DNA of 64,000 nt from Pseudobutyrivibrio ruminis CF1b (lineage in GTDB: Bacteria > Bacillota > Clostridia > Lachnospirales > Lachnospiraceae), in contig NZ_AUJB01000013.1 in the NCBI RefSeq assembly GCF_000424005.1, positions 62,001-126,000 of the forward strand, given 5' to 3'. Positions within the stretch are counted from its first letter, which is position 1. Each line of letters opens with the position of its first letter. The translations under genes and the position numbers were made by a program. This document shows positions 1-64,000 of the stretch, piece by piece. A model generated the notes under the pieces. It searched no databases. It saw only the letters and a list, made by a program, of their open reading frames with translations, and had not been told where the DNA came from.

Positions 1-795
1 CTCGTAGTTGCAGCTATCGAGGGTTCTTCACTTGGTGAGGCTATGGATATGGCAGCTGAGAAGAACATCCCAGTTATCGCTTATGACCGTCTTATCATGA
101 ACTCAGATGCAGTTTCTTACTACGCTACATTTGATAACTACAAGGTAGGTCAGGTTCAGGGTCAGTACATCATCGATCAGCTCGACCTTGAGAACACATC
201 TGATACATTCACACTTGAAATCACAGCTGGTGATCCAGGTGATAACAACGCTGGTTTCTTCTACAACGGTGCTATGGATCTTCTTAAGCCATACATTGAA
301 AAAGGAACACTTGAAGTTAAGTCTGGTCAGGTAGAGTTCGCAGAAGTTGCTACTCCAGCATGGGCTACAGAGACAGCTCAGTCACGTATGGAGACAATCC
401 TTTCTTCTAACTATGCTAGCGATGACCTTGATATCTGCCTCTGCTCAAACGATTCTACAGCACTTGGTGTTGAGAACGCACTTGCAGCAAACTACAAGGG
501 TAAATATCCAATCATCACAGGTCAGGATTGCGATATCGAGAACACAAAGAACATGATCGCTGGAAAGCAGTCTATGTCAGTATTCAAGGATACACGTACA
601 CTTGCTTCACAGGTTGTTAAGATGGTAGGTCAGATTCTTAATGGTGAGACAGTAGATGTTAACGATGAGAAGACATATGACAACGGAACAGGTATCATTC
701 CTTCTTACCTTTGCGAGCCAGTATTCGCAGATGCTAACAACTACAAGGAGCTCCTTATCGATTCTGGATACTACACAGAGGATCAGCTTCAGTAA
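1..795 (+). CDS. Sugar ABC transporter substrate-binding protein, ChvE/XylF type (5' end outside window)
   Basis: Sugar-binding subunit of a ChvE-type importer, which captures monosaccharides outside the membrane and hands them to the permeases. The frame is open to base 1 (the residues LVVAAIEGSS precede the first internal Met), so the signal peptide and N-lobe start are missing; 264 codons are visible. The segments IPVIAYDRL, TLEITAGDPGDNNA and TGQDCDIENTKNMIAGKQ are typical of the periplasmic binding protein type 1 fold of ChvE/multiple-monosaccharide binding proteins. The ATPase and two permeases follow in the same direction, with a hairpin immediately downstream. The exact sugar cannot be read from sequence; ChvE relatives bind galactose, arabinose, xylose or glucose. 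Confidence 0.9.
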   Translation, partial: LVVAAIEGSSLGEAMDMAAEKNIPVIAYDRLIMNSDAVSYYATFDNYKVGQVQGQYIIDQLDLENTSDTFTLEITAGDPGDNNAGFFYNGAMDLLKPYIEKGTLEVKSGQVEFAEVATPAWATETAQSRMETILSSNYASDDLDICLCSNDSTALGVENALAANYKGKYPIITGQDCDIENTKNMIAGKQSMSVFKDTRTLASQVVKMVGQILNGETVDVNDEKTYDNGTGIIPSYLCEPVFADANNYKELLIDSGYYTEDQLQ

Positions 796-830
796 TTAGG
801 TGATAAACATCTAAAACCAAAACAGTTTTA

Positions 831-856
831 TAGGGCAGGGAAACCTGCCCTATTTT
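831..856 (+). terminator. Intercistronic hairpin after the binding-protein gene
   Basis: Perfect 9-bp stem TAGGGCAGG / CCTGCCCTA with a GAAA tetraloop (840-843), followed by a short T run. It sits between the binding protein and its ATPase gene. The likely role is partial termination or 3'-end protection, giving more binding protein than membrane parts. Confidence 0.8.
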
Positions 857-934
857 AAAGGTTTTCACTAGAGAATATTTTGAAGAGAATACACATAAGT
901 TATTCTAAAGTTTTTTTATAGGGAGGAAATACAA

Positions 935-2461
935 GTGGGAAAAACAATACTTGAGATGGTCAACATCACCAAAGAGTTCCCAGGCGTAAAGGCCCTTGAT
1001 AACGTTAATCTTAAAGTAGAAGAAGGTGAAATTCACGCTCTTGTAGGCGAGAACGGTGCTGGTAAGTCTACTCTGATGAATGTATTAAGTGGTATTTACC
1101 CATTCGGTTCTTACACAGGCGACATTGTTTACAATGGAGAGGTTTGTAAGTTCCAGAAGATCAAGGACTCAGAGGAAAAGGGAATCGTAATTATCCATCA
1201 GGAATTAGCTCTTATTCCTTACATGTCAATTGGTGAGAACATGTTCCTTGGAAATGAGCAGGGAAAGAAAGCAGCTATTGATTGGGACAAAACATATGCA
1301 GAGGCTGACAAGTATCTGAAGATGGTAGGTCTTTCAGAAAGCAGCCGTGTATTGATTAAAGATATCGGTGTTGGTAAGCAGCAGCTTGTAGAAATTGCAA
1401 AGGCACTTGCTAAGAACGCAAAATTACTTATCCTTGATGAGCCTACTTCATCTCTTAACGAGACAGATTCAAGGGCACTTCTTGATTTACTTCTTGAATT
1501 CAAAAAGCAGGGAATGACATCTATCATTATTTCCCACAAGCTTAATGAGGTTTCTTATGTAGCAGATAAAATCACTGTTATCCGTGATGGTTCTACAATT
1601 GAAACACTTGATAAGACAAAGGATGATATTTCTGAAGACAGAATTATCAAGGGCATGGTTGGTCGTGAAATGACAGACCGTTTCCCAAAGCGTCATGATG
1701 TTAAAATCGGTGACATCGCTATGGAAGTTAAGGATTGGACAGTATTCCATCCACAGTTCTCAGAGCGTAAGGTTGTTGATGGCGTATCAATGAACGTTCG
1801 TAAGGGCGAGGTAGTAGGTATTGCCGGACTTATGGGTGCTGGCCGTACAGAGCTTGCCATGAGTATCTTTGGTAAGGCTTATGGAACAAACATCTCAGGA
1901 CAGCTTTTCTTGAACGGAGAAGAGGTTCACCTTAAGAATATTAAGGATGCTATCAAGCACAAGATTGCATACGTTACTGAGGATAGAAAGGGTAACGGAC
2001 TTGTTCTTACAAATCCAATCAAGATTAATACAACTCTTTCAAATCTTTCAGAGATTTGCTCTAAGCGTGTAATCGATCAGGATAAGGAATATCAGGTTGC
2101 TGAGGATTACAGAGAGAAGCTTAAGACAAAGTGTCCTACAGTTGAGCAGAACGTTGGTAACCTTTCAGGTGGTAACCAGCAGAAGGTTCTTCTTGCTAAG
2201 TGGATGTTTGCAAATCCAGATGTACTTATTCTCGATGAGCCAACAAGAGGTATCGATGTTGGTGCTAAGTACGAAATTTACTGCATCATCAATGACCTTG
2301 TAGCAGCTGGAAAGTCAGTTATCATGATTTCTTCAGAGCTTCCAGAGGTACTTGGTATGTCAGATAGAATTTATGTTATGAACGAGGGCAAGATGGTTGG
2401 TGAAATGGCTGGTTCTGAGGCATCTCAGGAGAGCATCATGTCTTGCATCCTTAAGTCATAG
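935..2461 (+). CDS. Sugar ABC transporter ATP-binding protein, double NBD (XylG/MmsA type)
   Basis: Energises the sugar importer. It is 508 residues with two fused nucleotide-binding domains, the usual size for the MglA/XylG/RbsA family. Domain 1 has Walker [12 protein letters not shown] (about residue 39) and Walker [12 protein letters not shown]. Domain 2 has the degenerate P-loop [10 protein letters not shown], signature LSGGNQQKV and Walker [13 protein letters not shown]. The lysine-less second P-loop is normal for this family. The start is GTG at 935, chosen because GGGAGG lies at 921-926. It is 14 bases from the first permease gene, so the genes are co-transcribed. Confidence 0.93.
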
Positions 2462-2475
2462 AAGGGAGAGAAAAC

Positions 2476-3645
2476 ATGGTTTCAAATAGCATTGGAAATA
2501 CATTAAAAAAGTACACCATGGTTATCGCCCTGGTGATCGTTATAGGAATTTTCTACGTTGGAACAGGCGGAACAATCCTTCTGTCTCAGAACGTTAACAA
2601 CCTTCTTTCACAGAACGCATACGTATTCGTTCTTGGAACTGGTATGTTACTTTGTATCTTAACTGGTGGTAACATCGATCTTTCTGTTGGTTCAGTAGTC
2701 TGCTTCGTAGGCGGTATCGGAGCAATGCTCATGGACAAGAAGGTAAATGTTTGGGTAGCAGTAATCGTAATGTTACTTGTTGGTGCACTTGTTGGTGCAT
2801 GGCAGGCATTCTGGGTTGCTTACGTAAACGTTCCACCATTCATCGCAACACTTGCTGGTATGTACGCCTTCCGAGGACTATCAAATGTAGTTCTTAACGG
2901 ATATGCGGTATCAATTTCAAATACAACATTCCTTAATGTATTTGGTGGTGGCGCTGATTGCTACATTCCAGATTTCTTCCACGGTGATGGACTTAACATT
3001 ACATGTTTATTAGCAGGCGTTATCGCAGTTGTTATTTTTGTATTATTCTCATTCAAGAAGAGAATTTCTGCTTCACGCAAGGGTTATGAGACATCAGGTG
3101 CAGCTGGCTTCTATGCAAAGATTGTTCTTATCTCATTAGTAATTTTATTCCTTGCTTACAAGCTTGCAGGTTATAAGGGAATCCCAACATCACTTCTTTG
3201 GATCATCCTTATAGTACTTGTTTACAACTACGTTACAACAAAGACTACAATCGGTCGTTACTTATATGCAGTAGGTGGTAACGAGAAGGCTACACAGCTT
3301 TCTGGTATCAACACTAAGAAGGTTTACTTCTTCGCATATACGAATATGGGATTCTTGGCAGCATTTGCTGGTATCCTTACAGTTGCTCGTGCAGCATCAG
3401 CTCAGCCTACATACGGTCAGTTCTACGAGATGGATGCAATCGGTGCTTGCTTCATCGGTGGTGCTTCAGCATACGGCGGAACAGGTTCTGTATTCGGAGC
3501 TATCGTCGGTGCTCTTTTAATGGGTGTTATCAACCAGGGTATGTTAATCATGGGTGTTGATGCCAACTATCAGAAGGTTGTAAAAGGCCTTGTACTTCTC
3601 GCAGCGGTAATCTTTGATGTTATGTCTAAGAGAGAGAAGAAATAG
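2476..3645 (+). CDS. Sugar ABC transporter permease 1 (XylH/MmsB type)
   Basis: Membrane channel subunit, 389 residues, about 10 hydrophobic segments. Family landmarks seen are LCILTGGNIDLSVGSVV near residue 60, VNVPPFIATLAGMYAFRG and the C-terminal GGASAYGGTGSVFGAIVGAL. A GGGAG ribosome site precedes the ATG. The next gene encodes a clearly related but different permease, so the transporter probably uses a permease heterodimer, unlike XylH, which works as a homodimer. Confidence 0.92.
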   Translation: MVSNSIGNTLKKYTMVIALVIVIGIFYVGTGGTILLSQNVNNLLSQNAYVFVLGTGMLLCILTGGNIDLSVGSVVCFVGGIGAMLMDKKVNVWVAVIVMLLVGALVGAWQAFWVAYVNVPPFIATLAGMYAFRGLSNVVLNGYAVSISNTTFLNVFGGGADCYIPDFFHGDGLNITCLLAGVIAVVIFVLFSFKKRISASRKGYETSGAAGFYAKIVLISLVILFLAYKLAGYKGIPTSLLWIILIVLVYNYVTTKTTIGRYLYAVGGNEKATQLSGINTKKVYFFAYTNMGFLAAFAGILTVARAASAQPTYGQFYEMDAIGACFIGGASAYGGTGSVFGAIVGALLMGVINQGMLIMGVDANYQKVVKGLVLLAAVIFDVMSKREKK

Positions 3646-3662
3646 GAAGGGAGGAGCGAAAA

Positions 3663-4844
3663 GTGAAAGACAAAATTTTAAAGATAGTTAAAGAAAACAC
3701 TATGCTCATTGTACTGGTCCTGGTTGTTCTCTTCTTTAACGCTACAACACATGGCACAATGTTAATGCCAAGTCAGTTCAATGCACTTATCACACAGAAT
3801 GCATACGTTTATGTTCTTGCAACTGGTATGTTGATGTGTATGTTAACAGGTGGTAACATCGATCTTTCCTGCGGTTCATTCGTATGTTTAGTAGGTGTTA
3901 TCGGCGCAAAGGTTATGGTAAATATGGGAGCTCCAACAATAGTTGGTATTCTCGTAATGCTTCTCGTTGGTGTAATTTATGGTTGTGTTCTTGGATACGT
4001 AATTGCGTATATCAATATTCCACCATGGATTGCTACACTTGCAGGTTTCCTTGCACTTCGTGGATGGGGTGTTGCATTACTTAACGGTAATTCAAACATC
4101 AGCCCACTTCCACCAGCCTTCTGTAGCCTCTTCTCAGGAAAGATGAACGATCTTTTCGGAGGCCCAAGAATCGGCGGTGTTCAGTACAATATGACAAGTA
4201 TTGTAATCGCACTTATCGCATCAGTAATCGTAGTATTCCTTCTCTTTAGAGAACGCGCGACAAAAATTAAGAAGGGATATGTTGCTGATAGCTTTGTAAA
4301 GGTTGTTGTAAAGTCAGTGCTTATCTGCTTTGTAATTATGCTCTTTGGTTACAAGTTTGCACTTGCAGGTGGTGTTCCTTATTCACTTATCTGGGTAGCT
4401 GTAATCGTTATAATCTACAGCTTCATCACATCTAAGACAGATATTGGACGTTACTTCTATACAATCGGTGGTAACAAGGAAGCTACTAGACTTTCAGGTA
4501 TCGATACAAAGAGAATCATGTTCATCGCATACCTTAACATGGCAGTACTTACAGTTGTATCTGCATTCCTTACAATGGCTCGTTTCCAGGCTGCAAACTC
4601 TACAGCTGGTACAAACTACGAGATGGATGCAATTTCTGCCTGCGTAGTAGGTGGTGTATCTGCTTACGGTGGATCTGGTTCAGTATTCGGTATGATTATC
4701 GGTGCTACACTTATTGGTGTTATCAACCTTGGTATGTCCCTTATGGGTATCGATGCTAACTGGCAGAAGGTTGTTAAGGGTGTCGTTCTTCTCGGCGCTG
4801 TAGTATTCGAAATCCTCAATAATAAGAAAACAGCTACAAAATAA
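3663..4844 (+). CDS. Sugar ABC transporter permease 2 (XylH/MmsB type)
   Basis: Second channel subunit, 393 residues, paralogous along its whole length to the preceding permease: LMCMLTGGNIDLSCGSFV, INIPPWIATLAGFLALRG and GGVSAYGGSGSVFGMIIGA match the same landmarks. Start is GTG at 3663, behind GGGAGG at about 3651. It is the last gene of the operon, closed by the terminator at 4877-4904. The two permeases differ in many loop residues, so this is an old duplication rather than a recent tandem copy. Confidence 0.92.
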   Translation: MKDKILKIVKENTMLIVLVLVVLFFNATTHGTMLMPSQFNALITQNAYVYVLATGMLMCMLTGGNIDLSCGSFVCLVGVIGAKVMVNMGAPTIVGILVMLLVGVIYGCVLGYVIAYINIPPWIATLAGFLALRGWGVALLNGNSNISPLPPAFCSLFSGKMNDLFGGPRIGGVQYNMTSIVIALIASVIVVFLLFRERATKIKKGYVADSFVKVVVKSVLICFVIMLFGYKFALAGGVPYSLIWVAVIVIIYSFITSKTDIGRYFYTIGGNKEATRLSGIDTKRIMFIAYLNMAVLTVVSAFLTMARFQAANSTAGTNYEMDAISACVVGGVSAYGGSGSVFGMIIGATLIGVINLGMSLMGIDANWQKVVKGVVLLGAVVFEILNNKKTATK

Positions 4845-4876
4845 TCTGTAGTTTATTTTCTTCATTATATTCTCTT

Positions 4877-4904
4877 GGCTCAGGCTTATGCCTGGGCCTT
4901 TTTT
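4877..4904 (+). terminator. Rho-independent terminator of the sugar importer operon
   Basis: 9-bp stem GGCTCAGGC / GCCTGGGCC (one G-T pair), loop TTAT, followed by six T. Confidence 0.93.
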
Positions 4905-4944
4905 GCGTAAATTTTCCTGTCCTAAATTTTGTTTTATAAAATCA

Positions 4945-4973
4945 TTGACTAGGCTCTTGTGTGAGACTATAAT
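4945..4973 (+). promoter_or_regulatory. Sigma-A promoter for the YczE-like gene
   Basis: TTGACT, 17-base spacer, TATAAT: a near-consensus vegetative promoter. Transcription would start near 4980, leaving a leader of about 24 bases before the ATG at 5004. Confidence 0.85.
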
Positions 4974-5003
4974 TAGTCCGATTTTAGCAAGTGGAGATTA
5001 GAT

Positions 5004-5696
5004 ATGCTTTTCGGAAATTATTATAGAGAAAACAGCTCCACAAGGGCTATTCTTATGAATATGCTTGTGGCAGCCATCAGCTTGTTTATAAATGGATTTG
5101 GAGTTTATCTTACCATCCAAGCAAACATCGGCGCCAGCCCTTGGGATGTATTAAACCTTGGCTTATCAAAAAGTCTTGGGATATTATATGGAACAGCATC
5201 AATTGCGGTGTCCTACAGCATCCTTGGAATAGATATTTTTATGAGGGCACCTATTGGTATTGCAATGTTTATAGATGCTTTTGTTGTAGGTAAGTCTGTG
5301 GATTTGTTTAATCGAATTGGTTTGGTGGAGCCTTGCAGCTCATTTGCTACAGGCATCCCTGTTATGATTATTGGACTGATTATAATGGCTTATACTCAGT
5401 TTACTTATATGGCAGCAGCACTTGGCTGTGGACCTAGAGATACACTGCTTGTGGCTCTTACAAAGAGAGCAAAGAAGCTGTCCATCGGTGTGGTCAGCAT
5501 TGGACTTCTTTCCACCGCCACATTTGTAGGCTGGCTCTTAGGAGGACCTGTAGGCATCGGCACTATTATCAGCGCCTTCGGCACCGGCCCTATCATGCAG
5601 TTCGCATTTAAGTCAGTGAAATTCAACGCAGCTGAGATCCGCCACCAGAGGCTGTCGGAATCATTTAAAATAATGTTCGCAAAGCCTTCCCACTAG
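5004..5696 (+). CDS. YczE/YitT-like integral membrane protein
   Basis: 230 residues with about five membrane spans. The segments VYLTIQANIGASPWDVLNLG and AALGCGPRDTLLVAL are typical of the YczE/YyaS family (COG2364). The molecular function of the family is unknown; some members sit near regulators or antibiotic clusters. It is monocistronic, with its own strong promoter and a palindrome around the stop codon (5684-5704). It uses more varied codons than the sugar importer upstream. Confidence 0.8.
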   Translation: MLFGNYYRENSSTRAILMNMLVAAISLFINGFGVYLTIQANIGASPWDVLNLGLSKSLGILYGTASIAVSYSILGIDIFMRAPIGIAMFIDAFVVGKSVDLFNRIGLVEPCSSFATGIPVMIIGLIIMAYTQFTYMAAALGCGPRDTLLVALTKRAKKLSIGVVSIGLLSTATFVGWLLGGPVGIGTIISAFGTGPIMQFAFKSVKFNAAEIRHQRLSESFKIMFAKPSH

Positions 5697-5756
5697 TGGG
5701 AGGCAAGCAGCTTAAAACAAAACAGGAAGGTTTAGCCAAAGACTAACAGAGATAAA

Positions 5757-5788
5757 AAAGCCATGGGCAATTAAATGTCCATGGCTTT
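5757..5788. terminator. Bidirectional terminator
   Basis: Stem GCCATGGGCA / TGTCCATGGC with a 6-base loop, flanked by an A run on the left and T on the right. It can stop the rightward YczE-like transcript and the leftward acyl-CoA ligase transcript. Confidence 0.85.
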
Positions 5789-5795
5789 AATTACA

Positions 5796-7220
5796 TTAGA
5801 TAGCGACTTCTGGTCTCTTAATCTTTCCAGTTGCAGTCTTTACGAATTCTGTATCTTGGAATTCTACGCCGTAGATTCTCTTGTAAATTGGGAGCTTTTT
5901 ATTAAGCTCGTCAACGTGTGCCTTGATATCATCATGAGCGTTTTCGTCGCAGAAAACAGAAACGTGGATTCTGTCATTCTTCTCGAATGCCAGGCATTCC
6001 TTAACGTTTTCATTTGCGTACATGTATCTCTCAAGCTCCTCAGGGCTTACATTCTCACCACTTGAAAGGATGATAAGATTCTTCTTACGACCAGTCATGT
6101 AAAGGTATCCTGACTCGTCAAGGTAACCAAGGTCACCTGTGAAAATCATACCATCACGTAAGATTTCTGCAGTAGCTTCCTCGTTCTTGTAGTAACCCAT
6201 CATGTTACCCCAGTACTTGATACCAATCTCGCCGTCGATAATCTTGATTTCTGCATCATCGTAAGGACGACCTACAGAAGCCATATGATGCTCCATATCG
6301 AAGTTGAATGTAGCATTTCCACCTGTCTCAGTCATACCGTAGTACTGACCGAATGCGATACCGTGTGAAGTGATTTCTTTAACGTCATCAATACTTACAG
6401 GAGCACCTGCTGTGCAAAGAATCTTAACGTTACCAAGCTTGTCCATATGACCTCTTTTGATAGTTTTAAGCCAAAGCTTTAAAGTACCAGGAAGTACACA
6501 AGCGTAATCAATTTCCTCGCCTACAAGATCATCAAGAATGTTCTCTGGATGAACGCTCTGGTAGAATGTACATGCATGCTCTGACCATGTGATAAGAGCA
6601 AGAAGTCCACCAATGTGATAGAGTGGGAAATTAGTGTAGATTGGCATACCTGGGTATGGCTCAAAGCCATTTGAATATCCCTTTGGAAGTGCAATCTTTT
6701 CACCGCTGAAGATGTTACCTACAGAAAGCATTACACCCTTTGAAAGGCTTGTAGTTCCTGAAGTGTAAACAATCATCATAAGGTTGTTAGCTTCTTCGTC
6801 TGTGAAGTCCTTAAGATCCTTTGGCTCTACATCTCCCTTAAGAGCAATGTCAAAGCTGTAAGTCTTAGTGTCTGATAAGAAGCTGAATTTCTCAAGATCG
6901 TCAGCAATAAGGTATTCAGCATCTGAATTTTTTACTGCAAACTTAAGATTTTCTTCCATCTCACGGAAGTTAAGAGGAATGACTACAGCTCTGCTGAACA
7001 TGAGTGCAATAGCGATAACTACGTACTCATAGCTGTTTCCACCAATAAGAGCAATGTGTCTGCCCTCTAATGGACCCATAAGATTTTCAAGTCTTGTAGC
7101 ACATTCCTTAATGTCGCGTATGTATGTCTCAAATGTAATGTTGTAGGAATTCTCTCCATCCAGATATCTGAATGCATTAACATGTTTTTCCTGTTCCAAT
7201 GTTTCCAAATATTTAAACAT
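5796..7220 (-). CDS. AMP-dependent acyl-CoA synthetase/ligase
   Basis: Member of the adenylate-forming (ANL) superfamily, which activates a carboxylic acid as an acyl-AMP and usually passes it to CoA. 474 residues, somewhat short for the family. Motifs seen: P-loop-like YTSGTTSLSKGV (about residue 152), YYGMTETGG, the hinge GDLGYLDESGYLYMTGR and a C-terminal ATGKIKRPE with the catalytic lysine. The substrate (fatty, aromatic or other acid) cannot be told from sequence. A GGGAGGT ribosome site lies just upstream, and an extended -10 (TGcTATAAT on the minus strand, 7261-7266) serves it. Single-gene transcript. Confidence 0.88.
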   Translation of the reverse strand: MFKYLETLEQEKHVNAFRYLDGENSYNITFETYIRDIKECATRLENLMGPLEGRHIALIGGNSYEYVVIAIALMFSRAVVIPLNFREMEENLKFAVKNSDAEYLIADDLEKFSFLSDTKTYSFDIALKGDVEPKDLKDFTDEEANNLMMIVYTSGTTSLSKGVMLSVGNIFSGEKIALPKGYSNGFEPYPGMPIYTNFPLYHIGGLLALITWSEHACTFYQSVHPENILDDLVGEEIDYACVLPGTLKLWLKTIKRGHMDKLGNVKILCTAGAPVSIDDVKEITSHGIAFGQYYGMTETGGNATFNFDMEHHMASVGRPYDDAEIKIIDGEIGIKYWGNMMGYYKNEEATAEILRDGMIFTGDLGYLDESGYLYMTGRKKNLIILSSGENVSPEELERYMYANENVKECLAFEKNDRIHVSVFCDENAHDDIKAHVDELNKKLPIYKRIYGVEFQDTEFVKTATGKIKRPEVAI

Positions 7221-7414
7221 AAACTACCTCCCTGTTTAAAATGTATTGCGAACGCTAAAAATTATAGCATGAAAAGTCTGATGAGATGTGTGGAGAACTT
7301 GCCAATATCCTGCTGTTTTTGACAGATGGTGTCAATTAAAAACTATTGATGATATAGGGGGAAACTTTTAAAATATTGTTATAGTCAGGGGAAGGCATAT
7401 TATAGGGGTGTGAA

Positions 7415-8176
7415 ATGTATTTAAATACACGGAAACATTATCTATCTGAATCAATATGTTCATCGGCATTAATAGGCTTGTTTTCACAATGCCTTAATGC
7501 TTTGTCGCGCTTTTTTTTCAGCTCCAATCTCAGTGAGCCTGATATGCTTAACAGCACTATTTTCTATTCAAATATGTGTATTCATCTGACAGTTACCATT
7601 TTGATTGCAGTTATCTTTACCAGAAATATAAAGAAGATGCGAAAAATTATGAAAGTGGTTACAGAAGATGATAGTGAAGAGATGGGCCTGTTGCAGAAGG
7701 AATACATTCCAGATGGAATATCTACTCTGACAGCATTGGACATTTATCAGCTCCTTGAAATATGGGCTTCCATACTTCTGTTTATACAGATTATGTCTAT
7801 GGTATCCAGCTATCAGTACAAGAGTTTTGTCAGTGATTTGTACAGAATCATTCCTATGGATACATATGAGAGAGCAGTGGATTTTTCTGGAATATACAAT
7901 TCCACACACGGGTTTAAATACATCGGAATGTTTTCCGCACTGATTATCGGAATATTTGTATCGGCAGTATTTTTGAAAGACAGGTTTTTAAAGATTATAT
8001 CTGTGATTATAACAGCAGTTTTTATTTTGGCATTTTGCATTTTTCAAATGATTACATTTGATATGGAAGTCAAAATCATTAGCATTGTCTGGACTTCGGT
8101 AATCTATCATGGTATGGAAACTATAGGTCTTTTGCTGTTTTCATTTTATTTGGCGAAACATTATAAAGGACTTTAG
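7415..8176 (+). CDS. Hypothetical membrane protein
   Basis: 253 residues with five or six predicted membrane spans (around residues 45-65, 110-135, 165-185, 190-215 and 220-245). No family recognised. The ribosome site is weak (AGGGGTG before the ATG). It lies between the acyl-CoA ligase and a patch of decayed genes, so poor conservation would not surprise. No terminator follows. Confidence 0.55.
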   Translation: MYLNTRKHYLSESICSSALIGLFSQCLNALSRFFFSSNLSEPDMLNSTIFYSNMCIHLTVTILIAVIFTRNIKKMRKIMKVVTEDDSEEMGLLQKEYIPDGISTLTALDIYQLLEIWASILLFIQIMSMVSSYQYKSFVSDLYRIIPMDTYERAVDFSGIYNSTHGFKYIGMFSALIIGIFVSAVFLKDRFLKIISVIITAVFILAFCIFQMITFDMEVKIISIVWTSVIYHGMETIGLLLFSFYLAKHYKGL

Positions 8177-8231
8177 TAACACATGAGACGTGCTGGTGCT
8201 CTCTGCCCACGTGCTATCCGTAGACAGACAT

Positions 8232-8261
8232 TTGATTGGACATATGATAGTCTTGTATTAT
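8232..8261 (+). promoter_or_regulatory. Possible orphan promoter ahead of a truncated gene
   Basis: TTGATT, 18-base spacer, TATTAT. It lies 20-30 bases before the first surviving codons of the broken secreted-protein gene and may be its original promoter. Confidence 0.4.
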
Positions 8262-8278
8262 ACAATAAACTTCGGTGA

Positions 8279-9061
8279 AGTGGATGCCTTGTTTCAGCTG
8301 GACTTGCTTTTAATTCTACAAGCGCACAGGCTGCTGAGAATATAGAAGCTACAGCACAGGTTACAGCCAGTGATTATGACAAGCTTCTTACAGAAATTGC
8401 ACAGGCTGAGAAGGAAGTTAGTGATGCAAAGGCTAGATATGAGGCTACAGCTTCAGAATCCTTCAAGAAGAAAGCGGCACATGGAGAGGCAGTGACTGAA
8501 CTCTATGTGAAGTATTGTGGTTACGATAGTATAGTTTATAAATGTGAGGAGGCTGGTGTGGTTTCGGAGGAGTATCTTGAGGCTAAGGCTGCATTAGATA
8601 ACATCGCGATAGACACACCATACAGCAGTTTATCAGATTTAGAAAGAGCATATTGGGTAGCATATTATCAGGTATGGACTAATCCAGATAAGTCATATGT
8701 GGAATACCGTCGCAAGCTTAACTATTTAGATGAGCTTTTAGAGAAGAAGGCAGAGATGGATAAGTATCTCAATCCTGGCACAGAAACAGCTTCTCTTGAG
8801 AGTGTTAACAGACAGTTCAGCTTAGTTAATAGAGCATATGGCAACTGTACAATGGATGGTACAGGTACTGTTACAGTTAATGCTGATTCTAAGACATTTT
8901 CAATCAATTGGAATGTAGAGGTATACGAGGGTGATACATACATCTGCACATACGCAGATAGCTTAAAAGATATTCCAGTTAACTATGTAGATGGCAAGTG
9001 GGTAATTTCTTACTCAGGTCAGACTTTTGATTTAAATGAGATTCTTTCTCAGCTTCAGTAA
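8279..9061 (+). pseudogene. 5'-truncated gene for a secreted coiled-coil protein
   Basis: The open frame runs from a stop at 8276-8278 through residues SGCLVSAGLAFNSTSAQAAE, which look like the hydrophobic core and AQA cleavage site of a signal peptide, into a helical segment (about 8340-8480) and a C-terminal domain ending LNEILSQLQ. There is no start codon or ribosome site before the signal-peptide core, so the first 10-20 codons appear deleted. An internal GTG at 8492 would give 189 residues but would drop the export signal. Family not recognised. A ribokinase remnant directly follows. Confidence 0.6.
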
Positions 9062-9063
9062 GC

Positions 9064-9274
9064 ATGAATAGTATCTATATCAAGACTGTTTCTGAACGAT
9101 GTGGACACACCATAATTCAGGTTGATGATAATGGACAGAATAGTATTGTGCTTTTTGGTGGTGCCAACCAGGATAATACCAGAGACAATGTTGACGGCCA
9201 CAAAAGCATCAGCTTTGGCTGTTCAGAAAAAGGGGGCCGCACAATCAATTCCTTCAAGAAATGAAATTGGTTGA
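9064..9274 (+). pseudogene. rbsK: Ribokinase remnant with internal deletion and frameshift
   Basis: Codons 9064 to about 9190 read SIYIKTVSERCGHTIIQVDD and NGQNSIVLFGGANQ, the middle of the ribokinase N-terminal half. From about 9194 the next frame reads TATKASALAVQKKGAAQSIP then SRNEIG and stop, the typical ribokinase C-terminus. The first 80 or so residues and most of the catalytic half, including the GAGD anion hole, are missing. A 66-residue ORF exists here only by accident of the junction. Confidence 0.75.
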
Positions 9275-9295
9275 TAGAAAAAGGAAAATCATAAC

Positions 9296-9324
9296 TTGTA
9301 ATTATCTTTTAAGAAGTGTATTAT
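9296..9324 (+). promoter_or_regulatory. Sigma-A promoter
   Basis: TTGTAA, 17-base spacer, TATTAT, ending 36 bases before the ATG of the small membrane protein at 9360. Confidence 0.7.
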
Positions 9325-9359
9325 ACCGAGTAATACAGTTTGTAGAAAGGTAGTATGTT

Positions 9360-9596
9360 ATGAAGAAAATATTAAAAATTATGGGTATAATATGCACTGT
9401 TACAGGAATCATAGGTGTTGGTGCTGGAGTGTTTTTTCTTGCTGCCAGCGGAGTTATGATTTTTAATCCTGCATATGGTGATGCTAATGATATGGGCATT
9501 GTGGTTGTTGCAGGCGTTATGTTATTAGTGCTTGGCATTGTGCCACTTGTTGCAGGAATATTAGCCTTAAGAGGTGCTAAGAAAGCAGACAAATAG
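9360..9596 (+). CDS. Small two-helix membrane protein
   Basis: 78 residues: a lysine-rich start (MKKILKIMG), two hydrophobic helices (about 8-32 and 45-70) separated by a polar loop (NPAYGDANDMG), and a basic-acidic tail. Preceded by its own promoter and an AGAAAGG ribosome site, followed by a terminator at 9691-9728, so a genuine single-gene unit is likely. No known family recognised. Confidence 0.65.
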   Translation: MKKILKIMGIICTVTGIIGVGAGVFFLAASGVMIFNPAYGDANDMGIVVVAGVMLLVLGIVPLVAGILALRGAKKADK

Positions 9597-9690
9597 AATA
9601 TAAAAAATGACCCTCCCTTGACAATTATCAGTGAAGAGAAGCTCACAAACGCTAGATGGATTTAATTTAAAGTGTAAATCATTGAAAAAT

Positions 9691-9728
9691 AAAGGCCGGA
9701 TGAGGTGACTACTTCATTCGGTCTTTTT
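9691..9728 (+). terminator. Rho-independent terminator
   Basis: 13-bp stem GGCCGGATGAGGT / ACTTCATTCGGTC (three G-T pairs), loop GACT, followed by five T. Confidence 0.9.
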
Positions 9729-9952
9729 AAATTTACAGGAATGTAGATTGAATAAAAATATAAATAATCACTCACACTTTTCGACTAAATCTGATAGAGT
9801 AATAATTGAGTATACAGAAAATTTTTGTAGGACTCTTTATATTAAATTCAATTCCATAGATTTTTTAGTACATTAATTAAGTGGGTATATTTATGTACAC
9901 CTTCCTTTGCTACTATTATAAATATTAATAGAGCATGGAGGAAATAATAAAA

Positions 9953-10213
9953 ATGCCAGTTATATCTAGTTTTTTTGGAATTGAAATTTCAATGTATTAC
10001 GATGATCACAATCCACCACATTTTCACGCAAAATACGGTGAATATAAAGCTTTGGTGGATATAAAGAGATCACGGATAATGAAAGGCTTTATGCCATCAT
10101 CACAAGTCAAATTGGTTTTGGCTTGGTCGATTATTCATAAAGATGAATTAATGAATGATTGGGAGCTGGCTAAGATGATGGAAGAACTAAAAAAAATAGA
10201 ACCGTTGAGGTAA
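9953..10213 (+). CDS. DUF4160 domain protein
   Basis: 86 residues. The pattern MPVISSFFGIEISMYYDDHN, PPHFHAKYGEYKALVDI and WELAKMMEELKKIEPL is characteristic of DUF4160. Start set at the ATG at 9953 because the GGAGG at 9937-9941 would overlap the in-frame ATG at 9935. It stands five bases from a DUF2442 gene. DUF4160/DUF2442 pairs are common in bacteria and have been suggested to behave like toxin-antitoxin modules, without firm proof. Function unknown. Confidence 0.8.
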   Translation: MPVISSFFGIEISMYYDDHNPPHFHAKYGEYKALVDIKRSRIMKGFMPSSQVKLVLAWSIIHKDELMNDWELAKMMEELKKIEPLR

Positions 10214-10218
10214 AGAGT

Positions 10219-10491
10219 ATGATGTATGAGATAATTCAGGTTGTTCCACAGGATGATTTTACGGTTTGGATATATTTTGCAGATGGAAAAATTACTTGCT
10301 ATGATGTGAAGCCGAATCTTACTAAAGGGTTATTTAAAAAAATAGATGACATAGTCGTATTCAAAGAAAAATGTAAAATCATGAATGATACTTTGGCATG
10401 GGATATAGGGGTAGATGGCGAGGCTGATTGCTTGGATATAGATCCGATTACATTGTATAACTGTCCTGAAGTCGTTGATACTTTAGCATAG
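10219..10491 (+). CDS. DUF2442 domain protein
   Basis: 90 residues of beta-rich sequence: VVPQDDFTVWIYFADGKI, CYDVKPNLTKGLFKKIDD and TLAWDIGVDGEADCLDID match the DUF2442 pattern. It follows the DUF4160 gene by five bases and is surely co-transcribed. The ribosome site is weak (AAAGAG), so translation may be coupled. Likely partner of the DUF4160 protein; biochemical role unknown. Confidence 0.8.
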   Translation: MMYEIIQVVPQDDFTVWIYFADGKITCYDVKPNLTKGLFKKIDDIVVFKEKCKIMNDTLAWDIGVDGEADCLDIDPITLYNCPEVVDTLA

Positions 10492-10529
10492 AAATAAAAG
10501 AAAATTAAATTTCTAATGGAGGTCCTAAA

Positions 10530-10598
10530 ATGTCAAAATTTATTTTACAAGTGAAAAAGAGACGTCTTTGGAATTGTAGTATTGAAAATAGAATTTGA
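10530..10598 (+). CDS. Possible 22-residue ORF or gene remnant
   Basis: MSKFILQVKKRRLWNCSIENRI behind a good GGAGG (10518-10522), spaced 7 bases. Changing frame gives VVLKIEFDVLVPGRIK up to a stop at about 10626, so this may be the frameshifted stump of a longer gene. No family recognised. Confidence 0.3.
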   Translation: MSKFILQVKKRRLWNCSIENRI

Positions 10599-10652
10599 TG
10601 TTTTAGTACCTGGAAGAATTAAGTGATTAGAAATAATAATGGAAATAAATTG

Positions 10653-10696
10653 AACAAGGTGATTAGTGAATTGTATAATTCATAAATCACCTTGTT
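10653..10696. terminator. Long hairpin between convergent genes
   Basis: Perfect 12-bp inverted repeat AACAAGGTGATT / AATCACCTTGTT enclosing a second short palindrome (GAATTGTATAATTC). Read leftward it follows the HAD gene and runs into U-rich sequence, so it is probably that operon's terminator. Confidence 0.7.
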
Positions 10697-10705
10697 GGAG
10701 TTGGG

Positions 10706-11200
10706 TTAATTCAGTTTAGCATTCAAATGATACGCCTGTATCAATATTTTTTCTTTCCACAATTCATCTTCAGCATCAAGATGATATGTCTCATATCCAT
10801 ACTGTCTTCCGTTTGAACAGACGATTTTCTCGTCATCAATATGAAAGGCAATTCGATATTTGCTAGGCATTTTCTGAGGAAGAATGGTTGAATTATTTCT
10901 CTGAACCTCCTTCAAATGTCTTTGTCCATTTACAATCCCATCAAAACGAACATTATACAGTTTGAAAAGATGCCTAATGTAGCTTTCCGTCCTGAAAGAG
11001 GAGGTGTAGACCCATACTTCAAAGCCCAGCTCCTGAAGTTCGTTAATCAGCGCAGGAGTGCCAAGCCTCAATCGTTCTTTATATATTTTGTTAAAGGGAA
11101 AAGGTGGCGGCTCTTCAACCTTGTGGGTCATCGGTGATACAAACAGAACCTCATCAAGGTCGAAGGAGATACGCATTTTCTCGCCGGCATTATTAATCAT
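10706..11200 (-). CDS. HAD-like hydrolase, small, second gene of the ParB-HAD pair
   Basis: 164 residues. It begins with HAD motif I (FDLDEVLF, DxDxV), then PPFPFNKIYKERLRLGTPAL, the helix-strand ELGFEVWVYTSS and a late acidic motif FHIDDEKIV, consistent with a minimal HAD phosphatase fold (5'-nucleotidase-like). Its start codon overlaps the upstream gene by eight bases (TATGATTAA), so translation is coupled. It is a clear paralogue of the C-terminal half of that gene. Substrate unknown. Confidence 0.65.
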   Translation of the reverse strand: MINNAGEKMRISFDLDEVLFVSPMTHKVEEPPPFPFNKIYKERLRLGTPALINELQELGFEVWVYTSSFRTESYIRHLFKLYNVRFDGIVNGQRHLKEVQRNNSTILPQKMPSKYRIAFHIDDEKIVCSNGRQYGYETYHLDAEDELWKEKILIQAYHLNAKLN

Positions 11201-12071
11201 AAGAAGGTAGCTCCTTAATAATGTTGATTACGTCCCTTGACCAGTGATCCTTATCTTTGATTGGATATACACGGAATTCATTGGCTACATTGTCAAACAT
11301 ACTGACTTCAGCATTATCGAGATGTAGAGTGTATAAATAGTTGTCGACATACAGTGATTCCATCAGTTTTTTGTCTTCTGGATTAGTTCTTTTTGATGTA
11401 CCTGTAACTATACCAGTAGCAGTTAAATGGTATTTACGTAAAAGCGATTTAATATAGTCAGTGGAATAGTAGTTAACACTGTATAACCAAATATCAAATC
11501 CGTTTTTTTCAAGCATTCTAAATAAAGCAGGAATTCCAAGTCTCAGTCGATCTGGGTAAATCTTATTAAGTGGGAATGGTAATGGTTTTTCTGCCTGTCC
11601 TTGTGTGCCATTGTAGAAAACAACCTCGTCTAAATCAAGGGTAACGCGCTTGTTGTGCTCTGAGTGTTTAACTATTTCTTTGATTTCCTGATTGTGAACT
11701 ACATTTACAACCTGTACTGGAATTTTTGGATAGCCCAGTCTTAGGGCCGCAGCCCACCTGTGATGGCCGTTTAGAATCATATAGCCATCAGGATGAATCC
11801 GTTCAACTACAATAGGCTCCTCGCCCATATAGTAATTCTGATAAATTCGCTCCGAGTTTAAAAACTTCTTTTCATAATCAGAAATGATTCGATAGCTAGG
11901 CCCAATCTTAGGATGAGAAAATTCATCGTCAGGATTTGGATGCAGGTTTTCACAATAACATCGTTTTACAAGAAGGCGATGAAGCAAACCAGACTTGATT
12001 GGAATAGCTACTCCATCATGTCTTGATATTTCATCAGCTATATATGCTTCGAATTGTGTTTTGCTTTCCAT
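11193..12071 (-). CDS. ParB/Srx-like domain fused to a HAD-like domain
   Basis: 292 residues, two domains. Residues about 1-130 end in EEPIVVERIHPDGYMILNGH then HRWAAALRLGYPKIPVQVV, the ParB/sulfiredoxin-like core; in this superfamily the GHHR box binds nucleotide, and some members are free-serine kinases (SerK, SbnI). Residues about 138-292 form a HAD-like domain with DLDEVVF, then LPFPLNKIYPDRLRLGIPAL and GFDIWLYSVNYYSTDYIKSL, closely matching the downstream small HAD protein; its late motif is LHLDNAEV, with N where the partner has D. A kinase/phosphatase pairing is inference. The gene was not recognised as any named family. Confidence 0.65.
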   Translation of the reverse strand: MESKTQFEAYIADEISRHDGVAIPIKSGLLHRLLVKRCYCENLHPNPDDEFSHPKIGPSYRIISDYEKKFLNSERIYQNYYMGEEPIVVERIHPDGYMILNGHHRWAAALRLGYPKIPVQVVNVVHNQEIKEIVKHSEHNKRVTLDLDEVVFYNGTQGQAEKPLPFPLNKIYPDRLRLGIPALFRMLEKNGFDIWLYSVNYYSTDYIKSLLRKYHLTATGIVTGTSKRTNPEDKKLMESLYVDNYLYTLHLDNAEVSMFDNVANEFRVYPIKDKDHWSRDVINIIKELPSYD

Positions 12072-12099
12072 AGGCTACCCTTATATGTGGATAAATAAA

Positions 12100-12561
12100 C
12101 TATTTAACAGGTACGCAATGCTTATCGTTGATGTCGCAAACCTTCTGAACGCGACGGCGATATTTTTCCTCCATAAGTGGATCTGTATTAAGCCATGTCT
12201 TTACAACTTCCATAGCCATAAGTCCGCCAATAATTTTTGCACCAAGGCAAAGGATATTTGAATCTGTGTGCTGTCTTGCGAGAGTAGCACATAAAGGATC
12301 CTGGCAAACTGCAGCGTAGCAGCCGTTGATTTTATTTGCGATAAGAGCACTGCCATATCCAACACCATCACAGAAGATTCCTCTGTCGCATTCTCCCTTC
12401 GCTACTGCAAGGGAAGCTGGATAAACGAAATCTGAAAGGTCGCAGCTTTCACCATCATAAGTACCAAAATCTACTACTTCATATCCGTTACTCTCGAGAT
12501 ATGCCTTAATTTCATTCTTCATTTCTGTTCCGGCATGATCATTTGCCATTGCAATTTTCAT
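12100..12561 (-). CDS. RpiB/LacAB-family sugar-phosphate isomerase
   Basis: 153 residues. MKIAMANDHAGTEMKNEIKAYL, GIFCDGVGYGSALIANKING and NILCLGAKIIGGLMAMEVVKTWL fit the RpiB/LacA/LacB fold, which interconverts ribose-5-P and ribulose-5-P or related sugar phosphates. The active-site cysteine is present, but the loop reads CDGVGYG rather than the usual C-G-T-G-I-G, so substrate may differ (allose-6-P, galactose-6-P or a non-standard pentose). AGGAGG precedes the ATG. It lies 28 bases upstream of the ParB-HAD gene on the same strand, suggesting one transcript. Confidence 0.82.
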   Translation of the reverse strand: MKIAMANDHAGTEMKNEIKAYLESNGYEVVDFGTYDGESCDLSDFVYPASLAVAKGECDRGIFCDGVGYGSALIANKINGCYAAVCQDPLCATLARQHTDSNILCLGAKIIGGLMAMEVVKTWLNTDPLMEEKYRRRVQKVCDINDKHCVPVK

Positions 12562-12758
12562 ATGGAATTACCTCCTAAACCTATTAATAACTGGGTTTTA
12601 ACCACAGTTGTTATCCATAAACACTTATACCATATCACAAATATGTGAAGACTTAATAGAATTTTTAGAATTAATTCATTGCATTTAAGTCTCCACTTTG
12701 CCATATTATAACTATAAATACCACTATTAATAGCGATTTGTGAATTTTTGGAGGAACA

Positions 12759-13889
12759 ATGAAAAATATAAAAAATAAATCATGGTATTCACTAACAGTT
12801 TCAATTTGTATAGGTGTAGTACTTTTCGTTCTGCTGATGAAAATCAGTTCAGTTCTCAACATAATCGGAACTTTCTTAGGTTTCTTTTCCACAGTTTTCT
12901 TTGGGGCAGTTATTGCCTACATAGTTAATCCATTGGCTATGTTTCTTAGAAGAAAGGTATTTGGAAAGCTTAAGAATGAAAAGACTAAGGCTGCACTTGG
13001 AAATGCATGTGCATTTGTACTTTTGATTTTTATTCTGGTGTGGATAGGTGTTTTAGTTGTTCCACAGCTTGTGGACAGTATTAAGATTTTCGCTAGAAAT
13101 TTCAATGGGTATATGGATAAGCTCCAGAGAACACTTACAGCTATTGGAGTTTCAAATTCAACACTCGATTTAACCAGCTTTATCAATAACTCAAATGATT
13201 TGCTCAATACTGTGAAAGTATATGCTTCAAAAAACATGAATACAATTATGGCTACTACAGCTGACGTAGGTAGCGGTGTTGCACAGGCATTTATAGCACT
13301 TTTACTTTCAATTTATTTCCTTGCTGAAAAGGATAAACTTAAGGCAGGCGGAGCAAGATTTTTAAAGGCTCTCTGTAAGGATCAGTATGAAAAAGTTGAA
13401 TATATAATCAAAGAGAGCGATAAGATTCTCAATTGCTACATCGTTTATAACCTGATTGATGCCATGGTTGTTGGTATCGTAAATGCGATATTTATGACAA
13501 TACTTGGAATGCCTTATACAGGACTTGTTTCTGTGCTTGTAGCTGTATTTAACATTATCCCTACATTTGGTCCAGCTATCGGGGCAGTAATCGGTGGCTT
13601 CCTGCTTCTCTTGGTAGAACCATGGTATGCAGTAGCATTTTTGATTTTCACAGCTGTCCTTCAGACACTTGACGGCTATGTTATCAAGCCAAAGCTTTTT
13701 GGAGATTCCCTTGGAGTTTCTGGCCTTTGGATTCTCATCGGCATTGTGGCTGGTGGAAAGATGTTCGGTGTAGTAGGAATCCTTCTTGCCATTCCTATGG
13801 TTGCCATTTTAGATATGATTTATCATAAGTATCTGCTTCCATTCCTTGAAGATATGGATGAGGAAGAGATTGAAAATACTGGAGAATAA
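12759..13889 (+). CDS. AI-2E family transporter (PerM/YdiK type)
   Basis: 376 residues, about eight membrane spans, in the AI-2E exporter/PerM superfamily. Landmarks: FFGAVIAYIVNPLAMFLRRK near the N-terminus, FNIIPTFGPAIGAVIGGFLL and LQTLDGYVIKPKLFGDSLG near the C-terminus. Family members export small molecules or ions (autoinducer-2 in TqsA, Na+/H+ exchange in some); substrate here is unknown. GGAGG ribosome site at about 12750. The nth gene begins two bases after the stop, so the two are co-transcribed. Confidence 0.88.
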   Translation: MKNIKNKSWYSLTVSICIGVVLFVLLMKISSVLNIIGTFLGFFSTVFFGAVIAYIVNPLAMFLRRKVFGKLKNEKTKAALGNACAFVLLIFILVWIGVLVVPQLVDSIKIFARNFNGYMDKLQRTLTAIGVSNSTLDLTSFINNSNDLLNTVKVYASKNMNTIMATTADVGSGVAQAFIALLLSIYFLAEKDKLKAGGARFLKALCKDQYEKVEYIIKESDKILNCYIVYNLIDAMVVGIVNAIFMTILGMPYTGLVSVLVAVFNIIPTFGPAIGAVIGGFLLLLVEPWYAVAFLIFTAVLQTLDGYVIKPKLFGDSLGVSGLWILIGIVAGGKMFGVVGILLAIPMVAILDMIYHKYLLPFLEDMDEEEIENTGE

Positions 13890-13890
13890 C

Positions 13891-14523
13891 ATGAGAAAAA
13901 AAGAGCTTGCTCTTATTGTAATAGAAAGACTAAAAAAGGAATATCCATACAGTGACTGCACATTGGATTATGATGATGCATGGAAGCTTCTGGTGTCGGT
14001 AAGGCTTGCAGCCCAGTGCACAGATGCCAGAGTAAATGAGATTGTTCCTTTATTATATGAAAAGTTTCCTACCATTGAGGCCATTGCAGATGCTGATGTG
14101 GCAGATGTGGAAGCCATAGTGCGCCCTTGTGGATTAGGAAAATCCAAGGCCAAGGACATAGTGGCATGTATGAAGATGCTGCGAGATGTTTATGACTGTA
14201 AGGTTCCAGATACTATGGAGGATTTACTTAAGCTTCCAGGAGTTGGACGTAAATCAGCCAACCTGATTCTTGGAGATGTCTATGGCAAGCCTGCTATTGT
14301 AACAGACACACATGCCATAAGACTTTCAAACCGTATCGGCCTCGTAGACAATATCAAGGAGCCAACTAAGGTGGAGATGGCCTTACGCAAAATCATTCCA
14401 CCAGAGGAAGGCAATGAACTCTGTCACCGCCTTGTGGATCATGGCCGCGCCGTCTGCACAGCCCGCACAGCACCTTACTGCGACAAATGCTGCCTGGAGG
14501 ATGTGTGCAAGAAGAGAATATAG
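13891..14523 (+). CDS. nth: Endonuclease III
   Basis: Base-excision repair glycosylase/AP lyase for oxidised pyrimidines. 210 residues, standard length. Seen: helix-hairpin-helix LPGVGRKSANLILG with the catalytic lysine, the aspartate in VTDTHAIRLSNRIGL, and a C-terminal iron-sulfur cysteine set CTARTAPYCDKCCLEDVC. First and second cysteines are separated by seven residues rather than the six of the E. coli enzyme. Start at 13891 because GGAG (13880-13883) precedes it; an earlier in-frame ATG at 13846 lies inside the transporter gene. Confidence 0.93.
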   Translation: MRKKELALIVIERLKKEYPYSDCTLDYDDAWKLLVSVRLAAQCTDARVNEIVPLLYEKFPTIEAIADADVADVEAIVRPCGLGKSKAKDIVACMKMLRDVYDCKVPDTMEDLLKLPGVGRKSANLILGDVYGKPAIVTDTHAIRLSNRIGLVDNIKEPTKVEMALRKIIPPEEGNELCHRLVDHGRAVCTARTAPYCDKCCLEDVCKKRI

Positions 14524-14625
14524 GCTTCCCCTTGACTCTGTCATGCTATCCTTCTAATGAACTAAAGTTTTTATTGAATCTTTTGTATACTTACTAGAAA
14601 ATGTGATGAATGTGTGAAAATTATA

Positions 14626-14654
14626 TTGAAATTAAACCCTCAAAATGATACTCT
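14626..14654 (+). promoter_or_regulatory. Probable promoter ahead of the long leader hairpin
   Basis: TTGAAA, 17-base spacer, TACTCT. Transcription would begin near 14661, just before the structured element at 14684-14749. Confidence 0.55.
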
Positions 14655-14683
14655 AACATTACACGACATAACGATTTAGGAAG

Positions 14684-14749
14684 GGCGATTTACATACCAA
14701 ATCATTTAGGTACATAGTGGATGATTGGGATATGTGAGTCGCCTTTTTT
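14684..14749 (+). terminator. Long two-stem terminator: attenuator or small-RNA 3' end
   Basis: Outer 13-bp stem (GGCGATTTACATA with TATGTGAGTCGCC, two G-U pairs) continues into an inner stem (CCAAATCAT / ATGATTGG, one bulged A) and a 15-base loop, followed by six T. It lies between a promoter and the 2171-residue protein gene, so most transcripts would end here unless anti-terminated. No known riboswitch class recognised. Confidence 0.75.
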
Positions 14750-14793
14750 GACGCGTTTTTGTCTGAATTTATTAAAGGAGGAGAGGATAGGTA

Positions 14794-17700
14794 ATGAAAA
14801 AATTGGCTCGCAGAGGGCTATCTTTAGTTCTTTCGCTTTTGATGGTTGTTTCATGTGCTTACACTGATATTTCTTTCATTTCTAAGGCCGAAGAAACAAA
14901 CCATGTCTGGACTAAAGTAAGTCTATCCGATATCACATCTAGTGATTCTATTGCCATCACAATGAGCACTTCCGATGGCGAAATCTACGTATTGCCAAAT
15001 GCATCTACAGGAAAAGCACCAGCAGCTGTTCTCGGAACAGTTAACAATGGTTCTTTAACTATCGAATCAGGTAGTGATTCAGATTATGCATGGACAATTA
15101 CAAAGAACACTGTTGAGGAGACAGTTGTAGCAGGCTCTGATAATAATACAGAGGCAGAGACAGCTGCTGTTCAGGAAAAGACAGTGTCAGAGGAAATAAG
15201 CAGTGAGGCTACAGAAGAAAAGGCTTCTGTAAAAGCTTCTGAAAAGACTTCTACTAATGAGGTTTCTGAGACTACAGAGGATGAGACTGTAGTTGAGAAT
15301 GCAGAGGCTTCTGAGGTAAAGGCAGAAGAGAAGTCCGTTGAAGATTCTGATAAGAAGGATCTTGAGAAAGAGGATGACAAGGACTCACAGGATAAGGAGT
15401 CAGAGAAAAAGGTTACAAGAACTTACTATACAATAGGAAGTGGTTCTTCATATCTTTACACTAACGCTGCTAACAACGGTGTTAGAGCTGGTTCGATGCC
15501 AAAGGATCAGGTTGGCGCTCAGTGGCAGCTTGATGATACTGGTTATCTTTCAGCTAAAGACTCAAAGGATGCTACTCGATTCTTAGGGGTATACAATAAA
15601 CAGGATTGGAGAGCATACACAAACACAACAGGAAACATTAAGGACCAGACCTTAGGTTTCTACAAGCTTACAAGCAAGGTTGCAGGTGAGGGCAAGGTTT
15701 CAGCTCCAAAGGCTTCTGTTGAAAGCGGTACAGAGGTAGAGTTTGGTGCTGAGGTAGAGCTTACATGCGATACAGAAGACGCTAAGATTTACTACAACGT
15801 AAATGGCAGCGAGGACAACTACAGCCCATACAAGAAAGCAATCGAAATCACAAAGGAAACTACAATTTATGCTTACTCAGTTGTTGATGAGACAAAGAGC
15901 GAGATAGTTTCATTCAACTACAAGCTTATTGCAGGTTCCAAGATTACAGATATTACAAAGCTTGATGATGAGCAGGAGTTTGTACTTTCATTTAATAATG
16001 AAAAGGTACTTTCTACTGAGGCAAGCGGCAAGAAGATGGCTGGTGTTGATGTAAAGGTTGATGATGACAACCACCTTACATACACAGATGCTCAGGCTGC
16101 TATTGTTAAGCTTAAGCTCGTAAAAGCTGAAAATGATGGAGAGTTTTATCTTACATCAGACATTCTTGAGGATAATGTACTTACAACAAAGTACCTTACT
16201 TCAGGAGCTACAGGAAACAGCCTTTCACTTGAGGCTGAGAAGAATGAGTTCAGCCTTTGGTCAGTTGAGCCAGAGGAAGATGGCACATTCCTTGTTAAAA
16301 ACGTAAATGCGGTTTACAAGAATAAGGCACAGTATCTTGAGTTCTACTCAGGATTCACAACATACAGCTACACAGCTGGTGGAAAGAAGGATGCATACAC
16401 ATTCTCAGCATACACAGTACCTGAGCTTGAGAAGACAGATGCTCCTACAGACAACACACTTGGAAAGCTTCTCACAAGAGAGCTTTACGATGGAGATCAG
16501 GTAGTTGTTTATTATCCAGCAGGCAAGAAGCTTATGACATCTGAGGCTACTACAAATGGTAAGATCAAGGATGTTGCAGCTGAGCCAGCAGAGGATGGCA
16601 CACTTGAAACAAAGGATTTAAATGCTGCAGTTCTTAAGGTTGCAGTTGATGACAACGGATACTATTCTTTCAAGACAGCTGATGGCAAGTACCTTACTGG
16701 CTCAGTTGAGGAGAAGGAAGTAGACGGCAAGAAGAAGACTTATGCAAATCTTACTCTTGAGGATACAAAGACAGATAACAGCCTTTGGACAGAGGAAGCA
16801 GCCAGCGCAGAAGGAAAGTATTACTTAAAGAATGCTTTCGCAAAGGTTGGTTCAAACGTTCAGGCTCTTGAATACTATAGTGGATTCTCACTTTATGGAT
16901 TCAAGGAAGCTGCTGCTTATGAGTTCAGCTTCTATGCACTTGAAGAAGGCACAAAGACAGTTAAGTACGATTATGATGATACTCTTCTTACAGTTGCTCA
17001 GTGGGCAGGTAATGCACACTACGATGAAGTAGAGACATCTAAGGAGTATATCAACGGTGACTTATATGCTACTAACGATATGCTTGATTCATCTGCTAAG
17101 TACACAGCAGTTGTAAATGGAAGTGTTTCACAGCCATGGACATCTGCAAAGAGTAGCAACACAGGCTCTACAAACTTCTACATGGGATCAACAGGTGTTA
17201 TCAATAAGGACACTGATTACATGCAGTTTGCATTCCCATCAGCAGGCTATGGCAACATGTCAGTTGATTTCAGAATGAGAGCTTCAAACACTGCTTGCGG
17301 AGCATTCCAGCTTCAGTACTCTACAGATGGAGAATCATTCAAGGATCTTAAGACTGGTACATATTCATATAAGTACACAGCTTACAAGGCAGGAGATAAG
17401 GTAGATGAGAACGGCAAGGCTGTTCAGGAGCCATTCGAGGTAAATGGTTCTGGCGACATCACAGATGGTAAGGCACTCACATCTCTTGCTCCAACATACT
17501 ACATCACATTTAGCTTCGACATTCCAAATGCAGCAGCAAATGCTGAGAAGCTTTATGTAAGACTTGTTCCTGCAAGCGACAAGTCAGCTAAGGGCGACAA
17601 GGCTCCAGCAAAGGGCGGTGTTATCCGCATTGATGGTGTTACATTCAAGGGTAACCCAATCGTTAGCGATGATGTTACTGGTTATGTAATTGCCAGTCCA

Positions 17701-20700
17701 GCAGCCGGCGAGATTTCTTCTAACCAGAAGGTATCTCTTTCATCTAAGACTGAGGGAGCAGAAATCTTCTACTCAGTAAACGGTGGAGAGTTTGTTAAGT
17801 ACGATGATGAAAAGAAGGTAAGCTTCACAGAGCTTCCAGCAACAGTTCGTGCTTACGCTACAAAGGAAGGACTTGCTAAATCTGTTACTGTAAATTATCA
17901 GTACACACAGGCTCAGGTTTCACCAGTTAAGGCTACACCAAACGGTGGCGCAGTTATTGAGAATCAGAAGGTATCCCTTAAGTCTAAGACAGAGGGTGCT
18001 AAGATCTTCTACAGATACATGACTGAGGAAGAGATTGCAGCAGCTGATAACACAGTAGCTTCTGAGGAGAACAATGAAGAGACAGAAGAGCCAGCAGTTG
18101 AAGAGCACAATGACTGGATTGAATATGAAAAGCCATTCACACTTGAGACTCTTCCTGCTCAGATCCAGGTAAAGGCTACAAAGGAAGGCTACAAGGATAG
18201 CGCTGTTTCTACTCTCAAGTTCACAAAGAAGGAAAATGAGAAGTACAACATCTACTTTGGACAGATTCATGCACACACAAGCATTTCTGACGGTGCTGGT
18301 ACACTTGAGGAGGCTTTAAAGCATGCTACTAACGTAGATAATCTTGACTATATCGTAATTACGGACCACAGTAACTCAATTGACAACGAGAAGGAGTCAA
18401 AGATTACTGAGAACGTAGATAAGGCTGCAACAGATGAGTGGACATACGCTCACAATCTTGTAAAGCAGTACTCAACAGATAAGTTTACATGTGCTTACGG
18501 TTATGAGATGACATGGTCAAATGGTCTTGGTCATATCAACACTTACAACACACCAGGTTTCCAGAGCCGTACACAGACAGCATACTCAACATATGCTACA
18601 GCATTACAGAATTACTATGAGGCACTTAGATCAGTTCCTGATTCTATCAGCCAGTTCAATCACCCAGGTACAACCTTCGGTGATTTCCAGGATTTCGCAT
18701 ACTACACAGAAGAGAACGATGCGTTAATCACAATGATTGAGGTTGGTAACGGTGAAGGTACAATTGGTTCTTCAGGTTACTTCCCATCATACGAGTACTA
18801 CACTCGTGCCCTTGATAAGGGATGGCACGTAGCTCCTACTAACAACCAGGATAACCACAAGGGTAAGTGGGGCGATGCCAACACAGCACGTACAGTAATG
18901 CTTGCTGATACAAATGATGAAACTGCTATCTATGATGCAATGAGAAATTATCGTATATACGCAACAGAGGATAACGACCTCTCAGTATATTACACACTTG
19001 ATAATAACATCATGGGTACAATCCTTGAGAAGGATGCAGTAGGTGATACTGTTGAGCTCAAGGCAGAAATCAAGGATCCTACAGATTCAAAGATTGGCCG
19101 TGTTGAGGTTATCGTTAACGGTGGTCAGTCAATCGCTATGGAGAATGTAGCTACTAACGAAAAGACAGTTACATTCGAGGTACCATCTAGCTACTCATAC
19201 TACTACTTAAAGATTACAGAAGATGATGGCGATATCGCTGTTACAGCTCCTGTATGGGTAGGTGAGGTTGAGGCTTGCGGTATCAACAAGACTTACACAA
19301 ACACAGTTCTTCCTGTAAAGGGAGAGAGCCTTGATGTAAATGTTGATTTCTACAACAACGAGCAGACAGATCTTACAATCGACAACATCCAGGTAGTCCT
19401 CAAGGACGTTGATAATAAGGAAACAGAGGTTGTAAACCTTTCAGGTGCAGAGGCTGGTATCACATCAGTTAAGTCACAGGGCACAGCAACCTTCAAGACA
19501 GACTTCGTATATAACGAGGCTGGTCAGGTTACTTATGAGGTAGTTGTTAACGCAACACTTAACGGAGTACCTAAGGTATACACAGATAAGCTTCAGTTAA
19601 GCTATGCAGTTCCAGAGATGGTTACAGACGTACTCATCGACGGAACACATTACAATGACTATGTTACTGGCTACTACGGTGGCAACATGTCAGCTTTCGT
19701 TTCAATCTGCGCTAAGAAGAATATCAGAGCTCAGGTTGTTACAACAGAAATTACACCAGAGATGCTTGAGAAGTGCTCATTACTTGTAGTATCCGCTCCA
19801 GCTAAGAAGTCTGGTACAGCAAATGCTGGTGATTACACAGTTTCACACTTCAGTGATGATTTCATTGCTATGGTTAAGGACTATGTGGCAAATGGCGGTT
19901 CTGTAATCGTATGTGGTCTTGCAGATTACTCAGATACAACAGACGGTCAGACAGCTACAGAGCAGAACAAGCTTCTTGAAGCAATCGGCTCTACAATCCG
20001 CATGGGTTCTGATGAGGTTTGTGATGATACAAACAATGGTGGTCAGGTATACAGAATGTACCCAACTACTTACAACACAGAGTCAGCTTTATTTGCTGGA
20101 TTAAGAGATGGCCAGAAGTACAGCCAGTACTCAGGCTGCTCAGTTGATATTTCAAATGCTAAGGCTACAGATTTTGTAGACAAGGCACAGTGGCTTGTAA
20201 AGGGCTTTGATACTACTTACTCAGTAGACTGCAAGGATGCATCAGGAAATCCACAGCCAGGTACACTTGATAACGGTGTTAAGGGTGCAAAGAATGACAA
20301 CCTTGGTGATGTTACATTCCTTGCAACACAGCACACAAAGGCTGGTGGTGATATCTTCGTAGCTGGTGGCGTATTCATTTCAGACTTCGAAGTAAAGGCA
20401 GAGATGGACAACAATGATTCATTGCCATACACTAACCACACAATCATTAACAACATCCTTGAGGGTGTTACAGTAGAGCTTCCAACATCTACAATCGCAG
20501 AGGCTCGTGCTGGTAAGATGAATGAGGTATTCGCTGTTGAAGGTTATGTAACATCTGGTACAGACAACGAGAACACAACATTCTTCGATACAATTTACCT
20601 TCAGGATGAGACAGCTGGTATCGACATATTCCCATATGCTACACCAGGTCTTGCAATTGGTACAAAGATGCGTATCGTTGGATACGTTTCACAGTATCAG

Positions 20701-21309
20701 GGAGATAAGGAGCTTAAGGTTATCTCATCTAAGATTCTTAATGACGAGCCATACGTATGGGCTCCAAAGGAAGTAGACACAAAGACTGCAATGAATTATG
20801 ATGCTCTTGGTGGTTCACTTCTTAAGACAACTGGTAAGGTAACAAGAGTTGCTTACGGTTCTGACGGAAAGACTGTTGAGGAATTCTGGCTTAAGGATTC
20901 TACAGGCGTTGAGGCAGCTATCTTCATCGATGGTTACATCAACTCAGCTACAACAGGAAAGAACGAAGTAGCAAACTTCGTTAAGGAAGGTGCTACAGTT
21001 TCTGCAGTTGGTGTTCTTTACATGCACCCAGAGGGAGATTCTGAGGTATCAGTACCTGTATTCAGAGTTCGCAATTGCGATGATATTGTTCTTGTTAAGG
21101 AGCCTGAACCAGAGGTTAAGCCAGATCCTGTTAAGGAAACAATCAAGCAGGTTGGAAAGGTAGTTAAGAATGTTGTTGAGACTGTTGAGAAGACGGTTCA
21201 GAAGGTAGCTGCCAAGAATCCAGTTGTTAAGAAGATTGTTGAGAACCCAGTTGTTAAGCAGGTGGTTAGCGCAATTAAGAGCTTCTTAGGAAAGTTTTTT
21301 GGATGGTAA
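14794..21309 (+). CDS. Giant secreted multidomain protein with PHP (CehA/McbA-type) metallohydrolase domain
   Basis: 2171 residues, exported (signal peptide about 1-31 ending SKA). Order: a beta-rich domain (28-300) interrupted by a low-complexity Glu/Lys/Ser insert (about 108-206); a chitobiase-C-like Ig module (302-378); two tandem copies of an FYSGF-containing domain (about 385-545, 553-715); a jelly-roll-like domain (720-955); two more chitobiase-C-like modules (965-1150); PHP domain (about 1153-1430) with H1159-A-H1161, D1191-H1192, FNHPG and QDNH metal-site motifs; a Rossmann/GATase-like domain (from about 1605); two OB-like domains (about 1900-2100); and a cationic amphipathic tail. 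AAAGGAGG precedes the ATG. Substrate unknown, perhaps an extracellular phosphoester or glycan; no LPxTG sorting signal. Confidence 0.75.
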   Translation: MKKLARRGLSLVLSLLMVVSCAYTDISFISKAEETNHVWTKVSLSDITSSDSIAITMSTSDGEIYVLPNASTGKAPAAVLGTVNNGSLTIESGSDSDYAWTITKNTVEETVVAGSDNNTEAETAAVQEKTVSEEISSEATEEKASVKASEKTSTNEVSETTEDETVVENAEASEVKAEEKSVEDSDKKDLEKEDDKDSQDKESEKKVTRTYYTIGSGSSYLYTNAANNGVRAGSMPKDQVGAQWQLDDTGYLSAKDSKDATRFLGVYNKQDWRAYTNTTGNIKDQTLGFYKLTSKVAGEGKVSAPKASVESGTEVEFGAEVELTCDTEDAKIYYNVNGSEDNYSPYKKAIEITKETTIYAYSVVDETKSEIVSFNYKLIAGSKITDITKLDDEQEFVLSFNNEKVLSTEASGKKMAGVDVKVDDDNHLTYTDAQAAIVKLKLVKAENDGEFYLTSDILEDNVLTTKYLTSGATGNSLSLEAEKNEFSLWSVEPEEDGTFLVKNVNAVYKNKAQYLEFYSGFTTYSYTAGGKKDAYTFSAYTVPELEKTDAPTDNTLGKLLTRELYDGDQVVVYYPAGKKLMTSEATTNGKIKDVAAEPAEDGTLETKDLNAAVLKVAVDDNGYYSFKTADGKYLTGSVEEKEVDGKKKTYANLTLEDTKTDNSLWTEEAASAEGKYYLKNAFAKVGSNVQALEYYSGFSLYGFKEAAAYEFSFYALEEGTKTVKYDYDDTLLTVAQWAGNAHYDEVETSKEYINGDLYATNDMLDSSAKYTAVVNGSVSQPWTSAKSSNTGSTNFYMGSTGVINKDTDYMQFAFPSAGYGNMSVDFRMRASNTACGAFQLQYSTDGESFKDLKTGTYSYKYTAYKAGDKVDENGKAVQEPFEVNGSGDITDGKALTSLAPTYYITFSFDIPNAAANAEKLYVRLVPASDKSAKGDKAPAKGGVIRIDGVTFKGNPIVSDDVTGYVIASPAAGEISSNQKVSLSSKTEGAEIFYSVNGGEFVKYDDEKKVSFTELPATVRAYATKEGLAKSVTVNYQYTQAQVSPVKATPNGGAVIENQKVSLKSKTEGAKIFYRYMTEEEIAAADNTVASEENNEETEEPAVEEHNDWIEYEKPFTLETLPAQIQVKATKEGYKDSAVSTLKFTKKENEKYNIYFGQIHAHTSISDGAGTLEEALKHATNVDNLDYIVITDHSNSIDNEKESKITENVDKAATDEWTYAHNLVKQYSTDKFTCAYGYEMTWSNGLGHINTYNTPGFQSRTQTAYSTYATALQNYYEALRSVPDSISQFNHPGTTFGDFQDFAYYTEENDALITMIEVGNGEGTIGSSGYFPSYEYYTRALDKGWHVAPTNNQDNHKGKWGDANTARTVMLADTNDETAIYDAMRNYRIYATEDNDLSVYYTLDNNIMGTILEKDAVGDTVELKAEIKDPTDSKIGRVEVIVNGGQSIAMENVATNEKTVTFEVPSSYSYYYLKITEDDGDIAVTAPVWVGEVEACGINKTYTNTVLPVKGESLDVNVDFYNNEQTDLTIDNIQVVLKDVDNKETEVVNLSGAEAGITSVKSQGTATFKTDFVYNEAGQVTYEVVVNATLNGVPKVYTDKLQLSYAVPEMVTDVLIDGTHYNDYVTGYYGGNMSAFVSICAKKNIRAQVVTTEITPEMLEKCSLLVVSAPAKKSGTANAGDYTVSHFSDDFIAMVKDYVANGGSVIVCGLADYSDTTDGQTATEQNKLLEAIGSTIRMGSDEVCDDTNNGGQVYRMYPTTYNTESALFAGLRDGQKYSQYSGCSVDISNAKATDFVDKAQWLVKGFDTTYSVDCKDASGNPQPGTLDNGVKGAKNDNLGDVTFLATQHTKAGGDIFVAGGVFISDFEVKAEMDNNDSLPYTNHTIINNILEGVTVELPTSTIAEARAGKMNEVFAVEGYVTSGTDNENTTFFDTIYLQDETAGIDIFPYATPGLAIGTKMRIVGYVSQYQGDKELKVISSKILNDEPYVWAPKEVDTKTAMNYDALGGSLLKTTGKVTRVAYGSDGKTVEEFWLKDSTGVEAAIFIDGYINSATTGKNEVANFVKEGATVSAVGVLYMHPEGDSEVSVPVFRVRNCDDIVLVKEPEPEVKPDPVKETIKQVGKVVKNVVETVEKTVQKVAAKNPVVKKIVENPVVKQVVSAIKSFLGKFFGW

Positions 21310-21320
21310 TTTTTTAGAAA

Positions 21321-22454
21321 ATGAAAAAAGAACTGATAATTAAAATTGTATCAGTCCTTGTATTTATAGCCCTCAGTGTTGGAGTGATTATTTACGCCAA
21401 CACTGACAGGCCAAAATACACTATCACAGAGAGCTCTGGCGTCGAATATGAGACTGCTAGAGTTCTTTCTGTAATAGAGGATAATACATCGATTGATAAA
21501 GAAATTGAAAATGTAAAAAAGGGAAGTGCCGAACTTGAGGTAGAGCTTCTCACTGGCCGTTATAAGGGAGATGTTTGTCATGTGACGAACTACTTCAGTG
21601 CCCTCTATAATGTTGATGTGGCAAAGGGCGATAAGGTCAGTGTCAGAATAGATACTACTGATGCAGGTAAATATGAGGTGAGCATTTACAACTACAACAG
21701 AATTCCTCTTTTTTTAGGACTTATTGTTGTGTTCTTCGCAGTGCTTGTTTTACTAGGTGGTAAGCAGGGCTTAAAAGCTTTCGCAGGACTTGCATATACA
21801 GTGGTTGCAATTATTTTTGTATTGCTTCCACTTACATTAAAGGGAGTATCGCCTATTCCACTTACAATAGTTATAGTGTTCGTTACATCAGCTTTGTGTT
21901 TCTTGCTTATTGGCGGTGTACAGAAGAAGACAATTGCAGCAGCATTTGGCTCTCTTGCAGGTGTTCTCATAGCAGCATTACTTGGTGAGCTTGCTGCCAA
22001 GGCAGGCGGTGTTACCACATTCCAGATGGATGAAGCAGAGGCGCTTCTTCTTGTGAAGTCAACAAATCCTATTCAGCTTCGCGGCTTGTTTATAAGTGGA
22101 ATTTTGATTGCCGCCATGGGCGCTGTTATGGATATTGCAATGTCTATATCATCTGCAATAGGAGAGATTCACGAGGCCAATTCAAAGCTTGGCTTTAAGG
22201 AGCTTTTTGCAGCAGGCATGAACATCGGTCGCGATGCAATGGGAACCATGGCAAACACACTTGTGCTTGCTTATGTTGGTGGAGCACTTAACATGATGGT
22301 GCTTATCTATTCCTACGGCGTTTCCTTTAGACAGCTTGTCAACACAGATTTTGTGGCTATAGAATTGATTAGAGCCGTTGCAGGTTCTATTGGAATCATC
22401 GGAACCGTGCCATGTGTTTCAGCAGTGGCTGGATATTTGTATAGTAAGAAATAG
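21321..22454 (+). CDS. YibE/F-like membrane protein
   Basis: 377 residues. An N-terminal helix and an extracellular beta domain (about 30-125) precede seven or so membrane spans; GLFISGILIAAMGAVMDIAM and NIGRDAMGTMANTLVLAYVG are hallmarks of the YibE/F family (COG5438). Function of the family is not established. It starts 11 bases after the giant protein and is probably co-transcribed with it, which might link the two in handling the same substrate, though that is only a positional hint. Confidence 0.88.
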   Translation: MKKELIIKIVSVLVFIALSVGVIIYANTDRPKYTITESSGVEYETARVLSVIEDNTSIDKEIENVKKGSAELEVELLTGRYKGDVCHVTNYFSALYNVDVAKGDKVSVRIDTTDAGKYEVSIYNYNRIPLFLGLIVVFFAVLVLLGGKQGLKAFAGLAYTVVAIIFVLLPLTLKGVSPIPLTIVIVFVTSALCFLLIGGVQKKTIAAAFGSLAGVLIAALLGELAAKAGGVTTFQMDEAEALLLVKSTNPIQLRGLFISGILIAAMGAVMDIAMSISSAIGEIHEANSKLGFKELFAAGMNIGRDAMGTMANTLVLAYVGGALNMMVLIYSYGVSFRQLVNTDFVAIELIRAVAGSIGIIGTVPCVSAVAGYLYSKK

Positions 22455-22473
22455 GATTGATTAAAGACTGCTA

Positions 22474-22626
22474 GTGCTGAACAGGAAAAAATCTGCAGAA
22501 GAGGTAGCTACAGAAGCTGATGAAGCTTCATCAAATGCGATGTTAATTATAGTATTATGCATTCTTGCTTTAGCTGCTTTAGGATTTTTTGGTATTCAAT
22601 TTTACAATTTACGTAAAGGAAAATAG
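22474..22626 (+). pseudogene. Orphan transmembrane tail, probably a gene remnant
   Basis: Open frame from GTG 22474: VLNRKKSAEEVATEADEASS, then NAMLIIVLCILALAALGFFG and IQFYNLRKGK. It looks like the C-terminal membrane anchor of a larger protein. A stop lies directly upstream in frame and there is no ribosome site, so a truncated gene is likelier than a functional 50-residue protein. Confidence 0.45.
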
Positions 22627-22627
22627 A

Positions 22628-22662
22628 AAGTAAGGACTAGGCATTTTACCTAGTCCTTACTT
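22628..22662. terminator. Bidirectional terminator
   Basis: Perfect 14-bp stem AAGTAAGGACTAGG / CCTAGTCCTTACTT with a 7-base loop, between the rightward YibE/F unit and the leftward lipoprotein gene. Confidence 0.85.
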
Positions 22663-22673
22663 AGTGCTTTTAT

Positions 22674-23240
22674 TTATGAACGAATATTTACAGTTTTTGC
22701 AACACCGTTTTCGATTTCTACTTCAAAGAATAGCCCGGAATCTAGTAGACCCTTGAATATTTCTTCAAATTCTTCACGGGTCTTTTCTTCAGGACCTGCT
22801 TCACCACCATGTAACAGGTATTTTGTGTTTTCATCAACTTTAAATGTGTTTACATCACCTGGAACCATTCCGATTGGGTCCTGGAACATATCGTTCTTGA
22901 AGTTTAAAGTACCTTCCAGAGTGAAAGTGTCTCCATCTAAATGTGCATCATAAATTATCGCACGTATAACGCCATACTCATCAGGCTCACCGCTGAGCTC
23001 CTTATTTGATGCTTCTAGATACCCACACCATACTGTTGTATTTGTTGCTTCTTCATCTTCGTCGTCTTCTTCCACTTCCGCTGAACTCTCTGTTGCTTCT
23101 TCGGAAACAGTATCCTTAACTGACTGCTCCACAGATTCTACAACTTCAGATGTTTCTGTTGCAGAATCCTCTTTTCCACAGGCGATTATAGCTAATCCTA
23201 TGCAGAAAATCATTGATAATACCATAATTCTTTTTTTCAT
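22674..23240 (-). CDS. Hypothetical lipoprotein
   Basis: 188 residues. Signal peptide with lipobox IIAC (Cys about residue 21), then a Glu/Ser/Thr-rich linker (about 25-67) and a beta-rich domain (about 68-188: TTVWCGYLEASNKELSG, DTFTLEGTLNFKNDMF). Exported and lipid-anchored on the outer face. No known domain recognised. Its ATG overlaps the stop of a small upstream ORF in an ATGA junction. Confidence 0.7.
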   Translation of the reverse strand: MKKRIMVLSMIFCIGLAIIACGKEDSATETSEVVESVEQSVKDTVSEEATESSAEVEEDDEDEEATNTTVWCGYLEASNKELSGEPDEYGVIRAIIYDAHLDGDTFTLEGTLNFKNDMFQDPIGMVPGDVNTFKVDENTKYLLHGGEAGPEEKTREEFEEIFKGLLDSGLFFEVEIENGVAKTVNIRS

Positions 23241-23377
23241 TTTCTAACCCAGCTTGGTTTTTGTCTACTTCCGATTGTCAATTTATAAGGATTTAAACCT
23301 CGAATCTCATTTTCAGACCAATCCCATTCCAGCATAAGATCGACTAAGTCACTTACATGTTCTTTGTATCTTTGCAA
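23237..23377 (-). CDS. Possible 46-residue ORF, TTG start, coupled to the lipoprotein gene
   Basis: Reads (M)QRYKEHVSDLVDLMLEWDW, then SENEIRGLNPYKLTIGSRQK and PSWVRK, from TTG at 23377 with AAAGAGG 8 bases upstream, ending in an ATGA overlap with the lipoprotein gene. The amino-acid content is protein-like. It could be a small coupled gene or the tail of a truncated longer gene: the frame is open upstream to a stop near 23413. Confidence 0.4.
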   Translation of the reverse strand: MQRYKEHVSDLVDLMLEWDWSENEIRGLNPYKLTIGSRQKPSWVRK

Positions 23378-23474
23378 TGTATATACCTCTTTAATAGAAC
23401 TGTTAATTTCAATTTAATAAATATATGATTTCTACAGTCAGATATAGTAGTTATATCGTTAATAAGTGTTAAAA

Positions 23475-23867
23475 TTAAGCTTGTTCTAAAAATGTATGTT
23501 TAAAAATATTTAGTTTTACACCATCATCAAAAGTATCCATAGGTGCCCAGTTTTCATACATTTGCCATTCTGTTAAAAGAATTCCTTCTCGGTTCTCAAT
23601 TAGATAATAACCCAGCTCTAGTTTACATTCATTTGAATGTATTAATTCATTCCAACTTTCAAAATTTGCAAGAATAGCAATAATATGCTGCGCTTTCATC
23701 AAACTGAAATTATTTTCATCAATATCACAGGATGCAATTATCCATTCAATGTCTAACCAATATTTTGGATTATAACTGTAACCTATATCATCCTCATTTT
23801 TGTACTGTGTTTGGAAATCTTTGTAGAATTTCTTTGCTTGTGACTTGAAATAATCAATGTAATTCAC
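23475..23867 (-). CDS. Hypothetical protein, 130 residues
   Basis: Soluble, acidic, helix-rich protein. The core IDENNFSLMKAQHIIAILAN then FESWNELIHSNECKLELGYY resembles a small Clostridia family that carries a '(L)MKAQHIIA...F..W..L' signature, but I cannot name it. GGAGG precedes the start. AT-rich codons mark the beginning of the accessory island. No neighbour suggests a role. Confidence 0.6.
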   Translation of the reverse strand: MNYIDYFKSQAKKFYKDFQTQYKNEDDIGYSYNPKYWLDIEWIIASCDIDENNFSLMKAQHIIAILANFESWNELIHSNECKLELGYYLIENREGILLTEWQMYENWAPMDTFDDGVKLNIFKHTFLEQA

Positions 23868-24151
23868 GCGATTTGTTCCTCCTTTGATAAATCATTTTAA
23901 GATAGCATCCGTAGACAATCTCAATGAAACTAATCAAAGTTGGATTGTAGAAAAATAATAAGAGGCTGACTTGGTCTTTACACGGATGAGCTGGCGTGCC
24001 AATACACCTAGTTCATATTAGCAAATCTAAAATAATATAGTCAAGGTCTGAAAATATATAGAAAAAATTACTTCGAATCTTTGTTACGTGTGGTTTTCTC
24101 ATTATTAACACATATTTTTGATATTAATAATATGTAAAGGAGGGCTTCTAA

Positions 24152-24913
24152 ATGAGTTTTATATGTAAAAAATGTGGCCATGAAATATCCGAGAATGACG
24201 CCTACTGCAAATTCTGTGGTGCTCCTATTAATAATACTGAAGAAGATAATAAATCAGTTTCTTCCATAGTTGCATTAATGTTTACCATAGCGGTCATAGT
24301 GTTTGTTATTTTCTTTATCTTTGACTATATTGAAAAAGAAGATATCAATAACAATATAACTATCCAGGAAAATAGTCTTCTTGACTCTGATAGCGAAAAT
24401 GAAGAAACTTTGCCATAGGGACCGTTTACATATAGTATTAGTGGAATAACTTTTGAAATTCCAGATAATTATTATTATGAGGATGGTTCATTTTCATCCG
24501 ATTATTCTAGGCTTGGCTTTGAAAGTGAAAAAGTTGAAGATTTTTGGAATGTATATTTATATATTGACAATGCAGCATTTAATGACATTGCAGATCAACA
24601 AATAGGAGAGGTCTTATCTAATCCATATAGGGAACTTTCCCAGAGTACATATGTTGCAGGGAATAAAACATTGCTTTATGTATATACTGGAGAAATAAAC
24701 GAAGAACCTGTTACAGTAATGTTTGCCATTATCCTTTCTTCTGATAGCGAAAGTGTTATCTATGTATATTTTGAAACGCCTAATGATTCGAATGAAGAAA
24801 TTGATGATTTAGAAGATATACTTGATAATGCCGAGGCAACTGGAGCTGCTGACTCAACAAGTGATCCTAGAAGTATCTTTTATTTAGATGAAGAACAAAC
24901 GGTAGATGAGTAG
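24152..24913 (+). pseudogene. Zinc-ribbon membrane protein gene split by an in-frame amber stop
   Basis: The first 88 codons encode a zinc ribbon (CKKCGHEISENDAYCKFCG, two CxxC knuckles) and one membrane helix (about 42-62). A TAG at 24416-24418 interrupts, but the same frame continues as GPFTYSISGITFEIPDNYYY for another 160 codons to TAG at 24911, forming a plausible extracellular domain. A single C-to-T change (CAG to TAG) would explain it. AAAGGAGG precedes the ATG at 24152, so the N-terminal fragment may still be made. Readthrough is possible but unproven. Confidence 0.75.
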
Positions 24914-24919
24914 ACTGTA

Positions 24920-25519
24920 ATGATTGTTGTAAATAACATTTATGAGCATGATATAGACCTTTTTATCGCTCAGCTATTCCATATGGATAGAGATTTTAAA
25001 AATCTATTTATAGCTGAGGATGCAAATGTTATTTCTGTTGAATTATCTAAAACCGATTCTAAATTAGGAGAAAGTGACATTACTGTCATACTAGAAAACT
25101 CTTCTCATAAGATAGGCTTGTTATATAGAAGATAAGATAGATGCTATAGCTATGCCCAAACAACCAGAACGGTACGTTGAGAGAGGAAAACTTGGTATTA
25201 ATAATGTCGATTATGATGAGTTTTTAACAATTATTATATGTCCAGAAAAATATTATAACGGAAATGTAGCTGCAAAAAAGTATGGGAAAGTTGTTCTATA
25301 TGAAACTATTGTTGAATATCTAAAGAATAACAATTCTGGGCAATATGATTTTTTATACAGGCATTCGAGCAAGCTCTGTATAAAGCCAAAAATCCTTCTA
25401 ATGTGACAATCAATGATACTGCTAATGCCTTTTTTAGAGAGTATCGTTCATATTTAAAAGAAAACTACGCTGGATTAGGAGAAATAGGCAAAAGCCTATT
25501 TCTTTTTTTTATGTTCTAA
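24920..25519 (+). pseudogene. PD-(D/E)XK nuclease-superfamily gene with two frameshifts
   Basis: Three consecutive frames assemble into one protein. Segment 1 (24920-25123) carries SKLGESDITVILENSSHKIG; segment 2 (25125 to about 25354) reads IEDKIDAIAMPKQPERYVER and VDYDEFLTIIICPEKYYNG; segment 3 (25358-25519) reads QAFEQALYKAKNPSNVTIND and TANAFFREYRSYLKENYAGL. GESD and IEDK are the expected D...(E)xK catalytic site. One extra base near 25124 and an indel in the T run at 25349-25354 break it. A terminator overlaps its extended end, so the original stop may also be lost. Confidence 0.75.
25481..25510 (+). terminator. Rho-independent terminator
   Basis: Perfect 9-bp stem GAAATAGGC / GCCTATTTC, AAAA loop, eight T. 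Ends the decayed gene region. Confidence 0.9.
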
Positions 25520-25598
25520 ATTTTTGTACAGGCATTTGGAAGTAATAAAGCTTGGTTGGGGGTAGTATCTAAGTATTAACTGAAAGGAGAAAATATCA

Positions 25599-25868
25599 AT
25601 GGAGAAAATAAGATTAATAAGTATAGAAGATTTTAAAGAGATGCTATTCTGCGGAGATGCAGAACAAGTATCGTGTTGGAGGGGCGGAAGAGTCGGATAT
25701 ACAAAGGCGCTTTTACAATGTTTTAAATATAAAAATGAATATTATGTAAGATTGATAGATTGCTCAGGTGATATAGCCAGAGTTTTTTCTAATAAGTATT
25801 CAGCAAATTATTATTTCAGAGTAATTACAAATGGTGGGCATTATGAGAAAATAAAGGAGGTAGCATAA
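25599..25868 (+). CDS. Hypothetical protein, first gene of the island operon
   Basis: 89 residues, mixed alpha/beta, no membrane segment: MEKIRLISIEDFKEMLFCGD, SCWRGGRVGYTKALLQCFKY, YYVRLIDCSGDIARVFSNKY. Good AAAGGAG ribosome site. The stop overlaps the ATG of the next gene by one base (TAATG), so the two are translationally coupled. Not recognised; as the small leading gene of a coupled pair it might be a partner or immunity protein for the next product. Confidence 0.6.
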   Translation: MEKIRLISIEDFKEMLFCGDAEQVSCWRGGRVGYTKALLQCFKYKNEYYVRLIDCSGDIARVFSNKYSANYYFRVITNGGHYEKIKEVA

Positions 25869-26245
25869 TGGTTACATTACATAGTATTGAAAGAACAGCA
25901 GAAAGAACTGGATTGAATAGAAAAGCCTCTATTCGTATGATGGAAAATGCTTATAACAGAGGAATCGATGCGAATCAGTTTAGTACTGTAGAAAAGGAAT
26001 ACTTAGAAAGAAAAGCCTATGATGGAACAATAATAAAATATTATGCAGGATATTGCTTTATTTTTAGCTGTGAAGGTCTGTGTATCACAATGTATAAGGC
26101 TCCTACTTGGTTTGGCAAAAGACATTTTGATGGTAAAAATAGAATTCGTAACCTGAAGAAATACAATAAAAAATATTATTTTGACCAGTACAATGAAAGT
26201 ACTGATTGGGAGGGAATGCTGTATGGAAGCAAAACAAAAATTTGA
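25868..26245 (+). CDS. Hypothetical protein, RelE/DUF4258-like pattern
   Basis: 125 basic residues. The start (LHSIERTAERTGLNRKASIR) and later YYAGYCFIFSCEGLCITMYK vaguely resemble the BECR-fold/DUF4258 layout of an N-terminal HS.ER..ERG helix followed by a strand pair ending in an 'iTmY' strand, so a ribonuclease-toxin-like fold is possible. The resemblance is weak and the protein is longer than typical DUF4258. It overlaps the next gene by 23 bases. Function unknown. Confidence 0.55.
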   Translation: MVTLHSIERTAERTGLNRKASIRMMENAYNRGIDANQFSTVEKEYLERKAYDGTIIKYYAGYCFIFSCEGLCITMYKAPTWFGKRHFDGKNRIRNLKKYNKKYYFDQYNESTDWEGMLYGSKTKI

Positions 26246-27671
26246 AACCATTATTCAAAAAATAGAAAATTTAATACGCGAAGAAAAATATTTACAGGAC
26301 AAAGAAATTAGTAAGATAGCTTTTGAGGTAGTTAATGAAGTCCTAGATGAAAGAAGTCGAAATAACATTTTTAAATTTTTAATGGACAAAACTGTAATTC
26401 AATATATATCAGAACGACGTATGATGATTAGTTATAAAAAACTATTATCTAACGGGGATATTCATAAGACTTATCAGGAAGCTATAGACATATCAGGGAC
26501 AGGTACAGCTCAGGCTTTTTCTACTAAGTTTAAAAAAATATTTGGTATATCACCGAAAGAAGCGTTTGAGATAAATGATGGATTGAAGTATAAAGCTAGA
26601 CCATCATGGGATAGCCTTACTGAAAATGGAGTAGAAATGAAAATGGAAAATAGAGAAATAATAGTTACTGCTATTGATAATTCAAAAGATATTCAAAATT
26701 ACGTACGTGATTTAAAGGAGTTATATAGCTTCAATGATGAAGAAGCTCACTTGGCACAAAATTTATGGCTTGATGGTAAATCTTCATTGAAAGAATGTTT
26801 TCAATTTGTGGCTGATTATGTATATGACAAAACTGATTTGGAAAGAGATTATAGATTAAAAACAGATTTGGAAAATAATAAAGTCCAATATTTATATTTT
26901 AAAAAGGAATTAAATTTTGATCAGATATTTAGAATATTGTTACTGCAATACCTGGGATTTATAAAAAGACCTATAGAAGAATACGATGAAGATTATCTAA
27001 ATATTTGTTCTGAATACGAAGTGTATATTGTCGATAAACTAGAAACACTGGAGAAAAAGATTAAATATTATAAAAAAATGCGGGATGAAACATACACAAA
27101 GTACGATGCACAATTATATGGATTTTATGTATCAAATATTGGTTCTGCGGAGAAGGCTTTTAGGACAATCAAACCTGGAATCGTCAATGAAAGAAAGTTA
27201 GAAAAATATAAAGAACGTTTTGGGGCTGAAAAAAAGGTCAAAGAACGCCAAGATTTGGTTGGTTCAGAATATATAGAGTATGAATTCGAAGATAGAGTTG
27301 AAGAATGTACATCATATGACGAGGAAGAGTTTGATGATGACGGCTGGGTAGTCAACGAGCTAGAGCGTGATGTATATGATGATAATGAAATATATGCGTA
27401 TGATGAAGCATATGAGGAAGAACAAAATCGATATGAAGAATTTGAAAGGGCATGTGAAGCTGATTCTTGTTTATCTCAGGAAGAGATTGATAAGCAGAAG
27501 ACTGCAAGACGTCCATTCAGGATATTCTCTGATTTAGATGTCGAAGGTTATTGGAAAAATAGATGTAATACTAGAGGCGATTTAAAAGATCAGGATATAA
27601 ATATAGCTGATATTGATGGTTTAGATCCAAAAGATATGATGAATGGAATAGATGATTTGTTTGAGGAGTAA
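26223..27671 (+). CDS. Large protein with N-terminal AraC-type HTH and acidic tail
   Basis: 482 residues. Start at 26223 because GGGAGGGA (26208-26215) precedes it. Residues about 65-117 (MMISYKKLLSNGDIHKTYQE ... TKFKKIFGISPKEAF) match the second half of an AraC/XylS DNA-binding domain, including the signature FKKIFGISPKE. Residues 118-350 are helical with no recognised domain; about 355-425 is very Asp/Glu-rich (EEEFDDDGW, YDDNEIYAYDEAYEEEQ). No ligand-binding cupin. It is followed six bases later by a sigma region 4 protein, suggesting a two-protein transcription or DNA-binding module. Confidence 0.65.
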   Translation: MEAKQKFETIIQKIENLIREEKYLQDKEISKIAFEVVNEVLDERSRNNIFKFLMDKTVIQYISERRMMISYKKLLSNGDIHKTYQEAIDISGTGTAQAFSTKFKKIFGISPKEAFEINDGLKYKARPSWDSLTENGVEMKMENREIIVTAIDNSKDIQNYVRDLKELYSFNDEEAHLAQNLWLDGKSSLKECFQFVADYVYDKTDLERDYRLKTDLENNKVQYLYFKKELNFDQIFRILLLQYLGFIKRPIEEYDEDYLNICSEYEVYIVDKLETLEKKIKYYKKMRDETYTKYDAQLYGFYVSNIGSAEKAFRTIKPGIVNERKLEKYKERFGAEKKVKERQDLVGSEYIEYEFEDRVEECTSYDEEEFDDDGWVVNELERDVYDDNEIYAYDEAYEEEQNRYEEFERACEADSCLSQEEIDKQKTARRPFRIFSDLDVEGYWKNRCNTRGDLKDQDINIADIDGLDPKDMMNGIDDLFEE

Positions 27672-27676
27672 GGAAT

Positions 27677-28939
27677 ATGGAGTCCGTTAAGAATATAACA
27701 GAATTGATAAAGGCAATAACTTTAGGGGTAGACCCTACAACGGGAGAACGAGTAGATATTGAAATACTAAAGAAGGATAAAGATTTTCAGGATTCGTTAA
27801 GGGAATTGCTGAAAAAAGTTAACCTGTCACCAGGAAAAAGTATGTATACTGAAATGGAAGAAGCTTATCCTAATCATGTTATTATACAGCTTGAGAGATA
27901 TATGTATTGTGCTCATAATAGGTCAGCGTTCGTTTTAAATCAATTATTAGAGTATAGGCTGATAATAGATCGACTTGGACGTCCTACAACTGGAGGTCCA
28001 GATTATGACAAAATATCTAATGTTTTAAAAGCAGCTGGTGTGAGTTTTTTATGCGTAAGTAAGGGAGAGTTAGTTGAGGTCTTTAACGGCGAGAATCCAT
28101 TTGATAAATACAGGGTAGATGTATCCGACTATGAAGCACTAATTGAATCAATAGTAACTGAAACTGGTCTTGAAAATAATGATGAAATTACAGATAAAAA
28201 TACTGTGATGGAAAGCGATGAAAAAAAACATTTGTCAGAGGAAATAGAGAACAATAGAAAAAAGCAATATCCATATAATTTATTGGAAAAGATACTACCA
28301 GATCAAGAGATGTATCCTGAAGATATTGAGCAAAGAATTATGGCCATTATTGAAATAAAGAAAGATGGAAGATATGGAAGAGATTATGAATGTATTTTGA
28401 AATACTATAGAGACGGTATGACTTTAGCCGAAATAGGATATGAGTATACTTTGACAGGAGAGCGAGTACGGCAACTAATAGCACGAGGATTAAGAAGACT
28501 GAAATCAAAAGATAATATAAGATATTTGAATGGAAAAGCTGATACGCTGATAGTTCCAGCCGGAAAGATAAGCGCTAATATTTTGAGTTCAACTAGTGTA
28601 AATGTAGAAGCTATCCCATTTTATAATTCTAAAATTTCCGAAGATGCATTTTCTATTTCAAAAACTCTGATGGATTTGTTTAATCAAGGGATATCAGAAA
28701 AAAGACTTCAATATATAGATGTAATTCAATGGTTCTATTCAGTTGGAGACATAAATGTATATGAAGAAAATGGAAAAAATATTTATGTACCAACAGCACA
28801 AGGCGATTTACATGGAATAAAAAGAGGGATTGGTAAAACAGTATCTGGAAAAGAATTTTTCGGTATTTTGTTGGAACCAACTGGTCAAAAATATATTAGT
28901 GATAACCTTCACGAAATCATAAAATTTATTGATGAATAA
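27677..28939 (+). CDS. Sigma-70 region 4 domain protein of unknown role
   Basis: 420 residues. Residues about 237-285 (CILKYYRDGMTLAEIGYEYT, LTGERVRQLIARGLRRLKS) form a sigma region 4 helix-turn-helix, which normally reads the -35 element. No sigma region 2 is visible, so it is not a complete sigma factor. The N-terminal 180 residues and C-terminal 130 residues (SISKTLMDLFNQGISEKRLQ ... YISDNLHEIIKF) are unrecognised. Last gene of the four-gene unit, preceded by AGGAAT and followed by a hairpin at 28948. Confidence 0.65.
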   Translation: MESVKNITELIKAITLGVDPTTGERVDIEILKKDKDFQDSLRELLKKVNLSPGKSMYTEMEEAYPNHVIIQLERYMYCAHNRSAFVLNQLLEYRLIIDRLGRPTTGGPDYDKISNVLKAAGVSFLCVSKGELVEVFNGENPFDKYRVDVSDYEALIESIVTETGLENNDEITDKNTVMESDEKKHLSEEIENNRKKQYPYNLLEKILPDQEMYPEDIEQRIMAIIEIKKDGRYGRDYECILKYYRDGMTLAEIGYEYTLTGERVRQLIARGLRRLKSKDNIRYLNGKADTLIVPAGKISANILSSTSVNVEAIPFYNSKISEDAFSISKTLMDLFNQGISEKRLQYIDVIQWFYSVGDINVYEENGKNIYVPTAQGDLHGIKRGIGKTVSGKEFFGILLEPTGQKYISDNLHEIIKFIDE

Positions 28940-28947
28940 CTTAATTA

Positions 28948-28979
28948 AAGCCTCGAAGTCAACAAAGGCTTCGAGGCTT
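28948..28979. terminator. Hairpin closing the island operon
   Basis: Perfect 11-bp stem AAGCCTCGAAG / CTTCGAGGCTT with a 10-base loop; weak T run. It also faces the leftward chemoreceptor gene. Confidence 0.75.
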
Positions 28980-29037
28980 ATTAAAATCTGTATTTTAGGA
29001 CTTTTTATATGCTGCTAAAGGATAAAGCTCACAAGAT

Positions 29038-30576
29038 TTAGCTATTTAATAATTTAGAAATTTCATCCACCATATCGTTAATAGTTTTGGCTTGATTAGC
29101 AACTTCTTCTGTATTTTTAGCATTGCTTTCAGCCATAGCTCTTATAGAAACGAATTGTTGATTTTCATCTCTAATACTTTCGGCAATATCCTGATTGATA
29201 TCTACAGTTTGTTTTATGATATCAGATTGACGCTTGATGGCTTTGTTCATTTCTGAAACCGCAGCAACAGAATCATTAAGCATTACACTCATGTCTGCTA
29301 CATCGCCAAAGACCTTCTTGAATTGTTCATTTTGTTCTTCAAGCTTTGAGGCGTTTTTCTCAACCTGGCTTGTAATTTCCCTTACATTCATTTGAACTCT
29401 ATCAATTACTTCGCCAACATCATTTAATGAATTTGATGTACTTTCTGCAAGTTTACCAACTTCTGTTGCCACAACTGCAAAACCCTTTCCAGCTTCACCT
29501 GCACGTGCTGCCTCGATTGACGCATTCAAAGCAAGTAAACTGATTGAAGAAGATATTCCCTGAATAAGTTCCAATGTAGTTCCGATTTCTTCAACTGCAT
29601 TTGACAGACGTTCTGCAATATCTGTTGTGGTGGCCATTGAATCTGAAACATCAGAGTTAATTCCTTGTAAATCATTAAGAGCTTTTTCATTTTCGTTTGA
29701 TTTAACAAGTAAATTATCTGAGGTATTTTCAACCTTCTCAACATTTTCGATTACAATACTTTCTACATCACTTAGTTCTGAAAGATTTGCCATACTGTCA
29801 TCAGCTTTGGTACCAAGCATATTACTATTCTCTACTAAATCATCACTTGTGGCTGATAATTCTTCAGCTGAAGCACTTTCATTTGAGGCGATATCAAGTA
29901 GTGTAGTACCTGCTGAAACCATCTTTTCAGAAATAGACTTTACAGCATTCATTACACCAACAACCTTCTTGTTGTTTTCTTCAAGTTCATCTTTTTTAGC
30001 ATTTACAAGGAAATAAGAAACAAAGAAAACAAACAATGTTATGCCGGCCAAAGATATAGTTAATCCAACAATACACATTATTATATCAGTCACATATAAT
30101 TCGTCTTTTGCAGGAAGAAGTTGTGAGCCTCGAACTATCCATCCACTAATAAGGGAAATAATACAAATTCCACCGGTTAACAATACCTGTTTTATATCAA
30201 GGAAAAATCCGATTAGTGTAAGAAAGAATGCTAAGAATCCCCAGAAATTTCTAGTTGGACACATATAAACAATATAAGTCCATTGAATAATAAGTACGCC
30301 GGAACAAAAAATTTTGCCTAGCTGTAATTTTCCATCTATTAGATAGCCCTCTTCATTAAATGATGTTTTTAGTATAAGCATTCCACAAATTAAAAAACAA
30401 ACATCCATAAGGGCGAAACAGATTACAGCAATCCATTGCATATCTTTGTAAAAGCCTAACAATTTCTCAGTAATGAACATACATGTTGCAAACATACATG
30501 CTCCTGTCAACGCTATAATGCCCCATTTAAATACCGCTGAAAGATATACTTCGAATGCTGATTTCTTACTACTCAT
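29038..30576 (-). CDS. Methyl-accepting chemotaxis protein, multi-span membrane type
   Basis: 512 residues. About six membrane helices within residues 10-205 with almost no extracellular loop domain, then a long cytoplasmic coiled coil with the conserved hairpin tip [20 protein letters not shown] (about residue 355) that binds CheA/CheW. No HAMP domain evident. It therefore senses within or at the membrane, perhaps energy state or a hydrophobic ligand. The ATG at 30576 is chosen over a TTG six bases earlier because AAGGAGG sits at proper spacing. Single-gene unit. Confidence 0.9.
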
Positions 30577-30582
30577 GTACAA

Positions 30583-30889
30583 AACCTCCTTACATCATCA
30601 TTTAAAGTAATTTTATCAGCAGATTATGATAAAAGTGTTAAACATTATCCTAAAACTTGTAGGATAATTAAAAAGAAGACCTCTTGTTGACTAAATAAGA
30701 AGCCTTCATTTTTGATCAAAGTATTCCAATTTGTTGATTGCAACTAACGTTAGCATAGACTAACACAATGTGATATTATTAGTTAAGAGATAGATAAATA
30801 GTATAATGTGCATTTACTTCATGTAATATGCATTATTACAGTTTCTGCTTTTTTAGCATGGATATGTTTACTATTTAGGTAGGAAAGCT
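30583..30889. promoter_or_regulatory. Intergenic region with a candidate operator
   Basis: The 307 bases between the divergently transcribed chemoreceptor and hydrolase genes hold no gene. An imperfect hairpin (GAAGACCTCTT / AAGAAGCCTTC) with T run lies near 30670-30715. At 30744-30753 there is a perfect palindrome CTAACGTTAG, followed by another CTAAC at 30760-30764 on the same strand; spaced TAAC half-sites of this type are common regulator sites. Confidence 0.4.
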
Positions 30890-31633
30890 ATGACAATACA
30901 TGAATTTGGTAAAGAAAATGACAAGATAATGGTGTTGCTTCATCCTGCAGTTGTGATGTGGGATTTCTTTGAGTATGTTATACCAGCGCTTGAAAAAAAG
31001 TATCATCTGATTATTCCTGCAATTCCAGGTTATGATCCGGATGTAAAAAGTGATTTTACAAGTGTAGAAGATATAGCAGAAGAGTTAGAAATATGGCTCA
31101 CTGCGAAGGGGATAACGCAGGTTGATTGTATTTATGGTTGCTCTATGGGAGGAGCCTTTATTACAAAACTATTATCAAATGGAGTGATTAATTTTAATCG
31201 AGCTGTGATTGATGGAGGAATTACGCCGTACCAGTTGCCATGGATAGTGACTAGATTTATTCTTCTCAGAGACTTTTTGATGATATCCATAGGAAAAATA
31301 GGTGGAGTGAAGCTTTTGGAAAAAGCATTTGCAACTGATAATCTTTCTGAGGAAGATATACAGTACGAAGCAAAGGTTTTAGAAATGATAAGCTACAAGA
31401 CTATCTGGAGAACCTTTGATTCTACAGATAATTATTCTATGCCAAAGATAGTAACTACAGATTGTCCGAAAATAGAGTACTGGTATGGTGATGGTGAAGA
31501 GAAGCAAAGAAAGTGGGATATAGATTATATCAAAAAGGTATTTCCAAATACCGTATTTAAGAAGTTTGATAATGCAGGTCATGCAAGTTTGGCTCCATTT
31601 CAGCCAGAAAGATTTGTTGAATCTATTATTTAA
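30890..31633 (+). CDS. Alpha/beta-fold hydrolase
   Basis: 247 residues. The nucleophile elbow GCSMGG (Ser about residue 86), an HPAVVMWDFF oxyanion-type segment and a C-terminal NAGHAS histidine complete the Ser-His-Asp triad expected of this fold. Likely an esterase or lipase-like enzyme; substrate unknown. The weak AGGAAAG ribosome site follows a region with TAAC palindromes. Its stop overlaps by four bases the stop of the convergent SGNH gene. Confidence 0.85.
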   Translation: MTIHEFGKENDKIMVLLHPAVVMWDFFEYVIPALEKKYHLIIPAIPGYDPDVKSDFTSVEDIAEELEIWLTAKGITQVDCIYGCSMGGAFITKLLSNGVINFNRAVIDGGITPYQLPWIVTRFILLRDFLMISIGKIGGVKLLEKAFATDNLSEEDIQYEAKVLEMISYKTIWRTFDSTDNYSMPKIVTTDCPKIEYWYGDGEEKQRKWDIDYIKKVFPNTVFKKFDNAGHASLAPFQPERFVESII

Positions 31634-32208
31634 ATTGTTGTAGATAAAACTTCCAATAGAGATTCGGCAAACTTTTTATGCCCATCAATTGAAAAATGAA
31701 CGCCGTCGTAACCCATCTCTATATTCCATTTTCCAGCATCGATAGCATTTATGTTATGTTCCTTTGCTAGTTTCATATAGCCTTCATTCATTTTTTTGCT
31801 ACAGTCATGATATAGTTCCATTTCAGAATCTGACGCACTGATATATGGTGGTGCTATAAGGATAAAATTAGCAAGGCAGTTTTGATTAACATAATCAAGA
31901 ATGTCATCCAATCTCTGTAGTGTGGCTTCTACATCTGGATGATTTGTAAGTAGAATATCATTGGTACCAAGCATCATTACAAAGACATCATCTTTGGTTA
32001 GACTTTGAATGGTTGTTGTGAAATAGCCGTAGCCTAACTCTGGCAACATTCGTCCATTCATTCCTTCCTCGATGACATCATAGTTATCTTTTAGGGCTTC
32101 CTTTACATGTGTAGTCCAACGTATTTCTGCTGGATATCTACCACCCAAGAAGCCTCTTGGATCATATCCGTATGTATTTGAATCTCCAAATAGAATTAGT
32201 TTTTTCAT
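31630..32208 (-). CDS. SGNH/GDSL hydrolase
   Basis: 192 residues, single domain, no signal peptide (cytoplasmic). Block I LILFGDSNTYGYDPRG (catalytic Ser10), block III MMLGTNDIL, block V GYDGVHFSIDGHKKFA (Asp and His). Such enzymes deacetylate or deacylate sugars and small esters. Its ATG overlaps the upstream esterase gene's stop by four bases (ATGA), so the two are coupled. With the GH43 and PL9 genes elsewhere in the window, a role in removing acetyl groups from plant oligosaccharides is plausible but inferred. Confidence 0.85.
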   Translation of the reverse strand: MKKLILFGDSNTYGYDPRGFLGGRYPAEIRWTTHVKEALKDNYDVIEEGMNGRMLPELGYGYFTTTIQSLTKDDVFVMMLGTNDILLTNHPDVEATLQRLDDILDYVNQNCLANFILIAPPYISASDSEMELYHDCSKKMNEGYMKLAKEHNINAIDAGKWNIEMGYDGVHFSIDGHKKFAESLLEVLSTTI

Positions 32209-32894
32209 TGATTTACCTCATTTGACACCCAGGTGAAGCCTTTTGCTGTACGGATATCAGCCTCTTTAAAGTGATTGCCTTCATTCCACTCTAGGGTAGA
32301 ATCTAATTCTTTTGATTGATAGTAATCACTGAGCTCTCTAATACATTTACCTACAGTAGACATAATAGGGTTTCTAGCTTTCTCTTCCTTATCACCTAAA
32401 CTTAGATAGATATGTTTGACGCAAATATCTTCGCTCTTAGCATACTCAAGAAAATTAGGGAACCATACTGAAGGAGAAGCTGCAGCTATTGCTGTGAAAG
32501 CATTTGTTTGGTAGGCACTCCAAAGAGCAAATAATCCTGCAAGAGAATAGCCCCCTAAAATGAGAGGGGTATTTTGTGGCATACCATATTTTGTCTTTAC
32601 TGCAGGAATGAGCTCATTTATCACAAAGGCAAGTGTTCCTTTAGCCCCGTCACCAAAACCTTCTTTTCCAAACACGGGTGGTGCAGGCCAAGGAGATAAG
32701 TCTTTATTCCAGTCATTGACGCTAAAGGCAACAAGAATAAAAGGTTTATCTGTATGCTCTGTGATATATTTTGTTTCAGAGTCTAGCATCTCGTAATCAT
32801 GGGAGTCTACTGGCTGAACAAGTACAACCTCTGGGGCTTCATCCATAAATGCTATGCAGTTCGTTGTTTGTATTTGAAAATTCTCTTTAACCAT
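32205..32894 (-). CDS. Esterase, alpha/beta-hydrolase fold
   Basis: 229 residues. GGYSLAGLFALWSAY carries the nucleophilic serine (about residue 122), HIYLSLGDKEEKARNP the likely aspartate region and WNEGNHFKEAD the histidine. The layout is like esterase D/enterochelin-esterase-type enzymes (COG2819). No signal peptide. First gene of a coupled pair with the SGNH hydrolase. Ribosome site is not obvious. Substrate unknown. Confidence 0.8.
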   Translation of the reverse strand: MVKENFQIQTTNCIAFMDEAPEVVLVQPVDSHDYEMLDSETKYITEHTDKPFILVAFSVNDWNKDLSPWPAPPVFGKEGFGDGAKGTLAFVINELIPAVKTKYGMPQNTPLILGGYSLAGLFALWSAYQTNAFTAIAAASPSVWFPNFLEYAKSEDICVKHIYLSLGDKEEKARNPIMSTVGKCIRELSDYYQSKELDSTLEWNEGNHFKEADIRTAKGFTWVSNEVNQ

Positions 32895-33191
32895 TTCAAA
32901 ACTCCATATGAATTATATTTGATAGATTGACAAGATTGACACTTTCATGCGCTTTCTTGCAATAATCCCAGTAAAATCAAGGCCTCCGAGGTGTCCTATT
33001 CTAAGCTCATTGATTTAGAGTACCAGCCTTGTGCTTGTTGTAATAATGATAGCAGATATTTAAAGCTTTGGTTAAAGTTCTTTGAGGGTATGCCCTGTAT
33101 CCATTTCCCCTCTTGTCTTCATCAAGGTAGTGGCTTTTATAGAAGTGAAGATTTACAATAATTAATAGGATGAAGGAAAGGGAGAAGGGGC

Positions 33192-34334
33192 ATGATTAGT
33201 AAGCTTTTAGCGGAAAAGTTTATTGAACAAGTAACAGAATACACTTCATATAATGTAAACATTATGGATGAAGATGGTGTGATAATAGCAAGCAGAAACA
33301 GTGAGCGTGTGGGGCAGTATCACGAGATTGCTTACAGAATTGTCCATGGGGAAGAGGACATAGTTGATACTACAACCATCGAACAATTTCCCAATGTTCT
33401 TCCAGGCATAAACATGGTAATAGAGATGGATGGAAGGCGCGAGGGAGTAGTTGGTGTTACTGGAGAGCCAGAGGAAATCAGACCTGTTGCAATGATTGTA
33501 AAGATGGCAATTCAGTCTATGCTTCGATATGAAAAACAACAAGAAAAGGCCAGACTACGTGAAAATCGAAAAGAGCGTTTTATCCATATGTTAACTGAGG
33601 TTGAGTATGCGGACTCGGAAGAAATCCGAGAGTTGGCTGAGGAACTTGGATATCCTGAAGAAAGAATTAGAATTCCTATCTTAGCTATTATGGATGGGGT
33701 TAATGCATCTGACTTTTTAGTGCATCTTAAAAAGAGTCCTTATCATACTTTAAAAGATGTTTCTTTGGCACTTGATGAAAAGAGAGTCATCATATTTAAG
33801 ACCATGCCTGACACAGTTAGCGAACTGTTCTCTGATTACAAATACATAGTTGGAGAGTATTTAAGTCCAGTTCTTAGATGGATGAAAGAAAACGATACTC
33901 AGGCAAAGTTCTATATTGGCAGTTTTCAAGATTCTTATGCACGATATTACTATGCATACAGACATTGCAGATGGTTACAGGAATATATAAAAACAGATGG
34001 AAGTTCTGTTTTCTTCTATGATCATGTAGGAGAGTATTTGCATTTCATTACTCCAATGAGAGATATGGCTAACATGTTTTATATCTTTGAAAGTAAATTT
34101 CCAGAGGGAAAGATTGATGATTTCATAGAGACAGTTGGAGCTTTAATTAGAAACAACTTTAACTTTAATAAAGCAGCCCAGGAATTATTCATACATAAAA
34201 ACACATTGGTTTATCGATACAATAAGTATAAGGAATTAATGGATATCGACCCAGTGGCAAAAGCTTCTGATAGAAGCTTTTTAGAGAGTTTCTACACCTA
34301 TTTGTATAGGAAGAGGAACAAATACAATATATAA
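33192..34334 (+). CDS. cdaR: CdaR-family sugar-diacid regulator
   Basis: Transcription activator, 380 residues. The N-terminal sugar-diacid recognition domain (about 1-115: MISKLLAEKFIEQVTEYTSY ... INMVIEMDGRREGVVGVTG) senses glucarate, galactarate or glycerate in relatives. A GGDEF-like middle and a C-terminal PucR-type helix-turn-helix (NFNKAAQELFIHKNTLVYRY, about residue 325) follow. It precedes the GntP permease and glycerate kinase genes, its likely targets. GGGAGAAGGGG ribosome site. Confidence 0.88.
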   Translation: MISKLLAEKFIEQVTEYTSYNVNIMDEDGVIIASRNSERVGQYHEIAYRIVHGEEDIVDTTTIEQFPNVLPGINMVIEMDGRREGVVGVTGEPEEIRPVAMIVKMAIQSMLRYEKQQEKARLRENRKERFIHMLTEVEYADSEEIRELAEELGYPEERIRIPILAIMDGVNASDFLVHLKKSPYHTLKDVSLALDEKRVIIFKTMPDTVSELFSDYKYIVGEYLSPVLRWMKENDTQAKFYIGSFQDSYARYYYAYRHCRWLQEYIKTDGSSVFFYDHVGEYLHFITPMRDMANMFYIFESKFPEGKIDDFIETVGALIRNNFNFNKAAQELFIHKNTLVYRYNKYKELMDIDPVAKASDRSFLESFYTYLYRKRNKYNI

Positions 34335-34338
34335 TGTG

Positions 34339-34355
34339 TTGTGTTCTCAACACAA
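34339..34355. promoter_or_regulatory. Palindrome, candidate CdaR site
   Basis: TTGTGTTCTCAACACAA, a perfect 7-bp inverted repeat with a CTC centre. It lies just upstream of the -35 box of the gntP-like promoter, a place fit for an activator. Confidence 0.5.
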
Positions 34356-34371
34356 AAAATTAATACTCTTT

Positions 34372-34401
34372 TTGTAACGATAGTACATTAAATTCTATAT
34401 T
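34372..34401 (+). promoter_or_regulatory. Promoter of the GntP/glycerate kinase operon
   Basis: TTGTAA, 18-base spacer, TATATT, 57 bases before the permease ATG. Confidence 0.6.
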
Positions 34402-34451
34402 GCCCTCCCGTATCATAAAAGTATCTTATAAACGCTTTAAGAAGGGAGGGC
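34402..34451 (+). promoter_or_regulatory. Inverted repeat covering the permease ribosome site
   Basis: GCCCTCCC (34402-34409) is perfectly complementary to GGGAGGGC (34444-34451), which contains the ribosome-binding purines of the permease gene at 34458. If the transcript begins upstream of 34402, the site would be hidden in an 8-bp stem. Confidence 0.4.
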
Positions 34452-34457
34452 GGTTCC

Positions 34458-35849
34458 ATGACTGGATTTCCGTTAATTATCATCTTTATTTTGGCAATTG
34501 TTTTAATGATTGTCATGATTTCAAGGTTCAAGATTCACCCATTTATTTCAATTATGTGCATCTCTTTGGTATTAGGTCTGTTAGCGGGCATTCCTATTGT
34601 TGATGTCACTTTAGAGGACGGAACAACAAAGGCTGGTATAGCTACTGTAATTGGTCAGGGCTTCTCTGGCACATTCACATCTATTGGTATTGTAATTATC
34701 CTTGGTGCTTTAATTGGTAGCATCTTGGAGAAAACAGGTGCAGCTTTAAAACTTGCTGATATAGTAATTAAGATTGTAGGCAAGAATCATCCTGTACTTG
34801 CTATGGAGCTTATGGGTTGGGTTGTTTCCATCCCAGTATTCTGTGATTCAGGTTTTGTAATCTTAAACCCTATCCGTAAAGCATTAGTAAAGAGAACAGC
34901 TTCATCTTCTGTTGCAATGACAGTTGGTCTTGCAGCTGGTCTATTTACATCTCACGTATTTATACCTCCTACACCAGGTCCAATTGCTGCAGCAAATACA
35001 CTTGGAATTGGTGATAATTTACTTCTTGTAATTGGACTTGGTTTAGTATGTTCAATTTGCCCACTTATTGCAGCATATTGCTATGCTACATTCATTGGCA
35101 AGAAGGTTAAGGCTGATGATGAATTCGATACAAATGCTGTTAGCAAAACATACGAAGAATTAGTTGCTGAGTATGGTAAGCTTCCAAATGGATTCTCTGC
35201 TCTTGCACCTATTATTGTGCCAATCATTCTGATGGCTTTATCTTCAATTGTTACAATGGCTAAGGTAACAGGAGCTGGTGCTAGCATCTGCAAGTTCTTA
35301 GGAACTCCTATTATCGCTCTTGCAGTTGGTACAATCTTTGCTGTTATTCAGCTTTGCGGAGCTAAAAAGATTGATGAGTTCTATGACATTGTAAACGATA
35401 CTCTAAAGACAGTTGGTCCTATTCTTTTCATTACAGCTGCAGGTGGTGTACTTGGTAAAGTTATTGCTTCTTCTGATATGGTTAACTACATTTCAGAGCA
35501 TGCTACAGTACTTTCAGCAATGGGCATCTTCTTCCCATTCTTACTTTCAGCTATTTTAAAGAGTGCTCAGGGATCTTCTACAGTAGCACTTACAACAACA
35601 GCTGGTATCGTAGCTCCACTTCTTCCAGTGCTTGGATTTACTACACCAGCACAGATAACACTTGTATGTATGGCAATCGGAGCAGGTGCTATGACAGTAT
35701 CACATGCAAACGATTCTTATTACTGGGTTGTTACTAACTTTGGTGAGATGACTCCAGAAAGAGGTTACAAGACCTGGACAGTAGCATCACTTGTTATGGG
35801 TATTGCAGCTATAATTGAAATAGCTATTCTTAGCCTATTCATACATTAA
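34458..35849 (+). CDS. GntP-family permease (gluconate/glycerate-type)
   Basis: 463 residues with about 12 membrane spans, the usual GntP family size. Seen: TSIGIVIILGALIGSILEKTG, VSIPVFCDSGFVILNPIRK, HVFIPPTPGPIAAANTLG and KSAQGSSTVALTTTAGIVAP, all characteristic. Family members take up gluconate, related sugar acids or glycerate by proton symport. With a glycerate kinase 21 bases downstream and CdaR upstream, glycerate or an aldarate-derived acid is the likely substrate. Confidence 0.9.
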   Translation: MTGFPLIIIFILAIVLMIVMISRFKIHPFISIMCISLVLGLLAGIPIVDVTLEDGTTKAGIATVIGQGFSGTFTSIGIVIILGALIGSILEKTGAALKLADIVIKIVGKNHPVLAMELMGWVVSIPVFCDSGFVILNPIRKALVKRTASSSVAMTVGLAAGLFTSHVFIPPTPGPIAAANTLGIGDNLLLVIGLGLVCSICPLIAAYCYATFIGKKVKADDEFDTNAVSKTYEELVAEYGKLPNGFSALAPIIVPIILMALSSIVTMAKVTGAGASICKFLGTPIIALAVGTIFAVIQLCGAKKIDEFYDIVNDTLKTVGPILFITAAGGVLGKVIASSDMVNYISEHATVLSAMGIFFPFLLSAILKSAQGSSTVALTTTAGIVAPLLPVLGFTTPAQITLVCMAIGAGAMTVSHANDSYYWVVTNFGEMTPERGYKTWTVASLVMGIAAIIEIAILSLFIH

Positions 35850-35870
35850 TAATGTAATCGAGGAAGTTTT

Positions 35871-37106
35871 ATGAATCAGAAATTAAGGAATGATATTGAT
35901 TATATTGTTGAAAACACAATAAAAGAAGTTCTGCCTGATGAGGCGGTTACTAGAGCTCTTAACAATTTCGCTTATGGAAAAGGTAAAGTGATTCTAGTAG
36001 CCGCTGGAAAGGCGGCTTGGCAAATGGCCGCAGCAGCAAAAAAAGTTCTTAAAAGATTAGATGGCGGCATTGTAATAACAAAATATGATCATGTTAAAAG
36101 CAATATTGAGGGGATACAATGCTTTGAAGCAGGACATCCAGTACCTGATCAAAATAGCTTTGATGCGACAAAAAAAGCTATTGAATTAGTAGAAGGCTTA
36201 TCAGAAGATGACACAGTTATCTTTTTGCTTTCCGGTGGAGGAAGTGCCCTGTTTGAATTGCCATTAATTTCTGGTGAAGAACTACAAGATATTACAAAGC
36301 AGTTACTTGCTAGTGGCGCAGATATAGTAGAGATAAACACTATTCGAAAGCGTCTTAGTAAAGTAAAAGGCGGTAGATTTGCTTTAGCCTGCGCTCCAGC
36401 CAAAGTATTTAGCATTGTGCTTAGTGATATAGTTGGAGATCCACTTGATATGATAGCTAGTGGTCCAGCATATCCTGATTTTTCTACATGTGATGAAGCA
36501 AAAGAAATAGTTCGTAAATACAATATTAAGCTTTCTAAGGATGCTGAAGAACTATTAGATAAAGAAACTCCTAAAGAATTAAATAATGTAGAAACTCATA
36601 TAACTGGATCTGTACGAGAACTTTGTAGAGCTGCTGCTAGCAACAGTGGAAAGTTAGGTTACAAGCCTATTATTCTGACAGATGAGCTTTGCTGCGAGGC
36701 GAGAGAAGCAGGAAGTTTTCTTGCTAGCATCGCAAAGACAAAAGCAAAGGACAATGAAAAGCTGGCCATTATTGCTGGTGGAGAGACAGTAGTTCATCTT
36801 ACTGGTACTGGTAAAGGTGGAAGAAATCAGGAACTTGCACTCAGTGCTGCTATAGGAATAGCTGGAAATAGAGGCATTGCAGTAGCATCAGTTGGCAGTG
36901 ATGGAACGGATGGCCCAACAGATGCCGCTGGAGGCTATGTTGATAATGAGACTTATCAAGAATTACAAGCTAAAGGAATCAACATACATGATGTTTTAAA
37001 AGATAATGATGCATACAATGCATTAAAAGCAGTAGATGGTCTGATAATAACTGGTGCAACAGGAACGAACGTAAATGATGTTGCTATAGCACTGATTGAT
37101 ATCTAA
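35871..37106 (+). CDS. Glycerate 2-kinase, MOFRL family
   Basis: ATP-dependent kinase that makes 2-phosphoglycerate from D-glycerate, feeding glycolysis. 411 residues: a DUF4147 N-terminal domain (VILVAAGKAAWQMAAAAKKV, VIFLLSGGGSALFELP, IRKRLSKVKGGRFA) and a C-terminal MOFRL domain (GGRNQELALSAAIGI, VGSDGTDGPTDAAGGYVD). This is the archaeal/TtuD/GckA-type enzyme, not the GlxK/GarK type usually seen with CdaR. Third gene of the sugar-acid unit; no terminator visible behind it. Confidence 0.88.
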   Translation: MNQKLRNDIDYIVENTIKEVLPDEAVTRALNNFAYGKGKVILVAAGKAAWQMAAAAKKVLKRLDGGIVITKYDHVKSNIEGIQCFEAGHPVPDQNSFDATKKAIELVEGLSEDDTVIFLLSGGGSALFELPLISGEELQDITKQLLASGADIVEINTIRKRLSKVKGGRFALACAPAKVFSIVLSDIVGDPLDMIASGPAYPDFSTCDEAKEIVRKYNIKLSKDAEELLDKETPKELNNVETHITGSVRELCRAAASNSGKLGYKPIILTDELCCEAREAGSFLASIAKTKAKDNEKLAIIAGGETVVHLTGTGKGGRNQELALSAAIGIAGNRGIAVASVGSDGTDGPTDAAGGYVDNETYQELQAKGINIHDVLKDNDAYNALKAVDGLIITGATGTNVNDVAIALIDI

Positions 37107-37127
37107 TGAATAAAAAAAAACTTCTGT

Positions 37128-37205
37128 GATATACTAAGCTTAGGTGATATCAATGGAATACCAAGAGTTTTGGACGCAGGACAGTGTAATGACTCATATT
37201 CACTT
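37128..37205 (+). pseudogene. Fragment of a hydroxylamine reductase (hybrid-cluster protein) gene
   Basis: One frame reads [20 protein letters not shown], which matches the cluster-ligand motif region of Hcp ([11 protein letters not shown]). Nothing recognisable lies before or after it, and there is no start codon or ribosome site. A short relic left by deletion of an hcp gene. Confidence 0.6.
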
Positions 37206-37223
37206 GGAAAAATGATGAACTCA

Positions 37224-37252
37224 TTGAAAAGCGTCACTTCTTATGTTACAAT
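37224..37252 (+). promoter_or_regulatory. Sigma-A promoter for pyrE
   Basis: TTGAAA, 17-base spacer, TACAAT, followed by a leader of about 40 bases to the pyrE ATG. Confidence 0.8.
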
Positions 37253-37300
37253 CGTGAAGGTTTTGAAAATCAATCTGGTTGTAACGAAGGAGAATCGTTT

Positions 37301-37987
37301 ATGGAAAGCTACAAGTCAGAATTTATAGAGTTTATGGTGGAGGCAGACGTCCTTAAGTTTGGTGATTTTACACTGAAGTCAGGGCGAAAGTCTCCTTTTT
37401 TTATGAATGCAGGTGCCTATGTAACAGGTAGCCAGCTCATGCGCCTTGGAGAGTATTATGCAAAGGCAATTCACGATGCATACGGAGATGATTTTGATGT
37501 CCTCTTCGGACCAGCTTACAAGGGCATTCCTCTCGCTGTAATCACAGCTGAGGCATTTCACAGATTGTATGGTAAGGAGATTAAATACTGCAGCAATCGT
37601 AAAGAAGAAAAGGATCACGGCGCTGATAAGGGCGGCATCCTTGGATATAAGATTAAGGATGGCGACAGAGTTGTCATGATCGAGGACGTTACCACATCAG
37701 GAAAGAGCATGGAGGAGACAGTACCTATCGTACGTGCTCAGGGTGATGTTACTATCGTTGGTCTTATGGTTTCACTTAACCGTCAGGAGTTTGGTCTTTC
37801 TGGAGACAGAAGCAAGACAGCCCTTGATGAGGTCGCAGATACATATGGTTTCAAGACAGCAGCCATCGTTTCTATGGATGAGGTTGTTGAGCATCTTTGG
37901 AACAGACAGTGCCAGGGACGCGTTGTTATCGATGACGAGATGAAGTCACGCATTGATGCATATTATAAGGAATACGGAGTTCAGTAA
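37301..37987 (+). CDS. pyrE: Orotate phosphoribosyltransferase
   Basis: Joins orotate to PRPP to form OMP in pyrimidine synthesis. 228 residues. [20 protein letters not shown] near the N-terminus, substrate loop NRKEEKDHG and the PRPP-binding motif [16 protein letters not shown] are diagnostic. AAGGAG ribosome site and own promoter. The stop shares a base with the next start (TAATG). It stands apart from other pyr genes and leads a unit that ends with purE. Confidence 0.95.
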
Positions 37988-38319
37988 TGGGAAGAATTCG
38001 TCCACACAGACGTAATTCCTACGGCAATCAGCTTAAGGCTCTCCCAATGGAGGCTATGTACGCTGCAGGAGTTTCGCTTTTTTCATTAATTATATATGTG
38101 GCTATCATGGGTGTGTCTGTTTACATGGCAGGCGAGACACCTAAGTTCGTTGGTGGTATCGGGATGCTTGGATTTTTCTTGGCCCTTGCAGCCCTTCTAT
38201 ATAACTGCGGCCAGATGAAGACTAAGACTGAGTTGAAATACAGAGTAATCTGCGTTGTCATCAGTACCCTTTGTATGGGCGTATGGGTAGTCACATTTAT
38301 TTTAGGAATGATTAACTAA
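37987..38319 (+). CDS. Small membrane protein, DUF6142-like
   Basis: 110 residues: a basic start ([20 protein letters not shown]) and three membrane helices (about 22-45, 55-75, 85-108). The layout fits a Lachnospiraceae family annotated as DUF6142, though my memory of it is not firm. Coupled to pyrE by a one-base overlap. Function unknown. Confidence 0.7.
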   Translation: MGRIRPHRRNSYGNQLKALPMEAMYAAGVSLFSLIIYVAIMGVSVYMAGETPKFVGGIGMLGFFLALAALLYNCGQMKTKTELKYRVICVVISTLCMGVWVVTFILGMIN

Positions 38320-38334
38320 GGAGAAGTATTAATA

Positions 38335-40383
38335 ATGAGCAGTACTTTTTACAAAGAGACAGATGATATTATCGAGCGCTACGAGCTTGCTTCAGAGCGC
38401 ATCTCTACAATAAAAGAAGATAAGGAGCTTCCAGAGGAGCTTCAGAGATTTTTCAATCAGGTGGCTGAGTATATCATGACAGTTGTTCCTGTTATGGATA
38501 AGGCTATCGCTGGAAAGCTTCAGGAGAGAAGCATCGAGGAGTGCCAGAAGGATGCAGATGCTATTTTTGCCATCTACAAGAAGGGCACATATGAGAACAG
38601 CTTCCTTTGCCCTACATATGCGGTAGAGCATCTTGGACAGGAAATTGGTGGCCCACTTTCAGGCATTTTCTATTTACTTACAGATATGATTCGTGCAGCC
38701 TTTGCTGGCAGATTAGATATTTTCACAATCTACATGGAGCTTTTCCTTCAGGTGTACGGTGTATGCCAGGTAGAATCTGAGGACAAGTTCCGCAGAGAAG
38801 ATATTTTAAGCGCATGGTCATCATTCCAGCACGATTACTGCAATATTTTCACAGCAGAGCCACTCATCACAATGATTGACCCTGACTATGATTTCTATAC
38901 AGATATTATCGTAAATGCGGATTTATCAGATGACAGATATATGTACCGTTATGGTATGTATGTTGGTGACAACGAGAGAAAGATTGCAGCTCACTTACGC
39001 AGTCTTCCTCACGAGGATGTTGTTGCTATGGCGCGTACATACGTAGAGGGTTACATCAAGGGCTTCGAGGTATGTGGTAAGGACATTACAAAGAAGGAGA
39101 CAGTATGTGTAGAGTCTCCAGTTGGATTTGAGCTTATGGCTCGTGAGGCCATCCGTCTTTTCAACGAGGCAGGTCTTGCAGCTACAGTTCGCTTTGGTGG
39201 CACACGCGGCCGATTCCTTTACTCAACAGTACCAAACAAGCAGTGCGAGTATGATCACAAGGATGACAAGGCATACGTTTGGGACAAGGGTCTTGCAGAC
39301 AGAATGCTCGAGGTAGAGAAGAATACTTTCGAGAAGTGTAAGGAACTTGCAGGGGCTCACGGTGGTCCAGCTGTTATCGAGACATTTGGTGAGGTTCCAT
39401 TTGAGCCAGCCAACTTCCCAGCAAATGCAAAATACACAGACAAGCAGAACGAGCTTAATGTTTACTTTGCAAGCCAGTGGGGTCAGATTATGAATCAGTA
39501 CATCCACGGCGAGGAGCGCAGCTTCACAATCATCGCTTACCCAATCCCAGAGATTGGCAAGGATTTCAACGAGATTTTCAACGAGACAGTTGCTATCAAT
39601 ACAATGGATTACGAGCTCTACAAGAACATTCAGCAGCACATTATCGATGTTCTTGATAAGGGTGACAGAGTTCATGTTACAGGTCGTGGGGACAACCATA
39701 CAGATATCACTGTAAAGCTTCATCACCTTGATAATCCTGAGAAGCAGACTAACTTCGAGAACTGCGTAGCAGACGTAAATATCCCTGTTGGTGAGGTATT
39801 CACATCACCTGAGCTTGAGGGCACAAACGGTGTGCTTCACGTTACACAGGTATACTTAAATGAGCTTTGCTATCGCAATCTTGAAATGAAGTTCGAGGAA
39901 GGTAAGATTGTTTCTTACACTTGCAGAAACTTCGATTCAGAAGAAGAAAATAAAAAATATATTTTTGATAACGTACTTTTCAAGCATGAGACACTTCCTA
40001 TCGGCGAGTTTGCTATTGGTACTAACACAAGAGCATTCGTTATGGGTCAGAAGTTTGGCATCGCAGACAAGCTTCCAATTCTCATTGCAGAAAAGACTGG
40101 TCCTCACTTTGCAGTGGGTGACACATGCTATTCACATTCAGAGGATGTACCTATGTACAATCCAGACGGCAAGGAGTGCATCGCACGTGATAACTCAGTA
40201 TCACTCCTTCGTAAAACAGATTTCTCTAAGGCATACTTTAATTGCCACACAGATATAACAATTCCTTATTACGAGCTTGGTGACATCACCGTAATTACAG
40301 CGGAAGGTGAAGAGTTACCAATCATCGTGGAGGGACGTTTCGTAGTTCCAGGCACCGAAGAGCTCAATAAGGTATTTGATTAA
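38335..40383 (+). CDS. M29-family aminopeptidase with long N-terminal extension
   Basis: 682 residues; the M29 (AmpS/AmpT) core is normally about 400 and occupies the C-terminal part. Metal-site segments: GEVFTSPELEGTNG (about 486), GEFAIGTNTRAF (about 557), EKTGPHFAVGDTCY (about 588) and NCHTDITIPY (about 636), giving the two-Glu, two-His, Asp set. The first 250 or so residues (helical, YELASERISTIKEDKELPEE ...) are not part of the family core and are unrecognised. Presumed cytoplasmic peptide trimming. AAGGAG ribosome site, 15 bases after the membrane protein gene. Confidence 0.85.
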   Translation: MSSTFYKETDDIIERYELASERISTIKEDKELPEELQRFFNQVAEYIMTVVPVMDKAIAGKLQERSIEECQKDADAIFAIYKKGTYENSFLCPTYAVEHLGQEIGGPLSGIFYLLTDMIRAAFAGRLDIFTIYMELFLQVYGVCQVESEDKFRREDILSAWSSFQHDYCNIFTAEPLITMIDPDYDFYTDIIVNADLSDDRYMYRYGMYVGDNERKIAAHLRSLPHEDVVAMARTYVEGYIKGFEVCGKDITKKETVCVESPVGFELMAREAIRLFNEAGLAATVRFGGTRGRFLYSTVPNKQCEYDHKDDKAYVWDKGLADRMLEVEKNTFEKCKELAGAHGGPAVIETFGEVPFEPANFPANAKYTDKQNELNVYFASQWGQIMNQYIHGEERSFTIIAYPIPEIGKDFNEIFNETVAINTMDYELYKNIQQHIIDVLDKGDRVHVTGRGDNHTDITVKLHHLDNPEKQTNFENCVADVNIPVGEVFTSPELEGTNGVLHVTQVYLNELCYRNLEMKFEEGKIVSYTCRNFDSEEENKKYIFDNVLFKHETLPIGEFAIGTNTRAFVMGQKFGIADKLPILIAEKTGPHFAVGDTCYSHSEDVPMYNPDGKECIARDNSVSLLRKTDFSKAYFNCHTDITIPYYELGDITVITAEGEELPIIVEGRFVVPGTEELNKVFD

Positions 40384-40407
40384 TTAATTTTTATGGAGGA
40401 TAGTGTT

Positions 40408-40911
40408 ATGGCAAAAGTTAGTGTAGTTATGGGTAGCGACAGCGACATGCCTGTTATGGCTAAGGCTGTGGAGGTACTTGAGAAGTTCGGAGTGGATTAT
40501 GAGATCCGCATCATCTCAGCTCATCGCGAACCAGACATCTTTGTTGATTATGCAAAGACTGCAAAGGACCGTGGTGTCCAGATTATTATTGCAGGAGCAG
40601 GAAAGGCAGCACATCTTCCAGGTATGTGTGCCGCTGTTTTTGAGGGACCAGTTATCGGAATCCCTATGAAGACAAGCGACCTTGGTGGAGTGGATTCTCT
40701 CTACTCTATCGTTCAGATGCCTACAGGTGTACCTGTGGCTACAGTTGCAATCAATGGAGGCGCTAACGCAGGCATTCTCGCAGTTAAGATGCTTGCAATG
40801 ACTGACGCTACCCTTGCAGGCAAACTCCACGATTTCATCGTGGACCAGAAGGAACAGGTGGAGTCTAAGGATTCGCGTCTTCAGAGCGAAGGTTATAAGG
40901 CGTTTATATAA
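40408..40911 (+). CDS. purE: N5-carboxyaminoimidazole ribonucleotide mutase
   Basis: Converts N5-CAIR to CAIR in purine synthesis. 167 residues. VVMGSDSDMPVMAKAVEVLE, IISAHREPDIFVDYAKTAKD and IIAGAGKAAHLPGMCA are PurE class I hallmarks. Start placed at 40408: the upstream in-frame ATG at 40393 overlaps its GGAGG (40396-40400). Ends the pyrE unit at a terminator. The class I enzyme normally works with PurK, which is not in the window. Confidence 0.95.
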   Translation: MAKVSVVMGSDSDMPVMAKAVEVLEKFGVDYEIRIISAHREPDIFVDYAKTAKDRGVQIIIAGAGKAAHLPGMCAAVFEGPVIGIPMKTSDLGGVDSLYSIVQMPTGVPVATVAINGGANAGILAVKMLAMTDATLAGKLHDFIVDQKEQVESKDSRLQSEGYKAFI

Positions 40912-40921
40912 CGTAAATAGA

Positions 40922-40955
40922 AGAAACTCTTGCAGAAATACAAGGGTTTCTTTTT
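40922..40955 (+). terminator. Rho-independent terminator after purE
   Basis: 11-bp stem AGAAACTCTTG / CAAGGGTTTCT (one T-G pair), 8-base loop, then five T. Confidence 0.9.
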
Positions 40956-40972
40956 ATTTAATATTTAAATGA

Positions 40973-41056
40973 GCATGTAGCTAACAAGCTCTAATATTTC
41001 TTTAGCGAATCGTGTTAGATGAGCGGAGAAATATTATGGCTTGTGAGCGTAACATG
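40973..41056. repeat. Long imperfect inverted repeat in the purM leader
   Basis: Arms 40973-41001 and 41027-41056 are largely complementary (GCATGT ... ACAAGC ... TAATATTTCT against AGAAATATTA ... GCTTGT ... ACATGC), around a 25-base centre. This could be a structured leader controlling the pur genes or a small palindromic insertion element. No known riboswitch recognised. Confidence 0.6.
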
Positions 41057-41085
41057 CGGAATAAAGGATATAAAAGGAGAGAAAC

Positions 41086-42111
41086 ATGGATTACAAGAGT
41101 TCAGGAGTAGATATTGAGGCAGGATATGAGTCAGTGGAGCTCATGAAGAAATTTGTTAAGGGCACTATGAGACCTGAGGTTTTAGGTGGTCTTGGCGGCT
41201 TCTCAGGCGCATTTGATCTTAGCGCTATTAAAAACATGGATGAGCCAGTACTTTTATCTGGTACAGATGGTTGTGGCACAAAGGTTAAGCTTGCGTTCCT
41301 TATGGATAAGCATGATACAATCGGTATTGATGCAGTTGCAATGTGCGTTAACGACGTTGCATGTGCAGGTGGCGAGCCACTTTTCTTCCTTGATTACATT
41401 GCCTGCGGCAAGAACATTCCAGAGAAGATTGCAACAATTGTAAGCGGTGTTGCTGAGGGATGTAAGCAGTCTGGCTGCGCCCTTGTTGGTGGTGAGACAG
41501 CAGAGCATCCAGGTCTTATGCCTGAGGAAGAGTATGATCTTGCAGGTTTTGCAGTTGGTATCGTAGATAAGAAGGACATCATCACAGGTCAGGACCTTAA
41601 GGATGGAGATGTTCTTATCGGTATGGCATCAACTGGTGTTCATTCAAATGGTTTCTCTCTTGTTCGTAAGATTTTCGATATGACAAAGGAAAGTCTTGAT
41701 ACATATTATGATGAGCTCGGCACAACTCTTGGTGAGGCGCTCATTGCACCAACACGTATTTACGTTAAGGCTCTTAAGGCAGTAAAGGATGCAGGTGTTC
41801 GTGTAAAGGCTTGCTCACATATTACAGGTGGCGGTTTCTATGAGAATATTCCACGTATGCTTCCAGAGGGCAAGCGTGCTGTTGTAGAGAAGGATTCTTA
41901 TGAGGTTCCTGCAATCTTCAAGCTTATGGCTAAAAAGGGTAACGTATCTGAGCAGATGATGTACAACACATACAACATGGGTCTTGGTATGATTGTTGCT
42001 GTTGATCCAGCTGACGTTGATAAGACAATGGAAGCTATGCGTTCTGCAGGAGATACACCTTACGTAGTAGGTAAGATTGTTGACGGAGAAAAGGGAGTAG
42101 ATTTAGTCTAA
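41086..42111 (+). CDS. purM: Phosphoribosylformylglycinamidine cyclo-ligase (AIR synthetase)
   Basis: ATP-dependent ring closure of FGAM to AIR. 341 residues, standard. YKSSGVDIEAGYESVELMKK at the start, LLSGTDGCGTKVKLAFLMDK, CVNDVACAGGEPLFFLDYIA and ALVGGETAEHPGLM are diagnostic. AAAGGAGAG ribosome site. The last base of its stop is the first of the purN start (TAATG), so translation is coupled. Confidence 0.96.
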   Translation: MDYKSSGVDIEAGYESVELMKKFVKGTMRPEVLGGLGGFSGAFDLSAIKNMDEPVLLSGTDGCGTKVKLAFLMDKHDTIGIDAVAMCVNDVACAGGEPLFFLDYIACGKNIPEKIATIVSGVAEGCKQSGCALVGGETAEHPGLMPEEEYDLAGFAVGIVDKKDIITGQDLKDGDVLIGMASTGVHSNGFSLVRKIFDMTKESLDTYYDELGTTLGEALIAPTRIYVKALKAVKDAGVRVKACSHITGGGFYENIPRMLPEGKRAVVEKDSYEVPAIFKLMAKKGNVSEQMMYNTYNMGLGMIVAVDPADVDKTMEAMRSAGDTPYVVGKIVDGEKGVDLV

Positions 42112-42737
42112 TGAGAATAGCTGTATGCGTGTCTGGAGGCGGTACAAACCTTCAGGCTATTATAGATAAGATTGAATCAGGTGAGATTCACAATACTGAA
42201 ATCGCTGTTGTCATTTCAAACAACAAAAACGCATATGCGTTAGAGCGAGCTGCAAAGGCTGGAATTGAAGGCGTTTGCGTTTGTCCTAAGGATTTTGCTA
42301 GCCGCCAGGAGTTCAACAAAGCATTCCTAGAGAAGCTTGATTCTTACAATGTTGATTTGGTTGTATTGGCAGGATTCCTTGTTGTTATTCCACCAGAGAT
42401 GATTCGTAAATACGAATATAAAATTATTAACATACATCCATCACTTATACCTAGCTTCTGTGGCACAGGCTATTATGGCCTGAAGGTTCATGAAGGCGCT
42501 TTGGCTCGTGGTGTAAAGGTTACTGGAGCCACATGTCACTTTGTGGATGAAGGCACAGATACAGGTCCTATCATCTTACAAAAGGCTGTAGAGGTCCTTG
42601 AAGGAGACACACCAGAGGTTCTTCAGCGTCGTGTCATGGAACAGGCTGAGTGGGTAATAATGCCTCGAGCTATCGACCTAATCGCAAGAGGATGTGTGAG
42701 CGTAGTTGATGGGAAGGTTCAAATAAAAGGAGAATAA
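42111..42737 (+). CDS. purN: Phosphoribosylglycinamide formyltransferase
   Basis: Transfers a formyl group from 10-formyl-THF to GAR. 208 residues. Seen: AVCVSGGGTNLQAIIDKIES, INIHPSLIPSFCGTGYYGLK (catalytic His of HPSL) and TGATCHFVDEGTDTGPIILQ (catalytic Asp). A cysteine-glycine pair in SFCGTGYYG replaces the more usual F-x-G-x-x-x, a small clostridial variant. Coupled to purM; purD follows two bases later. Confidence 0.95.
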   Translation: MRIAVCVSGGGTNLQAIIDKIESGEIHNTEIAVVISNNKNAYALERAAKAGIEGVCVCPKDFASRQEFNKAFLEKLDSYNVDLVVLAGFLVVIPPEMIRKYEYKIINIHPSLIPSFCGTGYYGLKVHEGALARGVKVTGATCHFVDEGTDTGPIILQKAVEVLEGDTPEVLQRRVMEQAEWVIMPRAIDLIARGCVSVVDGKVQIKGE

Positions 42738-42739
42738 GT

Positions 42740-44008
42740 ATGAAGGTTTTAATCGTTGGTAGTGGCGGTAGAGAGCATGCCATTGTTCTTGCAGTATCAC
42801 GTAGCCCACAGGTAGATAAGATTTACTGCGCACCAGGAAATGCAGGTATTGCAGAGCTTGCAGAGTGCGTAGATATTAAGGCTATGGAGTTTGATAAGCT
42901 TGTAGCTTTTGCAAAGGAAAAGGAAATCGACCTTACTGTAATCGGTATGGACGACCCACTTGTAGGTGGTGTTGTAGATAAGTTTGAGGAGGCAGGCCTT
43001 CGTTGCTTCGGTCCTAGAAAGAATGCAGCTATTATCGAGGGCTCAAAGGCATTCTCTAAGGACCTAATGAAGAAGTACAATATACCAACAGCAGGTTATG
43101 AGAATTTCACAGATCCAGAGGCGGCTTTAAAATATCTTGAGACAGCAAAGTATCCAATCGTTCTCAAGGCTGACGGTCTTGCGCTTGGCAAGGGCGTTCT
43201 TATTTGCGAAACTCACGAGGATGCTGTTGCAGGTGTTGCTGAAATTATGCAGGATAAGAAGTTTGGCGATGCAGGTAACACTATGGTTATCGAGGAATTT
43301 ATGACAGGCCGTGAGGTTTCTGTACTCTCATTTGTAGACGGAAATACAGTAAAGATTATGTCATCTGCGCAGGATCATAAGCGCGCAGGTGATGGAGATA
43401 CAGGTCTTAACACTGGTGGCATGGGCAACTTCTCACCATCCCCATTCTTTACAAAGGAAATTGAAGAATACTGCCAGAAGAATATCTTCCAGGCTACTGT
43501 AGATGCTATGAAGGCAGAGGGCAGACCATTCAAGGGAGTTATCTTCTTCGGACTTATGCTTACAGAGGATGGCCCAAAGGTGCTTGAGTATAATGCTCGC
43601 TTTGGTGATCCAGAGGCACAGGTAGTTCTTCCAAGACTTCAGAACGATATCATCGATGTATTTAATGCTTGTATCGATGGCACACTTGATCAGGTGGACC
43701 TCCAGTTCTCTGATGAAGCTTGCGTATGTGTAGTTCTTGCATCAGATGGTTATCCAGTTGCATACAAGAAGGGATTCCCAATCACTGGCTTTGAGAAGTT
43801 CAATAACAAGGATTACTATTGCTTCCATGCTGGAACAGCTAAGAATGACAAGGGAGAGATCGTCACAAATGGTGGCAGAGTACTTGGAATAACAGCTCTT
43901 GGAAAAGACCTTGTAGAGGCTCGTGCAAAGGCATACGAGGCTACTGAGTGGATTGATTTTGAGAACAAATATATGAGACACGATATCGCAAATGCGATAT
44001 TAAAATAA
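42740..44008 (+). CDS. purD: Phosphoribosylamine-glycine ligase (GAR synthetase)
   Basis: ATP-grasp enzyme joining phosphoribosylamine and glycine. 422 residues. KVLIVGSGGREHAIVLAVSR, PIVLKADGLALGKGVLIC, NTGGMGNFSPSPF and LEYNARFGDPEAQVVLPRL are diagnostic. AAAGGAG ribosome site. End of the purMND unit. A palindrome (CGATATCGCAAATGCGATAT) spans the end of the gene but lacks a T run. Confidence 0.96.
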   Translation: MKVLIVGSGGREHAIVLAVSRSPQVDKIYCAPGNAGIAELAECVDIKAMEFDKLVAFAKEKEIDLTVIGMDDPLVGGVVDKFEEAGLRCFGPRKNAAIIEGSKAFSKDLMKKYNIPTAGYENFTDPEAALKYLETAKYPIVLKADGLALGKGVLICETHEDAVAGVAEIMQDKKFGDAGNTMVIEEFMTGREVSVLSFVDGNTVKIMSSAQDHKRAGDGDTGLNTGGMGNFSPSPFFTKEIEEYCQKNIFQATVDAMKAEGRPFKGVIFFGLMLTEDGPKVLEYNARFGDPEAQVVLPRLQNDIIDVFNACIDGTLDQVDLQFSDEACVCVVLASDGYPVAYKKGFPITGFEKFNNKDYYCFHAGTAKNDKGEIVTNGGRVLGITALGKDLVEARAKAYEATEWIDFENKYMRHDIANAILK

Positions 44009-44020
44009 GAGGATTTTTCC

Positions 44021-44050
44021 TTGCAATCATCGGCTGATTTATGATATATT
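44021..44050 (+). promoter_or_regulatory. tRNA-Leu promoter
   Basis: TTGCAA, 18-base spacer, TATATT, about 58 bases before the mature tRNA. A short inverted repeat (TCGATG / CATCGA) lies in the 5' leader. Confidence 0.65.
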
Positions 44051-44108
44051 ATCTAGGTCGATGAGCCGACATCGAGGTCGTAGATTTTATATCAAGACCT
44101 TGATTCAT

Positions 44109-44189
44109 GCGGATGTGGCGGAATTGGCAGACGCGCTAGATTTAGGTTCTAGTGTCCCCGACGTGCAGGTTCAAGTCCTGTCATCCGCA
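44109..44189 (+). tRNA. tRNA-Leu (anticodon UAG)
   Basis: Acceptor stem GCGGATG / CATCCGC closes perfectly, with A as discriminator. D-arm has GGCGGAATTGGCAGACGC; the anticodon loop TTTAGGT sits in stem CTAGA / TCTAG, giving anticodon TAG. A long variable arm follows (class II), then the T arm with TTCAAGT. CCA is not encoded. Reads CUA and probably other CUN leucine codons. Confidence 0.96.
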
Positions 44190-44193
44190 TTAA

Positions 44194-44223
44194 GCGCCAG
44201 ATAAAAATCTGGCGCATTTTTTT
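44194..44223 (+). terminator. Terminator after tRNA-Leu
   Basis: Perfect 9-bp stem GCGCCAGAT / ATCTGGCGC, AAAA loop, then A and seven T. Confidence 0.93.
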
Positions 44224-44237
44224 GTTTATAATTACTA

Positions 44238-44281
44238 TTACTACGGGAACCGTTATATTGTATAATGGTTTCCGTATTTTT
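44238..44281 (+). promoter_or_regulatory. Promoter overlapped by a 15-bp inverted repeat, upstream of the pectate lyase
   Basis: TTACTA (44238), 17-base spacer, TATAAT (44261-44266). Arms 44243-44257 and 44261-44275 pair along 15 bp with two G-U, with a TTG centre, followed by ATTTTT. Either an operator laid over the -10 box or a terminator for upstream transcripts. AAGGAG at 44284 then serves the ATG at 44297. Confidence 0.6.
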
Positions 44282-44296
44282 ATAAGGAGATATGTT

Positions 44297-45883
44297 ATGT
44301 TAGGAAAAATGTTAAAAAAGAAGATAGCAGTTGCCCTTACATGTGCAATGGTTGTCAGCTTGTTGCCTTCTGTTCCAGTTTCTGCAGCAAGCACATTAAT
44401 TCCAAATGGCTGGTATTACATTAAAAATGTAAGTAGTCAGAAATACGTTGAGGTTGCTGGGGAAAAAGATTCAAACGGAGCTAATGTTCAGCAGTATCAG
44501 GGCGTTGGAAATCAGGGACAGAAATGGTATGTTTCAAATGTAGGAAATAACTACATCACTATTAAGAGCGGGCTTAATGGTGGAAGAATGATGGATGTTG
44601 CAAACGGTGCAAAGACTAGCGGCACTAATGTACAGATCTATCAGGCTAATGGCGCTGATGCGCAGATTTTCAAGGTGAAGCACAGAGGTAATAAGGAATA
44701 TTCTATTACTGCTAAATGTTCAGGAAACAAGATGGCTCTTACTGTTAGCGGCACATCAAATGGTGGAAATGTTTACCTTTCATCATCTAATGGTGCAGGT
44801 GCTCAGTTATTCAAGTTCGAAAGCATTGGTTCTTCTAATGAGAATCCTTCAAAGGGAGAGGATAAGAACAAGAACAAGGATAAGGACAAAGACAAGGGCA
44901 ATGGTTCAGGTAACCAGGGCGGTAACAATAATGGTGGAAACAACTCAGGTTCTCAGGAGCCAGTTGTATCTGGAAATTCAATCGAGGTTAAGAATGGTGG
45001 CACCACACTTTCAGCTGCTATTAGCAAGGCAAAGTCAGGTACTACAATCGTAATCAACGGTACAGTTAAGTCAGGTGCTGTCAAGGTTCCTTCAGGTGTT
45101 CATATTACTGGAAAGAACAATGCTGTAATTGATTTTTCATCTACATCAGGAAGTAATGGAAGAGGTCTTACATTCGAAGGTAATGGTAGTAAGGTTTCTT
45201 ACATCACTGTAAAGAACGCTTCTGATAACGGTTTATATATCACAGGTTCTAACAACACATTTACAAGTGTAGAGGCTTGCTACAATCAGGATGCAGGCTT
45301 CCAGGTTTGCAATGGTGGTGCATACAACAAGTTCATCAAGTGTCACTCACATCACAATGCAGATGCAAAGGGTGAAAATGCAGATGGATTCGCTAACAAG
45401 CTTCACTCAGGTGAAGGCAACTACTATGAAGAGTGTATCGCAGATTACAACAGTGATGACGGCTGGGACTGCTACGCAGCTCACGGCGCTGTTACACTTG
45501 TAAACTGTCAGGCCAATTACAATGGATACTGCAACGGTATCTATGGCGATGGTAACGGCTTTAAGATGGGTGGAGTAGACAACAAGACTCCAGGTCAGAA
45601 GGCACACCTTGATCCTTTAAAGCATACACTTACAGGATGCTCTGCGAAGGGCAATCTTGCATCAGGTTTCGACAGAAACAATCAGAGCGGTGTTGTTACA
45701 ATGAAGAATTGCACAGCTGATTCTAATAAGAAGAACAACTACAATTGGCCTGCATCTGGAAAGCCATCAGCACTTGGTTACCAGGTAACTTTTGGCAAAG
45801 CACAGATTATCGATTGCAAGTCAATCAACGGAAAGAACAATATTAGTGGTGCAGTACTTTCAGGAAAGTGCAGCGGATTCTAA
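44297..45883 (+). CDS. Secreted pectate lyase-like protein: ricin-type lectin plus PL9 beta-helix
   Basis: 528 residues. Signal peptide (about 1-33, ending VSAAS); ricin-type beta-trefoil with YYIKNVSSQKYVEV, GQKWYV and AQLFKF repeats (about 38-180); a Lys/Asp then Gly/Asn linker (about 185-230); then a right-handed beta-helix of the PL9 family. Calcium-site residues visible are D363 (NADGFANK) and D387, D388, D391 (NSDDGWD); the catalytic base is K423 (GNGFKMGG). Cleaves polygalacturonate by beta-elimination outside the cell. Start set by AAGGAG. Confidence 0.88.
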   Translation: MLGKMLKKKIAVALTCAMVVSLLPSVPVSAASTLIPNGWYYIKNVSSQKYVEVAGEKDSNGANVQQYQGVGNQGQKWYVSNVGNNYITIKSGLNGGRMMDVANGAKTSGTNVQIYQANGADAQIFKVKHRGNKEYSITAKCSGNKMALTVSGTSNGGNVYLSSSNGAGAQLFKFESIGSSNENPSKGEDKNKNKDKDKDKGNGSGNQGGNNNGGNNSGSQEPVVSGNSIEVKNGGTTLSAAISKAKSGTTIVINGTVKSGAVKVPSGVHITGKNNAVIDFSSTSGSNGRGLTFEGNGSKVSYITVKNASDNGLYITGSNNTFTSVEACYNQDAGFQVCNGGAYNKFIKCHSHHNADAKGENADGFANKLHSGEGNYYEECIADYNSDDGWDCYAAHGAVTLVNCQANYNGYCNGIYGDGNGFKMGGVDNKTPGQKAHLDPLKHTLTGCSAKGNLASGFDRNNQSGVVTMKNCTADSNKKNNYNWPASGKPSALGYQVTFGKAQIIDCKSINGKNNISGAVLSGKCSGF

Positions 45884-45907
45884 TTAAACAGAATAGCTAT
45901 TTTAGAG

Positions 45908-45938
45908 GCCTGGTGGCATTTGCTGCCGGGCTATTTTT
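45908..45938 (+). terminator. Terminator after the pectate lyase
   Basis: Stem GCCTGGTGGCA / TGCTGCCGGGC with three G-U pairs and a small loop, then TATTTTT. Confidence 0.85.
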
Positions 45939-46018
45939 GTGTACATATTTATACCCACCTAGGTGATGCATAATTTAGACAGTTGATAAACGTAGTGTTC
46001 GCCAAAGGAGGTAGAATT

Positions 46019-46120
46019 ATGAAAGGATATGTTGTTGGTGAGGGATATATGGGTCTTGTAGATGGTTCTTACGAGTTATTTGCTACTGAGGAAGAGTACT
46101 ATGAGTATGTGGCAGCCTAA
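46019..46120 (+). CDS. 33-residue acidic microprotein
   Basis: MKGYVVGEGYMGLVDGSYEL, then FATEEEYYEYVAA. An excellent AAAGGAGG lies 7 bases upstream, so it is very probably translated. I have an impression of similar short GYMG..DG.Y.LF.TE..Y.EY sequences in other Lachnospiraceae but cannot verify it. Aromatic and acidic, no membrane helix; function unknown. Confidence 0.55.
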   Translation: MKGYVVGEGYMGLVDGSYELFATEEEYYEYVAA

Positions 46121-46214
46121 GTTTGATATACAAAGGCTTCAGAGGAATATGATTGGGGAGAGCCTGTTGGTAGAGAGATATGATAAATGCAATTATTGAA
46201 ATAATATAATAATT

Positions 46215-46240
46215 AAGAGCACAGCCACAGCTGTGCTCTT
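46215..46240. terminator. Bidirectional terminator
   Basis: Perfect 10-bp stem AAGAGCACAG / CTGTGCTCTT with a CCACAG loop, flanked by A/T-rich tracts. Serves the microprotein and the leftward GH43 operon. Confidence 0.85.
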
Positions 46241-46245
46241 TCATT

Positions 46246-47220
46246 TTACTTATACTCTGGAGTAATAGTCTGGATGCTTCCATCCTCGTTGTACTTTAAC
46301 TCGCAGTACTTTACATTTCTTCTGTGGTTGATACCCTTTGAAATCTCACAGTCATGATAGAAGAGATATGACTTGCCGTGGTACTCTACGATAGAGTGGT
46401 GTGTTGTCCATCCAAGTACTGGCTCTAAGATTCTGCCCTGATATGTAAATGGGCCATATGGGTTATCTGCTACCGCATATACGATATAGTGTGTTGTTCC
46501 TGTTGAGTAAGAGAAGTAGTACTTTCCATTATGCTTGTGCATCCATGGATCTTCAAAATATCTTCTGTCTTCATCTCCAGCAAGAAGCTCGTTGCCGTTC
46601 TCATCAAGGATTACTACATCTGAAGGAGCCTTTGCAAATTCGCTCATGTCATCCTTCATAGGAGCTACCTTAGGCCATACAGCGTGCTCATTCTTTGGAG
46701 GCTCTGTACCGTTAGGATCAAACTTTCCTGTGCGGTATTTCTCGAGCTGACCGCCCCAGAGACCACCGAAGTAAATATAAACCTGTCCGTCATCATCGAT
46801 GAAAGAGCAAGGGTCAATACTAAAGCTTCCTGGAATGCATTCTGGTCTTGGCTCAAATGGGCCTGCTGGATTTTTACTTTCTGCAATACCGAGTCTGAAG
46901 TTTCCTTCTTTGTCTCTGGCTGGGAAAATTAAGTGATAAACCTCATCTTTTAATACACAGTCTGGAGCCCACATCTGGCTGCTTACCCAAGGAACATCAT
47001 CCTGATGTAAAACCATACCGTGGTCGGTGACTTCATCACTGTCTTCGCTCATTGAGAAAACATGATAATCCTCCATTTGATATTCGTCACCATTGTCGTT
47101 GTCTTCCCCGTTATGTGGAATGTCATGTGAAGGATAGATAAAAATCTTATCCTCATACACATGTGCTGATGGATCAGCCGTGAAAAGTTCAGTAATCAGG
47201 GGTTTGTTTTGTGTTTTCAT
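46246..47220 (-). CDS. Glycoside hydrolase family 43 enzyme
   Basis: Beta-xylosidase/alpha-arabinofuranosidase-type, 324 residues, one five-bladed propeller and no signal peptide, so it acts on imported oligosaccharides. Catalytic base D16 in TADPSAHVYEDKIFIYPSHD; SSQMWAPDCVLKDEVYHLIF and SIDPCSFIDDDGQVYIYFGG carry the modulating Asp; RRYFEDPWMHKHNGKYYFSY holds the likely acid Glu. Last gene of the importer operon, 40 bases after the MalG-like permease. Confidence 0.9.
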   Translation of the reverse strand: MKTQNKPLITELFTADPSAHVYEDKIFIYPSHDIPHNGEDNDNGDEYQMEDYHVFSMSEDSDEVTDHGMVLHQDDVPWVSSQMWAPDCVLKDEVYHLIFPARDKEGNFRLGIAESKNPAGPFEPRPECIPGSFSIDPCSFIDDDGQVYIYFGGLWGGQLEKYRTGKFDPNGTEPPKNEHAVWPKVAPMKDDMSEFAKAPSDVVILDENGNELLAGDEDRRYFEDPWMHKHNGKYYFSYSTGTTHYIVYAVADNPYGPFTYQGRILEPVLGWTTHHSIVEYHGKSYLFYHDCEISKGINHRRNVKYCELKYNEDGSIQTITPEYK

Positions 47221-47260
47221 TATACTCTCTTTTTTCTCCTAAATTTTTTTCACTTAGTTT

Positions 47261-48088
47261 TTAGCCCTTAACCGCACCAGCAGTTAAACCATCTACAATC
47301 TGATTTGAGAATGCGCAATATACAACGATTGTTGGTATGATTGCGATGATGATGGCTGCAAACATCTGTGAATAGTTTGTATTGTAAGGTCCAACGAATT
47401 TTGAAAGAGAAACAGGAAGTGTTTTCTTCATATCGTCAGATATAAATACCATTGCAAGTAAGAGTTCGTTCCAGTTTCCTACGAATGTCATAAGACCTGT
47501 AACGAAAAGTCCGGTCTTTCCAAGTGGAAGACATACCTTAAAGAAAATCTGGTAAATTGATGCGCCGTCGATGCAGGCACTCTCAATAAGCTCGTTTGGC
47601 ATTCCCTCAAAGAAACCAACCATGATAAATATGGTTATTGGAAGAGAGAATGTTAAATAAGGAAGAATCAAACCTGTTAGGCTGTTTGATAATCCAACCT
47701 TTGCAAAACGTGTGAAAAGTGGAATCAAAACGCAGTGTACAGGAATCATCATTCCAGTAAGGAAATAAACAAGTGCTAAATGTGAAAACTTCCAGCGTAA
47801 GCGGGCAATGCCGAATGCTGCCATAGAACCGATTATCATACTGAGAATTAATGTTACAACGCAGACGATAAATGAATTAAGTGTTGCGATACCAAGCTTA
47901 CCTGCTGTCCAAGCAAAGGTGAAGTTTTCCATTGTAGGATTTTGTGGTAATGCAAATGGAGCAGTGAAAATCTCCTTATTTGTCTTGAAGGCAACATTAA
48001 ATGTCCAAAGAAGTGGAGCCAAGTAAAGCACTGCCATGATTACCAAAAAGATGTATATAATAACTTTCCAAACTGATAAATTTTTCAT
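47261..48088 (-). CDS. Carbohydrate ABC transporter permease, MalG type
   Basis: 275 residues, six membrane spans. The EAA loop ESACIDGASIYQIFFKVCLP, which docks on the ATPase, is clear (about residue 170), as is the NWNELLLAMVF segment. Partner of the MalF-type permease 12 bases upstream. No ATPase gene is present here, so a shared MsmK/UgpC-type ATPase encoded elsewhere must energise it. Confidence 0.93.
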   Translation of the reverse strand: MKNLSVWKVIIYIFLVIMAVLYLAPLLWTFNVAFKTNKEIFTAPFALPQNPTMENFTFAWTAGKLGIATLNSFIVCVVTLILSMIIGSMAAFGIARLRWKFSHLALVYFLTGMMIPVHCVLIPLFTRFAKVGLSNSLTGLILPYLTFSLPITIFIMVGFFEGMPNELIESACIDGASIYQIFFKVCLPLGKTGLFVTGLMTFVGNWNELLLAMVFISDDMKKTLPVSLSKFVGPYNTNYSQMFAAIIIAIIPTIVVYCAFSNQIVDGLTAGAVKG

Positions 48089-48100
48089 TTCTAAAACCTC

Positions 48101-48985
48101 CTACATCTCATATGGCTCGGTCTTTACAACCTTATTTATGAACAGTGTTACAGCCAAACAAAGCACAAGGAGTAACACACCGATTGCGCTGGCATATCCG
48201 TACTTGAAGTACTTAAAGCCCTGCTGATAAAGGTGAGTTGCAAGAACTTCAGTCTTGTGGTTTGGACCACCTTCTGTCATGTTGAAAATCATGTCGAAGA
48301 ATTTCAATGAACCGATTGCGTTAAGTGACATTGCGGTTGCAACCATAGGGCGGACGAGCGGGAGAGTGATATAACGGAAGCTCTTAGCCTTGCTGCAACC
48401 ATCAATGTAACTTGCCTCATATAATGATTTGCTGATTCCGGAAATCTGAGCCATGTAAAGCATCATTGATTGTCCTACGTACTGCCATAAAGCAACGAAT
48501 GCGATTACCCACATTGGAAGGATGATGAAACCTTTTGTATCCATAAGCCAAAGTGGACCTTCCATACCAAGCTTTTGAAGAAGCTGGTTGATACCAAGCT
48601 TAGGGCTGAAAATAAACATCCATAACAGACCTAAAGCAGCTGATGAAAGAACACATGGTAAATAGATAATATTTTTGAAAAGGTTTCTTCCTTTATCTAT
48701 ATTTGTAAGAAGGGCTGCTAAGAACAGACCCATAATTAGCTGAGTTATACATGAATAAACCAAAAAGAACACAGAATTCTTTAAGGCAATTTTCAATGTT
48801 TTATCGCCAAGTAATCCCTGATAATTTTTTAATCCAACCCATTTTGCTGGTGTCAAAGCGTTGTAATCACAAAATGAGTAATACACAGATTGGCAGATTG
48901 GAATAAATAATATAAAAGTAAATAGAATTAATGCTGGCGCCATGAAAATTATGATGGCTTTTTTGTTTCTAAGTAATTTATCCAT
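48101..48985 (-). CDS. Carbohydrate ABC transporter permease, MalF type
   Basis: 294 residues, six membrane spans, the short MalF/UgpA form. The EAA loop EASYIDGCSKAKSFRYITLP is clear (about residue 195). N-terminal KAIIIFMAPALILFTFILFI and SVYYSFCDYNALTPAKWVGL are typical. Works with the binding protein upstream and the MalG-type permease downstream to import oligosaccharides for the GH43 enzyme. Confidence 0.93.
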   Translation of the reverse strand: MDKLLRNKKAIIIFMAPALILFTFILFIPICQSVYYSFCDYNALTPAKWVGLKNYQGLLGDKTLKIALKNSVFFLVYSCITQLIMGLFLAALLTNIDKGRNLFKNIIYLPCVLSSAALGLLWMFIFSPKLGINQLLQKLGMEGPLWLMDTKGFIILPMWVIAFVALWQYVGQSMMLYMAQISGISKSLYEASYIDGCSKAKSFRYITLPLVRPMVATAMSLNAIGSLKFFDMIFNMTEGGPNHKTEVLATHLYQQGFKYFKYGYASAIGVLLLVLCLAVTLFINKVVKTEPYEM

Positions 48986-49039
48986 AACTTATTTTCCTTA
49001 ATTTTTATTAAATAGACCCTAAAAAAGTTTAAAAGAATA

Positions 49040-49062
49040 GGGGCGCAGGGAAGTTGCGCCCC
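49040..49062 (-). terminator. Intercistronic hairpin after the binding-protein gene
   Basis: Perfect 8-bp GC-rich stem GGGGCGCA / TGCGCCCC; leftward it is followed by T-rich sequence. Between the binding protein and the MalF-type gene, so it should lower downstream expression relative to the binding protein. Confidence 0.8.
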
Positions 49063-49095
49063 AATATACAATAAAGGTATTGAAGAAAAAGAATG

Positions 49096-50397
49096 TTATC
49101 GGCAGTTTGCCTGGTAGAACTCTTCCATGTCGGTAGCAGCCTCAGCAGGTGTCATATCACCAAGGAATACTGATACCATTGTGTCATCGAAGTGTGAGCC
49201 TGTCTCTGTTGTAGGCATTGACTCATTGTAGAATCCGAATGTACCCTTTGCGTTCTCAAAGATATCCATTACGTAAGCAAGCTGAGCAGGTGCTGCTGAA
49301 GCATCATATTCAACCTTTGTTACAGGAATCTTTCCACCAACTTCTGCTGTGTACTTCTGAGCTGTGTCATCTGTGAAGTACTTCATGAATGCAGCGCAAG
49401 CCTCAGGAGACTTTGTTGATGAGCTCATGCAAAGTGAATCAGACTTAGCGATAAGTCTCTGTACACCTGGGAACTGGAATACACCACACTTAGACTCAAA
49501 CTCTGGGTTCTCGCCGTTAATCTGACCGATTGCCCAAGAACCCTGGATAAGGATAGCAGCTTCTTCGTTGTAGAAGTTTGCTGTAGCAACGTCGTTTGTG
49601 TCACCAGCTGCTGTAGGCTGGAAGTACTTAGAAAGGTCAAGAAGCTTTGTTGCAGCTGCCTCAAGCTTTCCATCCTCCCAAGAAGCAGAACCATCTGCAA
49701 GCTTAGAAAGGTCAACGCCCTCAGCTTCGCAAAGGTAACCAGCTACCATTGAAAGGCACCATGCTGTACCAGCTGAAATTGTGATTGGTGTAAATCCTGC
49801 TGACTGAAGCTTTTCGCAAGCGCCAAGCATTTCATCCCAGTTTGTAGGAACTTCTACACCAGCTTTTTCGAACATCTCTGTGTTATAGAAGCAGCAAGCT
49901 GCAGCTGTGTTAAGAGGTACAGCGTAGATCTTGCCGTCATATGTCTGCTGTGTGAATACTGCATCACTTGTGAATGTATCTTTCCAACCATCAGCAAGAT
50001 AGTCATCAAGTGGAGCAGCGATACCAGGTGCTACATAATCGGTAAGCTGTGGGCCTGGGCTGACAATAAATACGTCAGGTGTTTCCCCAGCAGCTACTAA
50101 CGCATTTAACTTGTCATAGTACTCTTCGAGGTTTGTTGTAACAACGTTAACGTGGTACTTGCCCTCATAATCTTTGTTGAATCTTTCAACGTTCTCCTTG
50201 TATCCAAGAGAGATAAGATCCTGTGTGGCATCCAAATCATCCCAGAACATCCAGGTGATTTCCTGAACACCATCTGCTGAACCGTCTGAACCTGAGCTTG
50301 AAGCTGAATCAGACGATCCGCCTGATGCACCGCAACCTGTAAATACAGAAGCGATCATCATTGCTGACATTAAAGTCGCAAGTAATTTCTTTTTCAT
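49096..50397 (-). CDS. Carbohydrate ABC transporter substrate-binding lipoprotein
   Basis: 433 residues, MalE-type (family 1 extracellular solute-binding). Lipoprotein signal MKKKLLATLMSAMMIASVFT with lipobox FTGC, then a Ser/Gly/Asp-rich tether. Seen: EITWMFWDDLD, GETPDVFIVSPGPQL, NTAAACCFYNTEMFEKAG and EEAAILIQGSWAIGQI. Start at 50397 because AAGGAGG lies directly before it; longer forms would lack a signal peptide at the N-terminus. Captures the oligosaccharide outside the cell. Confidence 0.93.
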   Translation of the reverse strand: MKKKLLATLMSAMMIASVFTGCGASGGSSDSASSSGSDGSADGVQEITWMFWDDLDATQDLISLGYKENVERFNKDYEGKYHVNVVTTNLEEYYDKLNALVAAGETPDVFIVSPGPQLTDYVAPGIAAPLDDYLADGWKDTFTSDAVFTQQTYDGKIYAVPLNTAAACCFYNTEMFEKAGVEVPTNWDEMLGACEKLQSAGFTPITISAGTAWCLSMVAGYLCEAEGVDLSKLADGSASWEDGKLEAAATKLLDLSKYFQPTAAGDTNDVATANFYNEEAAILIQGSWAIGQINGENPEFESKCGVFQFPGVQRLIAKSDSLCMSSSTKSPEACAAFMKYFTDDTAQKYTAEVGGKIPVTKVEYDASAAPAQLAYVMDIFENAKGTFGFYNESMPTTETGSHFDDTMVSVFLGDMTPAEAATDMEEFYQANCR

Positions 50398-50754
50398 TAC
50401 GTCTCCTCCTTTTTCTTGACAAATGATAAGCCCCCTATTTGCTATTGTGTTACATTTGTCTGTTAACTGTTTTGGTAACTTAAATTTAACACACAATTTG
50501 AACACAATCTTTAAAAATGTTGTTGATTAATTATCAAAAATTGCTCAAGTAAAGTTAATTATTGCTGAAAAATTGTGCAAAATCACTAAAAGAACTGTGG
50601 CGAAAATGATAAAATGAACAAATTCCTTAATTTTGGGGAGCAATTATTTGAAAAAACTTGATTTTAGGGCAAATAAGAGCAAAAATTGTAACGGAAATTA
50701 GTTATCAATTATTGCCTTTTGAAAAAAGGTGGTTTTTTAAGGGAGAAGAATTTT
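50398..50754. promoter_or_regulatory. Divergent control region, binding protein versus AraC regulator
   Basis: 357 bases without a gene and very AT-rich. Several related ATTGCT/AATTGTGCAA-like words recur (about 50541, 50564 and 50573), which could be half-sites for the AraC regulator. No single -35/-10 pair stands out for either gene. Confidence 0.4.
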
Positions 50755-51627
50755 ATGATAGAAAGCTTAGACGGCATCTTTGAGACCGTGAATTACAAGC
50801 AGAGTACGGGATTAAAGCTCTATGACAACACACAATATGAGGATTATCCTATGCACTGGCATCCAGCTATCGAAATAATAATGCCAGTTGAAAATGGATA
50901 TAAGATGGTTTTCTCAAATGCGGAGGTTGAACTTCGCGAGGGAGATATCTGCATAGTCTGTCCAGGTTGCGTTCATTCTATTATTGCACCGCCTACAGGT
51001 CGTCGTATTATTTTCCAGCCTAACACCACCACACTTAGATTTATGAAAGAAGTGGAAATTTTATTTTCCATTATGTCTCCTTATTGTGTCATCACACCGG
51101 AAGAGTATCCTGAGATTCATGGAACAGTTAAGGAGATGCTTATTAATATCCGTGAGGAATACATGGAGAATAATCCTTTCTCAGAGGTGAATATATATAG
51201 TCAGCTTCTGAAGATGTTAGTATTAATAGGAACAAACTATTCTAATAATAATGTAAATACAGATTACAATCCTATTGTAAAAGAAGAGTATGCTCCAAAG
51301 TTTATGGAGATCTGTGATTACATCAATGCACACTGTTCAGAGGATCTTAAATTAGATGACATAGCCGACATGAGCGGATTTAGTAAGTTCTATTTTGAGA
51401 GGCTGTTCAAGCAATTCACAGGCACTAGCTTCTATAAATATGTAAATCAAAAAAGAATAGCAAAGGCGCAGGAGCTTTTGGTTGAACCAGGTGTATCAGT
51501 AACTGATGTGGCCCTCAACTGTGGATTCACATCAATCTCATCCTTCATCCGTATGTTCAAGATACAAAAAGGATGCACACCTACCGAATTTAAGAGTATG
51601 TATTGGGCTGATACAAAAAAGGCTTGA
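50755..51627 (+). CDS. AraC-family regulator with cupin sensor domain
   Basis: 290 residues. N-terminal cupin (about 25-110: YPMHWHPAIEIIMPVENGYK, EGDICIVCPGCVHSI) for sugar sensing and a C-terminal double HTH (about 190-285: LKLDDIADMSGFSKFYFERL, FKQFTGTSFYKYVNQKRI, VALNCGFTSISSFIRMFK). Divergent from the importer operon it most likely activates. Start at 50755, behind AAGGGAG; the earlier in-frame ATG at 50719 lacks a site. Confidence 0.9.
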   Translation: MIESLDGIFETVNYKQSTGLKLYDNTQYEDYPMHWHPAIEIIMPVENGYKMVFSNAEVELREGDICIVCPGCVHSIIAPPTGRRIIFQPNTTTLRFMKEVEILFSIMSPYCVITPEEYPEIHGTVKEMLINIREEYMENNPFSEVNIYSQLLKMLVLIGTNYSNNNVNTDYNPIVKEEYAPKFMEICDYINAHCSEDLKLDDIADMSGFSKFYFERLFKQFTGTSFYKYVNQKRIAKAQELLVEPGVSVTDVALNCGFTSISSFIRMFKIQKGCTPTEFKSMYWADTKKA

Positions 51628-51630
51628 TAA

Positions 51631-51658
51631 AAAAATTCCCTTCGGGGAATTTTTTTTT
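51631..51658 (+). terminator. Terminator after the AraC regulator
   Basis: Perfect 10-bp stem AAAAATTCCC / GGGAATTTTT with a TTCG tetraloop, T run beyond. Confidence 0.95.
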
Positions 51659-51669
51659 AATCTCTGGTG

Positions 51670-51710
51670 TTGACATCCATATGATACTAGTGTACTATCT
51701 ACATAGTACA
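51670..51710 (+). promoter_or_regulatory. Promoter with overlapping GntR-type operator
   Basis: TTGACA, 17-base spacer, TACTAT. A perfect 8-bp inverted repeat TGTACTAT-CTAC-ATAGTACA (51691-51710) covers the -10 box, well placed for autorepression by the GntR/YtrA-type protein encoded just downstream. Confidence 0.8.
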
Positions 51711-51736
51711 GAGGTACAACACGGAGGAGTATACAT

Positions 51737-52087
51737 ATGCAATATGATTCAAAAACGCCTATATATATGCAGGTTATCGATGCGATAAAGCTGGATATTA
51801 TAAATGAGCGAATCAAAACAGGTGAAAAACTTCCTTCTAGTAGAGATCTTGCAGTGCAGTACACAATCAATCCTAATACTGCAGCCAGGGTGTATCAGGA
51901 ACTTGAACGAGAAGGGGTTTGCTACACCAAAAGAGGAATGGGCACATTCGTGACCGAGGATGAATCTAAGATAAAAGAATGTCGTCATGAAATGGCTCAT
52001 GGTTGCCTGGAAGAGTTTCTTAAATGTATTTCAGAACTTGGTATTTCAAAGGACGAGGCAATCGAAATGATTAAAACTACTAAATAA
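51737..52087 (+). CDS. GntR-family repressor, YtrA type
   Basis: 116 residues: a winged helix (about 10-77; IYMQVIDAIKLDIINERIKT, KLPSSRDLAVQYTINPNTAA) plus a short helical tail, the compact YtrA layout without a ligand domain. YtrA proteins repress adjacent ABC transporter operons and are released by cell-envelope antibiotics in some species. The operator at 51691-51710 and the ABC genes behind fit that arrangement. Confidence 0.9.
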   Translation: MQYDSKTPIYMQVIDAIKLDIINERIKTGEKLPSSRDLAVQYTINPNTAARVYQELEREGVCYTKRGMGTFVTEDESKIKECRHEMAHGCLEEFLKCISELGISKDEAIEMIKTTK

Positions 52088-52104
52088 CGGAGGAAGGAAT
52101 AAAA

Positions 52105-52815
52105 ATGTTAGAGAGCTTTGAGGTTACAAAGAAATTTCTTGGCAAGACAGCAGTAGATGGAGTTTCCATTAAGCTTGAGCCGGGACATATTTATGCAATG
52201 CTTGGCCCAAACGGAAGCGGTAAGACAACATGGATGAAGATGGCAGCAGGCCTTATTAAGCCAACATCTGGTGTAATCAAATATAAGGATGAGCCAGTAG
52301 GGGTTAGAAGCAGAAGAGAAATCGCATACATGTCTACAGAACCATATTTCTATGACTGGATGACAGTTGGCGATGTTGGAAAATATTATCAGGATTTCTT
52401 CGATGATTTTTCGATGGAAGCTTTTGAGGAAATGCTTCAGGAGATGGATCTTGAAAAGAAACTTAAGTGTAAGGAACTTTCATCTGGTATGCTTGCCAAA
52501 TTAAAGGTGGCAGTTACCATGGCAAGAGACGCAAAGGTATACATGCTTGATGAGCCACTTAATGGAATTGATCTTCTTGCAAGAGATGAAGTTTTAAATG
52601 CAATCATCAGACATGCCGGTGAGGACAAGGTACTTTTAGTATCAAGTCATCTTGTAGAGGAGCTTGAGTCAGTTGTTGATTATGCAATCTTCATTAACAA
52701 ATCTCATCTGGCAGGTGTTTATGAAGTAGAAGAGTTAAGACAGAACCAGTGCATTTCATTAGCTGATAAGTATAGAGAAGTGTATGGCGCTGCTGAAATG
52801 GGAGGTGCTTGTTAA
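52105..52815 (+). CDS. ABC transporter ATP-binding protein
   Basis: 236 residues. Walker A GPNGSGKTTWMKM, a degenerate signature LSSGMLAKLKVAVTMARDAK and Walker B VYMLDEPLNGIDLLARDE. Belongs to the YtrB/bacitracin-type export ATPases usually paired with GntR/YtrA regulators. AGGAAGG ribosome site. Stop overlaps the next start (TAATG). Confidence 0.92.
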   Translation: MLESFEVTKKFLGKTAVDGVSIKLEPGHIYAMLGPNGSGKTTWMKMAAGLIKPTSGVIKYKDEPVGVRSRREIAYMSTEPYFYDWMTVGDVGKYYQDFFDDFSMEAFEEMLQEMDLEKKLKCKELSSGMLAKLKVAVTMARDAKVYMLDEPLNGIDLLARDEVLNAIIRHAGEDKVLLVSSHLVEELESVVDYAIFINKSHLAGVYEVEELRQNQCISLADKYREVYGAAEMGGAC

Positions 52816-53558
52816 TGGGAGCATTAATTAAATACGAGTTTAGAAAATCATGGAAGATGAAGGGCCTGGTCCTTTGCTTCACAGCATTTTTCGAGTTGTT
52901 ATTTCTTTTTGGGGCATGGAAACTAAGCGATGATTTGCTTGCAGCATCCATTACAGGATTGGTGCTGACAACAATTTGTGGCTTGTTCCTAATCGGAGTA
53001 TATGGAATTCATGTGCTTAGCAAAGATATTAATACAAAGCAAAGCTACATGTTATTTATGACACCTAATAACAGTTACAAGATTCTCGGAGCAAAAGTAA
53101 TTGAGAACTGCGGCTCAGTACTTATCTCTGGTATATTTTTCACAGTCCTTGCAATCCTCGACATCATGCTTCTAACAATTAGATACGAAGATTTCAAAGG
53201 GGTTATGGAACTTTTAAGTGTGGTTGTTACAGGTGATGTTGCTACATTAAATTACCAGACATTTGGAATGGCTTGTTTTGACGGTGTTATGTCATGGGTA
53301 TATCTTATCTGTCTTGGATTTTTGGCAGTTGTACTTTGTGCCACAGTATTAAAAGGAAACAAATTTAACGGATTACTAAGCTTCGTGGCATTTCTTGTGA
53401 TTTCAGTTGTTGTAAACAACATTCACGATGCAATATATGGCGACTTATACATTTATTCAATGTCTAGACTCGTTTCAAATATAGGCTTTTACGCATTGCT
53501 TACATTGGTATTCTATTTGATCACAGCTTGGATCATGGATAATAAATTGTCAGTTTAA
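52815..53558 (+). CDS. ABC transporter membrane protein, YtrC/ABC-2 type
   Basis: 247 residues, six membrane helices, no recognisable conserved motif, but size, position and TAATG coupling to the ATPase mark it as the permease. GGAGG at 52801-52805 and the ATG at 52815 decide the start over a TTG six bases earlier. Likely an export or sensing channel for a peptide or envelope-active compound. Confidence 0.75.
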   Translation: MGALIKYEFRKSWKMKGLVLCFTAFFELLFLFGAWKLSDDLLAASITGLVLTTICGLFLIGVYGIHVLSKDINTKQSYMLFMTPNNSYKILGAKVIENCGSVLISGIFFTVLAILDIMLLTIRYEDFKGVMELLSVVVTGDVATLNYQTFGMACFDGVMSWVYLICLGFLAVVLCATVLKGNKFNGLLSFVAFLVISVVVNNIHDAIYGDLYIYSMSRLVSNIGFYALLTLVFYLITAWIMDNKLSV

Positions 53559-53585
53559 GACTAGTTATGGAGGATGATATTTTTT

Positions 53586-54971
53586 ATGGAAACAGTTAAG
53601 AAGTTTTTTGGGAAAATCGGCCACTTCCTAAGGAAGCATGTTAAGTTAGTTATTGTTATTGCTATTATTTTAGGAATAGTTGGCTATGCACGTTACAACA
53701 TGGCTAAGGCACAGAAGCTCATGGAAGAAGAGGCTAATAAGCCAGTTACAGCTGAAGTAGATCAGATGGACCTTACAAAGTCTGTAAGTGTTACAGGAAC
53801 ACTTACCGCTACAGACACTGCAAAGGTTACATCTACAATCGGTGGAACTATGACCGGTATCAAGGTAAAGAAGATCAACTATGAAGTTGGCGATTATGTA
53901 GAGGCTGGTTCAGTTGTAGTTGAGTTTGACGGTGATGACTTTGACAGAAAGATTGCCGAGCTTAATGCTCAGTACAATATTGAAAACAAGCAGGGAGTTC
54001 AGGATATAGATGATCTCCAGAAGACCATTACTGACACTCAGAAGAAGATTGAAGAAAGAAAAGAATGGCTTGAAAAGTACAAGGTATATTATGACGATGT
54101 AAAGGGTGCTTTTGATAACGGCCAGAAGGATCCATACTCAGGTGAAACAGAGCGATACGAAGAGCAGAATCAGATTATCAAGGCTCGCTATGGTTTCACA
54201 ATGGAAGAGTATGAAATGAAGCGTGATGAGTTAGAGGATTGGGAAGATGCCATTGATCAGGCTCAGACAAAGATTGAGCTTGCTCAGCTTAAGCAGGCAT
54301 TCAGCCAGAACTACACTCAGGTAGATGCAAAAGAAGATGTATATGAGAGCAAGGATGCTACTCATGTTGAGGCTCCTATTTCAGGATACATCATCACAAT
54401 GAATGTTACTGAAGGAAACAACTATGCTCAGGGTAATACCGTATTTACGATAGCAGATACAAGCGAGTTCGTAGTAGAAGCTACAGTTAATGAGTACAAC
54501 ATTGCAAACATTGAGACAGGTCTTCCTGCAAAGGTTAAGTTTGAGGCTACAGATGATGAATCATTTGACGGCGAAGTAACTTTCGTTTCACTTGCATCAG
54601 AGGATGTAATCGGAACAAATCAGCAGGCTACAGGCGGCAATGTTGCATCATACAAAGTTAAGATTAAGATGGACAAAACTGACAAGAGAATGCGTGTTGG
54701 TATGACTGCAAAGGCCAGCGTAATTATCGACTCAGCTAAGAATGCTCTTTGTGTTCCATACGATTGTGTTCAGAAGAAGGATGATGGTACATTATTTGTA
54801 AACGTTATCGAGGATGATGGTAACAAGAAAGAAATCAAGGTTACAAAGGGACTTGAGAGCGATTACTATGTAGAAGTTAAGGGTGAAGGTCTTAAGAAGG
54901 GCATGACTGTAGAAGCAGTTGTAGCTGATGGACCAAGTACAGATATTATGGATTACATGTATTTCGATTAG
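53586..54971 (+). CDS. Membrane-fusion adaptor protein (MacA/HlyD type)
   Basis: 461 residues: N-terminal membrane helix (about 17-38), barrel-sandwich half (VSVTGTLTATDTAKVTSTIG), a coiled-coil hairpin (about 130-240, rich in Glu/Lys/Gln), the second lipoyl half (APISGYIITMNVTEGNNYAQ), a beta-barrel and a membrane-proximal domain. In Gram-positives such adaptors work with MacB-type exporters or peptide efflux pumps. Start chosen at 53586 (GGAGG 12 bases upstream). The ATPase and FtsX-type permease that follow are its partners. Confidence 0.88.
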   Translation: METVKKFFGKIGHFLRKHVKLVIVIAIILGIVGYARYNMAKAQKLMEEEANKPVTAEVDQMDLTKSVSVTGTLTATDTAKVTSTIGGTMTGIKVKKINYEVGDYVEAGSVVVEFDGDDFDRKIAELNAQYNIENKQGVQDIDDLQKTITDTQKKIEERKEWLEKYKVYYDDVKGAFDNGQKDPYSGETERYEEQNQIIKARYGFTMEEYEMKRDELEDWEDAIDQAQTKIELAQLKQAFSQNYTQVDAKEDVYESKDATHVEAPISGYIITMNVTEGNNYAQGNTVFTIADTSEFVVEATVNEYNIANIETGLPAKVKFEATDDESFDGEVTFVSLASEDVIGTNQQATGGNVASYKVKIKMDKTDKRMRVGMTAKASVIIDSAKNALCVPYDCVQKKDDGTLFVNVIEDDGNKKEIKVTKGLESDYYVEVKGEGLKKGMTVEAVVADGPSTDIMDYMYFD

Positions 54972-54980
54972 GAGGTTATT

Positions 54981-55709
54981 ATGGCAGAAAATACTATGCT
55001 TGACCTTCGCAATATCCATAAGAGTTTCTTTATTGGGACCCCCAACGAATTTGAGGTACTTCACGGACTGAATTTTACAGTCAACAAGGGCGAGTTTGTT
55101 TCCATCGTTGGTCAGTCTGGTTCAGGTAAATCTACACTGATGAATATCATCGGTGCTTTGGACAGACCCACAGCTGGTGAATACTCTCTTGATGGAATAG
55201 ATATTGAGAAGGCTAAGGATCACGAGCTTTCAGCACTTAGAAATAAAAAGATTGGATTCGTATTCCAGACATACAATCTTATTGCCAGAACAACAGCACT
55301 TAAAAACGTTGAGCTTCCTATGATGTATGCCGGTATGGGCAGACAGGAGAGAATGGAGCGCGCAAAGATGCTTCTGGAGCAGGTGGAGATGACAGACAGA
55401 ATGATGCATAAGCCTGATGAGCTTTCAGGTGGACAGAAGCAGCGTGTTGCTATTGCAAGAGCCATGGCAAATGACCCAGCAATCATTTTGGCCGATGAGC
55501 CTACAGGTGCTCTTGATTCTGCTACTGGACGATTGATTATGGATATTTTCCATAAGCTTCACGAGGAGCAGGGCAAGACAATTGTTCTTATCACTCACTC
55601 ACCTGAACTTTCACGTGAGACACAGCGAATCATCACTCTCAAGGATGGCAGCATCGTTGGAGAGTCTGCAGGAAGCTGGACTGGATTAAACGCAAAGGAG
55701 GGCGAATAA
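54981..55709 (+). CDS. ABC transporter ATP-binding protein, MacB/LolD type
   Basis: 242 residues. Walker [18 protein letters not shown]-loop [20 protein letters not shown], signature [15 protein letters not shown] and Walker [14 protein letters not shown], plus the family-typical long N-terminal [25 protein letters not shown] precedes the ATG. One-base overlap with the permease gene. Powers a mechanotransmission-type exporter for peptides, lipids or drugs. Confidence 0.94.
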
Positions 55710-57007
55710 TGTTATTTACAGAGAACGTCCTCGTGGCATTATCGGGACTTAAAGCAAATATAATGCGTTCCCTGCTTACAATGCTTGGAATTATTATCGG
55801 TATCGCATCCGTAATTGCGATAATGACAGTTGGTAACTCTATTACCCTTATTGTCAACTCAACCATGCAGGGTCTTGGTGCAAATAATATTCAGGTAGCT
55901 ATCATGCAGAAGTCTACTGAAGATTCAGAAGAGTCAGGTGTGAATTATGGTGGCGGCTATGTTAGAGATTTGACTGACGAGGACCTTATCACAAAGGAAA
56001 TGCTCAAGTCTCTTACAGACGAGTTTAAGGATGATATCAAGTATGTCATGCTTACAGAACAGGTAGGAGATTATTATTCTACAAGCAAGGTCAGCCGCAA
56101 CGGTAAGGATGCCAAGGTTCAGATTGTAGGCTATAACAGGGACTACATGGAATTTAATGATAAGGAAGTACTTGGCGGACGAAGCTTTATCACAACTGAT
56201 TATAAAGAAGGCAAGTCAGTCTGTATGGTTTCAGACAAGCTGGTTGAACGTCTTTATAAAGGCGATAACGATGCAGTTATCGGTACAGAGATTGAGGTTG
56301 TCAGCAGTGATGGTACCTTCAATGACTTTTATGTAGTTGGTGTATATAAATATGTGGCAGATTCAATATCATTTGGTGAGTCTGATAACCCTAAGACAGA
56401 GGTACTAGTTCCTCTTAATACTGCCAGAAAAATTAATCACACAGCAAACAAGGGCTTCGAGTATTTTATGCTTGTTACATCTGTGAACACAGATAATGTC
56501 ACCTTTGTAACAAAAGTTAGAGATTTCTTTAATGTAAATTTCTATTCGAGAAATGATGCCTTTGAGGTTGCTGCAGTAAGTATGGATTCCATGATGGATT
56601 CATTAAATACTATGATTAGCATGATTAAGCTTGCTCTTTCAGTAATCGCCGGAATTTCCCTGGTAGTAGGTGGTATCGGTGTTATGAACATCATGTTGGT
56701 ATCTATCACAGAGCGAACAAAGGAAATCGGTACTAGAAAGGCCCTTGGTGCTACAAATTCATCTATTCGACTACAGTTCATCACTGAGTCAGTGGTTATC
56801 TGTGTAATTGGTGGTATCATTGGAATCTTCCTTGGAGTAGGCCTTGGTATGCTGGCTGTTAAACTTATGGGTTACGATGCAGTGGTTTCAGTTTCAAGTG
56901 TTGTCATTGCAGTTGGATTCTCTATGGCTATTGGTATCTTCTTCGGATACTATCCAGCAAATAAGGCAGCTAAGCTCAACCCAATTGACGCTTTGCGTTA
57001 CGAATAG
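55709..57007 (+). CDS. ABC transporter permease, MacB/FtsX type
   Basis: 432 residues: TM1 (about 18-42: SLLTMLGIIIGIASVIAIMT), a large extracellular domain (about 45-300) and three C-terminal TMs with the landmarks SVIAGISLVVGGIGVMNIML, ITERTKEIGTRKALGATNSS and PANKAAKLNPIDALRYE. Matches the MacB family exactly in layout and length. Final gene of the efflux cluster. Confidence 0.94.
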   Translation: MLFTENVLVALSGLKANIMRSLLTMLGIIIGIASVIAIMTVGNSITLIVNSTMQGLGANNIQVAIMQKSTEDSEESGVNYGGGYVRDLTDEDLITKEMLKSLTDEFKDDIKYVMLTEQVGDYYSTSKVSRNGKDAKVQIVGYNRDYMEFNDKEVLGGRSFITTDYKEGKSVCMVSDKLVERLYKGDNDAVIGTEIEVVSSDGTFNDFYVVGVYKYVADSISFGESDNPKTEVLVPLNTARKINHTANKGFEYFMLVTSVNTDNVTFVTKVRDFFNVNFYSRNDAFEVAAVSMDSMMDSLNTMISMIKLALSVIAGISLVVGGIGVMNIMLVSITERTKEIGTRKALGATNSSIRLQFITESVVICVIGGIIGIFLGVGLGMLAVKLMGYDAVVSVSSVVIAVGFSMAIGIFFGYYPANKAAKLNPIDALRYE

Positions 57008-57084
57008 CAAGTTATTTTCAAAGCTTGACTTTGAAAATAGCTTGCCACAGCAGGCCCATTGCTGAAAGCAATTTGCATGGGCCT
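57008..57084 (+). terminator. Two hairpins after the efflux cluster
   Basis: First: CAAGTTATTTTCAAAG / CTTTGAAAATAGCTTG (57008-57044), a near-perfect 15-16 bp stem starting at the stop codon. Second: AGGCCCAT / ATGGGCCT (57052-57084). T runs are weak; together they likely stop transcription or protect the 3' end. Confidence 0.7.
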
Positions 57085-57125
57085 AGCTTTCCCGCTGTAT
57101 TGACTTTTTGTTAAATATTATTGAA

Positions 57126-57205
57126 TATAATGTGAAAAAATAAGGACTAGCCCCTTTCTGTGCTACAATCCCATTAGTGGGATAGTATACAGAAAGGGGT
57201 TTTTT
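57126..57205 (+). promoter_or_regulatory. FIST-gene leader: hairpin plus T run that sequesters the ribosome site
   Basis: A -10 box TATAAT at 57126-57131 (a possible -35 TTGACT lies 20 bases upstream, too far for consensus). Then arms CCCCTTTCTGT (57151-57161) and ACAGAAAGGGG (57189-57199), with inner stem ATCCCA-TTAG-TGGGAT (57168-57183), directly followed by six T and the ATG at 57206. The right arm is the gene's Shine-Dalgarno sequence. The structure looks both like a terminator and a ribosome-site mask. Confidence 0.75.
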
Positions 57206-58300
57206 ATGCAAATTTCTATAGGTACGTCAATGAAGACAGATGTAGGGGCTGCTGTGGCTGAAGTCTGCGCTAAAGCTGGCAATCCTAAATTTTTAGTATT
57301 ATTATCGTCGTTTGATCAGTTTGAGGAAGCGTCGAAATTAATTAATAGCAAATATCCAGGAGTTCCTATTATCGGCACAGGAACAATTTCATATTTTGAT
57401 ACTACCGCATCAGATAAGAGAATGATTTTAATGGCATTTGGAAGTGATGTTGATGTAGAAGTTGGTGTTATACGCAATCTTTCTACGGCTCCAATGCTTG
57501 ATATTCCTGAGTTGGAGGAGAAGATTTCCAAGATAAATGCTGGAGACAGCAATACTATCTGCCTGGAATTCTGTACCAATGATGAAGAGCGTTTGGTTAC
57601 TTCACTAAACGTAGCTTTAGAGCGTGCGAGAATTCCAATTATTGGCGGTACAGTATTTGGATATTCTGAAAAGCAGATACCTCAGGTATTAGTAGATGGA
57701 GTATTATATGAGGATGCATGTTGCTATGCGCTTCTAAAAAATAAAGCAGGTAAGATTAGAACCTATTCTGAAAATATATATGGTCCTATGCCATGCGCAA
57801 AATCGCACATAGCAACTAAGGTAAATTTAGCAAACAAGGAGCTTATCACTTTAGACGGTCGCCCGGCAGCAGACGTTTATTGTGAAGATGCTGACGTTTC
57901 AAGAGCAGAGCTTGTTGATAATGTACTTACCAATCCGCTTGGTCGAATTGTTGGTGATCAGATATTCATTTCAAGTCCTTATGCTATTGGAAATAATGGC
58001 TCATTGATTAATTATAAAAAGATTAATGAGAATGATTCCATTCAGGTATTGGAGCTTAAGGATTACGAAGAGATTGGAAATGATACTCGCAATACGATTA
58101 GAAGCGAGAATAATAAGATTTCATTTATCTTCTCTATAAATTGTATTTATCGTCACTTGTTATATGCGAACAAAGGTTATCTTGAAACCTTCATTGGTGA
58201 CATGGGTCGTGTAGGCACACATGTTGGAATCGTAGGTGGAGGTGAGCAGTATAAGAAACAGCATGTAAATCAGACTATGGTTTGCGCTGTGTTCGAATAA
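57206..58300 (+). CDS. FIST domain sensor protein
   Basis: 364 residues, no membrane segment. FIST N domain (about 10-200; PIIGTGTISYFDTTASDKRM, IPIIGGTVFGYSEKQIPQVL, ACCYALLKNKAGKIRTYSEN) and FIST C domain (about 215-360; LVDNVLTNPLGRIVGDQIFI, VGTHVGIVGGGEQYKKQHVN). FIST domains are thought to bind small ligands such as amino acids and often feed signalling proteins. It is 12 bases from a soluble chemoreceptor gene, so this is probably its input module. Confidence 0.9.
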   Translation: MQISIGTSMKTDVGAAVAEVCAKAGNPKFLVLLSSFDQFEEASKLINSKYPGVPIIGTGTISYFDTTASDKRMILMAFGSDVDVEVGVIRNLSTAPMLDIPELEEKISKINAGDSNTICLEFCTNDEERLVTSLNVALERARIPIIGGTVFGYSEKQIPQVLVDGVLYEDACCYALLKNKAGKIRTYSENIYGPMPCAKSHIATKVNLANKELITLDGRPAADVYCEDADVSRAELVDNVLTNPLGRIVGDQIFISSPYAIGNNGSLINYKKINENDSIQVLELKDYEEIGNDTRNTIRSENNKISFIFSINCIYRHLLYANKGYLETFIGDMGRVGTHVGIVGGGEQYKKQHVNQTMVCAVFE

Positions 58301-58312
58301 CGGAGGTGCGAT

Positions 58313-59275
58313 ATGGGATTATTTGGAAAGAAGAAAATCGATGCCCAGCAGGCTCAGGACGCTGGTGATGTAAAAGAAAAAAAGATTGATTTAAAAGACC
58401 GCATGAAAGCTATCCGTGAGGTTGGCAGATATTCAATAGAGCAGAAGGAAAAGCTTCAAAGTGAAGAGGCAAATACTATTGCTGGTATTGAGACAATCAG
58501 AGATTCATTCTCTGTTGTAGAAGATAAGTATGGCAGTATTTCTGATTCTGTGAGCGGATTTAAAGAGCAGTTTAGAACAATCGAAGAAATAACAAATGCC
58601 TTTGATGACATTGTAAAAAAACTGGTTGTCACAGCTGATGATTCTCACAATGGTATGGAAAAGGTTGACCAGAGTACTGGTGCCGTTTCTGATACAATCG
58701 CAGAGGTTGAGGAAGTGTTTGCAGCATTCCAGAAGAGCTTTGATGATATCCGTGAGAAGGTAGAGCAGATTGGTGGTTTTGCTAAGCAGACAAATCTTCT
58801 TGCTCTTAACGCATCAATTGAGGCTGCCCGTGCTGGTGAAGCAGGACGAGGCTTCGCTGTCGTTGCCGACGAAGTTACAAATCTTTCTACTGAGATTCAG
58901 AGTGTCGTTACATCTGTATTCGATAGTATGAAGGAACTGGATGAAAACAATAACAGACTAGTTGAATCTGTAGGCCATACCAAGAAGGCCATCGAAGCTT
59001 CTCATGAGCGTGTTGTTGAGACTCAGGAAGTTGTTGGTCAGATTAAAACTGTAGCTGAAGAGGTTACAGAGCAGAGCGAGCAGATGGGCGAGGTATTTGA
59101 AAACTGCGAGACATCTATTAATTCTATCTCTGATAATATTGAAGATTCACGTAGTTACTTCGATCAGGTTTCAAACGATATTGAAGATATCAAGGTAAAG
59201 ATTACCGAGAAGGGCTTTATGTTCGAGGATATGAACCATGTTCTTGAGCAGATTGCCCCATTAACTCATTTGTAA
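58313..59275 (+). CDS. Soluble methyl-accepting chemotaxis protein
   Basis: 320 residues, no membrane helices, no sensor domain, no HAMP. Residues about 1-45 are basic and helical; the rest is a coiled-coil signalling hairpin with tip [20 protein letters not shown] (about residue 161). It must receive its signal from another protein, most simply the FIST protein encoded just upstream. AACGGAGG ribosome site. Ends at the terminator at 59300. Confidence 0.92.
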
Positions 59276-59299
59276 AGTATTCTCCTTGAAAGATGAAGG

Positions 59300-59328
59300 G
59301 GGCTATGCATTGTGCATAGTCCTTTTCT
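59300..59328 (+). terminator. Terminator after the FIST/MCP pair
   Basis: 10-bp stem GGGCTATGCA / TGCATAGTCC (one G-T), loop TTG, then TTTTCTT. Confidence 0.88.
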
Positions 59329-59383
59329 TATGCTAAAATATCAGCTAGCTAAAAATTTTTACACGAAGGAGAAGATGTTAATT

Positions 59384-61063
59384 ATGGATTTTAAGTTTAA
59401 AGATTTACCATATGAGCGTCCTGATATCGACGCTTTTGAAAAGACAGTTGCTGAGCTTATAGAGCGTCAGCAGGCTGCAAAGTCTGGCGAAGAGCAGTTT
59501 GAGATTCATAAGGAATTTTACAAGCTTTCTAATGATTTTGAAACTGCATACAACATCGCTTATATCAGACATGATGCTGATAACACAGATGAATTCTATG
59601 AGAAGGAAAATGATTACTTTGATGAGGTAATGCCTAGAGTAAGCAATGCCACAATCAAGTACAACAATATTCTTGCAGCATCAGAGTACAAGGATTACCT
59701 TGAGACAAAGCTTGGTCCAGTATTTTTCAAGAATGCTGAACTTGATGCAAAGTCAGTTAACGATGCAGTTATTCCTCTTATGCAGGAGGAAAATGCTCTT
59801 GCATCACGTTATGACAAAATCATTGCTACTGCAAAGATTCAGTATGAAGGTGAGACTTACAACCTTTCACTTATGGCACCATTTACTACAAACAAGGATC
59901 GTGAGATTAGAAAGAAAGCTCAGAAGGCCGTTTCAGACTGGTTTATGAGCGTTACACCAGAGATTGATGAAATCTACGACAAGATGGTAAAGAACAGAAC
60001 TGAGCAGGCAAAGCTTTTAGGTTTTGATTCTTATACAGAGGTTGCTTATTGCAGATGGCACAGAAATAGCTACGGTCCAAAGGACGTGGAGAACTTCAGA
60101 AAGCAGATTAAGGAATACTTTGTTCCTTTTGTTGGAAAGCTTGCTGAAAAACGTGCAGCAAGACTTGGTCTTGATAAGCTTCAGGCTACAGAGCTTGGCG
60201 TTTATTTCAACGAGGGCAATCCAAAGCCTACAGGCACACCTGAAGAGATTCTTAAGAGCGGTCAGGATATGTACTCAGAGCTTAGCCCAGAGACAAAGGA
60301 ATTCATGGATTTCATGATGAAGCATGAATTATTTGATGTATTTGGTCGTAAGAACAAGGCTGCTGGTGGATACCAGACATACCTTCCAAACTATAAGGCA
60401 CCATTTATCTATGCTAACTTCAATGGAACAAGCGGTGACGTTGATGTAATTACACATGAGTGTGGTCATGCTTTCCAGGCATATGTAGTTCGTGATGATG
60501 AAGTTACAGAGCACAATGCACTTGGTATGGAGACAGCAGAGATTCACTCTATGTCTATGGAGTACTTCACATATGGATGGATGAAGAATTTCTTTGGCGA
60601 CAGATACGAGGATTACTTCGAGATGCATCTTGAGGATGCCAGCACATTCCTTCCTTATGGAACAATGGTTGATGAGTTCCAGCATATTGTTTACGATAAT
60701 CCAGAGATGACTCCGGCAGAGCGTAAGGAGACATGGAAGAAGCTTGAGCAGCAGTACAGACCATACATCGATTTCTCAGAGAATGAGTTCTATAATCTTG
60801 GTGGTTTCTGGCAGAAGCAGCTTCACATCTTTGATGTGCCATTCTACTACATTGATTATGTACTTGCTTCAATCTGTGCTATGCAGTTTAAGGTATGGAT
60901 GGATGAGGATTACAAAGAGGCATGGAATCACTACCTTCAGCTTTGCAAGCTTTCAGGCAGCGATTACTACACCAAGATGATTAAGTCTGTAGGCCTTAAG
61001 ACACCATTCGAAGACGGTGTTGTAAAGGAAGTTGTAGATAAGTTCTCAGCTAAGATTTTCTAA
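59384..61063 (+). CDS. pepF: Oligoendopeptidase F, M3 family
   Basis: Cytoplasmic zinc peptidase that trims oligopeptides. 559 residues, standard for the clostridial M3 oligoendopeptidases. Zinc motif H358-E359-C-G-H362 (THECGHAF), third ligand region MEYFTYGWM, and FDVPFYYIDYVLASICAMQF near the end. Start at 59384 is favoured with AAGGAG 12 bases upstream; an in-frame ATG at 59375 is only 3 bases from the site. Its end overlaps the convergent fliB gene by 18 bases. Confidence 0.92.
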   Translation: MDFKFKDLPYERPDIDAFEKTVAELIERQQAAKSGEEQFEIHKEFYKLSNDFETAYNIAYIRHDADNTDEFYEKENDYFDEVMPRVSNATIKYNNILAASEYKDYLETKLGPVFFKNAELDAKSVNDAVIPLMQEENALASRYDKIIATAKIQYEGETYNLSLMAPFTTNKDREIRKKAQKAVSDWFMSVTPEIDEIYDKMVKNRTEQAKLLGFDSYTEVAYCRWHRNSYGPKDVENFRKQIKEYFVPFVGKLAEKRAARLGLDKLQATELGVYFNEGNPKPTGTPEEILKSGQDMYSELSPETKEFMDFMMKHELFDVFGRKNKAAGGYQTYLPNYKAPFIYANFNGTSGDVDVITHECGHAFQAYVVRDDEVTEHNALGMETAEIHSMSMEYFTYGWMKNFFGDRYEDYFEMHLEDASTFLPYGTMVDEFQHIVYDNPEMTPAERKETWKKLEQQYRPYIDFSENEFYNLGGFWQKQLHIFDVPFYYIDYVLASICAMQFKVWMDEDYKEAWNHYLQLCKLSGSDYYTKMIKSVGLKTPFEDGVVKEVVDKFSAKIF

Positions 61064-62086
61064 ATCGGCTTCAAAAAATTCAATTAACTGATTTACATTA
61101 AGGTCTGAGTGTTCCACTTCTCTCGAATAGAGATAAATAGTGGACCTCAGGTCTTTTTTGTTTGCTTCATAAATCATCATAAGCCAGCGCACACTTTGGG
61201 TGGCAATCATGGTTCTGGCGTAAATCTGCCCGTCGTAAACTGCACCACAGAAATATGTGAAAAGAAGTGACTGTAATACCTTCGAAAATACGAATTCTGT
61301 ATCGGCTTTTGGATACATGGCAGCCTTCCATTCAGGGGAAGTGGCTGATTTGTTTTTCCAGAAATCTTTTGTGGCCTGAATAGTTTTAGTCCATGATTCT
61401 TCAAGAACTTCCATTTCCAATAATGTATCAAGACTCTTTAGGCAGTATTCAAAGTCAAAGGCCTGTTTGTCCTTGAATTCTACGTCATCCATTCCAAATA
61501 TATCCCCTTCGTCAAAAAGATTCTGAAGTTCAAGAGAAGAATCCACAATATTGCTTATTCTATCCTGGAGAGGAGTGGCAGTGTCTGATGCGATTTTCAT
61601 CAGTCTGTCTCTGGCATATTCCAACTTGTCAAACAAGAGTAAATCAAAATCTTCAAATTCTTCGGGATCATCTATGAGGTCATCCTCAGATTCCGTAAAT
61701 GCGAATTTGTAATCAGGCTCCATAATCATACGGGTAACCTCAGGGCATGAAAGTGAAAGGGAGTATTCCCTGATATCCTGGAATTCTTCTGTATGTCTTG
61801 GATAGAGTCTGCAGGTGTCACAGAGATACTCTTCACCTAAAGTGGACTGCAGGTCGCAGAGACCATTGTCATTTAACATGCTGCAGCGGATTCCATTTTG
61901 AAGGAAGCAGCCTTCCTCATAATTGATGGAATTCTTTAATCGCTGCCCAAAGTCTCCTGCGGTTTTGCTGTACTTATCCACACTGTTTTCATCTATCATA
62001 ATTTGCCAGCCAATGCAGCAGCTTTTAGGACATTTGTCGGCTATACACTTAAAGGCGTCGAAGCCTGCTTGTTTTCTATAAATCAT
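61046..62086 (-). CDS. fliB: Flagellin lysine-N-methylase
   Basis: 346 residues. The N-terminal cysteine-rich part (FKCIADKCPKSCCIGWQIMI, GIRCSMLNDNGLCDL, EYLCDTCRLYPRH, SLSCPEVTRMIME) matches the FliB family, which methylates lysines on flagellin using SAM and a probable metal cluster. The presence of FliB implies flagella. Start set at 62086, just after AAAGGAG; the ATG 21 bases upstream lies before that site. Convergent overlap with pepF. Confidence 0.88.
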   Translation of the reverse strand: MIYRKQAGFDAFKCIADKCPKSCCIGWQIMIDENSVDKYSKTAGDFGQRLKNSINYEEGCFLQNGIRCSMLNDNGLCDLQSTLGEEYLCDTCRLYPRHTEEFQDIREYSLSLSCPEVTRMIMEPDYKFAFTESEDDLIDDPEEFEDFDLLLFDKLEYARDRLMKIASDTATPLQDRISNIVDSSLELQNLFDEGDIFGMDDVEFKDKQAFDFEYCLKSLDTLLEMEVLEESWTKTIQATKDFWKNKSATSPEWKAAMYPKADTEFVFSKVLQSLLFTYFCGAVYDGQIYARTMIATQSVRWLMMIYEANKKDLRSTIYLYSREVEHSDLNVNQLIEFFEADLENLS

Positions 62087-62191
62087 ATTTTTCTCCTTTA
62101 TACTCAACCTATTATATACAATAAATTTGAAAAAACTTTATTTTAATGTTACTTTATAGGGCAGTGAAGAAAAGAATTATGAGGTAACACA

Positions 62192-62863
62192 TTGAGAGTT
62201 TTATTATTACGCCACGGTCAGACGGATTTAAACGTACAAAAAAGACTTCAGGGCAGCTCAGATATCCCTTTGAATGAAAGAGGAAGAGAGCAGGCCAGAG
62301 AATCCCATGAGTTTGCAAAAGCAAATGATTTGATTCCTACAAGAATTATTTCCAGCCCACTTGGACGTGCAATCGAAACTGGAGCTATTTTTGCAGGTAT
62401 TGATATTAGCAGCTTTAAAGAAAAAGAGATTTCTGCTGATTATAAGCCAGCTGAGATAGAGTTAGATGATAATTTAATAGAAATGGCTTTTGGTGTTTGC
62501 GAGCAGAGAAATATGGGTGAGGAGAATCCGGCTTTCTTACATGAATGCTTTGACACTCCAGCGGCTTACAGACCACCAGAAGGTGGTGAGAGCTACGATG
62601 AAGTTGTTGCCCGTGCAGGTGCTGTTGTTGAGCGCATTCGCAGCATGATTTCATCTGGTGAGCTTAAGGAAGATGATACACTTCTTCTCGTAAGTCATGG
62701 TGCTCTCAGCCATGCTATCTTTGAATACGTAAAGAAGACTGCCAGAGAGAACTATTGGGATGTGGACTTCAATAATTGTGCAATAGCCGAGTTGCTTATA
62801 GGTGCAGACAGAAGCCAGGATGATTACAGATTCATATCAGATGGGTTTGAGAAGAACTGGTGA
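62192..62863 (+). CDS. Histidine phosphatase (phosphoglycerate mutase-like)
   Basis: 223 residues. RHG motif VLLLRHGQTDLNVQKRLQGS (catalytic His about residue 8), ISSPLGRAIETGAIFA, MAFGVCEQRN (acid) and LLVSHGALSHAIFEYV (second His). A broad-specificity phosphatase rather than a certain PGM. TTG start with GAGGT nearby; no ATG fits since the RHG motif starts eight residues in. Likely same transcript as the DUF4250 and CapA genes downstream. Confidence 0.88.
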   Translation: MRVLLLRHGQTDLNVQKRLQGSSDIPLNERGREQARESHEFAKANDLIPTRIISSPLGRAIETGAIFAGIDISSFKEKEISADYKPAEIELDDNLIEMAFGVCEQRNMGEENPAFLHECFDTPAAYRPPEGGESYDEVVARAGAVVERIRSMISSGELKEDDTLLLVSHGALSHAIFEYVKKTARENYWDVDFNNCAIAELLIGADRSQDDYRFISDGFEKNW

Positions 62864-62890
62864 TAATATAAATTTTTAGGGGTACAGAAA

Positions 62891-63067
62891 ATGAAATTTC
62901 CAAAAGACCCAGTGATGCTGCTTTCTGTAGTGAATACAGCATTGAGGGATTATTATAAGAGTTTTGATGCTTTGGTAGAGGATAACGAAGTGGATGGTGA
63001 TGATATCGTGGCAAGACTTGCCAGTATTGACTATCACTATGATCCGGTTAAGAATCAGTTTAAGTAG
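62891..63067 (+). CDS. DUF4250 domain protein
   Basis: 58 residues: MKFPKDPVMLLSVVNTALRD, YYKSFDALVEDNEVDGDDIV, ARLASIDYHYDPVKNQFK. This pattern matches the small DUF4250 family of Clostridia (function unknown). TAGGGG ribosome site. Lies 27 bases after the phosphatase gene and 9 before the CapA-like gene. Confidence 0.8.
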   Translation: MKFPKDPVMLLSVVNTALRDYYKSFDALVEDNEVDGDDIVARLASIDYHYDPVKNQFK

Positions 63068-63076
63068 AGGATGAGT

Positions 63077-64000
63077 ATGAAAAAGTTTTTCGCAGCATTA
63101 ATTAAAACATTATTGGTCTTGATTCTGGTTCTTGCGGCAGCATGGTACGCCTTTGGTTCAGATGGCCCATTTGCAGAGCAGGGACAGCAGATTTTTGCAG
63201 AGCTTCAGGGGCAGACAGCTGTAGTCGAAGAACAGCCGGAAGAGATTCCTGAAACAAACATGGAAGAGACTGTTCAGGAAGAGGCGGCAGCCATAGTTCC
63301 TGAGCCTTCATCAGAAGAGCTGACTACAAAGATTGTATTCACAGGTGATGTGGAGCTTAGCGAGTATGTTCAGTCAAATTACAGTGCAGCAGGTGCAGAT
63401 GGTGTGGTAGCTCCAGAAATCAAAGAATTGATGACAAATGCCACATTTACAATGATTAACAACGAGTTTTGTTTCTCAGAGAGAGGCCAGAAGGCTCCTG
63501 ACAAGCAGTACACCTTCAGGGTTAATCCATCTTATGTAAGTTTGTTTAATGACCTGGGTGTGGACATTGCTGGTCTCGCAAACAATCATGTGTTGGACTT
63601 TGGCCGCGATGCTCTCACAGATACATTCACAACACTTACAAATGCAGGGATTGATTACACTGGCGCAGGCAACAGTCTTGAGGATGCCAGCAAGCTTATC
63701 GTAAAGACGGATGCAAAGGGACGCACATATGGATTCCTTGCAGCCAGCCATGTTATTCCTGTTGGAAGCTGGAATGTTTTAAATGCACAGCCAGGTGAGT
63801 TCTGCTTCTATGATGAGACAGATTTATTAAATGCTATCAAGGCAGCAGATTCACAGGTGGACTATCTTTTTGTTATGGTTCACTGGGGCGTGGAGCACAC
63901 TACAGACCTTACAGATTATCAGCCAAATGATGGTCATAAGTTTATAGATGCGGGAGCAGATGCTGTTATCGGAATGCACAGCCACTGCCTCCAGCCAGTA
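63077..64000 (+). CDS. CapA-family protein (poly-gamma-glutamate synthesis type), 3' end outside window
   Basis: N-terminal membrane anchor (about 8-24), an acidic linker (about 35-75), then a CapA metallophosphatase-like domain: TTKIVFTGDVELSEYV (about 80), INNEFCFSERG, LANNHVLDFG, VMVHWGVEH and GMHSHCLQP. CapA/PgsA relatives act outside the membrane in poly-glutamate or wall polymer metabolism. Start taken as ATG 63077 (AGAGG six bases away). The frame is open at base 64000, so the C-terminus is missing. Confidence 0.88.
   Translation, partial: MKKFFAALIKTLLVLILVLAAAWYAFGSDGPFAEQGQQIFAELQGQTAVVEEQPEEIPETNMEETVQEEAAAIVPEPSSEELTTKIVFTGDVELSEYVQSNYSAAGADGVVAPEIKELMTNATFTMINNEFCFSERGQKAPDKQYTFRVNPSYVSLFNDLGVDIAGLANNHVLDFGRDALTDTFTTLTNAGIDYTGAGNSLEDASKLIVKTDAKGRTYGFLAASHVIPVGSWNVLNAQPGEFCFYDETDLLNAIKAADSQVDYLFVMVHWGVEHTTDLTDYQPNDGHKFIDAGADAVIGMHSHCLQPV

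Follow-up and report, generated by a model that had tools for sequence, protein, structure and literature searches.

Results

An overlapping gene pair joins a ParB/Srx-HAD fusion to a stand-alone HAD gene

Two genes on the minus strand, here termed A and B, overlap within the window, i.e., the whole 64,000-nucleotide stretch of DNA that was analyzed. Gene A (11193..12071) encodes a 292-aa protein that, according to profile matches and alignment, joins a ParB/Srx-like domain (residues about 30–133) to a degenerate HAD domain (residues about 139–290), the corresponding halves of the gene lying at 11673..12071 and 11193..11672, both on the minus strand. Gene B (10706..11200, minus strand) encodes a stand-alone HAD protein of 164 aa, predicted to be a cap-less phosphatase. 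Both reading frames were found, and they share 8 nt (11193..11200, minus strand), with an AAGGAG sequence shortly 5′ of the B start codon ATG, inside A. Frames overlap likewise in 21 of the 22 linked pairs arranged from A to B; in genome G460, the order is reversed to B-A.

A gene of the rpiB/lacAB isomerase family (12100..12561, minus strand) is located 28 nt upstream of A and possibly shares a transcription unit with the pair in this genome; a promoter and terminator scan yielded no signal above shuffled sequences. The original prediction had placed an RpiB-like isomerase just upstream on the same strand, which is correct, but as a partner of the pair it could not be sustained. Joint action of A and B with this isomerase in sugar-phosphate metabolism would fit the common strand and the short gap, which is similar in the two closest relatives. 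However, RpiB adjoins A only in these two genomes (and lies near A in G009), with other neighbors in nearly all remaining ones, and a cap-less HAD would be atypical for such a role, as this fold is unusual for small sugar-phosphate substrates. The neighborhood comparison largely refutes this reading, which we regard as extremely improbable, and a functional link to RpiB was rejected.

Two further observations concern the flanks. Small DUF4160 and DUF2442 genes lie side by side on the plus strand (9935–10491), convergent with B and possibly forming a two-gene unit of their own. On the far side of rpiB, a secreted-looking repeat protein of 2171 aa is encoded at 14794–21309 (plus strand), and an 82% identical counterpart adjoins A-B in B. 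fibrisolvens 16/4 (L049).

The N-terminal half of A belongs to the ParB/Srx fold and departs from SerK and SbnI

The proposed fusion of a ParB/Srx-like core to a HAD domain was confirmed for the upstream protein by several profile comparisons. The ParB_N family PF02195 matches A at its threshold, with 24.4 bits for A alone, 26.1 bits in the genome scan and 26.5 bits when neighbors are included (cut-off 26.3), a profile of the N-terminal half aligns to ParB with an hhalign probability of 97.8%, and the SerK model NF053625 matches the same half with E=1.4e-7. A thus combines a profile match with the GxxR-type nucleotide-binding box of the fold: it carries HPNPDDEF at residues 44–51 and NGHHRW at residues 101–106, the latter being present in 32/32 A proteins. 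ParB folds are described as binding CTP, ATP or GTP in the survey PMC12704722. Unlike canonical ParB/Noc proteins, A has a HAD domain as its C-terminal half; no Pfam match to an HTH or a C-terminal dimerization domain was found in A, and no parA was recognized among the listed neighbors. The predicted three-dimensional model of the ParB half was of too poor quality for use.

Among solved structures, SerK and SbnI match the ParB half most closely, and the GHHR box of A aligns to DGHHRWA of SerK and DGVHR of SbnI. This relationship favors a kinase-phosphatase pair, in which the ParB/Srx domain of A would phosphorylate a small molecule or a protein, in the manner of SerK, SbnI or sulfiredoxin, and B would remove the phosphate; the ParB fold is known to transfer phosphate in sulfiredoxin, as PMC3482391 discusses. 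SbnI activity requires Glu20 and Asp58, according to a statement in PMC9641203 that cites Verstraete 2018. Judged by the numbering offset between SbnI chains in the alignment, Asp58 probably corresponds to the D of DGVHR, and this position is occupied by Asn (Asn101 here) in all 32 A proteins. Asp49/Glu50 of the HPNPxDEF box, in contrast, are kept in nearly all of them and could be the equivalent of SbnI Glu20. A falls widely below the SerK/SbnI equivalog cut-offs (30.9 vs 380 bits and 21.4 vs 350 bits), and genes of serine or cysteine metabolism do not recur among its neighbors. The earlier suggestion of a SerK/SbnI-like free-serine kinase is weakened accordingly, and we consider a kinase-phosphatase pair decidedly unlikely.

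By sequence, the closest relative found for the ParB half is a ParB-like frame at the end of an RHS-repeat gene, in a different genome of the Clostridia (40% identity over 87 aa, E=9e-17). It carries DEFxxPKIGPS and NGHHRW, i.e., Asn as in A, and the Asn therefore need not imply a dead ParB half, which possibly performs another phosphotransfer or binds NTP alone. This ParB/Srx-like ORF overlaps the end of the RHS-repeat gene (L098 441–2314, minus strand; L112) in a different frame, and the RHS gene seems to be frameshifted.

B retains the HAD catalytic residues that the HAD half of A has lost

The C-terminal part of A and the coupled downstream protein B are paralogs, as had been proposed, with 29% identity over 153 aa (E=2e-26). 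In B, the catalytic residues D14, D16, T66, K110, D122 and D123 are invariant in 32/32 B-type proteins, covering all four HAD motifs (I DxD, II T/S, III K/R, IV DD). B is therefore best read as an active HAD phosphohydrolase, with Asp14 as the predicted nucleophile, Asp16 as acid/base, and Thr66, Lys110 and Asp122/123, the latter for Mg2+. The same motifs are incomplete in A, whose catalytic set in this genome is D, D, S, L, D, N. In all 26 full-length A proteins, L, I or M takes the place of the motif-III Lys, and none has D as the second motif-IV acid, which is N in 18, G in 7 and S in 1. The first motif-IV D is missing from 10 of them, and 6 have N instead of the nucleophile D. A proteins added later follow the same loss pattern; in G824, E replaces the second D of motif I (D16).

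DN in one paralog and DD in the other had been pointed out before, and A is the DN copy, B the DD copy. FCP/SCP phosphatases use DN in motif IV, so DN alone is insufficient as proof of inactivity and was rejected as such; the missing motif-III Lys and the lost nucleophile in combination with DN, however, indicate that the HAD half of A is inactive, a pseudophosphatase as judged from its residues. The anticipated division into one catalytic and one regulatory copy is supported, with B as the catalytic and the HAD half of A as the degenerate copy. The degenerate domain is under purifying selection and not decaying: dN/dS is 0.05–0.12 in most close pairs, including lineages without the nucleophile, with one very close pair (dS <0.15) giving 0.23–0.29 and many dS values being near saturation. 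In the same genomes, B proteins share a mean pairwise identity of 0.71, compared with 0.55 for the ParB halves and 0.45 for the HAD halves of A.

At the family level, B most resembles the HAD domains of phage polynucleotide kinases (phrog_415, 19/21 members matched, best 2.4e-8), with weak likeness to PNKP and PNK3P, and DNA or nucleotide binding is common in ParB folds. B could hence be a PNKP-like 3′-phosphatase or nucleotidase with A as a nucleic-acid- or nucleotide-binding helper. Yet every curated match lies below its cut-off: the PNKP phosphatase profile gives 12.5 bits (cut-off 27.6) and the kinase domain is absent, while NIF/FCP-type protein phosphatases score equally (NIF, PF03031, reaches at most 18.4 bits against a cut-off of 21.8, in an outgroup homolog). 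Kinase, ligase or repair genes do not recur nearby, and A is devoid of an HTH, making an end-processing or nucleotide pair unlikely.

Structure predictions reached a mean pLDDT of 49 for A and 57 for B, and Foldseek searches with these models preferred the cap-less HADs KdsC, SCP2, T4 PNKP and lipin, with no match at E <0.001. As the underlying alignments are shallow, these predictions support the folds weakly. AlphaFold and Foldseek were set aside as proof of fold because of this low confidence.

The HAD domains of A have a single origin

A phylogeny of 71 HAD domains, with distant stand-alone HADs as the root, places the HAD domains of A in a single clade (100/100) on a long stem inside the stand-alone B-type HADs; owing to long branches, the branching order is unsure in detail. 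The simplest account would be one duplication of a B-like gene, its fusion behind a ParB domain and a subsequent loss of catalysis.

Phage and plasmid records contained no homolog of A or B except generic ParB domains, and viral-contig scans returned no B and one unrelated short ORF with NGHHRW (L111). On the basis of these searches, a mobile or phage origin was rejected. They also bear on the idea that the pair is derived from biological conflict, the ParB half descending from a Tox-ParB toxin domain and A-B serving as a toxin-antidote or defense pair. The kinship to the RHS-linked frame, the description of Tox-ParB domains with DGHHR (PMC3482391) and the patchy occurrence of the pair at many different loci would agree with such a descent. 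The single orthologous gene tree, the purifying selection, the operon-like overlap and the recurrence of signaling genes as neighbors argue against it, and apart from the ParB fold no match to a defense or toxin family was obtained. A defense system was rejected, since PADLOC gave no match other than a weak one to a methyltransferase. Overall, a conflict-derived module appears very unlikely.

Intact A co-occurs with B across the sampled genomes

A survey for the fused and unfused genes, as the original prediction had proposed, found A and B together in about 32 genomes from at least three families, the carriers being relatives of Pseudobutyrivibrio from gut and rumen. The genome analyzed here is itself a close relative of Pseudobutyrivibrio xylanivorans. 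Conservation across other genera and families shows that the pair is not a chance arrangement. Within the order, represented by 392 genomes, both genes occur in 16, B alone in two, a decayed remnant in one and A alone in none. B without A does occur; an intact A without B was found in none of the samples of order (392 genomes), class, family and genus. Both genes are retained in about nine genomes in which they are unlinked. Broken copies are present in three members of the genus: in G012, A is cut short and B reduced to its tail (L028 7595–8014); in G001, A contains stops and a single hybrid HAD frame is left (L029 8839–9550); in G009, A is frameshifted and B intact. The frameshifted A of B. 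fibrisolvens 16/4 lies at L021 5992–6863.

Six of the unlinked genomes form one clade, which harbors a diverged type 2 A (A2) without its own B and a type 1 B (B1) without A1. B is located in the dnaE-pfkA-trmH locus, where G019 carries a type 1 A-B pair, and G014 retains, upstream of B, a recognizable remnant of the lost type 1 A that comprises its final 36 residues (L030 7674–7781, E=9e-10). These remains imply an ancestor with two pairs that lost one A and the B of the other pair, leaving one A and one B, i.e., a swap of partners. The pairing of A and B is strongly supported. Beside B at the trmH locus, seven genomes encode a conserved protein of 87–95 aa (MRIWFKSWKDNHMLHD...; L042 9332–9595, L030 6848–7135) without Pfam match.

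Partner-switching genes recur beside the pair

The neighbors that recur are genes of partner-switching signaling. A HATPase-like gene, STAS, HATPase_c_2, A and B follow each other in one direction at L041, and the order is A, B, HATPase_c_2, STAS at L045 and B, A, HATPase_c_2, STAS at L092, in another genus. A, B and SpoIIE overlap at L101, as do A, B and a MATE-HATPase_c_2 gene at L103, and L036 and L089/L107 have STAS and a HATPase-like gene within 2.5 kb. At L041, L045, L092, L101 and L103, the signaling genes are contiguous with the pair.

HATPase_c_2, STAS or SpoIIE genes lie within 3 kb of the pair in 7/28 genomes, compared with 0.85 expected (P about 1e-5), the expectation being based on every STAS, HATPase_c_2 and SpoIIE match in these genomes, which at 9.4 per genome sets an upper limit. 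The neighbors counted were Pfam-checked or short single-domain proteins only, with the MATE-HATPase fusion (G477) included. Genomes within one genus are not independent, and the first examples were already known when the test was set up. With relatives collapsed, such a neighbor is present in 6/17 lineages (P about 1e-5), and outside the genus in 3/6 (P=0.002). Of five independent genomes added after the idea was set down, two (G1003, G1018) have a partner-switching neighbor. In most genomes, including the present one, no partner-switching gene lies beside the pair. Together, these data suggest that A-B probably acts in serine/threonine-phosphorylation signaling.

Several other observations were made at these loci. 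A cNMP-binding protein and a PAS-guanylate/adenylate cyclase lie beside the HAD gene in G002 and G1006, which belong to two genera (L105 8300–10750, L041 9076–12247). "HATPase-like" is our own label for proteins of 176–415 aa, since they have no Pfam match. A Pfam-less protein family with an N-terminal LLSEEALRLA-like motif (L041 6189–6719, L036 9714–10961, L089 9322–10545, L087 8677–9300) is mostly found beside STAS genes and is perhaps an undescribed anti-sigma-type kinase family. MATE transporters with a C-terminal HATPase_c_2 fusion are encoded at L103 8345–10114 and L090 11194–12945, and long frames with a HATPase_c_2 domain occur in several of the surveyed genomes.

Discussion

We tentatively favor, at slightly under even confidence, a two-component phosphatase module composed of an NTP-binding pseudophosphatase regulator (A) and an active, putatively cap-less phosphatase (B). 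A B-like HAD gene would have been duplicated and one copy fused 3′ of a ParB/Srx NTP-binding domain to yield A, whose HAD domain then lost catalysis and turned into a docking or regulatory pseudophosphatase. A would bind nucleotide via HPNPxDEF and NGHHRW and hold B, or the substrate of B, through its pseudo-HAD, such that the nucleotide state of A gates dephosphorylation by B. The recurrent neighbors suggest that the target might be a phosphoprotein in partner-switching signaling of the SpoIIE/RsbW-like/STAS type. Neighbor enrichment, the partner swap, the co-occurrence of A and B, purifying selection, the single origin, the lost residues and the structure of the genes are observations, whereas NTP binding, contact between A and B, gating and a phosphoprotein substrate are what we infer. 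The complete scheme, in which a ParB fold serves as an NTP switch, controls a phosphatase by way of a fused inactive copy of that enzyme and feeds SpoIIE/HATPase/STAS partner switching, is somewhat unlikely as a whole; if true, it would add a new regulatory input to clostridial signaling and a ParB-fold switch that is not aimed at DNA.

ParB folds have lately come to be seen as general NTP-binding modules, and few of their partners beyond DNA segregation are known. A-B offers a defined two-protein unit and a natural experiment, with a dead paralog under selection, no intact copy found without its live twin and one change of partner. It can be regarded as a pseudoenzyme paired with its enzyme, possibly under nucleotide control, and is a candidate for a new layer of serine/threonine-phosphorylation signaling in common gut and rumen Clostridia.

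Known systems resemble individual parts of this pair. SerK and SbnI share with A the ParB/Srx fold, the GHHR box and the lack of an HTH; they differ by the required Asp, which is Asn in every A protein, by the degenerate HAD C-terminus of A and by curated scores that A does not approach. Tox-ParB domains of polymorphic (RHS) toxins include the nearest relative found for the ParB half, with the shared DEFxxPKIGPS ... NGHHRW signature, yet A has a HAD after its ParB domain and is devoid of an RHS or trafficking region and a secretion context, and no immunity gene was recognized among its neighbors. Like the ParB-CTPase-fold fusions surveyed in PMC12704722 (PNAS 2025), A combines an orphan ParB-like fold with a lineage-specific domain; the main text of that survey names no HAD or phosphatase fusion, and A, lying at the PF02195 threshold, could be missed. 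B shares with the cap-less HADs (FCP/SCP-NIF, PNKP, HAD-IIIC) its small size, DxDx(V/T), the motif-IV DD, weak profile and fold matches and, apparently, the lack of a recognizable cap, but with all curated matches below cut-off, B and its relatives constitute an unnamed family. Partner-switching modules (SpoIIE/RsbU, RsbW-like HATPase_c_2, STAS) are recurrent neighbors of A-B, sometimes within one apparent operon; A and B are not among their known components, and neither contains a STAS, HATPase_c_2 or PP2C domain. No open-licence paper was found that links haloacid dehalogenases either to ParB and sulfiredoxin or to STAS and partner switching, in agreement with the initial impression that no system of this form has been described. 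We conclude that A-B is a real and conserved, apparently undescribed unit built of known parts, and that the lack of any intact A without B in the sampled genomes points to a regulator-enzyme pair.
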